Shown here: one piece after another, positions 1 through 64,000 of the stretch | Layout: every line of letters begins with the position of its first letter | How positions within the stretch are numbered: position 1 is the stretch's first letter | Source: Ruminococcaceae bacterium YAD3003 | Lineage (GTDB): Bacteria; Bacillota; Clostridia; Saccharofermentanales; Saccharofermentanaceae | DNA length: 64,000 bases | Assembly: GCA_900107185.1 (NCBI GenBank) | Contig: FNPA01000011.1 | Span: 1-64,000, forward strand | Reading direction: 5' to 3' | Notes under the pieces: model-generated | The model's input: only the letters and a program-made list of their open reading frames with translations | What the model was told of the DNA's origin: nothing | Database searches by the model: none | Program-made: the position numbers and the translations under genes

Positions 1-24
1 TTTATTCCACCTAAATCCAAGCAA

Positions 25-58
25 AATCCGCGCGCACGCTCGGATTTTCGCGCGGATT
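25..58. repeat. GC-rich inverted repeat at left edge
   Basis: Two perfect 10-bp arms, AATCCGCGCG at 25-34 and CGCGCGGATT at 49-58, flank a 14-nt loop. It could be the terminator of a gene left of the window, but no clear T-tract follows on either strand. The role is not established. Confidence 0.45.
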
Positions 59-107
59 CTGCACCACCACAAGCACCACCACCACAAGCACCACCACCCA
101 ACAAACA
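59..107. repeat. CACCAC/CACAA low-complexity tract
   Basis: An imperfect tandem repeat built of CACCACCAC units separated by AAG. On the minus strand it reads as runs of GGTGGTGG, so it could form a two-layer G-quadruplex downstream of the aldolase gene. The long minus-strand reading frame through it (runs of Val and Leu) is an artefact of composition. Confidence 0.6.
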
Positions 108-114
108 ACACACA

Positions 115-143
115 AAAAGGCTGCCTCACACGAGACAGCCTTT
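115..143 (-). terminator. Intrinsic terminator of the aldolase gene
   Basis: Read on the minus strand, AAAGGCTGTCTC and GAGGCAGCCTTT form a strong stem with a 4-nt loop, followed by TTTTTGTGTG. It lies 28 bp after the aldolase stop codon. Confidence 0.85.
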
Positions 144-170
144 ATAGGTTTTAAGTTAACTGACTTAAGA

Positions 171-1139
171 TCAAGCCTTACCGTCTGAACCGAGAACGTA
201 CTTAATCTTGTGAGCAACCATGTCCTTAACAGCCTGACGAGCGGGCTTAAGGTACTGACGGGGATCAAAGTGATCAGGGTGCTCAGCGAAGTACTTACGG
301 ATGTTACCTGTCATTGCAAGACGGATATCAGAGTCGATGTTGATCTTGCAAACAGCGAGTGTAGCTGCCTTACGGAGCTGCTCCTCAGGGATACCAACTG
401 CGTCAGGCATGTTTCCGCCGTATTCATTAACCATCTTAACGAATTCCTGAGGTACGGAAGAAGAACCGTGAAGAACGATCGGGAAACCAGGGAGTCTCTT
501 GATGCACTCTTCGAGAACGTCGAAACGGAGCGGCGGAGGTACGAGAATGCCGTCAGCATTTCTTGTGCACTGAGCTGCTGTGAACTTGTAAGCGCCGTGT
601 GATGTACCGATAGCGATAGCGAGTGAGTCGCATCCTGTTCTGGAAACGAATTCCTCAACCTCTTCAGGTCTTGTGTAGCTCTCGTGACCAGCCTCAACAA
701 CAACTTCATCCTCGATACCAGCGAGTGTACCGAGCTCAGCCTCTACAACTACGCCGTGATCGTGAGCATACTCAACAACCTGCTTTGTGAGTGCGATGTT
801 GTCCTCGAAAGACTTTGAAGAAGCGTCGATCATGACAGATGTGAAACCACCGTCGATGCATGACTTACAAAGCTCGAAAGTATCACCGTGGTCAAGGTGA
901 AGAGCGATCGGGATCTCAGGATTCTCAATAACTGCAGCCTCAACGAGCTTTACAAGGTATGTGTGGTTAGCATAAGCTCTTGCGCCCTTTGAAACCTGAA
1001 GAATAACAGGGCTCTTGAGCTCACCTGCTGCTTCTGTGATTCCCTGAACGATTTCCATGTTGTTTACGTTGAAAGCACCAACAGCATAACCGCCGTCATA
1101 AGCCTTCTTAAACATCTCAGTCGTTGTTACTAAAGACAT
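171..1139 (-). CDS. fba: Class II fructose-bisphosphate aldolase
   Basis: Zn-dependent glycolytic/gluconeogenic enzyme that cleaves fructose 1,6-bisphosphate to dihydroxyacetone phosphate and glyceraldehyde 3-phosphate. The 322-residue protein has the family hallmarks: the zinc-ligand region ALHLDHGDTFELC, the second metal histidine in IGTSHGAYKF and the phosphate-binding VLHGSSSVP segment. Length fits the class IIB family. The start is preceded on the minus strand by AGGAGG at a normal distance (near 1150). It stands alone, with its own terminator, and diverges from the next gene. A tagatose-bisphosphate aldolase is a possible alternative, but the overall sequence fits FBA better. Confidence 0.93.
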   Translation of the reverse strand: MSLVTTTEMFKKAYDGGYAVGAFNVNNMEIVQGITEAAGELKSPVILQVSKGARAYANHTYLVKLVEAAVIENPEIPIALHLDHGDTFELCKSCIDGGFTSVMIDASSKSFEDNIALTKQVVEYAHDHGVVVEAELGTLAGIEDEVVVEAGHESYTRPEEVEEFVSRTGCDSLAIAIGTSHGAYKFTAAQCTRNADGILVPPPLRFDVLEECIKRLPGFPIVLHGSSSVPQEFVKMVNEYGGNMPDAVGIPEEQLRKAATLAVCKINIDSDIRLAMTGNIRKYFAEHPDHFDPRQYLKPARQAVKDMVAHKIKYVLGSDGKA

Positions 1140-1418
1140 ATATATATCCTCCTGATATTTTTATTGACGCTATAATCTTACAATCTTTTCGGCAAAACTC
1201 AACCGCTAAATATAGGAAAGAATGGGTAAATATCGCGGATATTATCCATATAAAGGACAATGTCGGGCCAAATGATTTTCGTAAGGGGCGAAAATCAGTT
1301 AATTACGGCTAATTCTTAAAAGAAAAATGCATATCCTATTTATTGACTTGGGATATCAGACCAAGTAAACTTTTCGGGTCATTACAAATTTGACAGTTGC
1401 TTTATGGAGGATATTCAA

Positions 1419-2069
1419 ATGGAAAACCAGACTGAAGAGAACAATAAGTTACGCATTGTCCCTTATAAGAACGGCAAAAAGAAGATCACTTTTTACGACA
1501 CTTATTTCGATATTGATGGAAAAACCATCATTAAGTACGATGACATTGCGGTCGTTCAGTCTGATGCGATGGACCACTCATTCATGTATTACATCGTCTT
1601 TGGTAAGGACTTTACATACAACTTCAAATTCACAACTTACGACGGAACAAAGCACAAGTTCCACCGTTATGGCCTCTCTATTTACGGCATGGGCCTCTAT
1701 AAGCGCATCAAGTCAGAATTCGAGGCAGTTGCCACACCTATGTACAACATCGTATTCGGCAAAGTAGGTAACCGCCTGATCGACAGGATCGCAAACGGCG
1801 CAACAGCAAACATCTGCGGCCTCCAGATCAGCAAAGACAAGATCGTTTACGAGAAGAGAAAGAATACGATTACGATCGACAGAAGCAATTTCGAGCGTGT
1901 AGTTACAAGATCCGGCATGAGCAGCATGGTCCAGATCTATGTAAGAGGCGAGAAGAAACCGGTGTTCAGCTGTTCATTAAATGCTGACAACGCGAGACTC
2001 ATTGCTCCGATCGTTAACTGCTTCTTCGAATATAACCCGGCGCAGAATCAACAGGCACCTAACGCATAA
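1419..2069 (+). CDS. Hypothetical soluble protein, possible PH-like fold
   Basis: A 216-residue protein that I do not recognise. It has no signal peptide or membrane segment and alternates short hydrophobic beta-type stretches (ITFYDTYFDI, YYIVFGKDFTYNFKF) with charged turns, suggesting two bacterial PH-like beta domains; that is inference only. I place the start at 1419 because a perfect GGAGG (1406-1410) sits 8 nt upstream. The earlier ATG at 1404 overlaps that ribosome-binding site and would have none of its own. It is a single-gene unit with its own terminator. Confidence 0.7.
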   Translation: MENQTEENNKLRIVPYKNGKKKITFYDTYFDIDGKTIIKYDDIAVVQSDAMDHSFMYYIVFGKDFTYNFKFTTYDGTKHKFHRYGLSIYGMGLYKRIKSEFEAVATPMYNIVFGKVGNRLIDRIANGATANICGLQISKDKIVYEKRKNTITIDRSNFERVVTRSGMSSMVQIYVRGEKKPVFSCSLNADNARLIAPIVNCFFEYNPAQNQQAPNA

Positions 2070-2074
2070 ATAAT

Positions 2075-2108
2075 AAACGGCCAAGTCATTATGATTTGGC
2101 CGTTTTTG
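2075..2108 (+). terminator. Intrinsic terminator
   Basis: AAACGGCCAA and TTGGCCGTTT form a 10-bp stem with an 11-nt loop, followed by TTTGTTTT, directly after the gene ending at 2069. Confidence 0.85.
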
Positions 2109-2130
2109 TTTTCGTAAGTTTTTCAGATGA

Positions 2131-2775
2131 TCACTTGGGCAGATAGTAATCTTCCTCGTGCTTCTTTTGGTAATTCTCTTTTCTGATCCTGAAAATTGAG
2201 TATGCCAATGCGAGAACGGGAACCAAAGTTACGATTCCGACCAGGATAATGTTCTTTGCGCGCGAACCGGTGCAATCCAGCAGCTCGTAACGGATAGTCC
2301 AGCCTTCTTCTTCGGTCGTCTCCATATATGCGAGTGCCTCGTCATAGTATTTGCGCGCTTCGGTGGGCTGTGATGTTACCATGCCGACAAACGTTCTGGG
2401 CGCCATCTCGATCATCTTGGTCTTGTCATCGCAATAATCCCATGTCGCCTCGGTCAGGGCATCCAGATATTCCCTGTCGGCCTTTTTGGATACTGACAAC
2501 GGCATGATCGAGCCGTCAGCCATCCAGATCAGGTAGTAATAGTCATGCTTTGTCTCGATGAAATCTGTTGTCTCTGTCTCTTCAGCGTAACAGCCAAGGC
2601 ATGCGATTACTTCATAAGATACCCATTTTTCCGCATATTCATAGCGGTTCAGCGCAGCTTCTTCGTATGTGGCTACAACTCCTTTGAACAGGGAATCTCT
2701 CATAAAAACGATCAGCATTATCGGAATCACAAACGTGATACAAGAGACGATCAACAGTCTTTTTCCACTTGTCAT
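2131..2775 (-). CDS. Hypothetical two-TM membrane protein
   Basis: About 214 residues with an N-terminal membrane segment (LLIVSCITFVIPIMLIVFM), a roughly 150-residue extracytoplasmic region, a second membrane segment near the C terminus (IILVGIVTLVPVLALAYSIF) and a short charged tail. The outside part contains TETTDFIETKHDYYYLIWMADGS, broken here only by quoting, and resembles sensor or anchored proteins, but no family is recognised. I use the ATG at 2775 because GGGGG lies about 9 nt upstream; the ATG further upstream lacks a ribosome-binding site. It faces the aldolase-side gene and has no operon partner. Confidence 0.6.
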   Translation of the reverse strand: MTSGKRLLIVSCITFVIPIMLIVFMRDSLFKGVVATYEEAALNRYEYAEKWVSYEVIACLGCYAEETETTDFIETKHDYYYLIWMADGSIMPLSVSKKADREYLDALTEATWDYCDDKTKMIEMAPRTFVGMVTSQPTEARKYYDEALAYMETTEEEGWTIRYELLDCTGSRAKNIILVGIVTLVPVLALAYSIFRIRKENYQKKHEEDYYLPK

Positions 2776-2961
2776 ATATGGTTTCCCCCAGAAAATAACT
2801 GCCCGATATTGTAACATATCGAAAACTCTGCGTGACCCGGCACAAATTCACATTGTCAAAATTTACTTATTTTTCTATTGGAATAGCTGTTCCCATAATT
2901 TATACTTATTAAGTCACAGATTTTTCCCAAATTCTAATTAACACAAAAGGGGTGTCGGATT

Positions 2962-4731
2962 ATGAAAAAGAAAGTTTTGTCAGCTTTGGTATCTTCCGCG
3001 CTGATCATGACCGCTTTGCCGGGCGTTCCCGTTCTCGCTGATCCGGGCGAGCCGGAGGAAACACAGCACACTGTGATCTTTGTAACAGACGGTCATTATG
3101 AAGTTGCAGGTGCAACACAGTTTTCAGGCGAAGGCAATAACGATTATTATGTAATGGTCGATGATGGTGATACTGTAGATAAACCTACATCACCTGCAAT
3201 AGAGGTATTCTCTTCCAAAGATCCGCGTCTCGGATTCTGGGCATGGTCATACTTACCGGGAGAGGCTTTGTATGATTACAATCAATTACAAAGCAACATA
3301 TACGACTTTGACACTGCCGTTACAGACGATGTTACACTGTATGCTCTCTCAAGCGGTAATTTTGACTTGTGGTGTTATGATCTCAATAAAGATGAGAAAA
3401 GTTCTGAGTGCGGAACATTCAGTTATAACGTAATAGTAAATAATGGTGTTGAGAATTTACCTGATGGAGCCTATGGCGCGAGTCCTGTTACTCTCCTTGA
3501 TACTAAAGTTGTATTAACAGCTACTCCTGCTGACGGATACAGCTTTGTCGGCTGGTCCACATCTGATTCCACAGATGATATAGTCAGCACTCACAATGAG
3601 TATAAATTCACATATACCGAACATGTAGAATACTATGCCCTGTTCGAGAAAGTTCACGACGTTGAACTCACTATCTACTTCGGTACTGCAGAAGAGGATT
3701 ATAAAGACTCACTCAAAATTACAGTTCCTTCTAATACTACAATCGAAGAAATTGAAGGTCGTGAAGATTTTACAAACAAACTTCAGAGTCACAAGACTAC
3801 AACTGATGGTGCTATTACTTACTTCACTTTAACAAAACCCATCTCCGAATATAAAACTACTATGGATCTTCCGGTGTCTGATTATTACCTTCACTCAGAT
3901 ACAGTCAATAAAGATTGCGAGATTTATGTTTCCGTTCTCATTCCGGTTAACTCAATCGAATTAACAATCACACCTCCGACTATAGGTGACCCGATAGATA
4001 CTCCTCTCGAGATGGAATTTACCAAGGATTCTCACAGTGTTTTCAGAGGAATTAATTTCGGCTATGGTGATTTGTCCGATGAAGAATTCCTGGATACAGA
4101 TTACGATGTATGGTTTGAGATCGATCCTGCAGCCGGTTACTTCTATTCAGATAAAGTAACCAAAGATACTTTCACAATCAACGGTGCAAAAGAACTCAAC
4201 AATTTTGAAGCAAAAGAAACATATGCTATGGTTTATGCAACGGTTACCGCAGCTACGAAAACCGTTGAGGAACCGGTCATTTCCGACATTAAGTGTGTAG
4301 AAGGCGCAAACATGGCGATTGCACCCGCCACAGTTTCTGCTGTTGAGTTCAGATTTAAATCGGAGACTGATGATTCAGAGACATTCGATCTCTTCGACGG
4401 AATCATAGTAGACAAAGCACCCGTACCTGAAATCTCCCCCGACACCGGAGCAGTTAACTGGACTGCCAGAAGGGGAAGCGTAATTATCACTCTGTCTGCT
4501 GATTTCCTTAAGACGCTCTCTGAAGGCACACATACACTTACTGTTGTCTTCAAAAACGGAACTGTTTCTTCCACCACTTTCACTATTGTAGCAAGTGCCG
4601 CAACCAGCGTTCCTTCCACAGGCGAGAGCATGAGCTCATCAACTGTTCTGGGAATGTCACTTATCAGTGCCGCACTCCTCGGCGCAGGCGCATTGATCGT
4701 TTGCAAAAAGAAGAAGGGCGAGGAAGTTTAA
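2962..4731 (+). CDS. Secreted, sortase-type cell-wall surface protein
   Basis: 589 residues with a Sec signal peptide (Lys-rich start, hydrophobic core, likely cleavage after VLA near residue 26). An extracellular region follows that includes a bacterial-repeat/InlB-B-like segment (PADGYSFVGWSTSDS). The cell-wall sorting signal at the C terminus consists of VPSTG at about 550-554, a hydrophobic stretch and KKKK. This identifies a sortase substrate displayed on the wall; the ligand is unknown. AAAGGGGTG lies upstream of the start. The window encodes one sortase (37395-38117), which could act on it, though the genes are unlinked. Runs of Asp/Glu/Thr are typical of adhesins. Confidence 0.82.
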   Translation: MKKKVLSALVSSALIMTALPGVPVLADPGEPEETQHTVIFVTDGHYEVAGATQFSGEGNNDYYVMVDDGDTVDKPTSPAIEVFSSKDPRLGFWAWSYLPGEALYDYNQLQSNIYDFDTAVTDDVTLYALSSGNFDLWCYDLNKDEKSSECGTFSYNVIVNNGVENLPDGAYGASPVTLLDTKVVLTATPADGYSFVGWSTSDSTDDIVSTHNEYKFTYTEHVEYYALFEKVHDVELTIYFGTAEEDYKDSLKITVPSNTTIEEIEGREDFTNKLQSHKTTTDGAITYFTLTKPISEYKTTMDLPVSDYYLHSDTVNKDCEIYVSVLIPVNSIELTITPPTIGDPIDTPLEMEFTKDSHSVFRGINFGYGDLSDEEFLDTDYDVWFEIDPAAGYFYSDKVTKDTFTINGAKELNNFEAKETYAMVYATVTAATKTVEEPVISDIKCVEGANMAIAPATVSAVEFRFKSETDDSETFDLFDGIIVDKAPVPEISPDTGAVNWTARRGSVIITLSADFLKTLSEGTHTLTVVFKNGTVSSTTFTIVASAATSVPSTGESMSSSTVLGMSLISAALLGAGALIVCKKKKGEEV

Positions 4732-4753
4732 TCTTCTGATCAATTCAAAATCA

Positions 4754-4781
4754 AAGGGCTGTCTCACGTGAGGCAGCCCTT
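4754..4781. terminator. Shared terminator between convergent genes
   Basis: AAGGGCTG and CAGCCCTT close a near-perfect palindrome around CTCACGTGAG. It lies between the surface-protein gene and the convergent histidine kinase gene and can serve both. The stem resembles that of the aldolase terminator (GGCTG-YCTC ... GAG-CAGCC). Confidence 0.7.
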
Positions 4782-4787
4782 ATCAGT

Positions 4788-6449
4788 TTATTTCTTTGTG
4801 ATCCTGGCTTCGAAGATTCCATCTTCTATTTTCGTCCTGAGCTTCATCTTATGCTGTTCAATTATCCTTCCGGCGATCACCAACCCGGTACCCGGAGTGA
4901 AATTATCTTTCGATGTTTTATTCGTAATCACGATGTCTCTGCCGATCTTAACCCCGATCTTCGAATCAGCGGATTTATATTTACCGGCATTATCTAACAG
5001 ACAGTAGACAGCCTGGCCTAAATATTCTTTATCCATTGGAATTTCTTTGTCACCTGAGATATCGATTGCGATACCTGATTTAGATGCCGCCTGCTCGAAA
5101 ACATCTCTCACCGACGCCTTCCTCAGCGTCAGATTATTCTTCTCAGCAGTCTTTAAGATCGCTTCGATCGAACCATTCATCTCTGCAGTTTTAGAGAGGA
5201 TGGACTCAGCATAACGGTTCTTATCTTCTTCATTAGTTACATCCTTGAGATTCTCGGCAAACCCGCCCAAAACCTGCAAAGGGGTCTTGAGATTGTGAGC
5301 CAGTGAATCGATAAGATTGTTTTTGAAGAGATTGTTCTCATAAGCTGTCTTATAGTGTCTGTATGGCTTGATGGCAAAAAGGCAGGGAACGCCAACGCAC
5401 AGGAGCACCATAACCAATGCTAAAACAATATAGCAAGACTTATAGTATTCAGATGCGGGAATCGTATTACATACATACTCAACCAGGTATCTGTTGCCAT
5501 TGATCTCAATTATCTTTATAAGACCTAAAACATTCCGGTCCCCGGCCGTATATGTAGTCATGTAGTAGTTATTATTATCTGAAAAGGATATTACTCTTGA
5601 GTTGCCGGTCTCAGGGCTTAAGTCTGACATGTCCTTTGCCAGGAAGAGATCTCCTTCGGATTCGAAGAAATCATCCGGACGGTTGTAGTAACCCATTATC
5701 TCGGGAGCGCCATAAATGTCTGTCATGTTTTCATATCCGCGCACATAGAGATCAGCCTTGGATGCATCGGTAAAATCCCACTTTTTGCCGAATAGTTTTG
5801 GTTTATTCATCAGGTAATCGAACCCGCCTGCTTTGCCAATATGCATGTCTGTGCCATCGATATAATAGCTGTCGATATAGTAGATCGGCATCGAGGATAA
5901 TCCTGCATACTCTGTCATCAGACAGAATGTATCGCGGCGGTCATAGAAGCCGTCTGATAAAACCATACAGTTATAAGAATTAAAGATTGAAGTATTCCTG
6001 TCTTTTACTATTTCATAGATTTCATCACTTTTTTTATGTTCTATATTCAGTTCGAATCCGTTTCCCATTACGGAATGGTACGGCTCCTGAGACAGCTTCT
6101 CTTCGTTATTCGTGATGTATATCCAGTTATGTATATCAAGCCTTACCGGAACTATATCGTAATCGGTCTCATAGATTACATAAAAACTGCCGTCATCTTC
6201 GATCCTGGCGAGCCTTGTATAATCCATGCCGTAGAAATTGAGATACATACCCGAGAAAGCTTCCTCAGTATTGCCTTCATCGTAGCTCGTTAAGACCCTC
6301 TCACAGATATCACTGTAATTTTGAAAGCCTGAATAAAGCGCGTTCTCATACAGGTTGCCCGTGCGGATTACCGTAAAACCGTAAACCATTACTCCTATCA
6401 GAACTCCGGCAGCAACTCCCGGAAACGCAAATTCAATGTACTTTTTCAT
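4788..6449 (-). CDS. Sensor histidine kinase with large extracellular domain
   Basis: 553 residues: TM1 at about 8-28, an extracytoplasmic sensor region of about 310 residues rich in Tyr/Asp, TM2 at about 338-360, then a cytoplasmic kinase. The phospho-acceptor is His385 in the motif AHNLKTPLQ. The ATPase part retains an N-box (LLDNAGKY) and a G2-like PGTGLVIAG loop, but the usual DxGxG loop is replaced by ITNKTSKD, and the catalytic domain is short. It follows the response regulator gene with a 15-bp gap, so the two form an operon and a cognate pair. The signal is unknown. The sensor region has no family I recognise. Confidence 0.85.
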   Translation of the reverse strand: MKKYIEFAFPGVAAGVLIGVMVYGFTVIRTGNLYENALYSGFQNYSDICERVLTSYDEGNTEEAFSGMYLNFYGMDYTRLARIEDDGSFYVIYETDYDIVPVRLDIHNWIYITNNEEKLSQEPYHSVMGNGFELNIEHKKSDEIYEIVKDRNTSIFNSYNCMVLSDGFYDRRDTFCLMTEYAGLSSMPIYYIDSYYIDGTDMHIGKAGGFDYLMNKPKLFGKKWDFTDASKADLYVRGYENMTDIYGAPEIMGYYNRPDDFFESEGDLFLAKDMSDLSPETGNSRVISFSDNNNYYMTTYTAGDRNVLGLIKIIEINGNRYLVEYVCNTIPASEYYKSCYIVLALVMVLLCVGVPCLFAIKPYRHYKTAYENNLFKNNLIDSLAHNLKTPLQVLGGFAENLKDVTNEEDKNRYAESILSKTAEMNGSIEAILKTAEKNNLTLRKASVRDVFEQAASKSGIAIDISGDKEIPMDKEYLGQAVYCLLDNAGKYKSADSKIGVKIGRDIVITNKTSKDNFTPGTGLVIAGRIIEQHKMKLRTKIEDGIFEARITKK

Positions 6450-6464
6450 AATGCAGATACCCCC

Positions 6465-7133
6465 TTAATCGAACCGGTATCCGACTCCGATAAGAGTCTT
6501 GATACGCGATCCTTCTTTACGAAGTTTTTTCCGGAGGTTCTTAACACGGTTGTCTATTACTCTCTCAGTTATGTACATGTCGTCTCCCCAAGCCACGGCG
6601 AGCAACAGCTTTCTGGTAATGGCAACGCCCGGGTGTTCCATCATGTACTTGAGGATCTGATATTCCTTGGGCGGCAGATCGACAATTTCTCCTGCTACAG
6701 TTACTTCAAACTTAACGGGATCTATTGTGATCCGTCCGCTCTCGAGGATCTTATGCGGGATGATATCAGTATTTGAACGTCCGAGAATTGCAATCAGTTT
6801 GCTGTATAAGACCGCGAGCGAAAAGGGTTTCACGATATAGTCGTCGGCGCCTAATTCATAGCCGTACAACACATCTTCTTCTCTTACCTTACCGGTCAGG
6901 AAAACGACCGGAATATCCGATCTCCTCCTGATGATCTTACAAAGCTCAAAACCATCAAGGCCGGGCATCATGACGTCCAGAAGGATAAGATCATACTGTT
7001 CATTCAGAATCTTGCTTAATCCTCTCTCCCCATCCTCTGCAAAATCCAAAATGATCTTATCCCGTCTGCCAAAATAATCGCCAATGACCTCTCTGATCTG
7101 ACTGTCATCTTCGACGAGCAAAACTCTGTACAT
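6465..7133 (-). CDS. OmpR/PhoB-family response regulator
   Basis: 222 residues. The N-terminal receiver domain has the acidic pocket (LLVEDD), the phospho-acceptor Asp in LILLDVMMPGLDG and the conserved Lys in DDYIVKPFS. The C-terminal winged-helix DNA-binding domain ends in VGYRFD, typical of the OmpR family. It is transcribed upstream of and with the histidine kinase gene. Regulated promoters cannot be deduced; the divergent metal-transport operon shares the upstream region and is one candidate. Confidence 0.93.
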   Translation of the reverse strand: MYRVLLVEDDSQIREVIGDYFGRRDKIILDFAEDGERGLSKILNEQYDLILLDVMMPGLDGFELCKIIRRRSDIPVVFLTGKVREEDVLYGYELGADDYIVKPFSLAVLYSKLIAILGRSNTDIIPHKILESGRITIDPVKFEVTVAGEIVDLPPKEYQILKYMMEHPGVAITRKLLLAVAWGDDMYITERVIDNRVKNLRKKLRKEGSRIKTLIGVGYRFD

Positions 7134-7253
7134 GAATCTCCTCCGTTAAGAGTGATACTACATGTTCAGTGTATCGTTAGTGTATCGATTTACCAAATTT
7201 GAGTGTTTTCGGGAATGAAGCAGCCCGCTGACAAATCGGAGTTTTGTCGAAAT

Positions 7254-7299
7254 TGATAATCAGTTTCATATTGACACTTATCACCGGCACTCCTATAAT
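7254..7299 (+). promoter_or_regulatory. Sigma-A promoter with candidate metalloregulator half-sites
   Basis: TTGACA (7271-7276) and TATAAT (7294-7299) are both consensus and separated by exactly 17 bp. Inverted half-sites TGATAA (7254-7259) and TTATCA (7278-7283) bracket the -35, as expected for an operator of a Fur/Zur-type or other repressor. The match to a known Zur or Fur box is not exact, so the regulator is inferred. Confidence 0.7.
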
Positions 7300-7342
7300 A
7301 GCCTTCCGTAACCTGTTTATTTAATAAAATAGAGGACTGTAG

Positions 7343-8053
7343 ATGGACCAGCTGGTTTGCAAAAATCTTAAACTCGGATATGAGAATATCACCCTGACAG
7401 AAGACTTGAGTTTTGTCGTCGAGAAGGGCGATTATCTTTGCATTGTCGGCGAGAACGGCGCGGGTAAGTCTACGCTCATGCGCACTATCTTAAGACTCCA
7501 AAAGCCCCTTTCAGGTACTATCGAATATAACGACGACCTGACCGCATCGAAGATCGGTTATCTTCCGCAGCAGACTGTCGTCCAGAAGGACTTCCCTGCT
7601 TCGGTTTACGAGGTCGTTTTATCAGGATGCCAGAATACTCTGGGATTCGGCCTCTTCTATTCAAAGGCAGCTCACAAGAGAGCCTCCGACAACATGGAGC
7701 GTTTGGGAATCAGCGACCTCGCAAAGTGGTGCTACCGTGACCTGTCGGGCGGACAGCAGCAGCGCGTACTCCTCGCCAGAGCCCTCTGCGCCACAGAAAA
7801 AATGCTCCTTTTGGACGAGCCCGTATCAGGCCTCGATCCGAAGGTCACCTCCGAGATGTACCAGCTCATCGAAAAGCTCAACGACGAAGGCATCACCGTC
7901 ATCATGATCTCTCACGACATCGCATGCTCTGTTAAATATGCAAAGCACGTTCTGCATATCGGAAATGAATTCTTCTTCGGAACAGTAGAAGATTACAGAC
8001 ATTCTTCTGCCGGAAAGAAATATCTTGAGGAGGGACATCATCACCATGGTTGA
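7343..8053 (+). CDS. Metal ABC transporter ATP-binding protein (ZnuC-like)
   Basis: 236-residue cytoplasmic ATPase. Visible motifs are Walker A GENGAGKST, the Q-loop region GYLPQQ, signature LSGGQQQR and Walker B MLLLDEP followed by the His switch (ISHDI). The protein ends in EEGHHHHG, a four-histidine tail that could bind Zn2+ or Mn2+. GAGGA precedes the start. Its last 8 bases overlap the permease start, so the two are translationally coupled. By family this energises import of zinc or manganese. No solute-binding protein gene is present in the window. Confidence 0.87.
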   Translation: MDQLVCKNLKLGYENITLTEDLSFVVEKGDYLCIVGENGAGKSTLMRTILRLQKPLSGTIEYNDDLTASKIGYLPQQTVVQKDFPASVYEVVLSGCQNTLGFGLFYSKAAHKRASDNMERLGISDLAKWCYRDLSGGQQQRVLLARALCATEKMLLLDEPVSGLDPKVTSEMYQLIEKLNDEGITVIMISHDIACSVKYAKHVLHIGNEFFFGTVEDYRHSSAGKKYLEEGHHHHG

Positions 8054-8879
8054 TATATTCCTCGAGAGCCTTACTTATCCTTTCGTAAGATATGCCCTGA
8101 TCGTAGGCGTTCTTATCGCACTGTGCTCAGCTCTGCTCGGTGTAATTCTCGTATTGAAGAGATTCTCATATATCGGCGACGGCTTATCACACGTAGCATT
8201 CGGTGCCATGGCAGTCGCAGCAGTCGTTGGTCTTACTGACCAGATGCTCCTTACACTGCCTGTCACTATCGTATGCGCAATCTTACTTTTGTGGACAGGT
8301 CAAAACGCAAAGATAAAGGGCGATGCGGCAATTGCAATGATTTCTGTCGGCGCGCTCGCATTCGGTTATCTTCTTATGAGCATCTTCCCGACTTCATCTA
8401 ATGTTTCAGGCGATGTATGTTCTTCACTCTTCGGCTCAACAAAGATCCTCACGCTTACAAAGGGAGAGGTTTATCTGAGCATCATATTGTCAGTTGTGGT
8501 GGTTATCTTATTTATCGCACTCTATAACAAGTTTTTCGCTGTTACTTTCGATGAGAGTTTCGCAAAGGCTGTCGGCACGAAAACAAATCTTCTCAACTTC
8601 GTAATCGCAACGATCATCGCGGTAATTATTGTTCTTGCAATGAATCTCGTCGGATCTCTTCTCGTATCCGCACTCGTTATCTTCCCAGCACTGTCAGCGA
8701 TGAGAATATTTAAGAGCTTCAGATCAGTAACTGTCTGCTCTGCCGTAATCTCCGTCATATGCGCACTCTTGGGAATCGTCCTCTCGATCATGTTCGACAC
8801 ACCTGTCGGATCGACGATAGTCATAACAGACATCGCCGCTTTCCTCGTGTGCACGATCATCGGAAAGATCAAAGGCTGA
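8046..8879 (+). CDS. Metal ABC transporter permease (ZnuB/ABC-3 family)
   Basis: About 277 residues with eight or more hydrophobic segments and ABC-3 permease features (RFSYIGDGLSHVAFGAMAVA, LVGSLLVSALVIFPALSAM, each shown at most in part). It is the membrane partner of the preceding ATPase. I place the start at ATG 8046 with GAGGAGG 12-18 bp upstream, inside the ATPase 3' end. An in-frame extension to 8025 exists but has no better ribosome-binding site. The gene ends tail-to-tail next to the nudC region on the opposite strand. Confidence 0.87.
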   Translation: MVDIFLESLTYPFVRYALIVGVLIALCSALLGVILVLKRFSYIGDGLSHVAFGAMAVAAVVGLTDQMLLTLPVTIVCAILLLWTGQNAKIKGDAAIAMISVGALAFGYLLMSIFPTSSNVSGDVCSSLFGSTKILTLTKGEVYLSIILSVVVVILFIALYNKFFAVTFDESFAKAVGTKTNLLNFVIATIIAVIIVLAMNLVGSLLVSALVIFPALSAMRIFKSFRSVTVCSAVISVICALLGIVLSIMFDTPVGSTIVITDIAAFLVCTIIGKIKG

Positions 8880-8976
8880 TCAGATATCAGGATCCACGTA
8901 GGAACGTATCTTGTTATAGACCTCTTCTTCACCGTCAAGACCGTTCAGGATATATACATAGGAATCAAAATCGTAG
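8880..8976 (-). pseudogene. Out-of-frame coding-like tail downstream of nudC
   Basis: Immediately past the nudC stop codon the minus strand stays open in the +1 frame. It reads FKYYDFDSYVYILNGLDGEE..., continues EVYNKIRSYVDPDI and stops at 8880, abutting the permease stop. Codon use and composition look like real protein. It has no start codon of its own. The simplest reading is that nudC once ran about 30 residues further and that a one-base change near the AAAGAGGGAAAG run shifted the frame. A sequencing or assembly error, or programmed frameshifting, are alternatives. Confidence 0.5.
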
Positions 8977-8979
8977 TAC

Positions 8980-9804
8980 TTAAATACTCTTTCCCTCTTT
9001 AAACATCTTCATCATCTCGTTTGTGAGGCTGTATTCGTCGGGCTGTAAAATGACGTCTTCCCTAGAACGCCACTCGGCGACTTTGAGCTCGCTTTCATCC
9101 ATCTTGATCGTGTCATCACCGTCGACATCGCAATAGAAACCGACGAGGATATCATCAACGATTCCCCACGGCTGGGATTTGTAGTAACGGATATTTTTGA
9201 CCTTAAGGCCTGTCTCTTCCATCGCTTCACGGGCAACTGTTTCTTCGAGCGTCTCGCCGATCTCAGTAAATCCCGCAACGAGTGCGTAGTGGGCATAACC
9301 GGTCTTATATTGGGTTACAAGGATCTTGTCGCCGTTCGTGATACCGACGATGACTGCGGGAACCACGCGCGGATAAATTACGTTACCGCATTCGCATCTG
9401 ATCGCGCGCTCCTTGTCATCTTTATAAGTCTTTCTGCCGCATCTTCCGCAGTAGGTGTTATCCCTGTACCAGCGTGCAAGCTGCAGAGCAGTATATGCCA
9501 GGAACACTCTGTGTTTTTTTGCATTGCCGGAACGTCTGAACTCGCGGATATTCACGAATTCATATCCTTCAGGTGCTTCATAATCAATACCTGTCACATC
9601 CAACAGATAGTAATCATTCTCACCCTCGAGCGAGAAAAGAAACGTGAGATCATCTCCATTATTCAGTTCGCTTTTCCGCGGATACAGGTCACCTCTGACC
9701 ATCACATCGTTTTCCCTGATTACAATGACCAGGCTGTCTTCATCAGCCTTTTTTAACGGGTCGTAGTGATTGATTAGTTTATGGGGAAGAATGTCCTGGA
9801 TCAT
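8980..9804 (-). CDS. nudC: NudC-like NAD+ diphosphatase (Nudix hydrolase)
   Basis: 274 residues: a variable N-terminal domain, a zinc ribbon (YCGRCGRKTY ... RCECGNVIYPR) and a complete Nudix box GFTEIGE-x7-REAMEETGL. The SQPW segment that marks the NADH-pyrophosphatase subfamily follows. By family it hydrolyses NAD(H) to NMN(H) and AMP, or removes NAD caps from RNA. It is a separate unit from the convergent permease. The end at 8980 may be premature, because coding-like sequence continues in another frame for about 100 bp. Confidence 0.9.
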   Translation of the reverse strand: MIQDILPHKLINHYDPLKKADEDSLVIVIRENDVMVRGDLYPRKSELNNGDDLTFLFSLEGENDYYLLDVTGIDYEAPEGYEFVNIREFRRSGNAKKHRVFLAYTALQLARWYRDNTYCGRCGRKTYKDDKERAIRCECGNVIYPRVVPAVIVGITNGDKILVTQYKTGYAHYALVAGFTEIGETLEETVAREAMEETGLKVKNIRYYKSQPWGIVDDILVGFYCDVDGDDTIKMDESELKVAEWRSREDVILQPDEYSLTNEMMKMFKEGKSI

Positions 9805-9818
9805 GTTTTTGCCTAATC

Positions 9819-10226
9819 TCAGAACTTGATCGTTTCCGGTGCAGCTGTAAATGAACTGAATACGGCAGTCGCATCCTTAAAATAGAGGACCTGTGTGTTG
9901 TCGTCATCAGCGCTGTACATAAACTTCAGATCAGGGTGCTTGTCGAGCATGGCAACCTTAACGTCACGTGAATCATCATTGATGAGCTCACCTGAAACAC
10001 GGAGCCATGTTCCTGTCTCACCATCGAAAGCACAGATCTCAGCCTTCGGGTTTGCAGCGAGCTGCTGTGAAACGGGCTTTACCTTACCTGTCTGGATATA
10101 GAGCTTGCCGTCGTAAACAAGGACTGTACCAAACGGTCTTACTCTGGGCTGGTCACCTTCAACCGTTGCCAGATAATATGTCTTTGTCTTCTCTAAAAAT
10201 GCGCAAACTTTCTCAATACCTTCCAT
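9819..10226 (-). CDS. Pyridoxamine 5'-phosphate oxidase-like flavin-binding protein
   Basis: 135 residues of the small split-barrel PNPOx-like family (TYYLATVEGDQPRVRPFGTV ... KLYIQTGKVKPVSQQL), which bind FMN or F420 and act as oxidoreductases of mostly unknown substrate. Length is typical of single-domain members. It sits 14 bp upstream of nudC on the same strand, so the two may be cotranscribed. It is divergent from the TetR gene, whose operator palindrome lies about 110 bp away, making it a possible second target. Confidence 0.8.
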   Translation of the reverse strand: MEGIEKVCAFLEKTKTYYLATVEGDQPRVRPFGTVLVYDGKLYIQTGKVKPVSQQLAANPKAEICAFDGETGTWLRVSGELINDDSRDVKVAMLDKHPDLKFMYSADDDNTQVLYFKDATAVFSSFTAAPETIKF

Positions 10227-10332
10227 CGTCGTGTTCCTTTCCCGAAGATTTAAGATGTCCCTATTATATCAGTCGTAGAAAAACAGTGCCCTCCGAAATG
10301 CATTGCAGAGTCAAAAATCCTGTGATATTATC

Positions 10333-10354
10333 ATTATTGAACACGTTCAATAAT
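10333..10354. promoter_or_regulatory. Perfect 22-bp palindrome, TetR operator candidate
   Basis: Arms ATTATTGAAC (10333-10342) and GTTCAATAAT (10345-10354) are exact inverse complements around AC. The site ends 1 bp before the GAGGA ribosome-binding site of the TetR gene, the classic position for autorepression of this family. Confidence 0.8.
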
Positions 10355-10365
10355 TGAGGATAACC

Positions 10366-10944
10366 ATGCAAAAAGACGAGAAACTGAACATTACGAAGGA
10401 GAAACTGATCGACGCTGCTTTCGCACTGATGGAAGAGGCAGACGATCCGTTTAACGTTACTTCCAGGCAGATCGCAGAGCGTGCCGGAACAAAACCTTCC
10501 ATGATCAACTACTGCTTCGGTTCACGTGAGAACCTCCTCTACCAGACATTCCAGAAGCAGTACATGAGTTTTCTGAACGAGTCAGAGATCAGCGAAATCA
10601 TTGATTCGGATATTACTCCAAAAGATCTCTTAAAAAGACTCCATTTCGTCGTTGCGAAATGCCTCGTCGAAAATCCCAAATTCACGAAGGCAATAACCGG
10701 CCATGTGTTGTTTAACAGGGACTTAAGCAAAGAGTCGTTTACCTATCCTTATGTAAAAAAGCACTATGCGGGCAAAAAGACAGATGAGGAGTGTAAGCTC
10801 ATCGCCTATGAATTATCTGCCATGATGCAGCTGATCATCTACCGCAAGGAAGACATTAAAAGGGACTTCGGCATTGATCTCGACAACGATAAAGAACTCA
10901 GAAAATATATCGGCATGAGGGTCGATCTTTTGTTAGGCGAATAA
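10366..10944 (+). CDS. TetR-family transcriptional regulator
   Basis: 192 residues. The N-terminal helix-turn-helix reads RQIAERAGTKPSMINYCFGSRENLLYQ, typical of TetR; the C-terminal ligand domain is not assignable. The start is set at ATG 10366, 5 nt after GAGGA (10356-10360); an upstream in-frame TTG overlaps the palindrome. It is followed after one base by a phosphotransferase-like gene, so the pair is an operon. The perfect palindrome in front implies self-repression relieved by a small molecule. The ligand is unknown. Confidence 0.88.
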   Translation: MQKDEKLNITKEKLIDAAFALMEEADDPFNVTSRQIAERAGTKPSMINYCFGSRENLLYQTFQKQYMSFLNESEISEIIDSDITPKDLLKRLHFVVAKCLVENPKFTKAITGHVLFNRDLSKESFTYPYVKKHYAGKKTDEECKLIAYELSAMMQLIIYRKEDIKRDFGIDLDNDKELRKYIGMRVDLLLGE

Positions 10945-10945
10945 G

Positions 10946-13267
10946 ATGAAATATATTTTCGAACTTAGAAACATACCTCAGGATAAGATGGCCCTGGCAG
11001 GCGGCAAAGCGGCATCTTTATCTCTCATGATGAAGAATCTGAAGATGAATATTCCTATGGGGTATGTCATCACCGCGGAAGGTTTCCGGGATGGAAAACT
11101 GATAAATGAAGCATCCGAAGAATTGAACCAGACGATTGCAAAATTAGACAGGCTAAAGACTTATGCAGTCAGATCATCTGCAATCGGCGAAGACGGCGAG
11201 AATAACTCATTTGCAGGTCAATATGAGACTCTTACGAACGTTAAAGTACCCGAGATCAGAGATGCCGTAAAGCAGGTCGCAGGTTCGGCAAAGAGCGAAC
11301 GCGTTGAAGAATACAAAAGCCGCAATGATATTTCCGGCGAAGGCATCGGAATCGTAATCCAGGAATTCGTAAAACCTGAATTTGCGGGCGTCATTTTCAC
11401 GTCGGACATCATCACCGGCAAGGACGATAAGATCGTCGGCAACTACGTTCACGGCGAGGGAGAAAAGCTCGTGTCAGGTGTTGAGAACGCCGAAGAATTC
11501 AGGATCGGCGCTCTGAAACTTTCTTACGAGGGCAATCCCGAGTTGGCCGGATTCTCAAAAACACTTCGCAGATATTCACTCGCAATCCGCTCATTTTATG
11601 GTGTTCCAATGGATATCGAGTGGGCAATATCCGGCGGCAGAGTATATATTTTGCAGGCGCGTCCTATTACAACTCTGAAAAGGATTTCCATAAAAGATTA
11701 CGACGTTAACGGCACGCGCTCTGGCTATAAGCTACTTACCAAAACAAACGTCGGCGAGATCTTCACAAAGCCTGTAAGCCCCATGACCTTCAGCATCCTG
11801 GAAAAGATAAATGAATTCCTGGGGCTCCCTGAGTGGCTCGACAACATTAACGGTCAGGCATACATGAACATATCTGTCATGTGCTCGCTGATGGTATCTT
11901 ACGGCAAGACTCCCGAGAAGGCTTATGAGACCGTAAAAGATCTGGTCGGCGAGATTCCATCCGGCGTCGATATTCCCGTATCGCCTTTTGACAAAAAGGC
12001 TTTTAAGCATAACCTTTGGAATCTTCTTTTCCCAAAGAACAAATCAAAGCTTACCAAAAAAGAGAAGCACGAGATGGTGCTGCACTTAGATGATATTTCG
12101 GAAGAACTCAACGGCGAGATCAGAAAGATAGACAGCAACACAGATCTCATGAAATACTGGGACAATGTCATGCTGCCAAAGCTCAACGATGGCCTGGCAT
12201 CGATCCTGGCAGAGAGCGGAATGTCTCTGGTACCGCTGTTCGGCACGCGCAAAAAGATTATAAAGATCGCGGGAGAAGACATGGCAAACCGCCTTTTAAC
12301 GGGCTGTGTCGGTGTTCTCGCATCGATGAAGCCGCTGCTGCTGTTAGAAGACGTCGCCGAAGGAAAGATGCCCTGCGAAGAGTACATCAAAATCTGCGGC
12401 CACCGCTCCGCCAACGAGATGGAGCTCATGGAACCCAGGCCTTATGAAGACCCCTCCTTCCCTGATAACCTCCTTAACGACAGAAAGGAAGGCGGTCATA
12501 ACCTCCGGCCGGTCCTCGCAAAACAGGAAGAATCCTACAAGGAAGCACTGGCTGAGTTCAAATCGAAATATCCTTCGAAGAGCAGATGGATCGACAAGGA
12601 GATCGCGAAGTTCATTCACGCGAATGATTTCAGGGAGGATATCAGGAGCAAAGGCGTAAGGATCTTCTGCGTTTTCAGGGAATACTGCCTCAAGGCCGGT
12701 GAATTAAACGGTCTGGGGGATGACATCTTTATGCTCGGATACAAGGAAATGTTCGCAATGCTTAAGGGCGATAAGACTTCTCTGGAATATATCCCTGCTC
12801 GAAAGAGTACTTTCGAGAGGTATTGTACATATCCGGCCTTCCCGAACCTCGTCATAGGACACTTTGACGCTGACGAATGGCTCAAAGACCCCGGCAGGAG
12901 AAACGATGTCTACATCAGCGGAAGGCGTTCTGATGAGGACATGTCCTCCGACGTTAAGGGATTTGCAGGAGCCGCAGGTGTTGTCACGGGAACTGTGCGC
13001 GTAATTGAAGATGTAGATCACATCGATGAACTCATCGAAGGCGAGATCCTGGTCACGCGTGCAACGAATATCGGATGGACAGTCGCGTTCCACAAGGTGT
13101 CGGCGATCGTCACGGATATCGGCGCGCCATTATCCCACGCAGCGATCGTCGCAAGAGAATTCGGCATCCCGGCGGTTGTCGGCTGCCGCAATGCGACCAC
13201 CGTTTTGAAGACCGGCGACGTGGTTACGGTTGACGGGGAAAAGGGTACGGTAACGATACAAGCATAG
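10946..13267 (+). CDS. PEP-synthase/rifampin-phosphotransferase-like enzyme
   Basis: 773 residues with a PPDK/PEP-synthase-type ATP-grasp N-terminal half (AVRSSAIGEDGENNSFAGQY; YILQARPIT ends the ATP-binding part), a middle region of about 350 residues, and a C-terminal swivelling phospho-histidine domain with His731 in PLSHAAIVAREFGIP. This ATP-grasp / variable / His-domain order occurs in PEP synthase and in rifamycin phosphotransferases (Rph). The middle part does not look like the PEP/pyruvate TIM barrel, which favours the Rph-like group that phosphorylates a small molecule such as an antibiotic. Transcription and translation are coupled to the TetR gene (1-bp gap), consistent with an inducible resistance or detoxification function. 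The substrate is inferred only. Confidence 0.75.
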   Translation: MKYIFELRNIPQDKMALAGGKAASLSLMMKNLKMNIPMGYVITAEGFRDGKLINEASEELNQTIAKLDRLKTYAVRSSAIGEDGENNSFAGQYETLTNVKVPEIRDAVKQVAGSAKSERVEEYKSRNDISGEGIGIVIQEFVKPEFAGVIFTSDIITGKDDKIVGNYVHGEGEKLVSGVENAEEFRIGALKLSYEGNPELAGFSKTLRRYSLAIRSFYGVPMDIEWAISGGRVYILQARPITTLKRISIKDYDVNGTRSGYKLLTKTNVGEIFTKPVSPMTFSILEKINEFLGLPEWLDNINGQAYMNISVMCSLMVSYGKTPEKAYETVKDLVGEIPSGVDIPVSPFDKKAFKHNLWNLLFPKNKSKLTKKEKHEMVLHLDDISEELNGEIRKIDSNTDLMKYWDNVMLPKLNDGLASILAESGMSLVPLFGTRKKIIKIAGEDMANRLLTGCVGVLASMKPLLLLEDVAEGKMPCEEYIKICGHRSANEMELMEPRPYEDPSFPDNLLNDRKEGGHNLRPVLAKQEESYKEALAEFKSKYPSKSRWIDKEIAKFIHANDFREDIRSKGVRIFCVFREYCLKAGELNGLGDDIFMLGYKEMFAMLKGDKTSLEYIPARKSTFERYCTYPAFPNLVIGHFDADEWLKDPGRRNDVYISGRRSDEDMSSDVKGFAGAAGVVTGTVRVIEDVDHIDELIEGEILVTRATNIGWTVAFHKVSAIVTDIGAPLSHAAIVAREFGIPAVVGCRNATTVLKTGDVVTVDGEKGTVTIQA

Positions 13268-13324
13268 TTCCCGCAGTTGTGATACTATATTTTCAGGAAT
13301 AACAGATAAAAAGGGATCACAACT

Positions 13325-16300
13325 ATGATAGATTTTTATAACGCCTTTATCTCATACAAACATGCTCCTCTCGACATTTCAATTGCCGAGCATATCCAGA
13401 AAAAGCTCGAACACTTCCATGTTCCTCACAAACTCAAGAAAAAGCTCAAGCACCAGAAGATCACCCGCATCTTCAGAGATAAGGACGAGCTCCCTATCAC
13501 CAGTGACCTTACGGAAACTATCACAGAGGCGCTCGAGAAGGCCGAGTATCTGATCGTTATCTGCTCCACGAACACCAGTCAGTCCATGTGGGTCAAGCGT
13601 GAGATCGCTACATTCCTGAAGTTCCACACAGCTGACAAGATATTAACTGTTCTTTGCGACGGCGAACCTGAAGAAGTTATTCCTTCTGAGATCCTTTCCA
13701 CCCAGAAAACATTTGTGGATGCTGCAGGCAATACCCAGACTGTTACAGTACCTGTAGAGCCTCTGTCCTGCGACTACAGAATGTCAAAATCAAAAGCAGA
13801 CAGAGAAGAGCTCCCCCGTCTTGCTTCCGCTCTGTTGGGATGTTCTTATGATGAACTCCAGAGACGAAGAAGACAGTACAGGATCAGACGTGCCGCTGCG
13901 ATAGTAGCTGCTGCATTTGTAGGTGTTGTAGCGTTCGGTGCTTACATGTCTTACAAAAACAGACAGATCGACAGAAGTTACATCGAATCTTTGAGGAGCC
14001 GTTCGATCTATCTCGCAAATGAATCAAGGCAGCTGCTGAGCGATGGCAAAAGAACGGATGCACTTCAGTTGGCACTCGCGGCACTTCCTGTGGATACAAA
14101 CACCAAGATGCCTGTAACCGGTGTTGCTGTCCGTGCCATAACTGATGCAACCGGAGCATACAAATCGAACCACGGTTTATCTTATGAGGCAATCTGGAAT
14201 TACAAAACCGATCACCCCATCAAGAGAATAATTATCACTGACAACCATGAATACATTGCAGCATATGACAAGAACGGCAATGTTTATTGCTGGAATGCTC
14301 TTTCGCATGATCTGGTCCTCAAGAACCAGTGCGGACTGCAACCAACAGAGATTACCTTTATGGATAATGACTCTTTGCTTGTCACTTATGAACACCGTAT
14401 TGAGGCTTTTAATATCCCGTCCGGAAAATCAATGTGGAGCTATGATGTTGATGATTTATACACGCTTACCGGAAGTGTTTGCTGTGTTGCAAATGGAATA
14501 TATGTTTCTGTCGGCTCAGGCAATATCGTCAGGCTGTCGGCAAAAGACGGAAGCGTTAAAGATACCTATTCAATGAATACGGACTCATACTTCGGTTCAA
14601 TAGCCGGTATGGCTGTTTCACCTGATGGCAAAAAGATTGCATATATTAGTGATTCCTTCTCTTATGATGAACCTATTCCTGTCACAATGTATGACGTCGA
14701 AACAGGCAAGGAATATTCTTCATCGTTGGATTGCGAATATATTGCTTCACTTAAGTTTATAGATAATGATCATTTATGCATTGTTTCAAACAACGATTAC
14801 TTCTTCAGTTCTTTGGAGTATTCTGACGTATATACATATGTCAAAGAAGGAGTATTGAGTTACTACTGTTTTGATAGAAATATGAAACAGTTATGGGTAT
14901 CTGATCTCGAATACAACGATGTTGCCAAAGGCTACAATATTATGTGTTTGCCGGAAAGAAATGCTGTCGTATGTTATACGGGCAATTCTGCATCAATTGT
15001 TGATTTAGACACAGGCGAGGAGCGTGTAAAATATACTTTCGGATCTTCGATAGTAACAGCCAGTGACTGGAACGTTAACGGTTTACCGGAATTTATCTGT
15101 TCAAACGGAGATTGGATCTTAACATCTAAAGACGATTCAAATGAATATGGAAGATACAGTGTTCTCGGTCAGGATCTTACATACGGAATCGGCGGAGAAT
15201 TCATATATGTTGTTGAGAGAAACAGCTGCGATATTATTTGTTATAGCCGTTTCCTCGAAGATGATGAATGGGAAGCCGTGGATGGTTTTTCCGGAACATA
15301 CGCAGGATCAAATTATCAGGCATCTTATGCGGATGAGGAATACCTGATCATTGCAGCAACAACAAAAGACGATATGGTCAGAATATCTATTATCGATACT
15401 GCAAAAGGTAAGCTCATAAAACAAACAGAAGTGCCTGAATCACAATATCTGGCTTCAAGTTTTGATGTTATACACGCCGGAGAAAACTACTACGGTATCT
15501 TCGGATCGGATATCTATAAGATAAACCCCAAAAAAGGCACCGCAGAAAAAACAGATATTACTTTGGGTGTAAAGTCTACAGTATCAAACGGCAAGATTAT
15601 TACTTATGATCGTAATTTTGATACTCTCGATTTAGAAGTAATGGACATTGACGGAACTCACTCATCGACTTTTACTATTGAGGGTATTGATGATATACCA
15701 AATACTCTTATCTATAATGAGACCTTGAATAAAGTATTTGCAGGTGTAGGCCGGAAGTTATTCGCTGTAGATTTGAACTCTTCAAAGGTCAAAGAAATAA
15801 AAATTCCGGACGCTTTCATTTCCAAGAATGTATATACATTATATGTTGAGACTACATTGGATGGTTCTATGGTTGTCTTCTGCGATGGCCAGAGCGTTAT
15901 CGTAACGGACGATTCATTTAAGATTCTATACACTCTCAGCTGTCAGGCATATTACCGTTTCGGTGCATGCTTCAGGAACGGCACATTGTATATTGTTGAA
16001 GATAACTATCTCTCAATATTTAAGGGCGATACCGGTGAAGTTATCGGCATGTATGAGACTTCTCTTTATGGTGTAGGAGTAGCCGAAATGACTTTTAATG
16101 ATGCCAGCAATCAGCTTTATATTCAGACCGGACCCCATATATGCATTCTCGACATGGAAACCTGGCAGGAAATTGCAAATATCGAAAACGCATATTGTTA
16201 TAACGAACTTAATGACCGTTTCTATGTATACTCCTATCTCAATGATTACGAGACAACACCGGGTTACATCAAACACTACACATTAAACGACCTGATTGAG

Positions 16301-16366
16301 AAAGCCAGGAGATACCTGGGTAATCAGGAAATCGCCGACATTACGAAATATAAATACGGTCTCTGA
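13325..16366 (+). CDS. TIR domain - transmembrane - beta-propeller protein
   Basis: 1013 residues. An N-terminal TIR domain (about 1-150; FYNAFISYKHAPLD, RIFRDKDELP, YLIVICSTNTSQS) includes Glu93 in SMWVKREIATF, the position of the catalytic glutamate in TIR NAD hydrolases. A basic stretch and one TM (about 190-209) follow, then about 800 residues of repeated WD40/PQQ-like beta blades (AAYDKNGNVYCWNALS, VSPDGKKIAYIS). The topology predicts a cytosolic TIR and an extracytoplasmic propeller, that is, a receptor-like layout. AAGGGA precedes the start. It lies 57 bp after the Rph-like gene, in the same direction. No partner gene of a known TIR defence system is nearby. Confidence 0.85.
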   Translation: MIDFYNAFISYKHAPLDISIAEHIQKKLEHFHVPHKLKKKLKHQKITRIFRDKDELPITSDLTETITEALEKAEYLIVICSTNTSQSMWVKREIATFLKFHTADKILTVLCDGEPEEVIPSEILSTQKTFVDAAGNTQTVTVPVEPLSCDYRMSKSKADREELPRLASALLGCSYDELQRRRRQYRIRRAAAIVAAAFVGVVAFGAYMSYKNRQIDRSYIESLRSRSIYLANESRQLLSDGKRTDALQLALAALPVDTNTKMPVTGVAVRAITDATGAYKSNHGLSYEAIWNYKTDHPIKRIIITDNHEYIAAYDKNGNVYCWNALSHDLVLKNQCGLQPTEITFMDNDSLLVTYEHRIEAFNIPSGKSMWSYDVDDLYTLTGSVCCVANGIYVSVGSGNIVRLSAKDGSVKDTYSMNTDSYFGSIAGMAVSPDGKKIAYISDSFSYDEPIPVTMYDVETGKEYSSSLDCEYIASLKFIDNDHLCIVSNNDYFFSSLEYSDVYTYVKEGVLSYYCFDRNMKQLWVSDLEYNDVAKGYNIMCLPERNAVVCYTGNSASIVDLDTGEERVKYTFGSSIVTASDWNVNGLPEFICSNGDWILTSKDDSNEYGRYSVLGQDLTYGIGGEFIYVVERNSCDIICYSRFLEDDEWEAVDGFSGTYAGSNYQASYADEEYLIIAATTKDDMVRISIIDTAKGKLIKQTEVPESQYLASSFDVIHAGENYYGIFGSDIYKINPKKGTAEKTDITLGVKSTVSNGKIITYDRNFDTLDLEVMDIDGTHSSTFTIEGIDDIPNTLIYNETLNKVFAGVGRKLFAVDLNSSKVKEIKIPDAFISKNVYTLYVETTLDGSMVVFCDGQSVIVTDDSFKILYTLSCQAYYRFGACFRNGTLYIVEDNYLSIFKGDTGEVIGMYETSLYGVGVAEMTFNDASNQLYIQTGPHICILDMETWQEIANIENAYCYNELNDRFYVYSYLNDYETTPGYIKHYTLNDLIEKARRYLGNQEIADITKYKYGL

Positions 16367-16384
16367 TGAGACCGTATTTTTTGT
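16353..16384 (+). terminator. Intrinsic terminator overlapping the TIR gene stop
   Basis: AATACGGTCTC and GAGACCGTATT form an 11-bp stem with a TGAT loop that contains the stop codon, followed by TTTTTGTTT. Confidence 0.88.
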
Positions 16385-16416
16385 TTATCTGAATTTTTGT
16401 TTGAGATCAGCAGGCG

Positions 16417-17904
16417 TCAGATAGCCTTATAAGTCTTGTCGAAAATATCCTTGTTAATAACGTAGATATCGTGCTCGTCATCAGCTCTGACAGCGATATA
16501 ATCGCCGACGCGGCCTGAATAGTACTTATCCTCTGTCCACGCCGTGAAGAGCTTTACAGGCTGCTCCAGAGGCTTTGCGAATACTATCGTGCTGCCTGTG
16601 GATCTTACGGTCTTTGCATACTGCAGGACCTTCTTGATCTCGCCTGTAACAGTATTTCTGATACGGGGCTCGTATTCAAAATCTCTGGTGTATCTGAAGT
16701 TAGTAAACTGGTAAGAATTAAGAAGCTTCTGCTCCTTGATAGGATAGATCTCGCCATCGATGCCGATCATGAGATAAGCTTCCTTGTCGATAACTGTATC
16801 AACATCTCCTTCGAGAGTTCTGATGTTGATAGGAGTTCCGATCGGGAAAACTTCCTCGAGCTTAACAGCACCAAGAGACTGCTCAACCTTGTTGTAACGT
16901 CTCATGTCAGAAGTGTTGAGGACTGTTTCTTTCGCATAGATAACGAGGAAGCTGTCATAGTACTGTACCATTCTCTCCTCGAGGACTTCCTTTGCGGGTC
17001 TGTCCAAAAATTCTGTTCTGATGGTACCGCCGGCCTTGAGCATGTGACCGCCGCCACCGCCTAAGCCGTCAGCCAGGAATGCTGCCAGTTCATTTGCATA
17101 AACTTCTTTAGAGCAGCTCCTGACGGAGAATTTAACTTCGTATTGGTTTACATAGTATGCGAGGCAGACATCAACATTTTCAGTCTCCAGCGCGAAATCA
17201 CTTATGAGACCCAGGATACAGGGATCACAAGGCTCAGCCTCGATTACCAGGTATTTGTTGCTCTCGTGATACTCATAATTCATGATGGCTCTTCCTGTGA
17301 TCTGGAGCTCATCAAGAGAAATATTAGAGTTGACCATGGATGTGACAACTGACTTGTTATAGATCAGGGCATCCATCATATCTCGGTCGAGAGGGTGTGA
17401 AACTTCCGAGAGCTTATTCGTATCTGAGAAGAGTCCGTAGTAGAGTGCTGTGGCAACCAGTCTGTTCTCGTTGGGGTCAAAGCCTTCGCTCTTGATCATA
17501 TCCCAGACAACTGTGGAACAGCTGCCGACATCACTTCTGATATTGGACATGCCGCTGGGTGTATCTACTGCCTTCTTATGGTGGTCAATAATTGCAACGT
17601 GCTTTGCTGCAGTCTTGGTAACGTTCTTCTCACCATACTGGCAGTCAACGGTAATGAGCAGTTCAGGCTCTTCTGCAATAAACGGAGCATATTCGATCGG
17701 GATCTCGAGTTCCTTGACCATGATCAGGAGGTTACTCTTCTGGATCTCGTTTCTGCCTCTGTAAATGAACTTTACGTTCTTGCTCTTGTGATTCTGTTCG
17801 AAATACCACTTCAACGCATAACCCGATGCCAACGCGTCAGCATCCGGATTATCATGACATTGAATCACGATGTGCTCATACTTTAAAAAATCTTTTAACT
17901 GCAT
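16417..17904 (-). CDS. DHH-family phosphoesterase with C-terminal extension
   Basis: 495 residues. The DHH catalytic domain (HDNPDADALASG near residue 17, a DCQYG motif, IDHHKK) is followed by a DHHA1 domain with GGGGGHMLKAGG. Together these define the NrnA/RecJ-like group, which degrades nanoRNA, pAp or cyclic dinucleotide products using Mn2+. The core spans about 310 residues; a further 180 or so residues form an extra C-terminal region ending in a segment around YYSGRVGDYIAVRADDE. This is longer than NrnA or GdpP cores, and no transmembrane or PAS parts are present. It is a single-gene unit; its terminator is shared with, or adjacent to, that of the TIR gene. Confidence 0.82.
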   Translation of the reverse strand: MQLKDFLKYEHIVIQCHDNPDADALASGYALKWYFEQNHKSKNVKFIYRGRNEIQKSNLLIMVKELEIPIEYAPFIAEEPELLITVDCQYGEKNVTKTAAKHVAIIDHHKKAVDTPSGMSNIRSDVGSCSTVVWDMIKSEGFDPNENRLVATALYYGLFSDTNKLSEVSHPLDRDMMDALIYNKSVVTSMVNSNISLDELQITGRAIMNYEYHESNKYLVIEAEPCDPCILGLISDFALETENVDVCLAYYVNQYEVKFSVRSCSKEVYANELAAFLADGLGGGGGHMLKAGGTIRTEFLDRPAKEVLEERMVQYYDSFLVIYAKETVLNTSDMRRYNKVEQSLGAVKLEEVFPIGTPINIRTLEGDVDTVIDKEAYLMIGIDGEIYPIKEQKLLNSYQFTNFRYTRDFEYEPRIRNTVTGEIKKVLQYAKTVRSTGSTIVFAKPLEQPVKLFTAWTEDKYYSGRVGDYIAVRADDEHDIYVINKDIFDKTYKAI

Positions 17905-18064
17905 GCTCCATTACCACTATTTTTTCAAAATAGGCACCCTTTTATAAATGGACACCATAGCATTGTATCAGAATTTTTTTGTGTGTGCATTACAAGAATA
18001 AGACTTCTTTAGTTTAATTACGCTCCCGGCAAATAATGGAGTTTGTTGTGTTTTCCAAAAAAGG

Positions 18065-18257
18065 TTAATTTCTGTCCGGAAACGCATTATAATTAAAGTG
18101 CTTCAGATCAATTAGTTATTCGCGTTCTGTTGCCATGACGCTCGTTTTCCTGAGCGGGGTTAATAATGATAAGAACCTTAGAATCTCATCATGAATGACA
18201 AATAAGGTCGCCATTGGCGATAAGTTTTTGCTGTTCGTGAAAGGAGGTTCTTTTTTT
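18065..18257 (+). promoter_or_regulatory. Promoter and long leader of the methyltransferase gene
   Basis: TATAAT at 18088-18093 with a weak -35 (TTAATT, 18065-18070) at 17 bp predicts transcription from about 18100, leaving a 5' UTR of about 158 nt. The leader can fold locally (TCGCC-att-GGCGA near 18205-18220; GCTC ... GAGC near 18142-18160) and ends in a perfect AAGGAGGT (18241-18248). No known riboswitch class is recognised. The rest of the gap from 17905 shows nothing clear. Confidence 0.4.
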
Positions 18258-19025
18258 ATGTCTCACGATAGCGATTTAAACAACGATTTGGGATACTTCG
18301 ACAAGATGGCCCACTGGTCTTTCGATGAGTTCGGGATCCACTCCGAATGCTTAACGGACTGGGATCTCTATGAGCTGCTCAAGGCCCGCGTCACACCTGA
18401 TTCGAAGATCCTGGATCTGGGAACTGCAGGCGGCGAGAAGATTTTCGAATTCTTCCCCGACTGCGCGGAAATTCTTGGCACGGATTTTTCTTCCGCCATG
18501 ATCGGCACTGCCCGCAAAAACCTGGAAAAGAGCGGTAAGAAGAATGTCTCATTCAAGGTTATGGACAATCTCCATATGGATGTACCGGATGATTATTTCG
18601 ACATCGTCGTCGCGCGCCACACATGCACCGTTGCCTCGCAGATCTACCGCTGTCTGAAGCCCGGCGGTCATCTGCTCTTGCGGGGTGTTGATAAATACGA
18701 TTGCTGGAGTCTCAAGATGGAATTCGGCGGCGGCCAGGGTTGGAATGATCCGGTTCCTGTTTCAATTTCCGACTACGAGCAGGTCCTCGCTGCAGGCTTT
18801 ACCGAAGTCGAACTGGTACCCATCCACATGAAGGATTATTTCAAGAGCCGCGAAGATTTCAAAGGGTTTTTGGAAGTAGTTCCGATACTTGATGATGTGT
18901 CGATCGGAGGTCAGGAATTAAACGAGGAGCTGCTGGACAGATACATCGCGAAGAACACCGTCGGCGGACGAATCGTCCTCATCAGAAACTACTACGGAAT
19001 AAGCGCGAGAAAGCCATTAGAATGA
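18258..19025 (+). CDS. SAM-dependent methyltransferase (class I)
   Basis: About 255 residues with a Rossmann-type methyltransferase core: motif I KILDLGTAGGEKIFEFFPD, motif II around AEILGTDFSS, and post-motif segments YFDIVVARH and CLKPGGHLLLRG. This is typical of the UbiE/COQ5-like methyltransferase_11 group with a small-molecule substrate that cannot be deduced. The start at 18258 is fixed by the strong AAGGAGGT ribosome-binding site 9 nt upstream; the in-frame upstream ATG at 18195 has none. It is a single-gene unit with a long leader and is followed by palindromic repeats. Confidence 0.82.
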   Translation: MSHDSDLNNDLGYFDKMAHWSFDEFGIHSECLTDWDLYELLKARVTPDSKILDLGTAGGEKIFEFFPDCAEILGTDFSSAMIGTARKNLEKSGKKNVSFKVMDNLHMDVPDDYFDIVVARHTCTVASQIYRCLKPGGHLLLRGVDKYDCWSLKMEFGGGQGWNDPVPVSISDYEQVLAAGFTEVELVPIHMKDYFKSREDFKGFLEVVPILDDVSIGGQELNEELLDRYIAKNTVGGRIVLIRNYYGISARKPLE

Positions 19026-19069
19026 GTGTTTTCGGGCAGGTGTATCGGCAGTGATTTGGCGCGTGAGAA

Positions 19070-19172
19070 TTTTGTGTAGTAAATCACGCTTTTTACTACA
19101 CAAAAAACTACACTTTTCGAAAAAGTGCAGTAAAAAGTGTAGTAATTGACCTCATTTACTACACTTTTTACT
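19070..19172. repeat. Cluster of overlapping palindromes with GTGTAGTAAA core
   Basis: Three hairpins lie back to back. The first has perfect 14-bp arms (19070-19083 and 19092-19105), the second is imperfect (19107-19131), and the third has perfect 17-bp arms (19129-19145 and 19156-19172). The heptamer GTGTAGT or its complement occurs five times. This resembles a REP/BIME-type intergenic cluster; no transposase is near. Confidence 0.75.
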
Positions 19173-19216
19173 CACCTCGTAAATTCGCCCCTCGAAAGCA
19201 ACCTCTCACCAATAAC

Positions 19217-19265
19217 AAAACACCTTGCTGCCGATTCCACATACGCATAGCAGCAAGGTGTTTTT
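19217..19265. terminator. Bidirectional terminator between methyltransferase and tRNA-Arg
   Basis: CACCTTGCTGC (19221-19231) pairs with GCAGCAAGGTG (19250-19260). TTTTT follows on the plus strand and TTTTGTTATT on the minus strand, so it can end both the methyltransferase transcript and the leftward mfd/tRNA transcript. Confidence 0.8.
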
Positions 19266-19269
19266 CAGT

Positions 19270-19344
19270 TGGCGCTCCAAGCAGGAATCGAACCCGCATC
19301 TACGGTACCGGAAACCGCTATTCTATCCATTAGACTATTGGAGC
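19270..19344 (-). tRNA. tRNA-Arg (anticodon CCG)
   Basis: On the minus strand the acceptor arms GCTCCAA and TTGGAGC pair, the T-loop reads GTTCGATTC, and the anticodon stem GCGGT/ACCGT encloses the loop TTCCGGT with anticodon CCG (reads CGG). The 3' CCA is encoded. It lies 10 bp downstream of the mfd stop codon on the same strand. Confidence 0.92.
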
Positions 19345-19354
19345 ATCTATGTGA

Positions 19355-22300
19355 TTATACTTTAACTTCTTCAGGCTTGTCATTAACAGTCCGGTTGTCA
19401 TCAAGAATCCGCATGAGACCTACGATTTCCTGGACAGTCTTATCCTGCTTAACAGAAGACGGTTTGAAGAGCATGTAAGGAACAGCGCCTGTAGCATTAA
19501 TGGTTACGCGTGCGCCGTAGAAATTATCACGCATAAGTGCGCCCAATGCCTGCATATCGATCTGGAGATTAGGATTGAGATAAAGCCTTACACCGGCGTT
19601 CCTGATCGATGCTTTGGTAAAGCCCAGAGAACCGGCCAGAGATCTCATAAGCGATATTCCTGAGAGAATAAATACTTCAGAAGGAGCATCACCGTAACGG
19701 TCTGTAACTTCATCAATGAAGTCGCTGTAGGATTCGAATCCGCTGATGTCACCAATACGTCTGTAGCAGCTCATTCTTGCAGCTTCATCCTGGATGTACG
19801 ATGCAGGAATATACGCATCGTAATCGACCTCAACAGAGAACCCTTTTTCTGCTGTTTCAGAGTGACCTGCGAGAACGTCGGAATCCAGAACTTCGTCTTT
19901 TCCGGTCTTAAGGCGGCGTACTTCTTCATCGAGCAGACGGCAGTACAGTTCGTAACCGATAACGTCCATCTGTCCATGCTGTTCTGCGCCCAGGAGACTT
20001 CCTGCACCACGGACTTCGAGATCGCGCATGGCGATTCTTACACCGGAACCGAGTTCGGTAAATTCACGGAGCGCGTTAAGTCTCTTAGTTGCTTCCTCGT
20101 TAAGAACTGAATCAGCGTTATATGTGATGTATGCATATGCCTGTCTGTCAGAGCGGCCGACACGTCCCTTTATCTGATAGAGCTGTGACAATCCGAAGCG
20201 GTCTGCATTCTCTACAATGAGCGTATTAACGTTGGGCATGTCGACACCATTCTCGATGATGGTCGTGCAGACAAGAATGTCGTATTTGCCTTCAATAAAG
20301 TCTGTAACCACTGTCTCCAGACCGTTCTCAGGCATCTGTCCGTGTGCATAAGTTACGCGGACTCCGGGCATTGCTTTCGAGAGGAGATCGGCAACCTTAT
20401 CGATGTCAGATGTCTTGTTGTACAGATAGAAGATCTGGCCGCCTCTGGCAATCTCACGCATGCATGCCTGGGTGATGATCTGCTCATCGTAACCCATAAC
20501 GTATGTCTGGACTGCGCGTCTGTTGAACGGCGCCTCTTCCAGAGTAGAGATATCCCTGATTCCTGACAGGGACATGTGAAGTGTTCTAGGAATAGGAGTA
20601 GCCGAGAGTGACAATACATCGACGTCTGTCTTCAATGACTTGATCTTCTCTTTGTGGTTAACGCCGAACCTCTGCTCCTCGTCAATTACGAGAAGGCCCA
20701 AATGCGGCGGTTTTACGTCGTTAGACAGAACCCTGTGCGTACCGATGATTACATCGATCTTACCGTTCTTTATATCTGTCAGGTTCTGCCTGATCGTTGC
20801 CTGCGGAACAAATCTGGACAGGAGGCAGACGTTTACAGGGAAGTCCTTTACCCTGCTCATGAAATTTTCATAGTGCTGCTGGGCCAGAAGTGTTGTCGGC
20901 GCGAGCATTATTACCTGTCTGCCGTTCATTACTGCCTTAAACATCGCCCTGAAAGCGACTTCCGTCTTACCGAATCCGACATCTCCACAAAGGAGTCTGT
21001 CCATCGGTCTCTCGGATTCCATGTCTGCCTTTATCTCATGTACTGCGCGGAGCTGGTCGTCTGTCTCAACAAACGGGAACTTATCTTCAAACAGCTTCTG
21101 CTGCTCTTCATCAGGAGCGCATGCAAAGCCCTTGTTTACGCTCCTTGCGGCATAAATCTTCAACAGGTCGTATGCAACTTTCTTGATCGCTTCCCTCGCA
21201 CGTGAAACGGACTTCTTCCACTCATCGCCGCCGAGTCTCGACAGCTTCGGATCCTTCTCACCCGGACCGACATATTTCTGGAGCGAATCGAGATTTTCAG
21301 GCAGGATGTAAAGAGTCTCACCCTTAGCATAAGTGAGCTTCAGATAGTCTTTGCGGATCTCTCCGACCTTCATGTTGATGAGGCCTTCGTAGCGTCCTAC
21401 ACCGTGTTTGTCATGAACGACATAATCTCCGGGGCTGATCTCGCTAAAGAAATTGATCCTGTTTCCGCCCTTTTTCTTTGTGGGACGTTTTTGTTCTGCT
21501 CCGTAGAGTTCCTGCTCGCCAAGGATCGTGATTCCGAGAAGAGGATAGTTAAATCCTGCCGGCAGAGGACTGTCGATTATGTCCGTAAAGCAGTCGTATC
21601 CCGACAAACGTTCCTTGAGCTGCTCGCTGCGCCTGCCGTGATGGGCAATAAGATAAACATTTTGGTTCTTCTTAAGAAGTGTCGCGAGCTCCTCTGCCCT
21701 GCCCGAATAGTTATCAGCAGGAAAGCCCGTAACTGTATGCGTTTTGCCGCCTGGCAGGCCGTTTCCGGAGGATTGGAACATTGATAAAGTAACAATGTTA
21801 TCCAGGTTATCGAGCGACTTCATGAGCTTTGACAGGTTCACCATCGCCATCGGTGAACACGTCGGCGCGATACCGATCTCAAAAGACTCCCTGCATCTTT
21901 GCGCATACTCGCCTGCATAAGCGTTCAGTCTGGCATCGATATCTACCATTTCGTCTGCGAAGAACACAACGTCATCGCTGTTTATATAATCTATTGCCGT
22001 CTGAAAGTCTTCCAGAATCACTCCGAGCCATCTGGCGATACCTGTAGGCTCTATACCGTTCCTGACCTTCTCAGCGTCGCCTGTGGCGGTTCTGGACAGG
22101 AGTTCTGATGCTCTTCTTGCTTCTCTCGTGGCAGTGTTCATTTTCGAGAGGTCTTCACGTACACGCTCGAGGATCAGTTCAGCGATCTCATCGCGCTTAT
22201 CCTCAGGGAATGCGTATACGGACGCAGGCACAACGACAGTCTCTTCCAACTGCCCTGTCGATCTCTGTGTCTCCCTGTCGAAAGTTTTTATCTGGTCTAT

Positions 22301-22909
22301 TTCAGTATCAAAAAAACTGATTCTGACAGGCTCTGAATAAGAAGGCGAATAGATGTCGACAATGTCTCCCCTTACAGAGAACTCGCCCTTCTCCATTACC
22401 TGTGGAACATTCTCGTAACCGTTTAAAACGAGCAGGTCGACGAGGTCGTCACGCTCCATCTCACCGCCTGTCTTGAGCTTAATGATCCTCTTCGCGAAAA
22501 CATCAGCCCGCTCAAGTTTATTAAGTAATGCACCTGCAGTTATTACAGCAGCCCCAAAATCGCCTGTAACGAGCTCTGAGAGGCTCGCAGACCTGTTTAG
22601 CTCTAATTCTCTTGAAGAAGCCTCCGCGCTCACCAGAGACAATTCTGAGGGCATCAGAAGGCTGACAGGACCATCGGTGAATGCAGCACAGTAAGATGCG
22701 GTACTCCTCGCCCTCGCGCTGTCAGGTTCGATAAAGACAGCCTTACGGTTATTAAGGCGCGCCAGAGCCATGGCAACAAAGACCTTCTGCTCGTTGCAAA
22801 GGCCTGTGATGTTAAGATGCTTGCCCGTCTTAAGACTTAGCGAGAATTCAGATACGAGCTCTTTATCAGATTCGATCCTGGAAAGAAGCTCTATGAGCTT
22901 GTTATCCAT
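19355..22909 (-). CDS. mfd: Transcription-repair coupling factor Mfd
   Basis: 1184 residues, close to the usual 1150-1180. Visible parts are a UvrB-homology N-terminal region, the RNA-polymerase-interacting module (NFFSEISPGDYVVHDKHGVG), the helicase core with Walker A CGDVGFGKTEVAFRA, the DEEQ box (LVIDEEQRFG), SATPIPRTLHMSLSG and QLYQIKGRVGRS, and a C-terminal TRCF domain. It displaces stalled RNA polymerase and recruits UvrA. Its first 8 bases overlap the end of pth, so they form one operon. Confidence 0.97.
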   Translation of the reverse strand: MDNKLIELLSRIESDKELVSEFSLSLKTGKHLNITGLCNEQKVFVAMALARLNNRKAVFIEPDSARARSTASYCAAFTDGPVSLLMPSELSLVSAEASSRELELNRSASLSELVTGDFGAAVITAGALLNKLERADVFAKRIIKLKTGGEMERDDLVDLLVLNGYENVPQVMEKGEFSVRGDIVDIYSPSYSEPVRISFFDTEIDQIKTFDRETQRSTGQLEETVVVPASVYAFPEDKRDEIAELILERVREDLSKMNTATREARRASELLSRTATGDAEKVRNGIEPTGIARWLGVILEDFQTAIDYINSDDVVFFADEMVDIDARLNAYAGEYAQRCRESFEIGIAPTCSPMAMVNLSKLMKSLDNLDNIVTLSMFQSSGNGLPGGKTHTVTGFPADNYSGRAEELATLLKKNQNVYLIAHHGRRSEQLKERLSGYDCFTDIIDSPLPAGFNYPLLGITILGEQELYGAEQKRPTKKKGGNRINFFSEISPGDYVVHDKHGVGRYEGLINMKVGEIRKDYLKLTYAKGETLYILPENLDSLQKYVGPGEKDPKLSRLGGDEWKKSVSRAREAIKKVAYDLLKIYAARSVNKGFACAPDEEQQKLFEDKFPFVETDDQLRAVHEIKADMESERPMDRLLCGDVGFGKTEVAFRAMFKAVMNGRQVIMLAPTTLLAQQHYENFMSRVKDFPVNVCLLSRFVPQATIRQNLTDIKNGKIDVIIGTHRVLSNDVKPPHLGLLVIDEEQRFGVNHKEKIKSLKTDVDVLSLSATPIPRTLHMSLSGIRDISTLEEAPFNRRAVQTYVMGYDEQIITQACMREIARGGQIFYLYNKTSDIDKVADLLSKAMPGVRVTYAHGQMPENGLETVVTDFIEGKYDILVCTTIIENGVDMPNVNTLIVENADRFGLSQLYQIKGRVGRSDRQAYAYITYNADSVLNEEATKRLNALREFTELGSGVRIAMRDLEVRGAGSLLGAEQHGQMDVIGYELYCRLLDEEVRRLKTGKDEVLDSDVLAGHSETAEKGFSVEVDYDAYIPASYIQDEAARMSCYRRIGDISGFESYSDFIDEVTDRYGDAPSEVFILSGISLMRSLAGSLGFTKASIRNAGVRLYLNPNLQIDMQALGALMRDNFYGARVTINATGAVPYMLFKPSSVKQDKTVQEIVGLMRILDDNRTVNDKPEEVKV

Positions 22910-23432
22910 TAGAGATAATCTCCTCTACGGCTTCACAAGCCTTAACAAAAGCGTCGTTAAGAAGCTTCCGCTCATCCTGAGGGACTTCTGAAAGAACATA
23001 GTTTACGAGTTCCCAGTTCTCAGGAACCGGACCTGTGCCGATCCTTACTCTGGGGAATTCTTCAGTACCAAGGAGCTGGATACATGAGCGCATGCCGTTA
23101 TGTGTGCCGGCGCTGCCCTTCGGTCTTACTCTGATGGTACCCTTGGCGATATCAATATCGTCGTAAACGGTGATAATATTCTTCGGCGGCACCTTATAGA
23201 ATCTGCTGATCTCTACAAGGCACTCACCGGAATTATTCATGTATGTAGTGGGCTTAATGATGATGACATCCTGCCCTGCTATCTTGCCTTTGCCCCAAAG
23301 GCCCTTGTACTTCTCTTTGCCGAGAAAAATGCCGTGCTTATCCGCGAGCATATCTACAGCGAGATAGCCCATATTGTGCCAAGTATAAATATACTGTTTT
23401 CCCGGATTACCGAGCCCGGCTACTATCCACAT
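22902..23432 (-). CDS. pth: Peptidyl-tRNA hydrolase
   Basis: 176 residues. N-terminal GLGNPGKQYIYTWHNMGYLA carries the catalytic His, with the conserved Asn in KPTTYMNNSGE and the DDIDIAKGTIRVR...GGTHNG-type region (here SAGTHNGMRS) following. It recycles peptidyl-tRNA released from ribosomes. It lies between glmU (20-bp gap) and mfd (8-bp overlap), a common Firmicutes arrangement, but without prs between glmU and pth. Confidence 0.96.
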   Translation of the reverse strand: MWIVAGLGNPGKQYIYTWHNMGYLAVDMLADKHGIFLGKEKYKGLWGKGKIAGQDVIIIKPTTYMNNSGECLVEISRFYKVPPKNIITVYDDIDIAKGTIRVRPKGSAGTHNGMRSCIQLLGTEEFPRVRIGTGPVPENWELVNYVLSEVPQDERKLLNDAFVKACEAVEEIISNG

Positions 23433-23452
23433 AACAAACCGTCCGCGAAGAA

Positions 23453-24868
23453 TCAGACCTCAGAACGTCTGTCGTCAAGTCTGATGTAGTTCTCGCCTCT
23501 CATACGGCTCTTGTCTGCAACCCAGTTATCCTTGTTGAGCTGCTTCGATCTGCCGATACCCAAAGAGAGCGCCGGAACATCAGATGTGATCGTGGAACCT
23601 GCTGCGATATAGCAGTCCTTACCGAGAACAACGGAAGATACGATATTGGAGTTACCTCCGATAAATACGTTATCTTCGATCGTACAGCCGATCTTGTCCT
23701 GACCGTCGAAGTTACATGTAACTGTTCCGCATCCGAAGTTAACGTTGCGGCCGACCTTTGAGTCACCGATGTATGTAAGGTGACGGGCACGTGTGTACTC
23801 ACCGATATCAGAACCCTTAACCTCAACGTATGCGCCGAGTGTAACGTGATCGTCGATCTTAGACTCAGGTCTGATGTGTGTATAAGGCCCGATACGGCAA
23901 TCCTTGCCGATGGAGCTGGATGCGATGATGGAATTATCTACAACAGTACCGTCACCGATGTCTGAACAGTCGATTCTGGTATTCTCACCGATGATGCAGT
24001 CGCAACCGATATTTGTGTTGCCGAGAAGTGTTGTGCCGGGAAGGATAACCGTATCCTGGCCGATCTCAACTGCGTGGTGGATCCATGTAGCGTTAGGGTC
24101 AACGATCTCAACACCGTTTCTCATGTGGCGCTCAAGAATTCTGTGATTCATGATGTCTCTTACCTGAGCGAGCTGGATTCTGTCGTTAACTCCCCTTGTA
24201 TCGTCAAAATCGCATACAACGGCGCCTACTGTGTAGCCGTCGCCAATAAGGATTCCAATTGTATCTGTGAGGTAATATTCCTTCTGCGCGTTATTAGCGC
24301 CGATTCTTCCCAATGCTGAGAGGAGCAAAGGTGTCTTGAAGACATACATTGAAGAATTGATCTCTTTTGTCTTGAGCTCTTCGGGTGTGCAGTCCTTGTG
24401 CTCTACGATCTTAATAACGTTGCCGTCCTTACCTCTTATGATTCTGCCGTATCCTGTCGGATCATCTGCCTCAGCAGTGATGAGGATAGCTGCACAGTTT
24501 GAAGAAGCACTGTCGAAAGCATCGAGAGCCTTCTTGATCGTATCTGCTGATACCATCGGGCAGTCACCCGGAAGAACGATCGTGAGACCGTCTCTGCCTT
24601 CGAGGAAAGGCGCAGCCTGCATAACGGCATGTCCTGTACCTCTCTGTTCTTCCTGAAGCACGTAAGCGACATTCTCGCCCAACACGCCTCTGATTTCTGC
24701 CTGTGCCTCACCTACTATATATACCTGATCCTGGCAGCCTGCCGCCTGAAGAGCATCAGCTACCCATTGAATAATCGGTTTGCCCGACACCTGAAACACG
24801 ACCTTTGAATGCTTTGACTTCATTCTCGTGCTCTTACCTGCCGCCATAACAACCGCACTGATTTCCAT
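23453..24868 (-). CDS. glmU: Bifunctional GlmU (GlcNAc-1-P uridylyltransferase/acetyltransferase)
   Basis: 471 residues. The N-terminal pyrophosphorylase domain contains VVMAAGKSTRMKSKHSK and the GTGHAVMQA nucleotide-binding loop. The C-terminal half is a left-handed beta-helix with hexapeptide repeats (IGCDCIIGENTRIDCSDIG...), ending in the acetyltransferase site with GCGTVTCNFDG and AAGSTIT. It makes UDP-GlcNAc for peptidoglycan. It is the first gene of the glmU-pth-mfd operon. Confidence 0.96.
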   Translation of the reverse strand: MEISAVVMAAGKSTRMKSKHSKVVFQVSGKPIIQWVADALQAAGCQDQVYIVGEAQAEIRGVLGENVAYVLQEEQRGTGHAVMQAAPFLEGRDGLTIVLPGDCPMVSADTIKKALDAFDSASSNCAAILITAEADDPTGYGRIIRGKDGNVIKIVEHKDCTPEELKTKEINSSMYVFKTPLLLSALGRIGANNAQKEYYLTDTIGILIGDGYTVGAVVCDFDDTRGVNDRIQLAQVRDIMNHRILERHMRNGVEIVDPNATWIHHAVEIGQDTVILPGTTLLGNTNIGCDCIIGENTRIDCSDIGDGTVVDNSIIASSSIGKDCRIGPYTHIRPESKIDDHVTLGAYVEVKGSDIGEYTRARHLTYIGDSKVGRNVNFGCGTVTCNFDGQDKIGCTIEDNVFIGGNSNIVSSVVLGKDCYIAAGSTITSDVPALSLGIGRSKQLNKDNWVADKSRMRGENYIRLDDRRSEV

Positions 24869-24939
24869 AAATGAACCTCTAAATTAATTATTTGGGAATA
24901 CCCTTAGTATTATATCAAATCTTAACTATGTAATAAATG

Positions 24940-24977
24940 AAGAGCCCTGCGCTTATTGGGACAAAGTGCAGGGCTTT
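24940..24977 (-). terminator. Terminator hairpin after ldh
   Basis: On the minus strand AGCCCTGC (complement of 24968-24975) pairs with GCAGGGCT (24943-24950) across a 17-nt loop. The T-tract after it is interrupted (CTCTTCATTT), so strength is uncertain. Confidence 0.55.
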
Positions 24978-25027
24978 AAGTTCTTGTTTACAGCTCGAAA
25001 GTGCTTAAATTACAAGCCTTCCGCTTA

Positions 25028-25981
25028 TCAGAGACCTTCAACGGAAGCGATAGCCTCACGCATATTTGCCTCAGATTTCTTGAGGAGCTGGTACTCTTCG
25101 TCAGTAAGACGCATGTCGATGATCTTATCAACGCCGTTAGCACCGATGAGTGCAGGAACGTCGAGAGTAACACCGGAAATACCGTACTCACCGTTAAGTC
25201 TTGTAGATACTGTTCTGATTGTGTGCTCGTCTTCTGTGATGCTTCTGAGAAGTGTTGCAGCACTTACAGCGATACCGTTGAATGTAGCGCCCTTGAGCTT
25301 GATGATCTCTGCACCGGAAGACTTTGTCTTCTGAGCGATCTCAGCCTTAACGTCGTCACCGAAAGGTACGCCGATAGCTTCTGCATACTCATCGATAGAC
25401 ATACCTGCAACGTGTGTGTGGCTCCATGCAGGGAACTGTGTCTCGCCGTGCTCACCGAGGATATAACCGTGAACGTTTCTTACGTCAACGCCAAGCTGTC
25501 TTGAGATAAGGACTCTGAAACGGGCAGAGTCGAGGTTTGTACCGGAACCGATGATCTTGTTTGAAGGAAGTCCGGACCATTCAGCAACTTTATATGTAAC
25601 GAGGTCGCAAGGATTTGAGATAACCATGATAACACCCTTGTTGTAGTGCTCCATGATGCTGTCAGTAATGATGTGAGCGAGCTTGACGTTCTTCTTTGCA
25701 AGGTCAAGTCTTGTCTCGCCTTCTTTTCTGGGGATACCAGCTGTGATGATGATGCAGTCTGCATCCTTAACATCAGAATAATCACCATCGTGAATGTACA
25801 TATCGCCAATGAACGGAAGTCCGTGGCTGATATCAAGAGCCTCACCCTTAGCCTTGTCCTTATTTACATCGATAAGAACGAGCTCTGAGCAGAGCTGCTG
25901 CATAGCGATTGCGAAAGCAGTGGTTGATCCTACTGCACCTGCGCCGATAATAGCGACCTTTGTTCCTTCTTGTTTATACAT
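25028..25981 (-). CDS. ldh: L-lactate/malate dehydrogenase family protein
   Basis: 317 residues. NAD-binding AIIGAGAVGSTTAFA (printed start KVAIIGAGAVG), LDH-type GSGTNLDSARFR, catalytic His178 in LGEHGETQFP, and the active-site loop AGIPRKEGETRLDL. Overall it is LDH-like and would reduce pyruvate with NADH in fermentation. However, the specificity position of the loop (Q102 in standard LDH numbering) is Arg85 here, as in malate dehydrogenases, while the T246 equivalent (Thr233 in KGATFNG) is LDH-like. The substrate is therefore open. It is a single-gene unit with GGGGGC before the start. Confidence 0.85.
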   Translation of the reverse strand: MYKQEGTKVAIIGAGAVGSTTAFAIAMQQLCSELVLIDVNKDKAKGEALDISHGLPFIGDMYIHDGDYSDVKDADCIIITAGIPRKEGETRLDLAKKNVKLAHIITDSIMEHYNKGVIMVISNPCDLVTYKVAEWSGLPSNKIIGSGTNLDSARFRVLISRQLGVDVRNVHGYILGEHGETQFPAWSHTHVAGMSIDEYAEAIGVPFGDDVKAEIAQKTKSSGAEIIKLKGATFNGIAVSAATLLRSITEDEHTIRTVSTRLNGEYGISGVTLDVPALIGANGVDKIIDMRLTDEEYQLLKKSEANMREAIASVEGL

Positions 25982-26229
25982 GTCTCATATGCCCCCTTTT
26001 GTAGCAGTATGAATGATATCAGTAAAGAATATTCAAATAAAGTCATTATTCGTTGCAAAATTTACCTAAAAAATGCACTTACAAACTGCCGTGCAAGTGT
26101 AATTTGATAATTTGATAATCAAAGTTTTCGCTCTGTTTTATGGGGTTTCAGGCCTGTTTTAGTCCCCAAAACCGAATTGACGGTTAAAAATGAAGCGGCT
26201 TATTTCTTTGTATTCAAGATTGAAACCAT

Positions 26230-26262
26230 AAAAACGGCGCAGGACCTTGGTCCCACGCCGTC
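26230..26262 (-). terminator. Intrinsic terminator of thrS
   Basis: On the minus strand ACGGCGTGGGACC and GGTCCTGCGCCGT form a long stem with a tight loop, followed by TTTTAT. It lies 26 bp after the thrS stop. Confidence 0.85.
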
Positions 26263-26288
26263 TGTTATTTGATTTGCCTGATCGAAAA

Positions 26289-28115
26289 TCAGATCTCCTG
26301 AGGGAGCTCCAATGTTCTTTCTGCATTGAGCTTTGTGCAGAGTTCAACAAACTTGTCGAGAGCAACGCCCTGGAGCTGCTTGTTGGAACCTCTTACGTTA
26401 ACAGATACTGTGTTCTCAGCAGCTTCCTTGTCACCTACGACGAGGATATAAGGATCCTTCATCTGCTTGAACTTCTTGATCTTGTCTCTCATGTTAACGT
26501 CTGTTAAGTCGGACTCAACTCTTACGCCGGCCTTTGTGAGAGCGTCAACAACCTTCTGTGCATACTCATTGTGCTCAGGTCTGATCGGAACTACAGCAAC
26601 CTGATAAGGATTGAGCCAGAACGGGAAAGCGCCCTTGAAGTGCTCTGTGATGATTCCGATGAAACGCTCGAAAGAACCGAAGATAGCTCTGTGGATAACG
26701 ATAGGCATCTTCTGAGCGCCATCCTTGTCAACGAATGTGAGCTCGAAGTTGTGAGGGAGCTGGAAGTCGAGCTGGACTGTACCACACTGCCACTCACGTC
26801 CGAGAGCATCCTTGATCTGAAGGTCGATCTTCGGGCCGTAGAATGCGCCGTCGCCTTCGTTGATCTCGTAGTTGCCATCACCATACTTCTCGTCGAGAAT
26901 AGCCTTCAGAGAAGCTTCAGCAGAGTTCCAGGACTCGATATCACCCATGAAGTCATCAGGTCTTGTTGAGAACTCAGCTCTGTATGTGATACCGAATGTC
27001 TTGTAGATCTCGTCTGCAATAGCGATAACGTCCTTGATCTCGTCCTTGATCTGGTCAGGTGTAACGAATGTATGGTCATCGTCCTGACGGAACTCCTGAA
27101 CTCTGAAAAGACCGTTCATCTGACCGGACTTCTCTTTACGGTGGAGTACATCGTACTCACTGTAACGGATAGGAAGTTCCTTATAAGAGTGCATTGTTCT
27201 CTTATAAGACATCATTGCGTTAGGGCAGTTCATAGGCTTAGCTGCCATTGTATCCTCAGCATCAACGGAATACTGCTCGGGAGCCTCTTCGCCCTGAATA
27301 GCGTCAGTAGCGTTAACACCCTTTGTGATACCGGGAACGATGAACATGTTGTTCTGATAGTGTGCCCAGTGTCCGGAAATAAGCCAGAGCTTCTTGTTGT
27401 TGATCAAAGGAGCAGATATCTCTGTATATCCATGCGCACCCTGGATCTCTCTGGAGTACTTCATGAGCTCCTGATAGAGGATCCATCCTCTCGGGAGCCA
27501 GTAAGCCATACCGGGAGCTGTTTCACGGAACATAAAGAGGTCAAGAGCTGTACCGATCTTCTTGTGGTCTCTCTCCTGTGCTTCCTTGAGCCATGCGAGA
27601 TGAGCCTTGAGCTCGTCCTTTGAAGGGAAAGCAAAGAGATAGATTCTCTGGAGCTGGTCTCTCTTCTCATCACCTCTCCAGTATGCACCGGATACATTCT
27701 TGATCTTGAATGCTGCGCTGAAAAGTTCCTGTGAATTATCTACGTGAGGACCACGGCAAAGGTCGATAAAGTCATCACCTGTGTTATATGTTGAGATTGT
27801 CTCGCCTGCGGGCAAGTCATTGATAAGTTCTGTCTTGAACTTCTGACCCTTAAAGATTTCGAGGGCTTCTTCCTTTGAGATCTCCTTGCGTGTCCAATTC
27901 TCCCTACGCTTGATGATCTCGTGCATCTTCTCTTCGATAGCCGGGAAATCTTCCTCTGTTACTGTTCTCGGAAGGATAAAGTCATAATAGCATCCATCCT
28001 CGATTTCCGGTCCGATTGCGTACTGTACCTCTGATCCGAAGATCTCGATCACTGCCTTAGCCATGATGTGTGCCAAAGAGTGGCGGTACACCTTCAATAC
28101 TTCTTCTTTTTCCAT
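26289..28115 (-). CDS. thrS: Threonine-tRNA ligase (no TGS domain)
   Basis: 608 residues. It starts almost directly with the editing domain (HSLAHIMAKAVIEIF, the HxxxH zinc/editing motif), then the class II catalytic core (motif 2 RVQEFRQDDDHTF; zinc-ligand region AAKPMNCPNAMMSYK) and a C-terminal anticodon-binding domain (VAVVPIRPEHNEYA). The usual N-terminal TGS domain of about 60 residues is absent, and no in-frame coding sequence for it lies upstream. GAGGAGG precedes the start. No T-box leader is present between it and the upstream tRNA-Ser. Confidence 0.96.
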   Translation of the reverse strand: MEKEEVLKVYRHSLAHIMAKAVIEIFGSEVQYAIGPEIEDGCYYDFILPRTVTEEDFPAIEEKMHEIIKRRENWTRKEISKEEALEIFKGQKFKTELINDLPAGETISTYNTGDDFIDLCRGPHVDNSQELFSAAFKIKNVSGAYWRGDEKRDQLQRIYLFAFPSKDELKAHLAWLKEAQERDHKKIGTALDLFMFRETAPGMAYWLPRGWILYQELMKYSREIQGAHGYTEISAPLINNKKLWLISGHWAHYQNNMFIVPGITKGVNATDAIQGEEAPEQYSVDAEDTMAAKPMNCPNAMMSYKRTMHSYKELPIRYSEYDVLHRKEKSGQMNGLFRVQEFRQDDDHTFVTPDQIKDEIKDVIAIADEIYKTFGITYRAEFSTRPDDFMGDIESWNSAEASLKAILDEKYGDGNYEINEGDGAFYGPKIDLQIKDALGREWQCGTVQLDFQLPHNFELTFVDKDGAQKMPIVIHRAIFGSFERFIGIITEHFKGAFPFWLNPYQVAVVPIRPEHNEYAQKVVDALTKAGVRVESDLTDVNMRDKIKKFKQMKDPYILVVGDKEAAENTVSVNVRGSNKQLQGVALDKFVELCTKLNAERTLELPQEI

Positions 28116-28242
28116 TTGTAAATTCCTCCTCTAGAGTTTTATGCACAGAACCGCTGTGCAGATAGTAGCAGATTGTATCACAAATATAAAGAAAATGCTT
28201 ATAATATAAAAACCTTATATAGAACGTTTGTTCTAAAACAAT

Positions 28243-28276
28243 AGAGCCCTTCCGAAATCGGAAAGGCTCTATAGCT
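28243..28276 (-). terminator. Terminator downstream of tRNA-Ser
   Basis: On the minus strand ATAGAGCCTTTCCGA and TCGGAAGGGCTCTAT form a long stem, followed by TGTTTTAG, immediately after the tRNA 3' end. Confidence 0.85.
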
Positions 28277-28278
28277 TT

Positions 28279-28369
28279 TGGCGGAGGCTGTGGGATTCGA
28301 ACCCACGTGGCCCGTGAAGGCCAAACAGTTTTCAAGACTGCCTCGTTATGACCGCTTCGATAAACCTCC
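28279..28369 (-). tRNA. tRNA-Ser (anticodon TGA)
   Basis: Minus strand: acceptor GGAGGTT pairs with AGCCTCC, anticodon stem GCAGT/ACTGT encloses CTTGAAA with anticodon TGA, a long class II variable arm (GGCC ... GGCC) follows, the T-loop is GTTCGAATC, and the CCA end is encoded. The 91-nt length and long variable arm fit tRNA-Ser reading UCA. Confidence 0.93.
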
Positions 28370-28470
28370 ATACCTAAAGGCACTTAAGTATACATAATCT
28401 AAAGACGGTTTGCAAGGGTTATCTTTAAACCGCCCTAATTATATATACCGTGGGCCCTTAGTTTGTTCGA

Positions 28471-29607
28471 TTACTGGCCGCAGAGGATCTCGATGAGTTT
28501 ATCTAATTCCTCGTTGTTCTTATAGTCGATAACAATGCGTCCGCGTCCTGTTGCACCGTCGAGCACCTTGAGCTTAACTTTAGCGCCAAGAATCTTCTTG
28601 AGCTTTGTCTCAACTTCTTTTGAGCTTAATGCCACACGGATATCCTGCTCAACGACTGCTTTCTTAGCAGAAGGATTCTCCTGAGCCTCAATATACTTCT
28701 TAACAAGTACTTCAGCCTGTCTGACGCTCAGATCACGTGTCATGATGACATCAGCTACCTTGCGCTGGTCTTCTTTCTCCTTAAGGCTGAGGAGGACCTT
28801 TGCGTGACCTTCTGAGAGATCTCCCCTGCTTACGAATTCCTGGAGAGATTCATCAAGCTTAAGGATACGGAGAGTATTAGCGATCGTGGCTCTGGGCTTA
28901 CCGAGTTTCTTCGCGAGGAGTTCCTGAGTAAGCTTATAGCTGTCCATGAGTTCCTGCATTGCTGTAGCTTCTTCAATAGGATTCAGGTCTTCTCTCTGGA
29001 TGTTCTCGATGAGAGCCTGCTCCATTACCTGTCTGTTTGTAAGATCTCTTACAATAGCAGGAATTACGGAGAGCTCGGCGATACGTGCAGCTCTCCAGCG
29101 GCGCTCACCTGTAACGATCATATAACCATCGCCTTTACGCTGTACGATGATAGGCTGGATGACACCGTTTTCCTTAATTGATGAAGCGAGCTCATTGAGC
29201 GCCTCATCATCGAATACCTTACGGGGCTGACCGTCGTTAGGAGAGATGTCATTGATCTTGAGTTCAACAACAGAATCTCTCTTGTTTTCCGGAATTCCTT
29301 CAGATGAGAGGAGAGCGCCAAGGCCCTTACCCATAGCTGATTTCTTCGGAGCAGAAGTTAATGTTACTGCTTTTTTTGCAGGTGTCTTCTTAGCAACAGG
29401 AGCAGGTTTCTTGGCTGCGACTGTTTTCTTTACAGGAGCCTTTTTGGGTGCTGCTTTTGCAACAGACTTTACTGCCTTCTTAGCAGGTGTTGTCTTCTTA
29501 GTTGCTACGGTCTTCTTTGAAGGAGTTGCCTTCTTTGCAGCAGGCTTAGCTGTTTTTACTGTCTTCTTTGATGAAGCCTTTGCTGTTGTCTTCTTTGTAT
29601 TTGCCAT
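28471..29607 (-). CDS. parB: ParB/Spo0J chromosome-partition protein with histone H1-like tail
   Basis: 378 residues. The core from about residue 91 (AMGKGLGALLSS) holds the ParB CTPase motifs (GERRWRAA, ENIQREDLNPIEEA), the parS-binding helix-turn-helix (LTQELLAKKLGKPRATIANTLRILKL) and a C-terminal dimer domain. The first 90 residues are an added tail of Lys-Ala-Thr-Pro repeats (PAKKA, KKTV, AAKKP). By direct count it has 29 lysines and no Asp or Glu, like eukaryotic H1 C-terminal tails or bacterial histone-H1-like proteins. It binds parS, slides as a CTP clamp and loads SMC; the tail would add nonspecific DNA binding (inference). It is 13 bp after parA, in one operon. Confidence 0.95.
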   Translation of the reverse strand: MANTKKTTAKASSKKTVKTAKPAAKKATPSKKTVATKKTTPAKKAVKSVAKAAPKKAPVKKTVAAKKPAPVAKKTPAKKAVTLTSAPKKSAMGKGLGALLSSEGIPENKRDSVVELKINDISPNDGQPRKVFDDEALNELASSIKENGVIQPIIVQRKGDGYMIVTGERRWRAARIAELSVIPAIVRDLTNRQVMEQALIENIQREDLNPIEEATAMQELMDSYKLTQELLAKKLGKPRATIANTLRILKLDESLQEFVSRGDLSEGHAKVLLSLKEKEDQRKVADVIMTRDLSVRQAEVLVKKYIEAQENPSAKKAVVEQDIRVALSSKEVETKLKKILGAKVKLKVLDGATGRGRIVIDYKNNEELDKLIEILCGQ

Positions 29608-29620
29608 GTTTTGTCTCCTT

Positions 29621-30382
29621 TTATACTCTCTTCAAAATCTCTTTTACCAAAGCCTCGTATGCCTTGGCACCCTTTGAATTCTTATCATAATCACAGATAG
29701 CAAGACCGTGGCTCGGAGCCTCTGCGAGTCTTACGTTTCTAGGGATTACAGTCTTGAAGACTTTGCCTCCAAAATACTTATCAGTCTCTTCTTTTACCTG
29801 GCGCGAGAGCTGTGTTCTCATATTGAACATTGTAAGAACAACACCCAGAATCTCGAGATCAGGATTGAGCTTTTTCTTAACGATATTGATCGTATCCATC
29901 AGCTGTGACAGACCCTCAAGAGCGTAGTATTCGCCCTGGATCGGAATTACAAGACGGTCAGCTGCTGTGAGAGCATTGATAGTCAGAAGACCCAATGACG
30001 GCGGGCTGTCGAGGATTATGAAGTCATAAGCATCAGCTACTGATTCAATAGCATTTTTGAGGATCTGTTCTCTGGAAATAACAGTAACCAATTCAACCTC
30101 TGCACCGGCAAGATTGATATTAGTAGGGCAGATGTCTACATTCTCAGCGTTTGTCTCGTATACGACATCAGCAAGAGATGCATCATTGATAAGAACATCA
30201 TATACAGTCTGTTCGAGCTCACGCTTATCAATTCCGAGGCCGCTTGTAGCATTAGCCTGCGGATCCATATCTATAAGGAGAACCTTCTTCTTTTTCTTGC
30301 CAAGGAAAGCAGCAAGGTTAACAGCGGTTGTAGTCTTTCCAACTCCGCCTTTTTGGTTTACAAGAGCAATTACGGTTGCCAT
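29621..30382 (-). CDS. parA: ParA/Soj chromosome-partition ATPase
   Basis: 253 residues. Deviant Walker A KGGVGKTTTAVNLAAFL with the signature lysine, Walker A' LLIDMDPQANATSGLG and Walker B DFIILDSPPSLG. It is a small Soj-type ParA without an N-terminal DNA-binding domain. It drives origin segregation with ParB and can influence DnaA. GGAG lies upstream of the start, and two parS sites are in the preceding gap. Confidence 0.96.
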   Translation of the reverse strand: MATVIALVNQKGGVGKTTTAVNLAAFLGKKKKKVLLIDMDPQANATSGLGIDKRELEQTVYDVLINDASLADVVYETNAENVDICPTNINLAGAEVELVTVISREQILKNAIESVADAYDFIILDSPPSLGLLTINALTAADRLVIPIQGEYYALEGLSQLMDTINIVKKKLNPDLEILGVVLTMFNMRTQLSRQVKEETDKYFGGKVFKTVIPRNVRLAEAPSHGLAICDYDKNSKGAKAYEALVKEILKRV

Positions 30383-30478
30383 ATTTAACTCCTTTAAAAT
30401 AATATTCCTATATCAATACGATAATTCTATCATTTTGAATATGATATTTATATGTCAACTTAGATACAAAATACCAAA

Positions 30479-30494
30479 TGTTCCACGTGGAACA
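30479..30494. other. parS: parS site 1
   Basis: TGTTCCACGTGGAACA, a perfect 16-bp palindrome and a known variant of the bacterial parS consensus. It is the ParB nucleation site, about 100 bp upstream of parA. Confidence 0.95.
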
Positions 30495-30538
30495 TTTTCG
30501 CTTTTGTCATGTTGCGATATTCAACCCGGAAAAACAAT

Positions 30539-30554
30539 TGTTCCACGTGGAACA
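30539..30554. other. parS: parS site 2
   Basis: Identical to site 1 (TGTTCCACGTGGAACA), with exactly 60 bp from start to start. Confidence 0.95.
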
Positions 30555-30568
30555 ATCAGTAAAAGAAA

Positions 30569-30594
30569 CGGGTGCCGTTCAAAAACAGCACCCG
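30569..30594 (-). terminator. Intrinsic terminator of gyrB
   Basis: On the minus strand CGGGTGC and GCACCCG pair around a 12-nt loop, followed by TTTCTTTTAC. It separates the dnaN-recF-remB-gyrB transcript from parA-parB. Confidence 0.75.
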
Positions 30595-30622
30595 CGTATG
30601 GATATTATTACAAATAACCCTG

Positions 30623-32764
30623 TTAGTTGTCAATATTAGCCAGCTTAGCGTTCTCCTGGATGAATTCCTTACGAGGTTCAACCTGGTCACCCATAAGGAG
30701 GTTAAATGTTTCATCTGCTTCCTGTGCATCCTTAAGAGTTACTCTCAGGAGTTTTCTTGTAAGAGGATTCATTGTTGTATCCCAGAGCTGTTCAGAGCTC
30801 ATCTCACCGAGACCTTTGAATCGCTGGATAAGCGGATTGTCCCACTTATGTTCAGCCTTGATCTGCTCGATCTCCTTATCATCGTAAGCATAATAAGCTT
30901 CATCACCCTTATAAACCTTATAGAGCGGCGGGCATGCGATGTAAACGTATCCGCCTTCTACAAGAGGCTTCAAGTATCTGAAGAAGAATGTGAGCAGGAG
31001 AGTTCTGATGTGAGAACCGTCGACATCGGCATCGGCCATGATGATGACCTTATGATATCTGAGCTTTGTTTCATCGAACTCATCTCCGATACCAGCTCCA
31101 AGTGCCATAACAACCGGCTGGAGCTTCTCGTTTGAATATACCTTGTCGATTCTAGCCTTCTCAACGTTGAGCATCTTACCCCAGAGAGGAAGAATAGCCT
31201 GATACTTTCTCTCTCTGCCCTGCTTAGCAGATCCGCCTGCGGAGTCACCCTCAACGATGAAGATCTCACAGAACTCAGCTTCATCGCTCTGACAGTCTGC
31301 AAGCTTACCGGGCAATGCATTGTTCTCAAATACTGTCTTTCTTCTTGTGAGTTCTCTTGCTCTCTTTGCAGCATCTCTTGCTCTGGAAGCAGAGAGGCAC
31401 TTATCCATGATGAGCTTTGCAATATCAGGATGTTCTTCGAGATAGATCTCGAGCTTCTCATATACTGCACTGTCTACCATCGGTCTGATCTCAGCATTAC
31501 CGAGCTTACTCTTTGTCTGTCCTTCGAACTGAGGATCAGGAAGTTTTACTGAGATAATTGCAGCGAGACCTTCTCTTGTATCTTCACCCTGGAGCTTTAC
31601 ATCTCCATCCTTAATGAACTTATACTTCTTTGCATAGTCATTGATGGCTCTTGTCATGGCAGCACGGAAACCAACAAGGTGTGTACCGCCTTCAGGAGTT
31701 GCAATGTTATTTGCATATGTATATACAGTCTCCTGATATGAATCATTGTACTGGAGAGCGATCTCAACAAAGTTATCTCCCTGCTTTGTAGCAAAGTAAA
31801 TAGGAGGTGTGTTGATTGCTTCCTTATGTCTGTTGAGATACTCAACGAATGAGATAATACCACCCTCATAATGGAGGTGCTTTTTAACAGGCTCAGCGCC
31901 TCTGTCATCTGTAAGATCAATAGTTACTTCCTTATTAAGGAATGCCATTTCACGGTAACGTGTGATCATTGAATCAAAGTCAAATACGATGTCAGGGAAG
32001 ATGGAATTATCAGGAATAAAGTTAGTCTTCGTACCTGTATCATCCTTATCACATGTGCCTACGATATGAAGCGGAACTGTTGTCTTACCCTTCTCAAATT
32101 CGATCTCATAGATGTTGCCATCACGGCGAACCTGTACCTTCATGTGATCAGCCAGAGCGTTAACTACAGACGCACCTACGCCGTGCAAACCACCGGAAAT
32201 ACTGTATGCTCCGCCACCGAATTTACCGCCTGCGTGAAGTACTGTATGAACGACTTCAACAGTAGGTATTCCGAGCTTCGGATGGTTACCTACAGGGATT
32301 CCTGAACCGTTATCCGTAACAGTAACTGAACCGTCTTTTTCAAGTACTACATCGATTGTATCGCAACGTCCTGCAAGAGCTTCGTCTACTGAGTTTGCGA
32401 CGATCTCATAAATAAGGTGATGAAGGCCTCTTAATGTCGTATCACCGATATACATTCCCGGACGCTTTCTTACAGCTTCCAGACCTTCAAGGACCTGAAT
32501 ATCATCTTCGCTGTATTCACTGCTGTTAGATGTATCAAAACTGTCCTGATCACCTTCTGCAGCCAAAACATCAGCCATGGATTCTTCCTTAAAATCCTCA
32601 GTAAGAGCTCTGGGGTTTTCTGCCAGATTCTTGAGCTCATCATCGTCACCTTCCTCAACCGGCTGGAAGTAGAGGTCTACTGCACCGGAAGGACGTGCCT
32701 GAGACTGTTCTGAGGAGGCAGAATTCTCCTCAAAATTGAAATTCTTCTCGTCATTTTCCTTCAT
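30623..32764 (-). CDS. gyrB: DNA gyrase subunit B with acidic N-terminal extension
   Basis: 713 residues against the usual 635-650. The conserved ATPase domain starts only at about residue 84 (YSEDDIQVLEGLEAVRKRPG), then YIGDT, GGLHGVGASVVNAL, the Toprim EGDSAGGSAKQGR and the C-terminal RFKGLGEM. The first 80 residues are low-complexity and acidic: by count 23 Asp/Glu against 6 Lys/Arg. I set the start at 32764, 11 nt after AGGAG; the longer frame to 32794 has no site. It is the last gene of the dnaN operon. gyrA is not adjacent. Confidence 0.96.
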   Translation of the reverse strand: MKENDEKNFNFEENSASSEQSQARPSGAVDLYFQPVEEGDDDELKNLAENPRALTEDFKEESMADVLAAEGDQDSFDTSNSSEYSEDDIQVLEGLEAVRKRPGMYIGDTTLRGLHHLIYEIVANSVDEALAGRCDTIDVVLEKDGSVTVTDNGSGIPVGNHPKLGIPTVEVVHTVLHAGGKFGGGAYSISGGLHGVGASVVNALADHMKVQVRRDGNIYEIEFEKGKTTVPLHIVGTCDKDDTGTKTNFIPDNSIFPDIVFDFDSMITRYREMAFLNKEVTIDLTDDRGAEPVKKHLHYEGGIISFVEYLNRHKEAINTPPIYFATKQGDNFVEIALQYNDSYQETVYTYANNIATPEGGTHLVGFRAAMTRAINDYAKKYKFIKDGDVKLQGEDTREGLAAIISVKLPDPQFEGQTKSKLGNAEIRPMVDSAVYEKLEIYLEEHPDIAKLIMDKCLSASRARDAAKRARELTRRKTVFENNALPGKLADCQSDEAEFCEIFIVEGDSAGGSAKQGRERKYQAILPLWGKMLNVEKARIDKVYSNEKLQPVVMALGAGIGDEFDETKLRYHKVIIMADADVDGSHIRTLLLTFFFRYLKPLVEGGYVYIACPPLYKVYKGDEAYYAYDDKEIEQIKAEHKWDNPLIQRFKGLGEMSSEQLWDTTMNPLTRKLLRVTLKDAQEADETFNLLMGDQVEPRKEFIQENAKLANIDN

Positions 32765-32848
32765 AAATGTTAAAACTCCTATTCTTAGCAGCAAATCCCG
32801 TCAAATGCCTGGAAATGCTGAATTTGTAACATTGTTATCGGGGTAATA

Positions 32849-33100
32849 TCAGTAGTTTTCCCCGGATGAAAGTCTGTTTAATATCAGGCTGGCGGAGAGT
32901 GAACAAACATATGTTTTATCATCTGTAATTACCAGTGACTTCGGAATATCGTCGGTCACATACTGTAATCTGCCTTGTTCATCCTCGCTGTTAATGAACT
33001 CTGATATATACTTCTGGGAAGGGAGGACAGTCTCAAGGTCAATTACCGCAGTAACCGACGATTTGAGCACTGAGAGATCATTACCGATGTGAATGAACAA
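32849..33100 (-). CDS. remB: RemB-like extracellular matrix regulator (DUF370)
   Basis: 83 residues starting MFIHIGNDLSVLKSS and continuing to DIPKSLVITDDKTYVCSLSASLILNRL, matching the RemB/YaaB layout (xIHLGxD ... PKSxVVTxxxxYxSPLSxxTL). This family sits between recF and gyrB in many Firmicutes and affects biofilm matrix genes. The start is the TTG at 33100: GGAGG (33107-33111) is 6 nt upstream, and only this start gives the family N terminus. The ATG at 33127 lies before that ribosome-binding site. Confidence 0.87.
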   Translation of the reverse strand: MFIHIGNDLSVLKSSVTAVIDLETVLPSQKYISEFINSEDEQGRLQYVTDDIPKSLVITDDKTYVCSLSASLILNRLSSGENY

Positions 33101-33230
33101 AATGAGCCTCCAAACAGTCTTATTCATCCTATAACTAATAAATTATAACATAAAGAATAAATATAATATGCTAATTATAATAAAAGATTGGGGCAAAAAT
33201 GACCTGTTTTTAGCGCAATTTGGCCTATAA

Positions 33231-34478
33231 TCAGGCCATTTTCTCTATTTTTCCGTTATCTACGCAATAAAACTCTGCCTTGTCAGCGCCTTCCATAACG
33301 TCTATTTCTTCGCCAATCATGTTCCTGTCAGTACATGTGATGAAGATCTGAGCGTTCTTCATGGCCGATACCAGGCTCATTCTTCTGGTCTTATCAAGCT
33401 CTGAGAATACATCATCCAGAATAAGGATCGGGGTAGAGGAGACGAACATTTTGATTATCTCCAATTCAGAGAGTTTTAAAGCCAATGCAGCCGTTCTCTG
33501 CTGTCCCTGTGATGAGAAATTCTTCATAGCCAGACCATCTAATTTGATTATGATGTCATCTCTATGGATTCCAATAGATGAAATGTGCTTATCGATGTCA
33601 TAACTCCGGACAGATTTCAGCTTAGAAAGTACTAAATCAGAGAGAATACCCTTAATTCGCCCATAATCGCTCTCTGAGAGGCCTTTATGCATAAACTCGT
33701 CATACTTACAGTTTTCATTTAGGAACGCTTCCAGGGCCCCTACAGCGCCGTATACGGTACTATACTCTATAGAGAGGTTCTCTTTGCCGCCCGAAATACT
33801 GCCGTGATGCTTTGAAGCGGTATCAGAAATGAGCTTTGCGAACTTAAATCTCTTCAGAATGATCTCTGCTGACAGTTCTGCCAGTGAGAAATCCCAGAAA
33901 TCCAGCTGCTGATCAATCATTTCAGGCATATTCTGGCTTGATTTAATACTCTTAAGAAGGGCATTTTTCTGCGCCAGGAGCTTACTGTAATTGCTTAAAA
34001 GATTGAAATATGAAGGTGATATCTTGGATATCAGGGTATTTAAGAACTTACGCCTGTATGCAGGTGCATTTTTTACGATATTGAGATCTTCAGGCGCGAA
34101 AATAACAATGTTACATACGCCAATATATTCAGAAACTTTATCTACCGGTGCATTATCCCTGATCAATATTCTTCCTGCTCTGCTGTATTTGCTTAAGGAA
34201 GACTTTTCAGTGTAATAACAGGATGACATCTGGACGTTGCTGCCATCATCATCAGACAGATCCAGACTTACTTTATATTCATTCTCACCAAATTTAATAA
34301 GGTCAGAATCTTTACTGGTCCTATGTGAAGTAATACTGGAAGCAACGTATATTCCTTCAACCAGATTAGTCTTTCCCTGGGCATTATTACCATAGAAAAT
34401 ATTAACAGAAGGCCCGACATCCAAATCGAGCCTTCCGTAATTTCTGAAGTTTTCTAAATGTATGCTTCTTATGAACAT
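33231..34478 (-). CDS. recF: DNA replication and repair protein RecF
   Basis: 415 residues, slightly longer than the usual 360-380. SMC-like ATPase: N-terminal HLENFRNYGRLDLDV, Walker A YGNNAQGKTNLVEGI, signature FSSQGQQRTAALALKL and Walker B PILILDDVFSELD. It loads RecA at gaps. Its ATG shares one base with the dnaN stop codon (TAATG), so translation is coupled. Confidence 0.96.
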   Translation of the reverse strand: MFIRSIHLENFRNYGRLDLDVGPSVNIFYGNNAQGKTNLVEGIYVASSITSHRTSKDSDLIKFGENEYKVSLDLSDDDGSNVQMSSCYYTEKSSLSKYSRAGRILIRDNAPVDKVSEYIGVCNIVIFAPEDLNIVKNAPAYRRKFLNTLISKISPSYFNLLSNYSKLLAQKNALLKSIKSSQNMPEMIDQQLDFWDFSLAELSAEIILKRFKFAKLISDTASKHHGSISGGKENLSIEYSTVYGAVGALEAFLNENCKYDEFMHKGLSESDYGRIKGILSDLVLSKLKSVRSYDIDKHISSIGIHRDDIIIKLDGLAMKNFSSQGQQRTAALALKLSELEIIKMFVSSTPILILDDVFSELDKTRRMSLVSAMKNAQIFITCTDRNMIGEEIDVMEGADKAEFYCVDNGKIEKMA

Positions 34479-35593
34479 TATCTTCTGATAGGAAGAATAA
34501 GATAAATGTACTTTTCACCCTCAACAGGCTTAATGATGCAAGGTCCCTGACCACCATTAACTTCAACCTTAATGATCTCATCATCAATATTCTTAAGTAC
34601 ATCAAGAACATATCTGGAGTTGAAATCAACATCAATGAGATCACCTTCGAGGCTGATATCAATATTCTCCTGGAGATTACCTCTGGCAGATGTAGCCTGA
34701 ACTGTGAGCTCAGAAGGATTATTGCTTAAGAATCTAACAGGGCACTTACGATCATCAGTCATGATGATAAGTGAAGCTCTATCTACAGCATCAAGGAACT
34801 GCTTACGGTTGATTGTAATAACAGTCTTAGGATTCTTAGCAATGATCGAATCAAAATTAATGAACTGACCTTCGATAAGACGTGAGATCATTCTTACGTT
34901 ACCAATGTCGAAAAGGAGATTCTGCATTGATGTATAAATATTGATTTCAGCATCTTCGTCATCACTTAATATCTTACTCATCTCAGTAAGAGCCTTACCT
35001 GGAACGATATAGTTGATCTTAGGGAAGTCATTGCCCATATCTTCACGGTTAATAGCCATTCTGAAACCGTCGATTGATACAACAGAGAGAACAGAACCGT
35101 CACTTACGATATTACTACCTGTAAGAACAGGACGTGAATTATCACGTGATACCGCGAAGATAGTATGGTTGATCATATTCTTAAGGATCTTCTGACCCAT
35201 TACGATCTTCTCAGCTTCATTCTCCTCAATTTCAGGGATCTTCGGGAACGGTTCAGGATCAAGACCGGCAATCTTAAATTCTGCCTGTCCGCACTTAATT
35301 GTTGTCTGGAAATTATTATCTGAAATTATGTCTACTTCAGGCTCAGGAAGTTTTCTGATGATGTCACCAAAGAACTTAGAATCAATAACTACGGCACCTT
35401 TTTCAGTAACTGAAGCTTCTACATCTGCCTCGATACCTGTCTGGAGATCGTAACCTGTAAGTTTGATCTTATTGTCATCTGATGCTTCTATAAGAATTCC
35501 GTTAAGGATATTAACTGTGCTGTTGGCAGTAACTGCTCTTTGAACGATTGAGACATTATTTACCAAATCATCTCTGCTGCATGTAAACTTCAT
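34478..35593 (-). CDS. dnaN: DNA polymerase III beta sliding clamp
   Basis: 371 residues with the three-domain clamp layout: N-terminal MKFTCSRDDLVNNVSIVQRA, GSNIVSDGSVLSVVSIDGFRMA in the middle (quoted in part) and C-terminal YIYLILPIRR carrying the LPxR-type hydrophobic pocket end. It is the first gene of the dnaN-recF-remB-gyrB operon and lies downstream of the putative origin. Confidence 0.97.
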   Translation of the reverse strand: MKFTCSRDDLVNNVSIVQRAVTANSTVNILNGILIEASDDNKIKLTGYDLQTGIEADVEASVTEKGAVVIDSKFFGDIIRKLPEPEVDIISDNNFQTTIKCGQAEFKIAGLDPEPFPKIPEIEENEAEKIVMGQKILKNMINHTIFAVSRDNSRPVLTGSNIVSDGSVLSVVSIDGFRMAINREDMGNDFPKINYIVPGKALTEMSKILSDDEDAEINIYTSMQNLLFDIGNVRMISRLIEGQFINFDSIIAKNPKTVITINRKQFLDAVDRASLIIMTDDRKCPVRFLSNNPSELTVQATSARGNLQENIDISLEGDLIDVDFNSRYVLDVLKNIDDEIIKVEVNGGQGPCIIKPVEGEKYIYLILPIRR

Positions 35594-35950
35594 CTAAAGC
35601 TTTCCGCCTTCCTATAATAAAATATTTTAAATATTATACACTTATTTTATCCAAAATATATAGTTTAACGGTGTTACAAACTGAGATTTTTAGGACATTA
35701 TCCAGGACTTTGACTGCCGGTCTTACAATACTTTAAATTAGCTCTTATTAGCCTTATTATGTCGTGTACAAATGTGCAAAACTTCCCGAAAACCCTGATT
35801 TTTAGAGCAATTTAGAAAACCATAACATGTATAAAATACTTCTGATAATTGTTCACAAAAATACCCTTTTGAACACTGTTACATTTGTGAACAAACCGTC
35901 TACAGATAATCTACCGGGAGTTATGCACTTAAGAACAAAAAATGTTCAAA
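35594..35950. other. Putative replication origin (oriC), dnaA-dnaN intergenic
   Basis: 357 bp of AT-rich DNA without genes. Five sites match TTATNCACA at 8 of 9 positions: 35647-35655 (TTATCCAAA), 35773-35781 (complement TTTTGCACA), 35849-35857 (TTGTTCACA), 35886-35894 (complement TTGTTCACA) and 35921-35929 (TTATGCACT). A weaker one is at 35698. An AT-rich stretch at about 35615-35650 could be the unwinding element. Gene orientation switches nearby: leftward below 37.3 kb, rightward above. The dnaA and dnaN promoters must also lie around here or just upstream of dnaA. Confidence 0.72.
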
Positions 35951-37288
35951 TCATGTAATGAGTTTATAAATCTCTTCAGCCTGATTTTTTAACGAAGGAT
36001 TCTCATCTACATTGTCACAACCGTGCATAACAGTTGTGTGTTTACGTCCGCCGAATATCTGGCCGATCTTCTCGTATTTGAGTTCGAGATAATCTCTGCA
36101 GATAAACATGGCAACATTGCGTGCTGTTGATATTTCAGCGCTTCTGAGCTTAGAAGTAATTTTATCCGGAGTCAGATCATAGTAATTTGCTACAGCATTA
36201 ATAACTATGTCAGGTGTCAGATATTTCTTATTTCCACTGACGAGCGGATCAACTATCTTACGGATGTCATCCAAAGAGAGCTCACCATTAGCGAGTGTAA
36301 TATAAGAAGAAATAGTATTAAATGCACCGTTAAGCTGTCTGATATTAGTTGTTACGTTTTCGCAGACATAATCTATGATCTCATCAGATAAAGTGAAGTT
36401 CTCATTTTTAAGCTTACTTAAGAAAATAGCCTTACGTGTCTCAAAATCCGGTGGTTGGACATCAAACATGATACCGTCCTGGAAACGGGAAGTAAGTCTG
36501 TTGTCAAGTTGTGTAAGATTGGCAGGAGCCTTATCGCAGGTAATTACGATCTGCTTTCCGGCTTCAATCAACGCCTCGAAAGTATTAAAGAACTCTGTCT
36601 GGACACTGTCCTTACCGATAAGGAACTGGATGTCATCGATAAGAAGGACATCTACAGTACGGAATTTATTACGGAATTCTGTGTAATTCTTATTCTGGAT
36701 CGTAGCAATGAAGGCATTTGTAAATGCCTCACATGTTGTATAAATAACTTTCTTTCCGGGCTGATTTTCCAGGATCGCATTACCGATAGCCTTCATGAGG
36801 TGGGTCTTACCAAGACCTGAATTACCCCATAAAAAGAATGGGTTTCTCTGCTTCTGGCCTGGTTTTTGTGAAACTGAAACAGCGGAAGCATGGGCAAAAC
36901 GGTTACAGTCGCCTACGACGAAATTCGCGAAAGTGAATTCACCGTTAAGACCTGTAGGAGTAACAAATTCACTTTTGGCCTGTTTTGCAGCCTTTTTCTC
37001 GGAATTTACAGTGGAATTAAGGGCGTTATCGTCGCCTGCAAGAATAAACTTAACAGCAAGGGACTTACCGTCATTAGCTGTTCTGATGGCATCTTTAATA
37101 TGCTTCTCGAGATCCTGACCCTTAACGAGATTCAAAGAAAACTCATCTCTGGCAGCGAGAACGAGTACATCGCCGTCGCTGTGGGCAACAGTCATCTTAC
37201 TGAGTATGGAATCATAAGTTACACCATCGATATTAACTTTATCGAGCTTCAGAAGTGTAAGTGCATTATCCCAGACAGAACTTCCCAT
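35951..37288 (-). CDS. dnaA: Chromosomal replication initiator DnaA
   Basis: 445 residues. N-terminal interaction domain, AAA+ core with Walker A GNSGLGKTHLMKAIG and Walker B VLLIDDIQFL, and the C-terminal DnaA-box-binding domain with ISTARNVAMFICRDYL and GGRKHTTVMHGCDNV. The start at 37288 has GGAGGGG 5-9 nt upstream; the frame runs on to 37306, but that start overlaps the site. It is divergent from the sortase gene, with only about 100 bp between. rpmH/rnpA, often upstream in Bacilli, are not here. Confidence 0.97.
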   Translation of the reverse strand: MGSSVWDNALTLLKLDKVNIDGVTYDSILSKMTVAHSDGDVLVLAARDEFSLNLVKGQDLEKHIKDAIRTANDGKSLAVKFILAGDDNALNSTVNSEKKAAKQAKSEFVTPTGLNGEFTFANFVVGDCNRFAHASAVSVSQKPGQKQRNPFFLWGNSGLGKTHLMKAIGNAILENQPGKKVIYTTCEAFTNAFIATIQNKNYTEFRNKFRTVDVLLIDDIQFLIGKDSVQTEFFNTFEALIEAGKQIVITCDKAPANLTQLDNRLTSRFQDGIMFDVQPPDFETRKAIFLSKLKNENFTLSDEIIDYVCENVTTNIRQLNGAFNTISSYITLANGELSLDDIRKIVDPLVSGNKKYLTPDIVINAVANYYDLTPDKITSKLRSAEISTARNVAMFICRDYLELKYEKIGQIFGGRKHTTVMHGCDNVDENPSLKNQAEEIYKLIT

Positions 37289-37394
37289 GTAACCCCTCCG
37301 TAACAAAAATGACGTGCGAATAACATAATAGCACGGATTCGGGGTATAATGAAGAAGCTTTTATATGTAAAACGTTTGATTTTAGGACAAAAAC

Positions 37395-38117
37395 ATGAAA
37401 AGGATAGAGAGTAGGAAAGCTGCTGTTGCGAAACAAAAACTGATCAGATCAGGTCTACTGATTCTCAGTATTTTTCTTCTGGTCATAGGTGTGGTTTTGT
37501 TATTAATTGAACCTATCAAGCGCATGAACAGGAGCAGGATCTCTAATTCCGCTCTCGCAGTTTTCGATCAGAAAATAGCCCAATCTGAGACTGAATTGAC
37601 TTATACCGTACCCAGAACAGGTAATGAAGTAGAGGGTGAAGGCTACGATTTTCTCGGAAATATGCAGTTTGAAGAGACAACTCCTTCAGAAGATGAGGGG
37701 GAATATGTAACTCTTACATCCATCGGAATCCTTAATATCAGCAGTATCAACTGCAGATATTCCGTCTGGGATGAGGCTTCCCAGGTATCTCTCAGATATG
37801 GTCTGGGTCACTATGTTGATTCCGTTATGCCCGGAGAGGCCGGAAACTGCACGATTCTCGGTCACAATTACCGTGACGGCTCAATGTTCCACAGATTAGA
37901 CGAGGTTCAGATAGGTGACACGGTCGAATTTACGGCTGCTGACGGCACTTACATGACTTTCCATGTAGTCGAGAATAAGGTCGTAAGTGCAGATGAGATC
38001 TTGAGCTACGCATTGGGCAGTGCCTCAAGTTCATATCAGCTGACCCTCGTAACATGCACCTATGAGAACGGCGAATGGTACGGTTTGAGAAGGATCGTTA
38101 TCTGCGAAATGGACTGA
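37395..38117 (+). CDS. Class D-type sortase
   Basis: 240 residues: an N-terminal membrane anchor (about 18-40) and a sortase beta-barrel containing all catalytic residues, His157 in ILGHNYRDGSMF, Cys221 in TLVTCTYENG and Arg232/233 in LRRIVI. TxTC after a TL beta strand and the LGHN motif fit class D/E-like sortases. It attaches xPxTG proteins to the cell wall; the protein at 2962-4731 is a possible substrate. It is a single gene divergent from dnaA. Confidence 0.9.
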   Translation: MKRIESRKAAVAKQKLIRSGLLILSIFLLVIGVVLLLIEPIKRMNRSRISNSALAVFDQKIAQSETELTYTVPRTGNEVEGEGYDFLGNMQFEETTPSEDEGEYVTLTSIGILNISSINCRYSVWDEASQVSLRYGLGHYVDSVMPGEAGNCTILGHNYRDGSMFHRLDEVQIGDTVEFTAADGTYMTFHVVENKVVSADEILSYALGSASSSYQLTLVTCTYENGEWYGLRRIVICEMD

Positions 38118-38230
38118 CTGGAAGGTCCGGATTAAATTGGAAAACATAAAAAGTCCAATTATTTATTATTTCTGTTATAATTGGCGCGGGTTTTTAACAA
38201 CAATATATATTTAATATTGGAGGAATACAT

Positions 38231-39511
38231 ATGGTAACGGCTATCGTTGGCGCAAACTGGGGCGATGAAGGCAAGGGTAAGATCACTGACCTTCTTGCAA
38301 ATGAATCAGATATCGTAATCAGATTCCAGGGCGGTGCAAATGCAGGACACACCATTATCAACGATCACGGAAGATTTGCACTTCATCTCATGCCTTCCGG
38401 TGTCTGCCACGAGAACATTGTAAACATCATCGGCAACGGCGTTGCTCTTGATATCCGCAAGTTCATTAACGAATACAACTCCATCAAGGAGCAGGGACTT
38501 AATCCGAAGCTTCTCGTATCTGACAGAGTTCAGGTAGTTATGCCTTACCATGTAGATTTCGATAAATTCGAAGAAGAGAGATTGGGCGGCAAGGCTTTTG
38601 GTTCGACAAAGTCCGGTATCGCTCCTTTCTTCTCAGACAAATATGCTAAGATCGGTTTCCAGGTTTCCGAGTTGTTCGACGAAGAGACATTGAGAGAGAA
38701 GATCAACCGTGTTCTTGAGATCAAGAATGCACTTCTCGTAAACCTCTATCACAAGGATCCCATCGATTCCGAAGAGCTCCTCAAGGAAATGCTCGAGCAG
38801 GGAAAACTCATTAAGCCTTTCGTTACAAACACACAGGCTTACCTCTATGAGGCATTGAAGCAGGACAAGAAGATCCTGTTGGAAGGCCAGCTCGGTACAA
38901 TGAAGGACCCTGACATGGGTATCTATCCGATGGTTACTTCTTCTTCCACATTGGCAGGTTACGGCTGCGTAGGTGCAGGCATTCCTCCTTATGAGATCAA
39001 GAAGATCGTTGTTGTTACAAAGGCATACTCTTCATCAGTAGGCGGCGGTGCTTTCGTTTCAGAGATCCTCGATGAAGCAGTTGCGAAAGAATTAAGAGAC
39101 AGAGGCGGCGACAAGGGTGAGTACGGCGCTACAACAGGCCGTCCGAGAAGAGTCGGCTGGTTCGACTGCGTTGCTACACGTTACGGTGTAAGACTCCAGG
39201 GCGGTACAGATGTTGCTCTCACAAACCTCGACGTATTGGGTTACTTAGATAAGATTCCGGTTTGCACAGCTTATGAGATCGACGGCGAGATCACAAAGGA
39301 TTTCCCGAATCCCACACAGCTCGACAGATGCAAGCCTGTTATTGAATATCTCCCTTCATGGAAGGGTAAGGGCGAGATCAGGGGCGTTACAGAATACGAT
39401 AAGCTCCCGAAGGAAGCTCAGGATTATGTAGAGTTCATCGAGAAGGAGATTGGCGTTCACGTTTCAATCGTCTCAACTGGACCTGTAAGAGAAGAGATCA
39501 TCAGAAGATAA
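38231..39511 (+). CDS. purA: Adenylosuccinate synthetase
   Basis: 426 residues. P-loop GANWGDEGKGKITDLL, IMP-binding GGANAGHTI and the C-terminal GTP region (STGPVREEII). It converts IMP and Asp to adenylosuccinate for AMP synthesis. TATAAT (38176-38181) and TTGGAGG before the start give a plausible own promoter. An ATTGGA/TCCAAT hairpin just upstream (near 38137-38157) may terminate the sortase transcript. Confidence 0.97.
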   Translation: MVTAIVGANWGDEGKGKITDLLANESDIVIRFQGGANAGHTIINDHGRFALHLMPSGVCHENIVNIIGNGVALDIRKFINEYNSIKEQGLNPKLLVSDRVQVVMPYHVDFDKFEEERLGGKAFGSTKSGIAPFFSDKYAKIGFQVSELFDEETLREKINRVLEIKNALLVNLYHKDPIDSEELLKEMLEQGKLIKPFVTNTQAYLYEALKQDKKILLEGQLGTMKDPDMGIYPMVTSSSTLAGYGCVGAGIPPYEIKKIVVVTKAYSSSVGGGAFVSEILDEAVAKELRDRGGDKGEYGATTGRPRRVGWFDCVATRYGVRLQGGTDVALTNLDVLGYLDKIPVCTAYEIDGEITKDFPNPTQLDRCKPVIEYLPSWKGKGEIRGVTEYDKLPKEAQDYVEFIEKEIGVHVSIVSTGPVREEIIRR

Positions 39512-39546
39512 GAATCAAGGCTTACAAAAATCCGGAGTAATTGAAT

Positions 39547-41235
39547 ATGAAAAACCTTAAGAACAAAGCAGTAGGACTCATAGTAACTACGGCGTTGCTT
39601 GCGAGCGCTCTTTTGCCGACAGCATGTAATGCCAGAGAAGCAAGGGATATCGAGAAGATTCAGGAGATCTCGCAGCAATTCATTGATACATTCAGCACAG
39701 GCGATAAGAAGGCCCTGAATGAAATTGTTGAAGAAGATTACTATTACAGAATCGCTAGTAGCGAATATGCCAATATTCTCTTTGCGGCTTCAGCCAGGAC
39801 AGAAATAGAGACAATCAAAAGTGTTGAGATCAACAGGGAACGCAATACTGCCAGAGTCAGAATGGAGATCTCATATCTTAATCTGATGGATTTCAGCAGA
39901 GATTATAACGGTAAAAATTCTTACATGACCGAAGAAGAATATCTCGAAGCGATCGGGAAATATAAGGACCTGGATGATGCAAACTTTACCCTTAATTTCA
40001 AATACGATGAAGATGAGGACCGCTGGTTAATAAAGGAGAATTCTGCCAGCAGATATGAAGGCTATTTTAATTGCCCTTATTATCTGAATGTAGTTAAGAT
40101 CTCACCTGATGAAGCCATGGATGAAGTGACTGGCATTTATTCCGGTCTGGCAGAAGGACAGACAGTATTTGATGATCCTTTTTTCGATTTTGATCCCGCT
40201 GATATAAGAGTTTTCGATGATGGAGCTCTGGATTCTAAAATAATCTGCGATGCTGCGGCTGAATTTACAAAAGCATACTTCAAATACATTACTGATCACG
40301 GTATTGCCATTGAAACTCAAGACGGTTCCGATTTCGATTACATAATCACGGGATATGTTCCTTCGAGCAGTGAGATATTGAAATACTTCTCCACTGACGA
40401 GTATTATACCGAGATTGCAATGGCAGAGATCAGGTCGCAGTATGGCTCTAACAGCGATGTCTGGGACGAAATGTATGCGGGAATCTATTACGATCTGGCA
40501 AAGAGAATTCCTGATATGACACCCGAAGAATATGTGACAATAGCTTATGTTGATCCATGGGCGGACGTTACGGAAATCGTTTTCCTCGATAAGTTGTTCC
40601 CGATATCTGTTATGGATGTTGTTTGGGCCAGCGATGTTACCCAGGACCAGAAGAACGCATGCCGCAGGAAGGCTGCCGAGAGTCTCTATCTGGCGGGCGA
40701 GTTAACAGAGAAGGAATATAAGTCTTATCTTGATAGTCTCGAAAACAGTTCTTCACGCACAACAGAACCCAATACAGGATACTATGGCGGTGATGTCACA
40801 CCTGTTTTTTGGCAGGGTACCGCAAACTACGTGAACCAGGCAGTGAATGTTGTTGAAGAAGTACCTTCCTGGTCAACAGATAACAGCATTATTTACGGAA
40901 CGTCCATGCCTGACCAGAACGGCATATATATGCACTATACAAAGGAGCCGGGCTGGGAAGATACAGCAGGTTACTGCCTTGCTACAGAAGGCATAGTCGT
41001 AATGGTTAAATTCGACCACAAATTCGCTGCAGGAACGGTTCTCGAATACGACTGGTATATCAACGAAGAACCGTATGGCGAAACGCAGAAAATGGTCGTT
41101 AACGAAGACGGAACGGTCGAATTTGAGTTTATGCTCGAAGGCGTGAAGATTCCACAGAGAGGCTCTGTTTCATTCCGTCTCTGGGAAGAAGGACACACTC
41201 ACGTTATATCATATGTAGTCCTTACCCAAACATAA
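39547..41235 (+). CDS. Secreted lipoprotein-like protein of unknown function
   Basis: 562 residues. A signal sequence MKNLKNKAVGLIVTTALLAS... runs into LLPTACNAR, which places a Cys at the cleavage site, but the lipobox is imperfect (Pro at -3). The mature part is rich in acidic and aromatic residues with two DUF-like halves, and a Ser/Thr/Tyr/Gly linker (NSSSRTTEPNTGYYGG) precedes a C-terminal beta-type domain (from about 450). The function is unknown. The start at 39547 has GGAG about 10 nt upstream; the TTG at 39541 is less likely. It is downstream of purA by 35 bp, perhaps cotranscribed. Confidence 0.65.
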   Translation: MKNLKNKAVGLIVTTALLASALLPTACNAREARDIEKIQEISQQFIDTFSTGDKKALNEIVEEDYYYRIASSEYANILFAASARTEIETIKSVEINRERNTARVRMEISYLNLMDFSRDYNGKNSYMTEEEYLEAIGKYKDLDDANFTLNFKYDEDEDRWLIKENSASRYEGYFNCPYYLNVVKISPDEAMDEVTGIYSGLAEGQTVFDDPFFDFDPADIRVFDDGALDSKIICDAAAEFTKAYFKYITDHGIAIETQDGSDFDYIITGYVPSSSEILKYFSTDEYYTEIAMAEIRSQYGSNSDVWDEMYAGIYYDLAKRIPDMTPEEYVTIAYVDPWADVTEIVFLDKLFPISVMDVVWASDVTQDQKNACRRKAAESLYLAGELTEKEYKSYLDSLENSSSRTTEPNTGYYGGDVTPVFWQGTANYVNQAVNVVEEVPSWSTDNSIIYGTSMPDQNGIYMHYTKEPGWEDTAGYCLATEGIVVMVKFDHKFAAGTVLEYDWYINEEPYGETQKMVVNEDGTVEFEFMLEGVKIPQRGSVSFRLWEEGHTHVISYVVLTQT

Positions 41236-41347
41236 ACATAAAAATACGCTCTGATTTGCACGAATAATCAAACAGATTAGCCTTTTGGCGTTCGATTCAG
41301 AGAGTATAATTATCTAATAATATTCAGCTGATTTCGGAGGAATTCCC

Positions 41348-42889
41348 ATGGCCAAGGAAATGATCCTCGTCCTCGATTTCGGAGGACAGTATAACCAATT
41401 AATCGCAAGAAGAGTCAGAGAACTCTCGGTCTACAGTGAAGTCAGACCGCACACGATGAGCCTTGATGAGATCAGGGAACTCAATCCTTCAGGAATCATC
41501 CTCACCGGCGGACCCAGCACAGTTTACGATGACGATGCACCTAAGTGCTCACCCGAGCTCTTCAAAATGGGAATCCCCGTACTTGGTATCTGCTATGGCG
41601 CACAGCTCATGAACTACCTCCTGGGCGGCGAAGTAAAGGCAGCTCCTGTAAGAGAATACGGTCACACAGATGTTATCGTTGATACAGATGCAAAGCTCTT
41701 CACAGACATTTCACCCAAGACTGTTTGCTGGATGAGTCACACAGTTTATATCGCTAATCCTGCTCCCGGATTCAAGATTACTGCACATACAGAGGTTTGC
41801 CCTGTTGCTGCAGCCGAGAACGTTGAGCAGAACCTCTATTGCGTACAGTTCCATCCGGAAGTTGTTCATACAGTTGAAGGCACAAAGATGCTCGCAAACT
41901 TCGTAAAGAATGTTTGTAAGTGTAAGTGCGACTGGAAGATGGATTCTTTCGTTGAGACATCCATAAAAGAGATCCGTGAGAAGGTCGGCAACGGCCGCGT
42001 TCTCTGCGCTCTGTCAGGTGGTGTCGATTCATCCGTTGCTGCAGTACTCCTCTCAAAGGCAGTAGGTAAGCAGCTCACATGCGTATTCGTAGACCACGGA
42101 CTTCTCCGTAAGAACGAGGGTGATGAGGTTGAGGCGGTATTCGGACCTGAAGGACCTTACGATCTTAACTTCATCAGAGTCAACGCACAGGAGCGTTTCT
42201 ATTCAAAACTCGCAGGCGTTGAAGATCCTGAAACCAAGCGAAAGATAATCGGCGAAGAATTCATCAGAGTCTTCGAAGAAGAAGCAAAGAAGGTCGGCGC
42301 AGTCGACTTCCTCGTTCAGGGTACCATCTATCCTGATGTTATCGAATCAGGCCTCGGCAAGAGTGCTGTAATTAAGTCACACCACAACGTAGGCGGACTT
42401 CCTGACTATGTTGATTTCAAAGAGATCATTGAGCCTTTAAGACTCCTGTTCAAAGATGAAGTTAGAAAGGCAGGTCTTGAGCTCGGCATTCCCGAAAACC
42501 TTGTTTTCCGTCAGCCGTTCCCGGGTCCGGGCCTCGCTATCAGAATCATTGGCGAAGTTACTGCAGAGAAGGTTAAGCTCGTACAGGATGCAGATGCCAT
42601 CTTCAGAAGAGAGATGCAGCTCGCTGGTTTTGACAAGTACGCAAACCAGTATTTCGTAGCACTTACAAATATGCGTTCAGTAGGGTGCATGGGCGACGAG
42701 AGAACATACGATTACGCATGCCTCTTAAGAGCAGTTACAACAACAGACTTCATGACAGCCGAAGCAGCAGAGCTCCCCTGGTCACTGATCAACAAAGTAA
42801 CAAGCAGGATCGTCAACGAAGTAAAGGGCATCAGCCGCGTCTTCTACGACTGCACAGGCAAGCCGCCGGCTACGATAGAGCTTGAATAA
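41348..42889 (+). CDS. guaA: GMP synthase (glutamine-hydrolysing)
   Basis: 513 residues. Class I amidotransferase domain with nucleophile Cys in [12 protein letters not shown] and His in [13 protein letters not shown] pyrophosphatase P-loop [14 protein letters not shown], and a C-terminal dimerisation domain ending PPATIELE. It converts XMP to GMP. CGGAGG precedes the start. Its 3' end, including GAGCTTGAATAAT and the terminator hairpin, is duplicated downstream, which marks it as the integration site of a mobile island. Confidence 0.97.
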
Positions 42890-42954
42890 TCTCAAAACCC
42901 TGGAAATGCCCTAAAATAGGGCATTTCAGTTTTTTAAGCCAACATTAAGCCAAC
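42878..42954 (+). repeat. guaA-end attachment repeat, copy A
   Basis: Starts at the guaA 3' end (GAGCTTGAATAAT), contains the terminator hairpin AATGCCC-taaaata-GGGCATT (about 42905-42926) and ends with AAGCCAAC twice (42936-42943, 42947-42954; 11-bp period). It matches copy B at 44664-44740 over nearly its full length. The terminator function is native to guaA; the paired repeats look like tyrosine-integrase arm sites. Confidence 0.8.
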
Positions 42955-43011
42955 CAAAAACAGCGATATGTATTTTTCAGAAGTCCTCCCGTAGTCATAG
43001 GTGGACTAGAT

Positions 43012-43103
43012 TTGCAGCTCAAAAAGTTATCAAGAGAACTTAACCCGGATGATATAATTATCTTGTCTGGGGGAATGATCCCTTAGTCGAGATAATCAAC
43101 AGT
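43012..43103 (+). promoter_or_regulatory. Repeated promoter-hairpin module, copy A
   Basis: CAGCTCAAAAAGTTATCAAG is followed by GAACTTAACCCGGATGATA, then TATAAT, TTATCTTGTCTG and a small hairpin CTGGGGGA-atga-TCCCTTAG, ending in ATCAACAG. TATAAT is a -10; the -35 region (AAGAGAACTT) is not sigma-A-like. The hairpin would sit at the 5' end of the transcript for the GGDEF gene. Nearly the same sequence occurs at 44797 and 51577. Confidence 0.7.
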
Positions 43104-43127
43104 TTTATCGGAAAGCTGGTAGTGATC

Positions 43128-44243
43128 ATGGTATTTGACATACTGTACCGTCATTGGGTAACCATATTCACCATCCTGGTCTTTGCCATCAAGCTGTGGC
43201 CGGGAAAGAGATTCAGGAATACTGAGACCAAGTATTTCTGGTTAACTGTGCTCAGCACGCTGATCCTTGTTATCGAAGATATAATCGAGGTGCTTTGTGC
43301 ATCAGACCCATCACTCCGGTTTGTAAGGATCTTTGTTTCAGTTATCGGCTATACGATGCGCTCTGTGGCGGGTCTCAGTTTGCTTCTGGTAGTCCTTCCC
43401 TATAAAAAGCGGAGATTTATCTATTGGATCCCTGCTCTTATAACGCTTGCGACAAGCAGCACGGCTTTCTTTTCGGACATAGCATTCGGATATGACGAGA
43501 ACTATGATTTCTACAGAGGTCCTCTGGGTTATGTAGCGTTTGCAGTCCCCATCTTTTATGCGATCATGATTTTGGTGATCGTCTTTAAGAATTTCTATGA
43601 AAAAAGCAGCATCGAGAGATTCATCGTGCCGGTATGTACGATATTCTGTCTGTCCACCTCCTTCCTTGATGCCATGTACGGCGGTGTCAGGCTTAATGAA
43701 GCGATCATAATCAGCGGAGTATTCTTCTATCTGATCCTGTATTCCAATGACATAAGAAGAGATTCTCTGACAAACCTTCTCAACAGACAGGCATTCTACG
43801 ATGACTGCAGCATCTATAACAGGAGCATTGAAGCGGCTGCTTCGATAGATATGAACGGGCTTAAGGATCTGAACGATTCTCTCGGTCATGAGGCCGGAGA
43901 CAAAGCGCTCAAAAAGATCGGCGAATGCATGATCAAAGCATCCGATGAGAAAACTCTTGTTTACAGAGTCGGCGGAGATGAGTTCGTCATACTCTTCCTT
44001 CATTCGGACGAAAAGATCATTTCGGATGTCGTAAAGAAGATTGCTGAAGATGTAACTAAGGCAGGTTACAGCATCTCAACAGGATATTCCATTCGCAGTC
44101 ATAAAGACAGCATTGATGATGTTGTTAGAGAATCAGATAAACTAATGTATCAGGATAAAGCAGGCTACTACCACTCAAAAGGCATGGAGCATAGAGTAGA
44201 TCACTATCAGCCTCAAGGAATAACCGAATCCGAAAATGAGTAA
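43128..44243 (+). CDS. Membrane-bound diguanylate cyclase (GGDEF)
   Basis: About 371 residues: six or seven membrane segments in residues 1-205, then a GGDEF domain (RRDSLTNLLNRQAFYDD start; active site YRVGGDEFVILF; IDMNGLKDLNDSLGHEAGD). It should make cyclic di-GMP from GTP. I see no RxxD inhibitory site upstream of GGDEF. The start is taken at ATG 43128; a GTG two codons earlier is possible, and the ribosome-binding site is weak. It is the cargo of the first guaA-linked segment, driven by the repeated promoter-hairpin module. Confidence 0.88.
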   Translation: MVFDILYRHWVTIFTILVFAIKLWPGKRFRNTETKYFWLTVLSTLILVIEDIIEVLCASDPSLRFVRIFVSVIGYTMRSVAGLSLLLVVLPYKKRRFIYWIPALITLATSSTAFFSDIAFGYDENYDFYRGPLGYVAFAVPIFYAIMILVIVFKNFYEKSSIERFIVPVCTIFCLSTSFLDAMYGGVRLNEAIIISGVFFYLILYSNDIRRDSLTNLLNRQAFYDDCSIYNRSIEAAASIDMNGLKDLNDSLGHEAGDKALKKIGECMIKASDEKTLVYRVGGDEFVILFLHSDEKIISDVVKKIAEDVTKAGYSISTGYSIRSHKDSIDDVVRESDKLMYQDKAGYYHSKGMEHRVDHYQPQGITESENE

Positions 44244-44282
44244 AAATGGAGAAAGATCAAGTTTGCTCTCACCCATTTATCT

Positions 44283-44537
44283 TCATATCATAATATGGCA
44301 ATTCGTACCAACGGTTTGTTCCTGATAATCTGGTTCGCCGGTTATCATAGTGATGTTGTCGTATTGTTTTTCGGTGAGTCTGAGCATTCTGACAACACCT
44401 GTTTTCGGAGCATATTCTTTTATCCAGCGGTAATGCTTCTCGGCCGCTTTCCGGTTTTGAACTATACGCATAAACACTTCGGGAGCAATCTTGTGATAAG
44501 TATGATTGCAGCTTGTTAAGATGGAGTAGATGTATAA
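44283..44537 (-). pseudogene. cas2 remnant (N-terminally truncated)
   Basis: The minus-strand open frame from a TAG at 44538-44540 to the stop at 44283 contains HKIAPEVFMRIVQNRKAAEK, then HYRWIKEYAPKTGVVRMLRL and TEKQYDNITMITGE. This matches the C-terminal two thirds of Cas2 (the VxMRxxxNRxxAxxH ... APxTGxVRxLxLTEKQY pattern). The N-terminal beta strand with the FFDLP-type metal-binding Asp is missing, and no cas1 or CRISPR array is present. It is a fossil of a CRISPR adaptation module within the guaA-linked region. The family call rests on motif recognition only. Confidence 0.65.
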
Positions 44538-44540
44538 CTA

Positions 44541-44559
44541 AAGCCAACAAAAAGCCAAC
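44541..44559. repeat. Additional AAGCCAAC repeat pair
   Basis: AAGCCAAC at 44541-44548 and 44552-44559, the same octamer and 11-bp period as in copy A. It lies 105 bp before the second guaA-end copy and probably marks the other arm-site cluster of the integrated element. Confidence 0.65.
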
Positions 44560-44663
44560 TTCCGTCCTCCCAAAGCAATAGAACACGTGGAATAGGAAGA
44601 AAAACACCACAAGATATTGTGCTTTTTGGAACTCATCTACCACAAGATATGGGAGTCGGCAAA

Positions 44664-44740
44664 GAGCTTGAATAATGAAAAAACGCTGGAAATGCCCTAA
44701 AACAGGGCATTTTCAATTTCAATGTCAACAAAATGTCAAC
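44664..44740 (+). repeat. guaA-end attachment repeat, copy B
   Basis: Repeats GAGCTTGAATAAT, then CTGGAAATGCCCTAAAA and AGGGCATTT, and ends with a paired octamer ATGTCAAC (44722-44729 and 44733-44740), again with an 11-bp period. It is a second copy of the guaA 3' end and terminator hairpin, 1786 bp from copy A, as produced by site-specific integration. It may still terminate transcription. Confidence 0.8.
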
Positions 44741-44796
44741 ATAAAATGGCACCTCACTATTTTTCCGTCAGGGTGTGTCGGTTATTAATGACCGAT

Positions 44797-44890
44797 TCTG
44801 CAGCTCAAAAAGATATCAAGAGAACTTAACTCGGATGATATAATTATCTTGTCTGAGGGAGTTATCCCTTAGTCGAGAAAACCAACAGTA
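44797..44890 (+). promoter_or_regulatory. Repeated promoter-hairpin module, copy B
   Basis: Nearly identical to copy A: CAGCTCAAAAAGATATCAAG, GAACTTAACTCGGATGATA, TATAAT, TTATCTTGTCTG and hairpin CTGAGGGA-gtta-TCCCTTAG. It precedes the alpha/beta hydrolase gene by about 95 bp. The loop differs from the other copies, while stem changes keep pairing (A to G opposite U). Confidence 0.72.
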
Positions 44891-44985
44891 TTCTGATCCC
44901 GAAAAGAATAAGCATTCCTATTTGTAACGAAATTGAACTTCATTCGTCTAACAGGTGTGAGTACATGGACGGGAAGGTTATATAA

Positions 44986-45957
44986 ATGAACGCAATGACA
45001 CATGGAAAGAAAAAGCATATAATTCGCAAAGTTCTCCTGATAATTATTGGAATGACCGCAGTTTTTCTGCTGTTTTCATTCATAAGACACAGAGTCATGC
45101 TGGAAGGCGAGAAAGACCTTCTGACTCCACCCGGTCAGATGGTTGATGTGGATGGGCACAAAATGCATGTATATTCTGTCGGAGAAGGAGACAAAACACT
45201 TGTGCTGATGGCTGCAAGCGGCACGGTCTGTCCAAGCCTTGATTTTAATAATCTATACTCAAGTTTGGGAGATGATTACCGTATAGTTACCGTTGAGAAA
45301 TTCGGATACGGATACAGCGATATTGTTAACCGACCAAGAGATATTGCGACCATTCTTTCTGACACGAGAGCAGCCCTTAGCGGTGCGGGAATCAGCGGTC
45401 CATATATCCTTTGTCCGCATTCTTATTCCGGCCTTGAAGCGTTATACTGGGCACAAACTTATCCTGATGAAGTTGAGGCGATCATAGGTCTCGACATGGC
45501 TTTTCCCGATGCTTACAACTATACAAAAGGAGGAGCGCTGGTTGAGCCGTATTATCTTGTACAAAACGGGCTTATCAATCTTGGTATAGGCAGATTTTTC
45601 TCTGACGACACCTTCCTGCCTGAAGGAGATTTCCTGTCAGATGACGAAGAGAAGATATATATTGCATTAGTGAACCGGATCGGCAATAACATTGACGTTG
45701 CAAAGGAAGCTTCTGCAGCGAAAGCCAGCGCGGAACTGGTTGCTTCAGGCGATAAGCCGGATATTCCCATGCTCCTGTTTTTGTCTGAGAAGAAATTGGA
45801 TGGAAGTAATGACTTGTGGAGGAGCATTGCATATGAATATGCAGAAGGCCTTAATTATGTATCATTTGTAGAACTAGATTGTGGTCATTATATCTTCCAT
45901 TATGAACCCGAACGCATAGCAGAAGAGATCAAAGCGTTTCTTCAGGATCTGGACTAG
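44986..45957 (+). CDS. Membrane-anchored alpha/beta hydrolase
   Basis: 323 residues: a basic N terminus, one membrane segment (about 16-34, VLLIIIGMTAVFLLFSF), then an extracytoplasmic alpha/beta hydrolase fold. The nucleophile elbow is CPHSYSGLEA (Ser within HSYSG), the acid is probably in the SEKKLDGS region, and the catalytic His is in LDCGHYIFH. This fits esterase/lipase-like enzymes of the abhydrolase_6 group. The substrate is unknown. GGGAAGG precedes the start. It is driven by the repeated promoter-hairpin module and ends in its own terminator. Confidence 0.82.
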   Translation: MNAMTHGKKKHIIRKVLLIIIGMTAVFLLFSFIRHRVMLEGEKDLLTPPGQMVDVDGHKMHVYSVGEGDKTLVLMAASGTVCPSLDFNNLYSSLGDDYRIVTVEKFGYGYSDIVNRPRDIATILSDTRAALSGAGISGPYILCPHSYSGLEALYWAQTYPDEVEAIIGLDMAFPDAYNYTKGGALVEPYYLVQNGLINLGIGRFFSDDTFLPEGDFLSDDEEKIYIALVNRIGNNIDVAKEASAAKASAELVASGDKPDIPMLLFLSEKKLDGSNDLWRSIAYEYAEGLNYVSFVELDCGHYIFHYEPERIAEEIKAFLQDLD

Positions 45958-45979
45958 AAATAGGGCTATTAGCATGCAT

Positions 45980-46021
45980 AATCCCGAAAAAAACTAAACT
46001 AAGAAACAAATCGGGATTTAT
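45980..46021 (+). terminator. Terminator after the hydrolase gene
   Basis: AATCCCGA (45980-45987) pairs with TCGGGATT (46011-46018) across an A-rich loop, followed by TATCTTAG. It is weak to moderate. Confidence 0.55.
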
Positions 46022-46081
46022 CTTAGAGATAATTGATGGACGAGAATTACCAGAATATATGACAATGAATAAGGGGAAGAT

Positions 46082-46948
46082 ATGTGGCTGATCATGGCTG
46101 CTTTGTCCGCGCTCTTTGCCGGACTTACGGCGATACTTGCGAAATGCGGGATCAAAAAGACTGATTCAGACGTGGCGACTGCTCTGCGGACGGTCGTTGT
46201 ACTCCTTTTTGCCTGGATCATGGTGTTTATCGTTGGCTCTGCTGGAACGATCACGGAAATATCGGCAAAATCTATCATCTTCTTAATTCTGTCCGGCTTT
46301 GCGACAGGAGCCTCGTGGATCTGCTATTTTAAAGCCCTGTCCGTCGGCGATGTGAACAAGGTCGTTCCCGTCGATAAATCCAGCACGGTTCTGACAGTGC
46401 TTATCGCAATCATCCTTTTCAGTGAGACAGAACATCTGGCGGTCAAGCTGATCGGTACTGCACTTCTTGCGGCAGGCGTGTTTCTGATGATCGAAAAGAA
46501 GAAAACTGAAGCAAAGGACACAAAGCGCACATGGCTGCCCTACGCGATCGGTTCCGCTGTTTTTGCTGCCCTGACCTCTATTCTGGGAAAGATCGGCATA
46601 ACGGATGTAGAATCAAATCTCGGGACGGCGATCCGTACTGGTGTTGTTCTTGTTATGGCTTGGCTGATCGTCTTCGTTAAAGGCAAAGGTGCTGAACTGA
46701 AAAATACTGATTCCAAAGAACTTGTATTCATAGCTCTGTCCGGGATTGCCACAGGCGCATCATGGCTCTGTTACTATTACTCCATACAGAACGGCGTCGT
46801 CAGCGTTGTCGTACCGATCGATAAGCTCAGCATTATCGTTTCCGTCGTTTTTTCCTATTTCGTATTCAAAGAAAAGTTGAGCAGAAAGGCGCTTGCCGGG
46901 TTGATTCTGATTGTTGTCGGCACTTTGGCGATGGCGATCTGGGCATAG
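46082..46948 (+). CDS. EamA-family (DMT) membrane transporter
   Basis: 288 residues with ten hydrophobic segments arranged as two EamA repeats. The repeats are visible internally: FLILSGFATGASWICYFKAL in the first half against FIALSGIATGASWLCYYYSI in the second, and VVPVDKSSTVLTVLIAIILF against VVPIDKLSIIVSVVFSYFVF. These proteins export metabolites or drugs; the substrate is unknown. AGGGGAAG precedes the start. Confidence 0.87.
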   Translation: MWLIMAALSALFAGLTAILAKCGIKKTDSDVATALRTVVVLLFAWIMVFIVGSAGTITEISAKSIIFLILSGFATGASWICYFKALSVGDVNKVVPVDKSSTVLTVLIAIILFSETEHLAVKLIGTALLAAGVFLMIEKKKTEAKDTKRTWLPYAIGSAVFAALTSILGKIGITDVESNLGTAIRTGVVLVMAWLIVFVKGKGAELKNTDSKELVFIALSGIATGASWLCYYYSIQNGVVSVVVPIDKLSIIVSVVFSYFVFKEKLSRKALAGLILIVVGTLAMAIWA

Positions 46949-46959
46949 GAAACAAATAA

Positions 46960-47107
46960 CGGCAAATTCGGATTTGTCGGGATGAACGATAGAGCGTTAT
47001 CTCACAAATTTAGTCGACAAACAGAGAGATATTTTTAACCCATAAAGAATAACAAAAAGGGTCTAGCTGTACACTACAGTGTACAACTGAGATCCTTTAA
47101 TTAATTT
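46960..47107 (+). terminator. 3' region of the EamA gene with hairpins
   Basis: A stem around TGTACACT-AC-AGTGTACA (near 47070-47090), extended by GGGTCT/AGATCC, is followed by TTTAATTAATTTTTTT and is the probable terminator. Just upstream, TTTGTCGGGATGA (46973-46985) recurs after the gene ending at 58779. Confidence 0.5.
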
Positions 47108-47163
47108 TTTTCGAATCCTTGTACGATTTGACCCTCTCCCGCTGCTTAATAGTGAAGGAAGCT

Positions 47164-47313
47164 TTATAACGGAAGATTATCGATGCACATATAATAGACA
47201 CCGAGCCGCTTGATCTGAGCTTTTACATCATGCTTGATGCATGTTATCTCATAAGGCTTCCTTTTTAGCTTAGCCAGGAGAATAGCCAGCGTTCCGCCCC
47301 AAATAATCGTCAT
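47164..47313 (-). CDS. Small hypothetical protein, 49 aa
   Basis: Starts MTIIWGGTLAILLAKLKRKP and ends VYYMCIDNLPL. AAGGAA lies about 10 nt upstream of the ATG. The central peptide LAKLKRKPYEITCIKHD recurs, diverged, on the minus strand at about 51207-51257 (LARLKRKPYKVTRIKHD), with several synonymous differences. This suggests a once-coding, repeated sequence. I do not recognise the family. It follows another small frame by 16 bp and could be its operon partner. Confidence 0.35.
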   Translation of the reverse strand: MTIIWGGTLAILLAKLKRKPYEITCIKHDVKAQIKRLGVYYMCIDNLPL

Positions 47314-47329
47314 ATTATTAGTTATTTCC

Positions 47330-47467
47330 TTAATGTTCGTTCATTTCCTTTATTGTTGCTTCACTATAGAATTTGAGATCTTCATCAAACTCCTTCTCAA
47401 ATTCTTTCCTAGCCAGCACGGAATAGGAGTCCTTCTTTCGTGTGTAATTAAGCCAATCATTGACCAT
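47330..47467 (-). CDS. Small hypothetical protein, 45 aa
   Basis: Reads MVNDWLNYTRKKDSYSVLAR and continues KEFEKEFDEDLKFYSEATIKEMNEH; charged, helix-prone and coding-like in codon use. No clear ribosome-binding site. It lies directly upstream of the 49-residue frame on the same strand. A toxin-antitoxin pair or a gene fragment are both possible; there is no recognised family. Confidence 0.3.
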   Translation of the reverse strand: MVNDWLNYTRKKDSYSVLARKEFEKEFDEDLKFYSEATIKEMNEH

Positions 47468-47554
47468 CTTATAGATAACTTTTAGTGCTCAAATAAAGTC
47501 GCAAATTAATACTTTTGGATTTGTGATTGTGAAGGTAATTATTCAGTGGTCCGA

Positions 47555-47710
47555 ATGTACGCATATTTATTGACAGAGAAAAAACAAACTTTAATTCTGC
47601 AATTAACTGGTAATAAAATGCATGGTGATACTATGTGGCATGACGATAATGATGACATAATGAAACTGTACAACTTACTGGAGGAAGTGGTTGGTTTAAC
47701 AAGTAAGTAA
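47555..47710 (+). CDS. Possible small ORF, 51 aa
   Basis: ATG 47555 to TAA 47710, encoding MYAYLLTEKKQTLILQLTGN, then a His/Asp-rich stretch and LYNLLEEVVGL. There is no ribosome-binding site. It may be the decayed 3' end of a regulator gene. It is listed for completeness. Confidence 0.2.
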   Translation: MYAYLLTEKKQTLILQLTGNKMHGDTMWHDDNDDIMKLYNLLEEVVGLTSK

Positions 47711-47799
47711 TACACAACCCCCATTATTATAGTCCCGTTATCAAAGAGTGACTCATCAAAAACTGCACAAAAACGAAAGTCAAAGATAGTCAAAAATAA

Positions 47800-47841
47800 T
47801 TAGCACTCGCCCCTTGCGAGTGCTAATTGACGGACTATAAT
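47800..47841 (+). promoter_or_regulatory. CIRCE operator and promoter of hsp20
   Basis: TTAGCACTC (47800-47808), a 9-nt spacer and GAGTGCTAA (47818-47826) are a perfect CIRCE element, the binding site of the heat-shock repressor HrcA. It overlaps a promoter with -35 TTGCGA (47814-47819) and -10 TATAAT (47836-47841), spacing 16 bp. Confidence 0.95.
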
Positions 47842-47929
47842 GTAGTCAGAACAAAGGAACGAGGATCAAAGAAGAGATCAGACCTCCACCTCTTGCTCGG
47901 ATAACAACAATTCAAAGGAGATGATTAGT

Positions 47930-48373
47930 ATGTTGATGTCCGGTTTATTTGGAGAAGATTTGTTTGATGATTTTTGGGGTTTCCCTACAAGTGAGCTTGC
48001 CAATATCGACAGGCAGCTTTACGGAAAACATGCGCAGAACCTCATGAAGACCGATGTCCACGAGAACGAAGAAGATTATGAGATGGATATGGATCTTCCG
48101 GGATTCAAGAAGGATCAGATCCAGATCAATCTTGAGAATGGTTACCTTACCATCAGTGCCGCTAAGGAGCACGACAGTGAGAAAAAGAAGCATGGCAAGG
48201 TCATTCGTCAGGAAAGATACGCAGGATCCATGCAGAGGAGCTTCTATGTCGGTGAAGGTGTAAAGACTGAAGACGTTAAGGCAAAGTTCGAAGATGGTGT
48301 ATTAAAGCTTTGCATCCCGAAGAAGGAACTTAAGGCTCTTCCTTCCAACACAACGATCGCCATTGAAGGATAA
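47930..48373 (+). CDS. Small heat-shock protein Hsp20
   Basis: 147 residues. The alpha-crystallin domain is recognisable from DVHENEEDYEMDMDLPGFKK through GYLTISAAKEHD and the GVLKLCIPKKE motif. It is an ATP-independent chaperone that holds unfolded proteins. I use ATG 47930, since AAAGGAG (47914-47920) abuts the ATG at 47921 but is 9 nt from this one. The perfect CIRCE element upstream predicts HrcA control. It ends in a strong terminator, so it is a single-gene unit. Confidence 0.94.
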   Translation: MLMSGLFGEDLFDDFWGFPTSELANIDRQLYGKHAQNLMKTDVHENEEDYEMDMDLPGFKKDQIQINLENGYLTISAAKEHDSEKKKHGKVIRQERYAGSMQRSFYVGEGVKTEDVKAKFEDGVLKLCIPKKELKALPSNTTIAIEG

Positions 48374-48399
48374 AGAACAGTTACAAGAACAATGAACAA

Positions 48400-48429
48400 G
48401 GCTCGGGGCTTACATCTCCGAGCCCTTTT
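48400..48429 (+). terminator. Intrinsic terminator of hsp20
   Basis: GGCTCGG (48400-48406) pairs with CCGAGCC (48418-48424), followed by CTTTTC. Confidence 0.85.
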
Positions 48430-48463
48430 CATTACCGGTCATCCATCGTGAATAAATCGAACC

Positions 48464-48684
48464 AAGGGAGCTGTCTCACAAGTGACCTGTTCACTTCAAG
48501 AGGTAACCCCTCATTTTTCAAAACATAGCGGAATGTCCCGGCTGCGGACTGCACCCGGGTAAAAAACAACGTAAACTTTAGCGTAAATTTTTGAGCTCAA
48601 AAAGTTTACGCAACAACAAAAGCTGATCCGGCGTTCTGCGCCGGGCGTTAAGATGCGCCTCAAAGCAAAATGAGACAACTCCTT
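48464..48684. mobile_element. MITE-like non-coding element, 221 bp
   Basis: Imperfect terminal inverted repeats AAGGGAGCTGTCTCA (48464-48478) and TGAGACAACTCCTT (48671-48684), 12 of 15 matching. Inside lies a long palindrome around GAGCTC (GCGTAAA ... TTTACGC, about 48581-48611) and a GC-rich hairpin CCGGCG/GCGCCGG (about 48628-48644). There is no transposase gene or clear target duplication. The TIR resembles those of transposons starting GGGAGCTGTCTCA. Confidence 0.5.
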
Positions 48685-48707
48685 ATATTGCAAAGGTCGG
48701 TACCAGA

Positions 48708-49439
48708 TCAGGCTTTTTCCGCGTCATGCCAGCTGAGCCTGCAGGAAGTGATCTCGCTGCCGTCTCTTCTGATACGGAACAGATCCCCGTCTTCTTTCAG
48801 CTGTTCGATATCCAGCTTCTCCCCTTCGAAAGACTGGCTTAGGTAATGTATCTCAAGGCCTTCGGGGTCGTGAGCCTTAAAGAACTCTGAGTCGTAGGTA
48901 TTCAGCATAAAACGGACATACTCGATGTTGTTGGTGTGGTAGCAGTAGTCAAGACTTGTCGAACGGACCGTAACAGTGTCAACGCTTACTCCTTCAGTCT
49001 TAGAAAAACGTGAGAACTCAAGCCCTTCCGTCACGATATCATGTGCCATATCTTCAGTAAAGCCGACTGTATCCGCCTTGCGTATCTTTCCGTTTTCAAG
49101 ATCGACGGCAGCCAGTTCTGTTCTTGCTTTGATGAGCACCACGCCGTCATTAGCTTCAACGATCGTGTCGATATTGAGCTTGACTGCCGTATGCTTTGAA
49201 ATGTAGCATCTGACAGTAAACTCTTCGCGCCATGCAGGTCTTCTGACGAAGCGGATATTGTTCTTTACTATGAGCCACATGGCCTTGTATCTTTCCATAG
49301 CGACGATGCCGTCAATGCCGAGATCCCCCATGAGTTCGGTTACGGCATTCTCAACGATACCGTCGGCGGCAAGGATGGACAGCTTAAGCTTGCTGTCGCA
49401 CATATCTCCTGCTACATATGATCTTTTCTCGCGTATCAT
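48708..49439 (-). CDS. Acyl-ACP thioesterase-like protein
   Basis: About 243 residues with a tandem hot-dog layout. The N-terminal half shows ENAVTELMGDLGIDG and FVRRPAWREEFTVRCYISK, and the second half has SLDYCYHTNNIEYVRFML, matching the acyl-ACP thioesterase family (DMNxHVNNxxY-type motif). It would release fatty acids from acyl carrier protein. The start is ATG 49439, 9 nt after GGGAG; the ATG two codons upstream is too close to the site. It is directly downstream of the CmpB-like gene (gap about 20 bp), so probably cotranscribed. Confidence 0.83.
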   Translation of the reverse strand: MIREKRSYVAGDMCDSKLKLSILAADGIVENAVTELMGDLGIDGIVAMERYKAMWLIVKNNIRFVRRPAWREEFTVRCYISKHTAVKLNIDTIVEANDGVVLIKARTELAAVDLENGKIRKADTVGFTEDMAHDIVTEGLEFSRFSKTEGVSVDTVTVRSTSLDYCYHTNNIEYVRFMLNTYDSEFFKAHDPEGLEIHYLSQSFEGEKLDIEQLKEDGDLFRIRRDGSEITSCRLSWHDAEKA

Positions 49440-49460
49440 TATCATTATCTCCCGTTTGTT

Positions 49461-50294
49461 TTATTTTCCGGATATCCTGTTCTTAAGGGATAATATTATC
49501 TCCTGATGCTCCTTATGTATCATCGTCGGGAAAGCATTAAGCAATCTGGCGGCTCCGGAATGTTTGTGCGCAAGAATGGAAAGACGTATCTCTTCGGATC
49601 TCTTTTCGAGCTTTTTCAGCATCTCGCCGGCGTCGTCTCGTAGTTCCGCCTTCCCGAGTGCAACCTGAACCCTGGCCTCACCAATGTCTTGAGCGTTCTT
49701 CATCGCGTTATTCCCGATTATATCAGTCATACGGTCGCTTATCGTTCTCATGGCCCGGCTGATGCTGTCGAGTTCCTTGAGCTTCTTATTCAGGCCTATG
49801 ATCGTTAATGCCGTCACGGCCGTGTCGGCTGTGATACAGATACAAAGAAGACCGAGAAGGATCATCGATAAAGTATCGGGTATTAGTCCGACAATTGTCC
49901 TGATCCACGGGTGTATGCCTTTGACAGCTGCGACCACAGCAAGTCCCCACAGGATCGAAAAGGCAGCGCAGATATAGCCGTGCAGGTTCAATGGCATGGA
50001 GCTGTAATCCCACCATCTTGCATGAAACAGCCTGTCCAATATGAAGCCTGCGGTCAGTTCTATCAGGGTTGCAAAGACCATCCCGACAAGGAAAATGATC
50101 AAGGGATCCTCTGCTTTTAGCACATTGCTTATCCAAAGCACGGCACACATTCCCGCTCCGTAGACCGGGCATAAAGGACCGTTAAGAAATCCACGGTTGA
50201 TTATCCTGCCTTTTACTACGGCGTGAAATACGACTTCAGTAACCCAGCCGAGAAAAGAATAGATCATGAAATACCAAAGAAAAGAAACTATCAT
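49461..50294 (-). CDS. CmpB-like putative ABC transporter permease (PF06541 type)
   Basis: 277 residues with about five membrane segments in the first 175 residues (starts MIVSFLWYFMIYSFLGWVTE), the family hallmark GRIINRGFLNGPLCPVYGAG, and a cytoplasmic coiled C-terminal part (about 180-277). The family is named for a putative type IV ABC transporter, but its biochemical role is unproven. It is cotranscribed with the thioesterase-like gene and preceded by a short related-looking frame. Confidence 0.8.
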   Translation of the reverse strand: MIVSFLWYFMIYSFLGWVTEVVFHAVVKGRIINRGFLNGPLCPVYGAGMCAVLWISNVLKAEDPLIIFLVGMVFATLIELTAGFILDRLFHARWWDYSSMPLNLHGYICAAFSILWGLAVVAAVKGIHPWIRTIVGLIPDTLSMILLGLLCICITADTAVTALTIIGLNKKLKELDSISRAMRTISDRMTDIIGNNAMKNAQDIGEARVQVALGKAELRDDAGEMLKKLEKRSEEIRLSILAHKHSGAARLLNAFPTMIHKEHQEIILSLKNRISGK

Positions 50295-50320
50295 GCGGCC
50301 CCGCTGCTATACCTTCGGTA

Positions 50321-50482
50321 TTATCTCAAGATCCAGTCCGGAAAGTTCATGTTCCGGTTATCTATCACGCCCGAACTGAAGAGCATCCAGATATCCTCAA
50401 GACAAAATCCGAGAAAGGAAACGACTATTACCAAAGCCATGTAGTCGTAAACTGAATATTCTGAATGAATCGGTTTTCCCAC
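50321..50482 (-). CDS. Short membrane protein, 53 aa
   Basis: GTG start at 50482 with AAGGAG (50492-50497) 9 nt upstream. The peptide runs MGKPIHSEYSVYDYMALVIV, then VSFLGFCLEDIWMLFSSGVI and DNRNMNFPDWILR. The FLGFCLEDIWMLFSSGVIDNR part recalls the first transmembrane/NRGF region of the adjacent CmpB-like protein, so it may be a truncated paralogue or a short partner subunit. It is 26 bp upstream of that gene, same strand. Confidence 0.5.
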   Translation of the reverse strand: MGKPIHSEYSVYDYMALVIVVSFLGFCLEDIWMLFSSGVIDNRNMNFPDWILR

Positions 50483-50516
50483 CCTAAGAAGCTCCTTGAA
50501 TATGATACATAGCGAT

Positions 50517-50544
50517 GTTACAATTGTTTTGACGTTACAAGTGT
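50517..50544. promoter_or_regulatory. Direct repeat in divergent TetR promoter region
   Basis: GTTACAATTGT (50517-50527) and GTTACAAGTGT (50534-50544) repeat with a 17-bp period, between the divergent short membrane-protein gene and the TetR gene. It is a candidate regulator-binding site. Confidence 0.35.
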
Positions 50545-50594
50545 AGCACCACGACGTTTATTCTTCTATACATCGATCAACGGAGTTTACAGAA

Positions 50595-51182
50595 ATGGCC
50601 AAGAGTGTAAAGCCTGAACAAAAAGGAACGGTTTTGCAGACCGAACTCGCAAAACGTGAAGTCTTACGGCTCAATAACCGGGAATCGAATCATTTAACAC
50701 GTGAGTGCATATGCATGGCCATGATGTATCTCATGAACGAGAAACCTTACGATTCCATAAGCATATCCGAGATCGCAAAACGTGCCGGAGTCTCAAGGAC
50801 AGCCTTTTACCGCAACTACGAGACCAAGGATGACGTTATCAGAGAGATCGGAAAGCAGGTGATAGATATGCTTTCCGAGATCGTCGGCAAAGTCAGGTCA
50901 AATGAGGATGTGCACAATATGTTTGTTGAATTCTTCACACAGATAGAGCAGCAAAAGGATAAGATCGAGCTGCTTATCAAGGGCGACCTGTCATTTAATC
51001 TTTTGTTCCCCAATGCTCGGTTACTGGAGAACGTTATCCCCGCCCGGACCAGGACGGAGCATTACCGCATGGTCGCCGTCGATGCTGCGCTTTTCGGAAT
51101 CGTAAAGGAATGGATCACTAACGGGTGCGATCTTTCGGTCGAAGAACTGGTAAGAGTCGTAGAGCTCGGGGTATCGGTATAA
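50595..51182 (+). CDS. TetR/AcrR-family transcriptional regulator
   Basis: 195 residues with an unusually long N-terminal arm (about 35 residues) before the helix-turn-helix SISEIAKRAGVSRTAFYRNY; a TetR C-terminal domain of about 120 residues follows. GGAG lies 9 nt before the ATG. It is divergent from the short membrane protein/CmpB-like/thioesterase unit, which is the likely target. The ligand is unknown. Confidence 0.85.
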   Translation: MAKSVKPEQKGTVLQTELAKREVLRLNNRESNHLTRECICMAMMYLMNEKPYDSISISEIAKRAGVSRTAFYRNYETKDDVIREIGKQVIDMLSEIVGKVRSNEDVHNMFVEFFTQIEQQKDKIELLIKGDLSFNLLFPNARLLENVIPARTRTEHYRMVAVDAALFGIVKEWITNGCDLSVEELVRVVELGVSV

Positions 51183-51202
51183 GGTCTTTGCTATCCGAGA
51201 AG

Positions 51203-51262
51203 TCATGCTTGATACGGGTCACCTTATACGGTTTCCTTTTTAGCCTAGCCAGGATAACAGCC
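51203..51262 (-). repeat. Diverged copy of the 47.2-kb small-protein segment
   Basis: On the minus strand the sequence encodes AVILARLKRKPYKVTRIKHD, the counterpart of the 47164-47313 frame. It is cut off by the IS3 fragment that begins at about 51262. No intact gene remains here. Confidence 0.5.
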
Positions 51263-51475
51263 CGATGGAGAATTTCTTTGGGAAGATGAAGAATGAGATG
51301 TTCTATGGTCACGAATACGAATTCAAGACATTGGAACAGCTTCAGAAAGCCATGGAAGAATACATTGAGTACTACAACAACGAAAGAATTCAGGTCAAAT
51401 TGAAAGGACTGACTCCTTGCCAGGCAAGGAATCAGTCCTTATACTCGTTTTAAACCGTCCAACAAAGTGGGTTCA
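51263..51475 (+). mobile_element. IS3-family transposase 3' fragment with right end
   Basis: The open frame to 51453 encodes ENFFGKMKNEMFYGHEYEFK through YNNERIQVKLKGLTPCQARN, the C terminus of an IS3/IS150-type OrfB transposase that retains only the last catalytic Glu of the DDE triad. It is followed by an IS right end containing CCGTCCAACAAAGTGGG and TTCACTTCA. The 5' part of orfB and orfA are absent. Confidence 0.82.
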
Positions 51476-51519
51476 CTTCAAAATAGGGATTTCATTTTTT
51501 AAAGCCACCAAAAAGCCAC
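51472..51519 (+). repeat. guaA-end attachment repeat, decayed copy C
   Basis: CAAAATAGGGATTTCATTTT and the octamer-like pair AAGCCAC at 51502-51508 and 51513-51519 (11-bp period) align to the right part of copies A and B. The GAGCTTGAATAAT part is missing, apparently replaced by the IS3 fragment. Confidence 0.6.
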
Positions 51520-51576
51520 TAAATTTCGAACTCATATATTTTGGAGACAGTAGCAGAACCATATTCAATTGATGGA

Positions 51577-51665
51577 TCTGCAGCATAAAAAGTTATCAAG
51601 AGAACTTTACCCGGATGATATAATTATCTTGTCTGAGGGAGTGATCCCTTAGAAAATCAACAGAA
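51577..51665 (+). promoter_or_regulatory. Repeated promoter-hairpin module, copy C
   Basis: CAGCATAAAAAGTTATCAAG, GAACTTTACCCGGATGATA, TATAAT, TTATCTTGTCTG and hairpin CTGAGGGA-gtga-TCCCTTAG, then AATCAACAG. It lies about 40 bp upstream of the HAD phosphatase gene. Confidence 0.72.
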
Positions 51666-51704
51666 TAATGCACGATGGTAAGTGCAACTAAACATAAGGT
51701 AAAA

Positions 51705-52469
51705 ATGGTCAGACTTATTCTTTCAGACTTGGATCACACTTTGTTAAGACAGGACGGGAGCGTTTCTGATGAGACACTTCGCGTGTTGGATGCATGCAGA
51801 AAACAAGGTGTTGTTTTCGCGATCGCGACAGCAAGATACTGGATCGGTGCTGAAAAATACATAGATCTGTTAAATCCTGACTATGAGATAACAACGGACG
51901 GAACTCTCATACATTCAGGCCGTGAATGCTTGTATTCCTGCGAGTTTTCGGAAGAAGACACCGAACATATAGTAAGGAGTCTTTTAAATGCCGTGCCCGG
52001 ATCGGAGATTACCGTTGCCCACGGAAAGACGGTTTACTGGAACAGCCTTCACATCGCCGAATCAGAGAAACTTCATAAGGCTACATATAACGATTATTCG
52101 GCAGCGCTTAACGTCAAAGCAAATAAGATTGTGGCCGAACTGCCGAATGAGGCTATAGCCCGGAAAATAGCAGAACAGTCAGGTTGTAAACTGCAGTGTT
52201 ATCGCGGCGAGAAGTGGTATTCTTTCCTTCCTTCAGGTTCCGGAAAGACTGCTGCCATTGAAGCATTGTCCAAGATCAGCGGCATAAGCATCGAAGATAT
52301 TGTTGCTTTCGGTGACGACAGCAACGATGTGGAAATGCTGAAGCTGTGCGGCAAAGGAATAGCAGTGGCTAATGCAGTTCCCGCAGCATTAACTGCAGCT
52401 GACGATATAACTATGTCTAACGATGAAGATGGCGTGGCTCATTGGCTTAAAGTAAACTGTATCGGATAG
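51705..52469 (+). CDS. Cof-type HAD-superfamily phosphatase
   Basis: About 254 residues. HAD motif I is LILSDLDHTLLRQDG, motif III Lys is in SGKTAAIEALS, and motif IV is AFGDDSNDVEMLKL, with a type II cap in between. This fits Cof-like hydrolases acting on sugar phosphates, FMN or other phosphometabolites. I prefer ATG 51705, which has AAGG upstream and starts just before motif I; ATG 51675 adds ten residues and has no ribosome-binding site. It is driven by promoter-hairpin module copy C. Confidence 0.87.
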   Translation: MVRLILSDLDHTLLRQDGSVSDETLRVLDACRKQGVVFAIATARYWIGAEKYIDLLNPDYEITTDGTLIHSGRECLYSCEFSEEDTEHIVRSLLNAVPGSEITVAHGKTVYWNSLHIAESEKLHKATYNDYSAALNVKANKIVAELPNEAIARKIAEQSGCKLQCYRGEKWYSFLPSGSGKTAAIEALSKISGISIEDIVAFGDDSNDVEMLKLCGKGIAVANAVPAALTAADDITMSNDEDGVAHWLKVNCIG

Positions 52470-52523
52470 AACGGAAAATCATGAATTATACGAGCCAGGA
52501 GTATAAAGGGATGGGTTTAAGCA

Positions 52524-53606
52524 ATGCCTGAGAATAAGTGGGTAATAGGAGCAGTTAATGTTTCGAGTTCGGACGTTAAGTGTCCGGGCTGTGGAGCTTC
52601 CATTGGTGTCAAGTTCGATGCTGAATCACTGAATCTCAAATGCCCTTTTTGCGGTCTGTCATCGCAGCTCCCTCAGCCTGGTTCAGGCAAAGCCATCGAA
52701 GAACTCGATTTCAATTCTGCTTTGCAGCGTGCCAGTGTAAACTGGGGTCACATCAAAAAACTGATCATCTGTGCAAACTGTGGCGGCCAGACTCTTTACA
52801 ACGCCGAGCAGGTTACCGGTGCATGTCCTTTCTGCGGATCGACCAGCGTAACACCTGCAGCTGAGAATGTGCAAATCATGGCGCCTCAGGCAATAATCCC
52901 GTTCTCGATCACTAAAGAAAAAGCTCAGGAATATTTCACTGATTTTTTGAACAGAAAATCATTTGTCTCCCAAAAAGTCGCCAGAAGCAAGCTCGAAAAC
53001 ATAGTCGGCATATATCTTCCGTTTTGGACTTTCGATGCTCAAACTGTCACGTCCTACTTGGGTGCAGTCTTTGATGTGGAAAAGGAACCGGCACCTTATG
53101 TTACAGGTTTTTCGAACCGCTACTTTGACGACCTTGTCATCTATGCTTCTGACAGGATCCGCATGCCTGAAATAGGAAGAATACAGGATTTCGATTTCAC
53201 AAAAATGGTTCCTTATTCACCCGAATATCTGGCAGGCATTCCGGCAGAACGTTATACGGTAGGACTTAACGACAGCTGGGAGCGCTCAAAGATAAAGATG
53301 CGGAAAATAATAAGAAACGACATGTACGAAGTCGGAAAGCGCAGATTCTCCGTCAGGAAATATACTACCGACTACTATAACGTAAAGTTCAGATATCTTT
53401 TGGCACCCGTATATATTGCCCGCTATACATTTGGCAAAGAGTCATATCAGGTAGCTATCAACGGACAGACCGGCAAGACTTACTGTGAAGCGCCTACATA
53501 TTTATTGAAGTTGATACTGCTGATCATACTGATAGTCTTAGTGGGTTTAGGCATATCGGTATTTTTTATGTGGCTGATGCATTATTTAGGATTACCGATG
53601 TCCTGA
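52524..53606 (+). CDS. Double zinc-ribbon, tail-anchored membrane protein
   Basis: 360 residues. Two zinc ribbons sit at the N terminus (CPGCG ... CPFCG at about 12-40; CANCGGQ ... CPFCG at about 75-95), followed by a globular middle region and one C-terminal membrane helix (LILLIILIVLVGLGISVFFM). The ribbons face the cytosol. The family resembles TFIIB-type-zinc-ribbon bacterial membrane proteins of unknown role. GGGATGGG precedes the start. It is 54 bp after the HAD gene, possibly the same transcript. Confidence 0.75.
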   Translation: MPENKWVIGAVNVSSSDVKCPGCGASIGVKFDAESLNLKCPFCGLSSQLPQPGSGKAIEELDFNSALQRASVNWGHIKKLIICANCGGQTLYNAEQVTGACPFCGSTSVTPAAENVQIMAPQAIIPFSITKEKAQEYFTDFLNRKSFVSQKVARSKLENIVGIYLPFWTFDAQTVTSYLGAVFDVEKEPAPYVTGFSNRYFDDLVIYASDRIRMPEIGRIQDFDFTKMVPYSPEYLAGIPAERYTVGLNDSWERSKIKMRKIIRNDMYEVGKRRFSVRKYTTDYYNVKFRYLLAPVYIARYTFGKESYQVAINGQTGKTYCEAPTYLLKLILLIILIVLVGLGISVFFMWLMHYLGLPMS

Positions 53607-53676
53607 ATGCCGCCAAAGAATCTGCTATGATCGAACCATTGAACTACAGAATGTGTTTGCAACGATTTTTAACATA

Positions 53677-53722
53677 AAAAGCCATCGGCTGTTAATTGCG
53701 GTTGGTGGTCTTTTGTTTTTAT
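53677..53722 (+). terminator. Probable terminator after the zinc-ribbon gene
   Basis: AAAAGCCATCGGC and GCGGTTGGTGGTCTTTTG form an imperfect stem, followed by TTTTTATG. Confidence 0.5.
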
Positions 53723-53767
53723 GCCATATAGAATCATGTTAAGATTTGTAGCAAAGGTGGTACATAT

Positions 53768-54856
53768 ATGAGAAAGTCATACATTGACAACTTGAGATGG
53801 GTAACAGTCGTACTGGTCATCTTTTATCATGTCTTTTATATGTATAACGCTGAGGGGATCCTTGGCACGCTCGGAAAGATCACAGATCTGGAAGTCCAGT
53901 ATTTCGATTTGTATCAGTACATCGTTTATCCGTGGTTTATGGCACTTCTCTTCATCGTTTCAGGAATCAGTGCGAGATACTATATTGAAAGGCACACAGG
54001 AAAAGAATTCATAAAGAGCAGAACCGTAAAGCTTCTTGTGCCGTCAACGATCGGACTCTTTGTTTTCCAATTTATACAGGGATATATCAATGTATCTTTA
54101 AGCGAAGCGGGCTCTATCGAGGCTCCCGGGTTCGTAAAATACATTATATATTGTCTTTCAGGAATCGGCGTGCTCTGGTATATTCAGATGCTCTGGCTGT
54201 TCTCTCTTGTAATCGTCCTTATAAAGAAGATCGACAAAGACCGTTTCTGGAATATCTGCAGGAAGACGCCTTTTTGGGTATTGATCCTTATAGCAGTGCT
54301 ATTTTGGGGCGCCGGACAGATCCTTAACACGCCGGTTATCGTCAGCTACAGATTCGGACTTTATTTCCTGGCATATCTTCTGGGATACTTCGTCTTCTCG
54401 CATGACGAAGTTATAGAAGTAACGAAGAGGTACTTCGCGCTCTTTGCTGTTATCGCAGTTGGTCTTGGCACTGCTTTCTGCATCGTATATTTCGGTCAGA
54501 ATTATGCTGATGATCCGGTATACCGTTCACCGCTGTTCCTCTTGTACGGATGGTTCGGCTGTGTTGCAATGGTAGGCGGTTTTGCAAAGTTCTTCGACTT
54601 TACGAATAAATTCACGAAGTGGATGGGATCTCACAGCTGGGGACTTTATATCTTCCACTATCTGGGAATCTCAATGGTCGCACTTTATCTTGCAAAGCCC
54701 GGTCTCGTCCCGGCGTGGGGATGCTATCTCCTGAGCACAATAGCAGGTTTTGGATTGTCATATATATTGTATTTCGTCATCTCGAAGATACCGTTTTTCA
54801 GATGGGCAGTGCTGGGTATATCTAAGAAGAAGGAGAGTAAAAATGTTCAAGGATAA
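53768..54856 (+). CDS. Acyltransferase-3 family membrane protein
   Basis: 362 residues with about ten membrane segments. The N-terminal RKSYIDNLRWVTVVLVIFYH contains the Arg/His pair typical of acyltransferase_3/OafA enzymes that O-acetylate cell-surface sugars; YIERHTGKEFIKSRTVKLLVP follows the family pattern. AAAGGTGG precedes the start. Its stop overlaps the start of the following regulator by 14 bp, so they are coupled. Confidence 0.85.
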   Translation: MRKSYIDNLRWVTVVLVIFYHVFYMYNAEGILGTLGKITDLEVQYFDLYQYIVYPWFMALLFIVSGISARYYIERHTGKEFIKSRTVKLLVPSTIGLFVFQFIQGYINVSLSEAGSIEAPGFVKYIIYCLSGIGVLWYIQMLWLFSLVIVLIKKIDKDRFWNICRKTPFWVLILIAVLFWGAGQILNTPVIVSYRFGLYFLAYLLGYFVFSHDEVIEVTKRYFALFAVIAVGLGTAFCIVYFGQNYADDPVYRSPLFLLYGWFGCVAMVGGFAKFFDFTNKFTKWMGSHSWGLYIFHYLGISMVALYLAKPGLVPAWGCYLLSTIAGFGLSYILYFVISKIPFFRWAVLGISKKKESKNVQG

Positions 54857-55265
54857 TCTTGTAGAACTTAGAAAGTATCATGATCTCTCACAGGAGGAAC
54901 TTGCCGATATGATCGGTGTCTCGAGGCAGACCCTCTCGAAATACGAGACCGGCGAGTCTTTGCCTGATATCGAAAAGTGTAAGCTTATAGCTGATGCTTT
55001 CGGTGTATCCATAGACGATCTTCTGAATTATGACAAGAAGAGCGGAGAGAATCTTGGATTTGGAGTGCCTCCCAGAGGCAAGCATATCTTCGGCATGGTC
55101 AAGGTAGGTGATAAAGGCCAGATCGTGCTTCCGGCAAAGGCAAGAAAGATATTTGACATCAATCCCGGCGACAACGTTCTCATACTTGGCGATGAGGGTC
55201 AGGGTCTTGCGATAATCAAGGAAAAGGGCCTTCTGGATCTGTTAAGGAATGCTCAAAAAGCGTAA
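54843..55265 (+). CDS. XRE helix-turn-helix fused to AbrB/SpoVT domain
   Basis: 140 residues. Residues 1-65 form an XRE/Cro domain (LVELRKYHDLSQEELADMIG, VSRQTLSKYETGESLPDIEK). Residues about 82-130 form an AbrB swapped-hairpin domain (MVKVGDKGQIVLPAKARKIF, DINPGDNVLILGDEGQGLAI). Both are DNA-binding, so it could join two operator types; the targets are unknown. ATG 54843 has AAGGAGA upstream, within the acyltransferase 3' end. Confidence 0.87.
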   Translation: MFKDNLVELRKYHDLSQEELADMIGVSRQTLSKYETGESLPDIEKCKLIADAFGVSIDDLLNYDKKSGENLGFGVPPRGKHIFGMVKVGDKGQIVLPAKARKIFDINPGDNVLILGDEGQGLAIIKEKGLLDLLRNAQKA

Positions 55266-55321
55266 ACGGATGATATGCAAAATCAACAGACTAATTACTT
55301 AAAGGAAAAAGAATACTTACA

Positions 55322-56800
55322 ATGAACAGATTCAAAAAGTTTGGCGCAGTTGTTTTAATAATATTAATGAATGCTTTGGTGTTGGGCATATTTCCACTGA
55401 ATATACTGCTGATTTGGAAGGATTTTCCGCAGTGGGTTATGATACTCGCTTCAGTAGTGGATATAGCGGTTGTTTTGCTTTTAGCTGGGAAGACATTTTC
55501 CGGGAAAGCAGCTAAGATAATTGCAGTAACTATCACGTGTATTTTTACAGCTTTGTGTGTGCTTTTTGCATATGCATGTCCGTATTGGAATAGTGATGGC
55601 CACAAGTCTAATAGACCGATACATTATTATGAGAATTCAGATCTTACAAAGCAAGAGGCACTGGACACACTTGAGGAGGTTATGGGCTACCTTAAAAAGT
55701 ATCATATATCTTTCGCAGATGGACTGACAACGGAGGTTCAGGCAAAGTACGAGAAAGTCAGGGCTGATTTTGAGTCAAAGGATACAATCACGAGAATAGA
55801 GTTTGTGCGTGGCGTAAGAAGTATACTGCATGAGATAAATGATGCACATACAGCATTTAACTCGTGGGACCCTTTATTACTATCGGATGGTCCTGAGATG
55901 GAGAGCAAAGGCTATAGTGTATATTCTGTAAATGACATAACAGAGGAACAGATGAAGGAACTCGTAGAGCCATACTATTCCTATGAAACGCCGCGTTTTA
56001 TTAGTGTTAATATGGAAAACTTGTTTTATCTGGATCTATGCGGTGTTGAGGCGCCTTATGAGGTTATTTGGAAGAATGAGGATGGAGACGAGGAACACCG
56101 CACTTATAACCGCGAGGATTTTATAACTGCTGTTGAATACTATGATCTTCAGGATAAGTATCTGCCATCAGACAGTAATGGTGATTATGTTTATTACGAG
56201 ATAAATGAAGAAAAGAGTCTGGCTATACTTACGCTAAAGAAATGCCGGACAAGTGATCACTATAGGGATGTGCTTCGTGAAATGTTTACGGAGATGAAAG
56301 AGAAAAATATCAAGAATCTTGCAATAGATCTGCGAGGTAATGGCGGCGGTGACACCTATGTCGTAAATGAACTGTTTAAATACCTTCCGATAGACACATA
56401 CTATCAGGTAGACGACTTTAGAAAAATAAGGTGGAACTATCTGACATTTGATTTTGATCAAGGTGGTAAAACTAAGAATAAGAGAAATACAGAGCTTGAG
56501 TTTGATGGAAAAGTATATGTGCTTACAGATAAAGGGACATTTTCAGCAGCCATGGTTTTTACTGAAATGATAGTAGACAATGGTTTGGGAAAGGTAATAG
56601 GAGAGTCGCCTGCGGAGCCCTGCAATTCCTGCGGCGAGATTACGCAGTTCTATTTCGAGGATATCGGAATGTGGCTTTCGGTGTCAACAGATTACAGCAA
56701 CCGAATAGATCCGTCTAAGGGTGACTATATCGAACCTGACTATCCATGTGCAGGGGAAGATGCAATCAAAACGTTGTATGACATAGTCGGTGACGATTGA
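55322..56800 (+). CDS. S41-family membrane-anchored peptidase
   Basis: 492 residues: three hydrophobic segments near the N terminus (about 5-85), then an extracytoplasmic S41/tail-specific protease-like domain with AIDLRGNGGGDTYVVNELFK and the nucleophile Ser408 in DKGTFSAAMVFTEM. There is no PDZ domain, and the lysine of the classical Ser/Lys dyad is not in an obvious place, so it fits the non-PDZ S41 group. AAAGGA lies upstream. It is a single-gene unit with a terminator. Confidence 0.83.
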   Translation: MNRFKKFGAVVLIILMNALVLGIFPLNILLIWKDFPQWVMILASVVDIAVVLLLAGKTFSGKAAKIIAVTITCIFTALCVLFAYACPYWNSDGHKSNRPIHYYENSDLTKQEALDTLEEVMGYLKKYHISFADGLTTEVQAKYEKVRADFESKDTITRIEFVRGVRSILHEINDAHTAFNSWDPLLLSDGPEMESKGYSVYSVNDITEEQMKELVEPYYSYETPRFISVNMENLFYLDLCGVEAPYEVIWKNEDGDEEHRTYNREDFITAVEYYDLQDKYLPSDSNGDYVYYEINEEKSLAILTLKKCRTSDHYRDVLREMFTEMKEKNIKNLAIDLRGNGGGDTYVVNELFKYLPIDTYYQVDDFRKIRWNYLTFDFDQGGKTKNKRNTELEFDGKVYVLTDKGTFSAAMVFTEMIVDNGLGKVIGESPAEPCNSCGEITQFYFEDIGMWLSVSTDYSNRIDPSKGDYIEPDYPCAGEDAIKTLYDIVGDD

Positions 56801-56870
56801 TTTTTCTGCAACTATGCATTTGGGGGCGCTTAAATATTTACAGATCGGATAATTATCAGCAAAAAGAACC

Positions 56871-56897
56871 AAGAACCGGGTTAGTCCGGTTCTTTTG
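56871..56897 (+). terminator. Intrinsic terminator overlapping next promoter
   Basis: AAGAACCGG (56871-56879) pairs with CCGGTTCTT (56886-56894), followed by TTGTT. The TATAAT of the next gene (56899-56904) starts 5 bp later. Confidence 0.82.
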
Positions 56898-56911
56898 TTA
56901 TAATACGTACT

Positions 56912-57364
56912 ATGACACACAAAGAAAAGGCACTACAGTATTTTTCAGATAAGTTTCACTGTTCTCAGGCAGTTCTGGCAGCGTTTGCTCCCGAATTAGG
57001 AATTACTGAAGAACAGGCATTGAAATTGGGCGCATGTTTTGGAGCCGGTATGCGTAAGGGTGAAGTCTGCGGAGCATGTACCGGCGCATTGATGGTGTTG
57101 GGCCTTATGTATGGTCAATTCAACAAAGATGATGTTGAAAGCCGCATGAGAGCCAATAAGGTAAATGTTGAGATGATGAACGGGTTTGCAGAGAAGAGTG
57201 GCTCTTATATCTGCAATGAACTGTTAGGATGCGATATCAGGACGGAAGAAGGCATAAGGTATGCCAGAGAAAACGATCTATTTACTGATTTCTGTCCTAA
57301 GATGGTGGCTAATGCTGTAGATGTTTTGGAAGAGATCATACAAAATAACGGGGAAAAAGAATGA
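56912..57364 (+). CDS. C_GCAxxG_C_C-type redox family protein
   Basis: 150 residues of the small Cys-rich family with KFHCSQAVLAAFAPELG, GACFGAGMRKGEVCGACTGA and a late Cys pair (CNELLGCD ... FCPK). Members are often annotated as putative redox-active, metal-linked proteins. The ATG is only 7 nt after a TATAAT and has no ribosome-binding site, so the mRNA may be leaderless. It overlaps the next gene by 4 bp (ATGA). Confidence 0.83.
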   Translation: MTHKEKALQYFSDKFHCSQAVLAAFAPELGITEEQALKLGACFGAGMRKGEVCGACTGALMVLGLMYGQFNKDDVESRMRANKVNVEMMNGFAEKSGSYICNELLGCDIRTEEGIRYARENDLFTDFCPKMVANAVDVLEEIIQNNGEKE

Positions 57365-57870
57365 TTAAAATACGTGAAGCCACAATAGATGATGCAGCAA
57401 GACTGGTAGAGATCTACTCGTACTATGTGCTGAATACAGCCGTTTCATTCGAATATGAGGTCCCTTCAGTTGAAGAGTTTACTGAAAGAATGAAGAACGT
57501 AATGAAGAAATACCCGTATCTTGTTGCTGTTAAGGATGATTATGTAGTCGGATATGTTTATGCCGGAACATATAGTCCGAGAGATGCTTATTCCTGGACA
57601 GTAGCCAATTCCATTTATGTTGATAAAGACTATAGAAGACAGGGAATCGGATCCTTAATGTATGCTGAACTGGAAAAGAGGTTAAAGAATCTCGGAATCG
57701 TAAATATGTTATCCGGAAGCGCCTTTTGTGAGACAGAGGATGAATATCTTTCGCACGACAGTTATGAATTCCATAAACATATGGGATATGAGAAGGTAGC
57801 TCAGCTGAAAGGTATCGGCAAGAAATTCGACCGTTGGTATGACCTTTTGTGGATGCAGAAGAAATTGTGA
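57361..57870 (+). CDS. GNAT N-acetyltransferase (phosphinothricin acetyltransferase-like)
   Basis: 169 residues with the GNAT acetyl-CoA loop YVDKDYRRQGIGSLMYAELE and an N-terminal IREATIDDAARLVEIYSYYV, closest in layout to PAT/MddA-type amino-acid-analogue acetyltransferases. The start overlaps the preceding stop (ATGA), so translation is coupled. The substrate is inferred from layout only. Confidence 0.85.
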   Translation: MIKIREATIDDAARLVEIYSYYVLNTAVSFEYEVPSVEEFTERMKNVMKKYPYLVAVKDDYVVGYVYAGTYSPRDAYSWTVANSIYVDKDYRRQGIGSLMYAELEKRLKNLGIVNMLSGSAFCETEDEYLSHDSYEFHKHMGYEKVAQLKGIGKKFDRWYDLLWMQKKL

Positions 57871-57914
57871 TCGGAAGTATAGATAATCATCAGAAAAATA
57901 GCGAGGACATGCAT

Positions 57915-58325
57915 ATGAGATTAGATGGTTTCGGTATATTTGTTGAAGATATGGCGGTGATGATCCGTTTTTACAGAGATGTTCTCGGGTTTGAGATAAA
58001 AGAAGCAGAGGATACATCAAACGTTTATCTGGTTAAGGACGGCACTCTTTTCTTGTTCTATGGTCGGAAAGACTTTGAGACAATGACAAGCCGAAAGTAT
58101 GAATACGTAAAAGGTCTGAATGGCCATTTTGAACTCGCCCTTTATGTTGATTCTTTCGATGAAGTAGATGCTACATATAATCGAGTGATCGAGCAAGGTG
58201 CAACGTCTATCCTTGCCCCTACCACTGAACCATGGGGACAAAGGACTTGCTATATTGCTGATCCCGAAGGCAATCTGATAGAGATTGGTTCTTGGGATAA
58301 ACCGTATGAGGAAAAGGACTTGTAA
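57915..58325 (+). CDS. VOC/glyoxalase-superfamily protein
   Basis: 136 residues with the vicinal-oxygen-chelate fold: LDGFGIFVEDMAVMIRFYRD, VLGFEIKEAED, GHFELALYVDSFDEVD and DPEGNLIEIGSWDKP. Such proteins include antibiotic-binding and glyoxalase-like enzymes. Start ATG 57915 has GAGG 8 nt upstream; the longer frame overlaps the GNAT gene. It is the third gene of the redox/GNAT/VOC unit. Confidence 0.85.
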   Translation: MRLDGFGIFVEDMAVMIRFYRDVLGFEIKEAEDTSNVYLVKDGTLFLFYGRKDFETMTSRKYEYVKGLNGHFELALYVDSFDEVDATYNRVIEQGATSILAPTTEPWGQRTCYIADPEGNLIEIGSWDKPYEEKDL

Positions 58326-58392
58326 TAGAGGTTCAGTATAGAAGATTAGCAGTTTTATTGACTAAGACAAATCGGAATCTGTGGAGGTTGCG

Positions 58393-58779
58393 ATGAAGAA
58401 TTATACACAGGTATATGTTAAGAACAGTTTTGAAGCAGCAAAAACATACTGCAAAGCCTTTGGAGCAGAAATAACCCGGGAGTTTAAAAACGAAGATAAC
58501 ACTGCTTATGAGCACTGTGAGCTATCTGTAAACGGGGAAGGTTTTTTGGCATTGGCAGAAGCGAAAAATCCCTGTGATATAGATGTAGTACACAAAAACA
58601 AGTGGGAAACTATGACTTTTAACGTTTTTGAAATGGGAACAGAAGAAGCTGTTTATAATGCTTTTCAGGTTTTGAGCGATGGGGGTGTAATTATCGAACC
58701 TATCGGAGAACTTCCATGGAGTAAATGTTGCGCCACCATTATTGATAAATATGGTGTGTGCTGGTGGATATCAATTTAA
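58393..58779 (+). CDS. PhnB-like VOC-family protein
   Basis: 128 residues: YTQVYVKNSFEAAKTYCKAF, GEGFLALAEAKNP, VFEMGTEEAVYNAFQVLSDG and WSKCCATIIDKYGVCWWISI, the PhnB/3-demethylubiquinone-methyltransferase-like VOC pattern. GGAGG (58383-58387) fixes the ATG at 58393 rather than the GTG at 58381. The role is unknown. Confidence 0.83.
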   Translation: MKNYTQVYVKNSFEAAKTYCKAFGAEITREFKNEDNTAYEHCELSVNGEGFLALAEAKNPCDIDVVHKNKWETMTFNVFEMGTEEAVYNAFQVLSDGGVIIEPIGELPWSKCCATIIDKYGVCWWISI

Positions 58780-58789
58780 CAAATTCCAG

Positions 58790-58938
58790 TTTGTCGGGAT
58801 GAGCGATAGAACATAATATCATCAGTATTCTTATATCGAAAAGTATAAAGCCGTCGGATGACAAAATTTTAAGTTATCTGCCTTAGATCGAAAATTTTAG
58901 TTTTATACGAGTTTTAAGAAGAATCCGCCGTTTGATGA
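58790..58938. other. Intergenic region with a shared 3' motif
   Basis: It begins with TTTGTCGGGATGA (58790-58802) and GCGATAGAAC, also found after the EamA gene. The rest is AT-rich, with AAAATTTTA near 58864 and 58891. No gene is seen. Confidence 0.4.
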
Positions 58939-59511
58939 TTATATTATCTGAACCCCACCCGGGAAAGATGTGATTTCCATCATGATGTCTGCCATTTCTT
59001 CAGGTTTTTTACGTGGCGATTCCTGACACCACAGTTCGGTTACATGCCAGAAACCGGCGGTTCTGTATGCGAAGTGATATTTATATTTTGGGTTGGCTTT
59101 GAGCGCTGCATTTTTATCTATGGAATCGTGTCCAAGCTGGGAAGACATCATCAAGACGAGCGATTCGAATTCACTAGCGAAGCGGTACATAATGCCTGAC
59201 TTGTTAAGTATGGTGAGCATGTTTATGTTCTCATTCCAGAATGAGAAATATACGACACAGAATTCACGGTAATCTTTCGGTGCGCGGGCAGCAATGTAAG
59301 TTGAAAACTGTGTAGCGCAGCCTTTGAAGCAGTGATGAAGTATCTCGTCCTTGGTCTTGAAATGGCGGTAGAGAGTTCTTCTGGTGACACTGCAGGAATC
59401 GGCGATCTCCTGGATGGTTATTACATCATATTGATTAGTTTCTAAGAGCGAGCAGAGTGCATTTGCGATCTCGTCTTTTGTCTTCCTAATTCTCTTGGAT
59501 GTATCACGCAC
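58939..59511 (-). CDS. TetR-family transcriptional regulator
   Basis: 190 residues. HTH TIQEIADSCSVTRRTLYRHFKTKDEIL. GTG start with AAGGAG 8 nt upstream. It is divergent from a methyltransferase gene; the shared 165-bp gap contains a promoter and a TGTC/GACA palindrome, so it probably represses itself and/or the methyltransferase. Confidence 0.87.
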   Translation of the reverse strand: MRDTSKRIRKTKDEIANALCSLLETNQYDVITIQEIADSCSVTRRTLYRHFKTKDEILHHCFKGCATQFSTYIAARAPKDYREFCVVYFSFWNENINMLTILNKSGIMYRFASEFESLVLMMSSQLGHDSIDKNAALKANPKYKYHFAYRTAGFWHVTELWCQESPRKKPEEMADIMMEITSFPGGVQII

Positions 59512-59569
59512 GTGGTAGACTCCTTAAATGGCACATTTTTGCGAATGTGAGACATATACGCAAAATTGA

Positions 59570-59628
59570 TTGAATTCTCTTACTTGCAGAATTATAATCC
59601 GTCCTAATAGATGTCGCAAGTGTGACAT
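59570..59628 (+). promoter_or_regulatory. Promoter and operator for the methyltransferase gene
   Basis: TTGAAT (59570-59575) and TATAAT (59593-59598) with 17-bp spacing. Downstream, ATGTCGCA-AG-TGTGACAT (59611-59628) is a near-perfect palindrome at about +6, a typical repressor position. A second GCACATTTTTGC/GTGAGACAT motif lies next to the TetR start. Confidence 0.65.
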
Positions 59629-59676
59629 TTAAGAATATTCACTGATGCATTTTATCTGAAAAGGAGATATTCGATC

Positions 59677-60465
59677 ATGGATATAAAGGATAGTAGGATC
59701 GATTCCGGTAAGGCTTTTGACTGGGGAAAAACATCTGAAGCATATGCCAAGTACAGGGATATTTATCCTGAGGAGTTTTATCAGAAGGTTGCCGACAGGG
59801 GTCTTTGTATCAAGGGTCAGAGAGTTCTCGACCTTGGAACCGGTACAGGCGTATTGCCGCGCAATATGTATAAGTTTGGAGCAGAGTGGGTCGGTACGGA
59901 TATTTCGCCCGAGCAGATTGAGCAGGCAAAGATTTTGTCTGAATCCGCCGGTATGAATATCGATTTTCGCGCGGTTTCAGCAGAGAAGATCGACTTTCCT
60001 TCCGAATCGTTTGATGTGTTAACAGCATGCCAGTGCTTCTGGTATTTCGATCACGATAAGGTCGCACCTGAGTTCAGCCGTATACTTAAGAAGGACGGAA
60101 AGCTAGTTGTTCTATTTATGGCATGGCTTCCTTTTGAAGATGAGATCGCAGGCAAGAGCGAGGATCTCGTGCGCAAGTATAGTCCCGACTGGTCGGGCGG
60201 AGGCGAGACTAAGCATCCTATCTTTATACCTGATGTGATGTTCGATTATTTCGAGTTAGCCGACCACGAAGAATACAATCTTATGGTACCTTTTACAAAG
60301 GAGTCATGGCACGGCAGAATGTTTGCCTGCAGAGGTGTCGGAGCATCACTGTCTCCTGATGAACTTGATAAGTGGGATGCTGAACACAGGGAGATGCTTA
60401 AGGATTATCCGGACAGTTTTGAAGTAAAACATTATGCTGCAATAGCGGTGCTTAAGAAGAAATAA
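59677..60465 (+). CDS. SAM-dependent methyltransferase (class I)
   Basis: 262 residues. Motif I is RVLDLGTGTGVLPRNMYKFG, followed by WVGTDISPEQIEQAK, FDVLTACQCFWYFDHDKV and ILKKDGKLVVLFMAW. It fits the methyltransferase_11 family; the substrate is unknown. AAAAGGAG precedes the start. It is controlled from the TetR-linked promoter and followed by a small membrane protein gene. Confidence 0.87.
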   Translation: MDIKDSRIDSGKAFDWGKTSEAYAKYRDIYPEEFYQKVADRGLCIKGQRVLDLGTGTGVLPRNMYKFGAEWVGTDISPEQIEQAKILSESAGMNIDFRAVSAEKIDFPSESFDVLTACQCFWYFDHDKVAPEFSRILKKDGKLVVLFMAWLPFEDEIAGKSEDLVRKYSPDWSGGGETKHPIFIPDVMFDYFELADHEEYNLMVPFTKESWHGRMFACRGVGASLSPDELDKWDAEHREMLKDYPDSFEVKHYAAIAVLKKK

Positions 60466-60494
60466 TTCGAAAAATGGATAACAGGAGTAGATTA

Positions 60495-60734
60495 ATGGAT
60501 ATTGTGAATGTTTTAGCTAATGCGAAAAAAAAGACCATAGTTAGGATACTTATTCTGTTTGCAATAGAGATGCTACTGGTCGGATATACGATAGCATCTT
60601 CTGTTTTTGTAATACTCAGTGACGGGAAACTCAGTGCCGGATATGCTGTTATACCATCCGCTTTCGTTTTCGCTGCTTCGTCTATCTTGTGTTTATATGT
60701 AAATAATCTATATCATAAGATGCATCAGCAATAA
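60495..60734 (+). CDS. Small two-TM membrane protein
   Basis: 79 residues with two membrane segments (IVRILILFAIEMLLVGYTIA; AVIPSAFVFAASSILCLYV). ATG 60495 has AGGAG 7 nt upstream; ATG 60474 does not. No family recognised. It is 29 bp after the methyltransferase, same transcript likely. Confidence 0.6.
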   Translation: MDIVNVLANAKKKTIVRILILFAIEMLLVGYTIASSVFVILSDGKLSAGYAVIPSAFVFAASSILCLYVNNLYHKMHQQ

Positions 60735-60764
60735 GCTAAAAAGCAGATTGGATAAAGAGATAAT

Positions 60765-61232
60765 ATGGAGCAAACAAGCAATCGCTTTCTGATAAGAAAA
60801 GCTTCGGTTGAAGATATTTCCAGAATTGCCGAGATCCTGGTTTTTGTTAAGAGGATGAATTATCGTGCAATCTTTAGGAACGATGCAGTTTCATTTGGCG
60901 AGATCCAGGTCATCCCGGTGGCTGAGCAGTATTCCAAACCTGAGATTCTTGACAGTATCTGGGTTTATGAAGCTGAGGGAATTGTCAAGGGTCTTATCCG
61001 GATAGTGGGAAAAGAAGTGGTTGAGTTATACGTTGAGCATTTCTTTCAGGGACAGGGTATAGGTGCAAAACTGATCGAATTTGCAAAAAAGGAACAAGAT
61101 GCCAAAATCTTGTGGGTCCTGGAAAAGAACACTGATGCGATCAGGTTTTATGAGACACATGGATTTCATCTTACCGAAAACAGGATATTTGAAGAAGGCA
61201 CCCCGGAGTATAAAGTTTTGATGGAACTGTAG
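60765..61232 (+). CDS. GNAT N-acetyltransferase
   Basis: 155 residues. IRKASVEDISRIAEILVFVK at the start, acetyl-CoA loop EHFFQGQGIGAKLIEFAKKE and C-terminal NTDAIRFYETHGFHLTENR, as in typical single-domain GNATs. The acceptor is unknown. It follows the small membrane protein by 30 bp, and a convergent terminator lies downstream. Confidence 0.87.
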   Translation: MEQTSNRFLIRKASVEDISRIAEILVFVKRMNYRAIFRNDAVSFGEIQVIPVAEQYSKPEILDSIWVYEAEGIVKGLIRIVGKEVVELYVEHFFQGQGIGAKLIEFAKKEQDAKILWVLEKNTDAIRFYETHGFHLTENRIFEEGTPEYKVLMEL

Positions 61233-61293
61233 AAATTGCTATTTTGATATAACAAGGGCGTTAGTCGATAAACTCCTGAATTAAACATACTAA

Positions 61294-61322
61294 GAAGCCT
61301 GCGAAAATGACTCGCAGGCTTC
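61294..61322. terminator. Terminator between convergent GNAT and glycosyltransferase genes
   Basis: GAAGCCTGCG (61294-61303) and CGCAGGCTTC (61313-61322) are perfect arms with a 9-nt loop. Confidence 0.8.
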
Positions 61323-61339
61323 AATAATTTCAGGTTATT

Positions 61340-62560
61340 TTATAGAGGAAGATCTGTTTCCCCGGTTATTCGGATTATCTGTCTTACCGCCTCATCAACA
61401 CCGCCTTCAGTGCGGATCTTCTCTGAGATCATTTCTGCATTGTGTTTCTTGATATGGCAGTCTTTTTTCATCTCTTCTATAGCTTTGACGATTTTTTCTT
61501 CAGACAGGTCTTTTGCATCTATATGAGTTGTTGCCACGCCGCACTTTTCGAGCTGCATAGCAAAACCAAGCTGATCTAAGACATGCGGAACTGGTATAGA
61601 CGGAATGCCGTAGATTATTGAGGCTGCTGTAGTACCAAAACCGCAGTGGTGGATAACAAAGCTTCCCTGCCTGAAGAGCCAGCTGTGCGGCACATTACCG
61701 CAGGCGATCACTGTATCAGGAAGATCATAATCCTGAAGTGTTTTCTGGAAGCCCTGGATCACCGCACGGCAGCCGGTCTTTTGAAACGCGTTAACAAACA
61801 TATCAAGCTTGGCCTTATCTGCTCTGTCCTCGAAAGACATCGCACCGAGTGCGAGGATTGCAGGTTTCTCACCTGCTTCAATGAAGTCAGAAAGCTTGCT
61901 GTCAGGAATATATTCCGGCTCTTCACTGTACCAGTAACCGGTCAGTATATTTATATCCTCCCAGTAAGGGCTCCGCTCTACAACATATTTGCTTATGGGG
62001 ATCAGATTCAGTTTATCAGACCTTAATTCGTCGCCGTTTTTCATAGGCCCTAAACCGTATTGTCTGCGGATCTTGTTGAACGGTTTGTCGATCTGTCTGC
62101 CGATCATTTTCCCGATGATCCTGTCCTTAAAGCTTACAGGCTTGTTCTTCTCAGGGATCATCTCTGTCTGAAGAGAGACGTCCACCGTCGGGATCCCTAA
62201 TACGCCTGCTTCGACTGCACCCATTTTACTGTGTGTCACAATGATCAGATCTTTGCCTTTACAGAGTTCATATACTTCTTTCGAAGAATCCCGGATAATC
62301 TTCATTATGAAGTTCATGCACCTTATCATGCTGAGCGCCGCATTGGATGACTTGCCTCTTATCGCAGCTGCTTCTGCTTCGATATCAATATCCGGTCCGA
62401 CCGGCTCAAAATGCACACCATAGGATTCTATCAGGGAACGCCAGCATGGGTGCGACCCCAGAATTACATCAAAGCCAGAATTCATAAGTGCGCGGGATAA
62501 GATAATATACGGCTGGACATCACCTCTGGTGCCCATGGTAAACATAGCTATCTTCTTCAT
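61340..62560 (-). CDS. GT1-family glycosyltransferase (UGT/MGT-like)
   Basis: 406 residues with a GT-B fold. N-terminal IAMFTMGTRGDVQPYIILSR is typical of the sterol/macrolide glycosyltransferase group, and C-terminal IHHCGFGTTAASIIYGIPSI, PVPHVLDQLGFAMQL is the sugar-nucleotide-binding motif. It transfers a sugar from a nucleotide donor to a lipid or small molecule. Its start overlaps the end of a TetR gene by 4 bp (ATGA), so it is the regulated partner; antibiotic or toxin inactivation is a plausible role. Confidence 0.87.
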   Translation of the reverse strand: MKKIAMFTMGTRGDVQPYIILSRALMNSGFDVILGSHPCWRSLIESYGVHFEPVGPDIDIEAEAAAIRGKSSNAALSMIRCMNFIMKIIRDSSKEVYELCKGKDLIIVTHSKMGAVEAGVLGIPTVDVSLQTEMIPEKNKPVSFKDRIIGKMIGRQIDKPFNKIRRQYGLGPMKNGDELRSDKLNLIPISKYVVERSPYWEDINILTGYWYSEEPEYIPDSKLSDFIEAGEKPAILALGAMSFEDRADKAKLDMFVNAFQKTGCRAVIQGFQKTLQDYDLPDTVIACGNVPHSWLFRQGSFVIHHCGFGTTAASIIYGIPSIPVPHVLDQLGFAMQLEKCGVATTHIDAKDLSEEKIVKAIEEMKKDCHIKKHNAEMISEKIRTEGGVDEAVRQIIRITGETDLPL

Positions 62561-63159
62561 ATAACTCCGCCGTTCATCAATGCATAAACTTCTTTTTTGT
62601 ATGCTTTCTTTCTCTCTTCGGTAAGTTCGCCGTTAAGAAGATATCTATATGTCAGCATAGTCATATATGCGTGATACCGGCGGACGATAGCATCAACCTG
62701 GGATTCCGAGAAAGCACCCTGGGTAGCAAGCATTCTGAATACTCTGAGATAGATATCATAAGGGTCGGTAAACATAGTCTTCTCATAAAGCGCACGCATT
62801 TCTTCATTATGGAACTGTTCGATCATCATCAGCCTTATCATGAGATTGCAGAACGGATCAAAAAGATAACTGTCCATCATGTATGAATCAATGATATCTG
62901 TGCTTCCGGCATTCTTTTTCTTTGTCTTTCCGGAAGGCATCTGCGGCATCTCATCTATATGGTTCAAAAGACCGTTTATGTGATCTTTGAACTTAGCGAT
63001 AAGCGAATCAAGGATATCCATCTTATTTTTGAAGTGATAATAAAGTGTGCTTTCCTTAATACCAACCTCGCCGCAAATATCCCTTATAGAGACTGCTTCA
63101 TAGCCTCTTTCAGAGAACATATGAAGCGCTACATCCATTATTCTTTCTTTTGTTGTCAT
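62557..63159 (-). CDS. TetR-family transcriptional regulator
   Basis: About 200 residues with HTH SIRDICGEVGIKESTLYYHFKNK. ATG 63159 is 7 nt after GAGAGG (63167-63172), better than the GTG two codons earlier. Two palindromic operators lie right upstream. It forms an operon with the glycosyltransferase. Confidence 0.88.
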   Translation of the reverse strand: MTTKERIMDVALHMFSERGYEAVSIRDICGEVGIKESTLYYHFKNKMDILDSLIAKFKDHINGLLNHIDEMPQMPSGKTKKKNAGSTDIIDSYMMDSYLFDPFCNLMIRLMMIEQFHNEEMRALYEKTMFTDPYDIYLRVFRMLATQGAFSESQVDAIVRRYHAYMTMLTYRYLLNGELTEERKKAYKKEVYALMNGGVI

Positions 63160-63167
63160 AATCACGC

Positions 63168-63210
63168 CTCTCTAACGATTGTTAGAGAGATAATACCTAA
63201 CAACTGTTAG
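63168..63210. promoter_or_regulatory. Two TetR operator palindromes
   Basis: CTCTCTAAC-gatt-GTTAGAGAG (63168-63189) is a perfect 9-bp-arm palindrome. CTAAC-aact-GTTAG (63197-63210) is a second copy with the same core and spacing; the centres are 25 bp apart. Confidence 0.83.
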
Positions 63211-63225
63211 AATGTCAACCGGAAT

Positions 63226-63272
63226 GGTATAATTCTCTTGTCTGAAGGAGTGATCATCTCGAGAAAAACCAT
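63226..63272 (+). promoter_or_regulatory. Diverged promoter module, copy D
   Basis: TGGTATAATTCTCTTGTCTG and AAGGAGTGATC resemble the right half of the modules at 43012, 44797 and 51577, but the upstream half is replaced by the TetR operators and the hairpin is lost. TATAAT is at 63229-63234. Confidence 0.45.
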
Positions 63273-63324
63273 AGAAGATTCCATTGATGCAGGCACGGAA
63301 ACATCTTTATGAGGCGCGTGATTT

Positions 63325-63975
63325 ATGATGAGCGGAAAGCCGGTATGGAAAATAGTATTCCTTGTTCTTGGGGCAGTTGCTGTCCTTTGTGTGGCCGGAC
63401 TGGGTCTGTTTTTCTTAATATCGAATTTAAGTAGAATTAATCTTCGCAACAGCATTATTTCTGAGTGTCCTTTCCCGATTGCCGAAGATGCAGAATGGAA
63501 GATGTATTCCAATAACAATCAGGCCGGGCTGATTGCTCAAGTCAGTGAACACAACGGTCAGGCCAATCGTATGATACTGGTCATTGATAAATCAGCAGCT
63601 CAATATAGTTCGGCAAGTGTTATAAGGAGCGCTGTTTTGTATCATGACTATTTCCGGATTTCATACTCTGAATGGGAAGATAACTGGAAAAGCATGGAAG
63701 AGAAGGATGTCTATGAGACCGGTAATTTCATCTATTTGAGAGTGCAGTATGATTGCAGGGCAACGCTGACAAGGATTAAGATAGGTTACGGAGCCGGTGA
63801 TTCAATAGATTCGGGTAATGGCGAGGGCGTATTATTCATATTCTCGGAGCAGCTTGAAATAACGTATTACAATTATTATGGAACTGAGATAAGCATGACT
63901 CAGAAGTTCGACGAGAAAAAATCCGCTTGGAGTGCTGTTACTACTTATGAAGGTGACAGGGTGGCATATGATTGA
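63325..63975 (+). CDS. Hypothetical membrane-anchored protein
   Basis: 216 residues: an N-terminal membrane segment (IVFLVLGAVAVLCVAGLGLFF), then about 180 extracytoplasmic residues of mixed beta character ending KSAWSAVTTYEGDRVAYD. No family is recognised. ATG 63325 or 63328 could be used; the ribosome-binding site is weak. Its 3' end overlaps a possible next start at 63968. Confidence 0.6.
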   Translation: MMSGKPVWKIVFLVLGAVAVLCVAGLGLFFLISNLSRINLRNSIISECPFPIAEDAEWKMYSNNNQAGLIAQVSEHNGQANRMILVIDKSAAQYSSASVIRSAVLYHDYFRISYSEWEDNWKSMEEKDVYETGNFIYLRVQYDCRATLTRIKIGYGAGDSIDSGNGEGVLFIFSEQLEITYYNYYGTEISMTQKFDEKKSAWSAVTTYEGDRVAYD

Positions 63976-64000
63976 AGAATACAGGATTGTAAGAGCCACG
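63968..64000 (+). CDS. Possible downstream CDS, truncated by window edge
   Basis: ATG at 63968 overlaps the preceding stop by 8 bp and opens MIEEYRIVRAT to the end of the window. AGGGTGG lies 5-11 nt upstream. Too short to identify. Confidence 0.4.
   Translation, partial: MIEEYRIVRAT

Follow-up and report, generated by a model that had tools for sequence, protein, structure and literature searches.

The chromosomal ParB of Ruminococcaceae bacterium YAD3003 raises the question of why a segregation protein with an ordinary core should begin with a long, lysine-rich and acid-free tail. The window, a stretch of 64,000 nucleotides from contig FNPA01000011.1, holds the complete gene and its surroundings (Table 1). 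The original prediction had described a start of ParB with 29 lysines, no aspartate or glutamate, and many alanines, threonines and prolines. This count was confirmed over residues 1-92 (29 Lys, 22 Ala, 14 Thr, 9 Pro, 8 Val and 6 Ser), which hold no arginine either and carry a net charge of +29. The first core residue is 93, from which the protein reads GKGLGALL. Given the composition of the core (9.8% Lys, 16.4% Asp/Glu) and treating residues as independent, the chance of finding at least 29 lysines in 92 residues is 8e-9, and that of finding no acidic residue is 7e-8. Lysine codon use in the tail (21 AAG, 8 AAA) equals that of the core (21 AAG, 7 AAA), indicating ordinary coding sequence instead of a plain base repeat, and Tandem Repeats Finder reported one weak array in the tail DNA, with an 18-base period, 3.6 copies and 65% match. 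An antisense open frame of 143 amino acids runs across the tail (window 29246-29677, plus strand); it is probably a consequence of the Lys/Ala codon make-up and was not taken as a gene.

Table 1. Features of the parB locus, with positions in the window.
Feature	Position	Strand	Basis
parB, 378 aa	28471-29607	minus	
N-terminal Lys/Ala-rich tail of ParB, residues 1-92	29332..29607	minus	composition, predicted disorder
ParB core, residues 93-378, including the stop codon	28471..29331	minus	Pfam domains, predicted helix 94-100
Shine-Dalgarno-like AAAGGAG shortly before the parB ATG	29615..29621	minus	6-base match to AAGGAG
ParA, the partner ATPase, adjoining parB upstream with the same orientation	29621..30382	minus	AAA_31, 6.5e-71
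parS site 1, exact TGTTCCACGTGGAACA	30479..30494	.	motif search
parS site 2, exact TGTTCCACGTGGAACA	30539..30554	.	motif search

A misannotated start is rejected as the source of the tail, because no in-frame start lies between the upstream stop and the ATG at 29607, and this ATG is preceded at the usual spacing by a strong ribosome site, AAAGGAG, whose first base is the last base of parA. Translation from the internal Met near residue 92 had been named as the outcome that would speak against a translated tail. In this genome no ribosome site was found at Met-92, and the junction Met, although kept in 28 of 31 long-tail loci, has a 4-base ribosome-site match in three of these 28 and none longer. 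No start signal is therefore conserved there, which supports translation from the upstream start. In all 31 loci a match of at least 5 bases stands before the start used, a count that is partly circular since starts in relatives were chosen as the first with a match of at least 4 bases. Dual-start isoforms are unlikely, as the conserved junction Met lacks a ribosome site, and a sequencing or assembly artefact is rejected because the tail recurs in 29 genomes.

Behind the tail stands a normal ParB core, as had been proposed, with ParB_N (3.6e-34), HTH_ParB (1.2e-36) and ParB_C (2e-9) matched by Pfam in this order over residues 113-375. The CTP-binding motifs of ParB are known as GERRxRA and ENxQR; both boxes are present (GERRWRA and ENIQRE), and G167, E168, R169, R170, A173, E201, N202 and R205 are invariant among 16 ParBs. 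An AlphaFold2 model of the single chain, built on a shallow alignment of 16 ParBs, gave block mean pLDDT values mostly of 76-93 over the core, with a weak linker at residues 311-330. The modelled core matches solved ParB and Noc structures, and matches to solved ParBs were obtained by sequence as well as by fold. Noc carries an N-terminal amphipathic membrane helix. No helix was predicted in ParB residues 1-88 of this shallow-alignment model, and the Noc model NCBIfam TIGR04285 scored 247.8 bits, below its cut-off of 315. The protein has the hallmarks of a chromosomal ParB/Spo0J, namely the domain order, the CTP boxes, an adjoining parA and parS near origin genes, and it shares domains, CTPase boxes, HTH, ParA partner and parS with those of Bacillus, Thermus, Caulobacter and Myxococcus.

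Beyond parA follow gyrB, recF, dnaN and dnaA, with names assigned by inspection. The two parS sites previously noted near parB are both exact and lie 60 bases from each other in the interval from gyrB to parA; with one mismatch allowed, the rest of the assembly holds no further site. Congeners have 0 to 5 sites, and 15 of the 16 zeros belong to genomes in which no ParB was read. Among the matches listed, parS sites are also closely clustered in most relatives, and a few have sites 0.2-1.1 kb apart or a one-mismatch site elsewhere. A second ParB-like gene, near a contig end of the same genome (G000:C15:134027-134647, L154), is a distant relative with 33% identity.

The tail itself is predicted to be disordered in the same model, with block mean pLDDT values of 39-54 over residues 1-90 and no secondary structure before residue 89. 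A short predicted helix at residues 94-100, the ParA-binding motif, follows directly behind it. Most ParBs read start a few residues before a GLGKGL-type motif, whereas here 92 basic residues precede it. The likeness to histone H1 that had been drawn is supported by the counts of lysine and alanine and the lack of Arg, Asp and Glu given above, and the tail shows the H1-like trait of a Lys/Ala/Pro-rich, acid-free, predicted disordered chain. Pfam gave no match to the tail alone, and the H1-like model NF038053 scored 13.7-15.4 bits (E 0.054) against a cut-off of 80. AlgP, PhaF, Chlamydia Hc2 and the Burkholderia H1-like NF038053 proteins share Lys/Ala/Pro/Thr repeats, disorder and variable length with the ParB tail, but each is either a tail on a different protein or a protein of its own.

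To place the tail among relatives, we read ParB N-termini across the genus and beyond. The genus search gave a match in 71 of 85 genomes, some only to distant ParB-like genes, and N-termini were readable at 66 loci from 64 genomes. Two loci each were counted for G011 and G047, which are likely mixed bins; G085 and G086 matched and stand outside these counts, and the 21 genomes with no readable N-terminus comprise 20 with no usable chromosomal match and one cut by a contig end (G061). Tails of at least 70 residues occur at 31 of the 66 loci (29 genomes), with observed lengths of 75-169 residues, net charges of +19 to +40 and a pooled composition of 29% Lys, 29% Ala and 1.6% Asp/Glu; the longest is that of a Saccharofermentans MAG (L062). 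Another 15 loci have tails of 20-69 residues. Across the long-tail loci the position and charge of the tail are kept, while the variation in length that had been expected between strains was found between species. Relatives in which the frame upstream of the core is broken or absent had been named as evidence against the tail. A broken frame was found in none of the 31 long-tail loci, whereas absence does occur, as a lineage difference, with fewer than 20 residues at 20 of the 66 genus loci and at all 23 sister-genus loci.

More specifically, 25 of 30 genomes from four sister genera matched, and the 23 ParBs read have at most 8 residues before the motif. From an order-level set of 188 genomes, the ten longest frames outside the family among the matches listed were read, and none of these ParBs carries a long Lys/Ala tail. 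Two ParBs from another family of the same order (L323 and L326) have moderately basic N-terminal extensions of about 45 residues, suggesting repeated gains. In an even sample across the phylum, 137 of 139 genomes matched, and no comparable tail was present at 43 loci, the best-scoring and longest-framed among the matches listed. On the sequences read, basic N-termini recur in the order, and H1-size ParB tails were found only in the source genus. The tail is a real, lineage-specific and conserved variant of ParB and no artefact.

Some congeners gave no chromosomal ParB match, and six of the eight tested (G059, G080, G023, G062, G016 and G035, five of them more than 92% complete) also gave no recF match, so that the origin region is probably absent from these six assemblies. 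The other two have partial gyrB matches and no parA match in the stretch. On these findings, assembly gaps fit better than a real loss of parB.

We further compared the tails of 14 close pairs, in which some genomes enter twice. Tail dN/dS is 0.05-0.19 in 12 pairs and 0.36 in one very close pair, values to be read with the downward bias on dN from repetitive, gap-rich alignments and with tail dS above 1 in 6 of the 14 pairs; the tail of the remaining pair shows no differences. In all 13 pairs that differ, dN is lower in the core than in the tail, and the tails carry indels amounting to 0-36 gap columns per pair. Asp or Glu is involved in 16 of 252 tail changes, where neutral codon neighbours would predict 12.4% (P 0.001). 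These substitution patterns indicate that the tail is under purifying selection, which preserves charge and composition more strictly than the sequence itself. At 11 of the 31 long-tail loci (e.g. in G069, G073 and G082) a GLGKG-like motif occurs twice, once at the core and once at the extreme N-terminus, which still resembles that of a canonical ParB, as in MATKGLGKGPKSAPKKK. This looks like a duplication of the N-terminus, with the lysine stretch grown between the two motif copies.

Such growth could also have been nearly neutral, with replication slippage lengthening a short basic N-terminus and selection only purging acidic and hydrophobic residues. The shifts in length by indels between close species, the higher dN of the tail and the several separate gains or losses within the genus suggested by the ParB-core tree, taken without ancestral reconstruction, would all agree with this. 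It is harder to reconcile with dN/dS well below 1, with a net charge roughly proportional to tail length, with the intact frames at every long-tail locus, and with the rarity of such stretches (2 of 970 open frames in the 40% genome sample described below). Due to the bias of the gap-rich alignments and the high dS, this explanation is weakened only; we consider it unlikely.

The reading that we favor, with a probability of about 0.5, is that the tail is an arm next to the ParA contact which binds DNA irrespective of sequence. In this reading a selected, disordered polycation has been added ahead of the motif by which an otherwise ordinary chromosomal ParB binds ParA; the DNA binding and every mechanical consequence are inferred. 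The tail would bind DNA without sequence preference, and when the CTP-loaded clamp closes at parS, the two N-termini would meet. Because the tail lies directly before the ParA motif, the closed dimer would carry a pair of arms, each of about +29, at its contact with nucleoid-bound ParA. These could then hold on to DNA of the nucleoid close by, extend the contacts between ParB, ParA and DNA and help to bridge and condense the origin region. The compaction of DNA and the change in clamp spreading that had first been proposed for the tail are putative. The tail would supplement the lysine surface of the C-terminal domain, since the charge of that domain is retained: it averages +3.2 with tails of at least 56 residues (n 33) versus +2.5 with tails below 15 (n 19), leaving out G018, which is cut at its C-terminal side. 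A tail that replaces this surface is therefore rejected.

Condensation by ParB has been studied in B. subtilis. ParB condensation is described as requiring a lysine-rich surface for non-specific DNA on the C-terminal domain (PMC5731820, available portion). Another study, likewise in its available portion, reports that clamp closure juxtaposes the ParB N-termini and that ParB and non-specific DNA act together on ParA (PMC12462528). Reports on tails of comparable kind diverge. In actinobacterial TopA, another chromosome-handling enzyme, lysine repeats stabilize the enzyme on DNA, according to the sections available (PMC7398561); they differ from the ParB tail in being C-terminal, on another protein and described mainly for GC-rich Actinobacteria. 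Peptides of KPAA repeats bind DNA (PMC9239181, in part). Myxococcus FrzCD has an N-terminal, histone-like basic tail that was shown to bind the nucleoid and in which charge and not sequence is kept, as stated in the accessible text (PMC5716589), but this tail has about 30 residues and belongs to a chemoreceptor. The mycobacterial FtsK extension, with about 100 basic and disordered residues at the N-terminus of a segregation protein, resembles the ParB tail in size and setting, yet it is Arg-rich, and the available part of the source reports that EMSA revealed no DNA binding by it (nFtsK, +23 in M. smegmatis) and that it bound the anionic lipids cardiolipin and phosphatidic acid (PMC13277299). 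DNA binding thus does not follow from a basic, disordered tail by itself. The titles and abstract openings searched held no report of a lysine-rich N-terminal tail on a chromosomal ParB or on polyphosphate kinase 1 (PPK1).

Two further observations count against a DNA grip. Tail-free congeners exist with the same parS word, usually at two sites, and PPK1 carries the same kind of tail. PPK1 is not known to bind DNA. Compensation by the tail for few parS sites is unsupported, as long-tail genomes have more sites and not fewer (mean 2.85, n 27, versus 2.05, n 20, in short-tail genomes; P 0.002, uncorrected for relatedness, with G011 and G047 left out).

Weak extra matches of the genus ParB search had pointed to PPK1. 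The PPK1 of the same genome (L251:6813-9278 on G000:C22, 821 aa) has 103 residues before NRELSW, with 25 lysines and 4 acidic residues, and the Pfam HC2 (H1-like) model matches the protein below threshold, at 23.4 bits against a cut-off of 40. The ppk1 start shares one base with the stop of the gene immediately before it, which belongs to the Ppx/GppA family. Net charges of +10 or more were found in 63 of the 75 PPK1 N-termini read in the genus, compared with none of 28 in the sister genera, which range from 0 to +9 with 27 at +5 or less; these counts leave out one piece from G082, three genomes in which no start was found (G047, G091 and G112) and G071, which has an open end. A PPK1 tail of at least 74 residues and at least +12 accompanies the long ParB tail in each of the 28 genomes in which PPK1 was readable. 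Where the ParB tail is shorter than 15 residues, PPK1 net charge spans 2 to 30 (n 15), and long PPK1 tails do occur without a ParB tail. The charges of the two tails correlate in the raw data (rho 0.58, n 58), but contrasts on the ParB-core tree gave no correlated evolution (r 0.02, P 0.90, 57 contrasts), so that a coupling of the two tails by this route is unsupported after correction for relatedness.

To assess how common such tails are, we took a 40% sample of the genome, covering 1,073,480 bases (1.07 Mb) and 970 open frames of at least 150 aa and excluding the window and G000:C22:1-20000. The two comparable frames encode 669 and 732 aa, and a 60-aa frame has a similar stretch. Lysine tails as a general habit of the genome are unsupported by this sample, and their rarity in it makes ParB and PPK1 unusual company. 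A search of the genome with the ParB tail as query matched ParB only; it also missed the PPK1 tail, the search being blind to such sequence. In the 669-aa protein (L288, G000:C9:130001-150000) the Lys/Ala-rich segment stands just before a hydrophobic stretch, and by eye the protein looks membrane-anchored and VanW-like. A DUF6465-like protein with a PAKKA tail (L251:2-232 on G000:C22; 25.8 bits, cut-off 26) is cut by the contig end. Its gene lies about 6.6 kb before ppk1, with ABC-F and leuCDB-like genes (by eye) and then the Ppx/GppA gene in between, and G005 (L153) has a similar DUF6465-like protein about 8 kb from ppk1.

Because PPK1 carries the same kind of tail, DNA is only one possible polyanion target of the ParB tail, and polyphosphate is a serious second target. 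Both tails might bind polyphosphate, PPK1 holding its own chain and ParB foci collecting polyphosphate or its granules at the origin; phosphate stores would then be placed and shared out with the chromosome. The PPK1 tail behind a Ppx/GppA-family gene, its contrast between genus and sister genera and its presence in every long-tail ParB genome whose PPK1 could be read (28 of 28) are in keeping with this, as are reports, available in part, that H1-like AlgP places and spaces polyphosphate granules in Pseudomonas aeruginosa (PMC9239181) and that lysine-rich stretches bind polyphosphate (PMC12077175). The two tails, however, do not evolve together in charge, and PPK1 can have a long tail without ParB having one. 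Furthermore, two polyphosphate-binding proteins described in the accessible part of the latter source had 9 lysines in 20 residues, four of them consecutive (PMC12077175), while this ParB tail reaches at most 8 in 20 with no run above two and so falls short of these two lysine polyphosphate-binding (KPM) proteins; a density of 9 in 20 occurs in four of the 31 long ParB tails, whose lysine runs are three at most. We regard a shared polyphosphate role as rather improbable.

The tail could also bind some other anionic partner, be it a membrane lipid such as cardiolipin or phosphatidic acid, RNA or an acidic protein, and so tune the location of ParB instead of gripping DNA. Noc, a ParB paralogue, uses its N-terminus for membrane binding, which lends this some plausibility, and the available part of the nFtsK study offers a precedent (PMC13277299). 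ParB acts on the nucleoid, however, and the tail has no hydrophobic face (30 long tails pooled, 2,963 residues in all, hold 2 aromatics) and no predicted helix before residue 89; we judge this distinctly unlikely. A still broader proposal, that the shared class of lysine tails forms a polyanion network in which PPK1, ParB and perhaps the DUF6465-like protein bind polyphosphate and DNA, is very doubtful; the titles and abstract openings searched held no centromere-polyphosphate coupling of such kind. If it were true, polyphosphate would be collected at the origin by the ParB-parS complex, which would pass on the phosphate stores together with the chromosome.

As a DNA-binding arm, the tail would bear on how sliding clamps and non-specific DNA grip share in the condensation of the origin by ParB. 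One genus with a shared parS word, similar cores and N-termini of 7 to 169 residues provides a natural test series, suited to tail swaps with spreading, bridging and ParA activation as readouts. The matching tail of PPK1 adds a testable link from phosphate storage to the chromosome.
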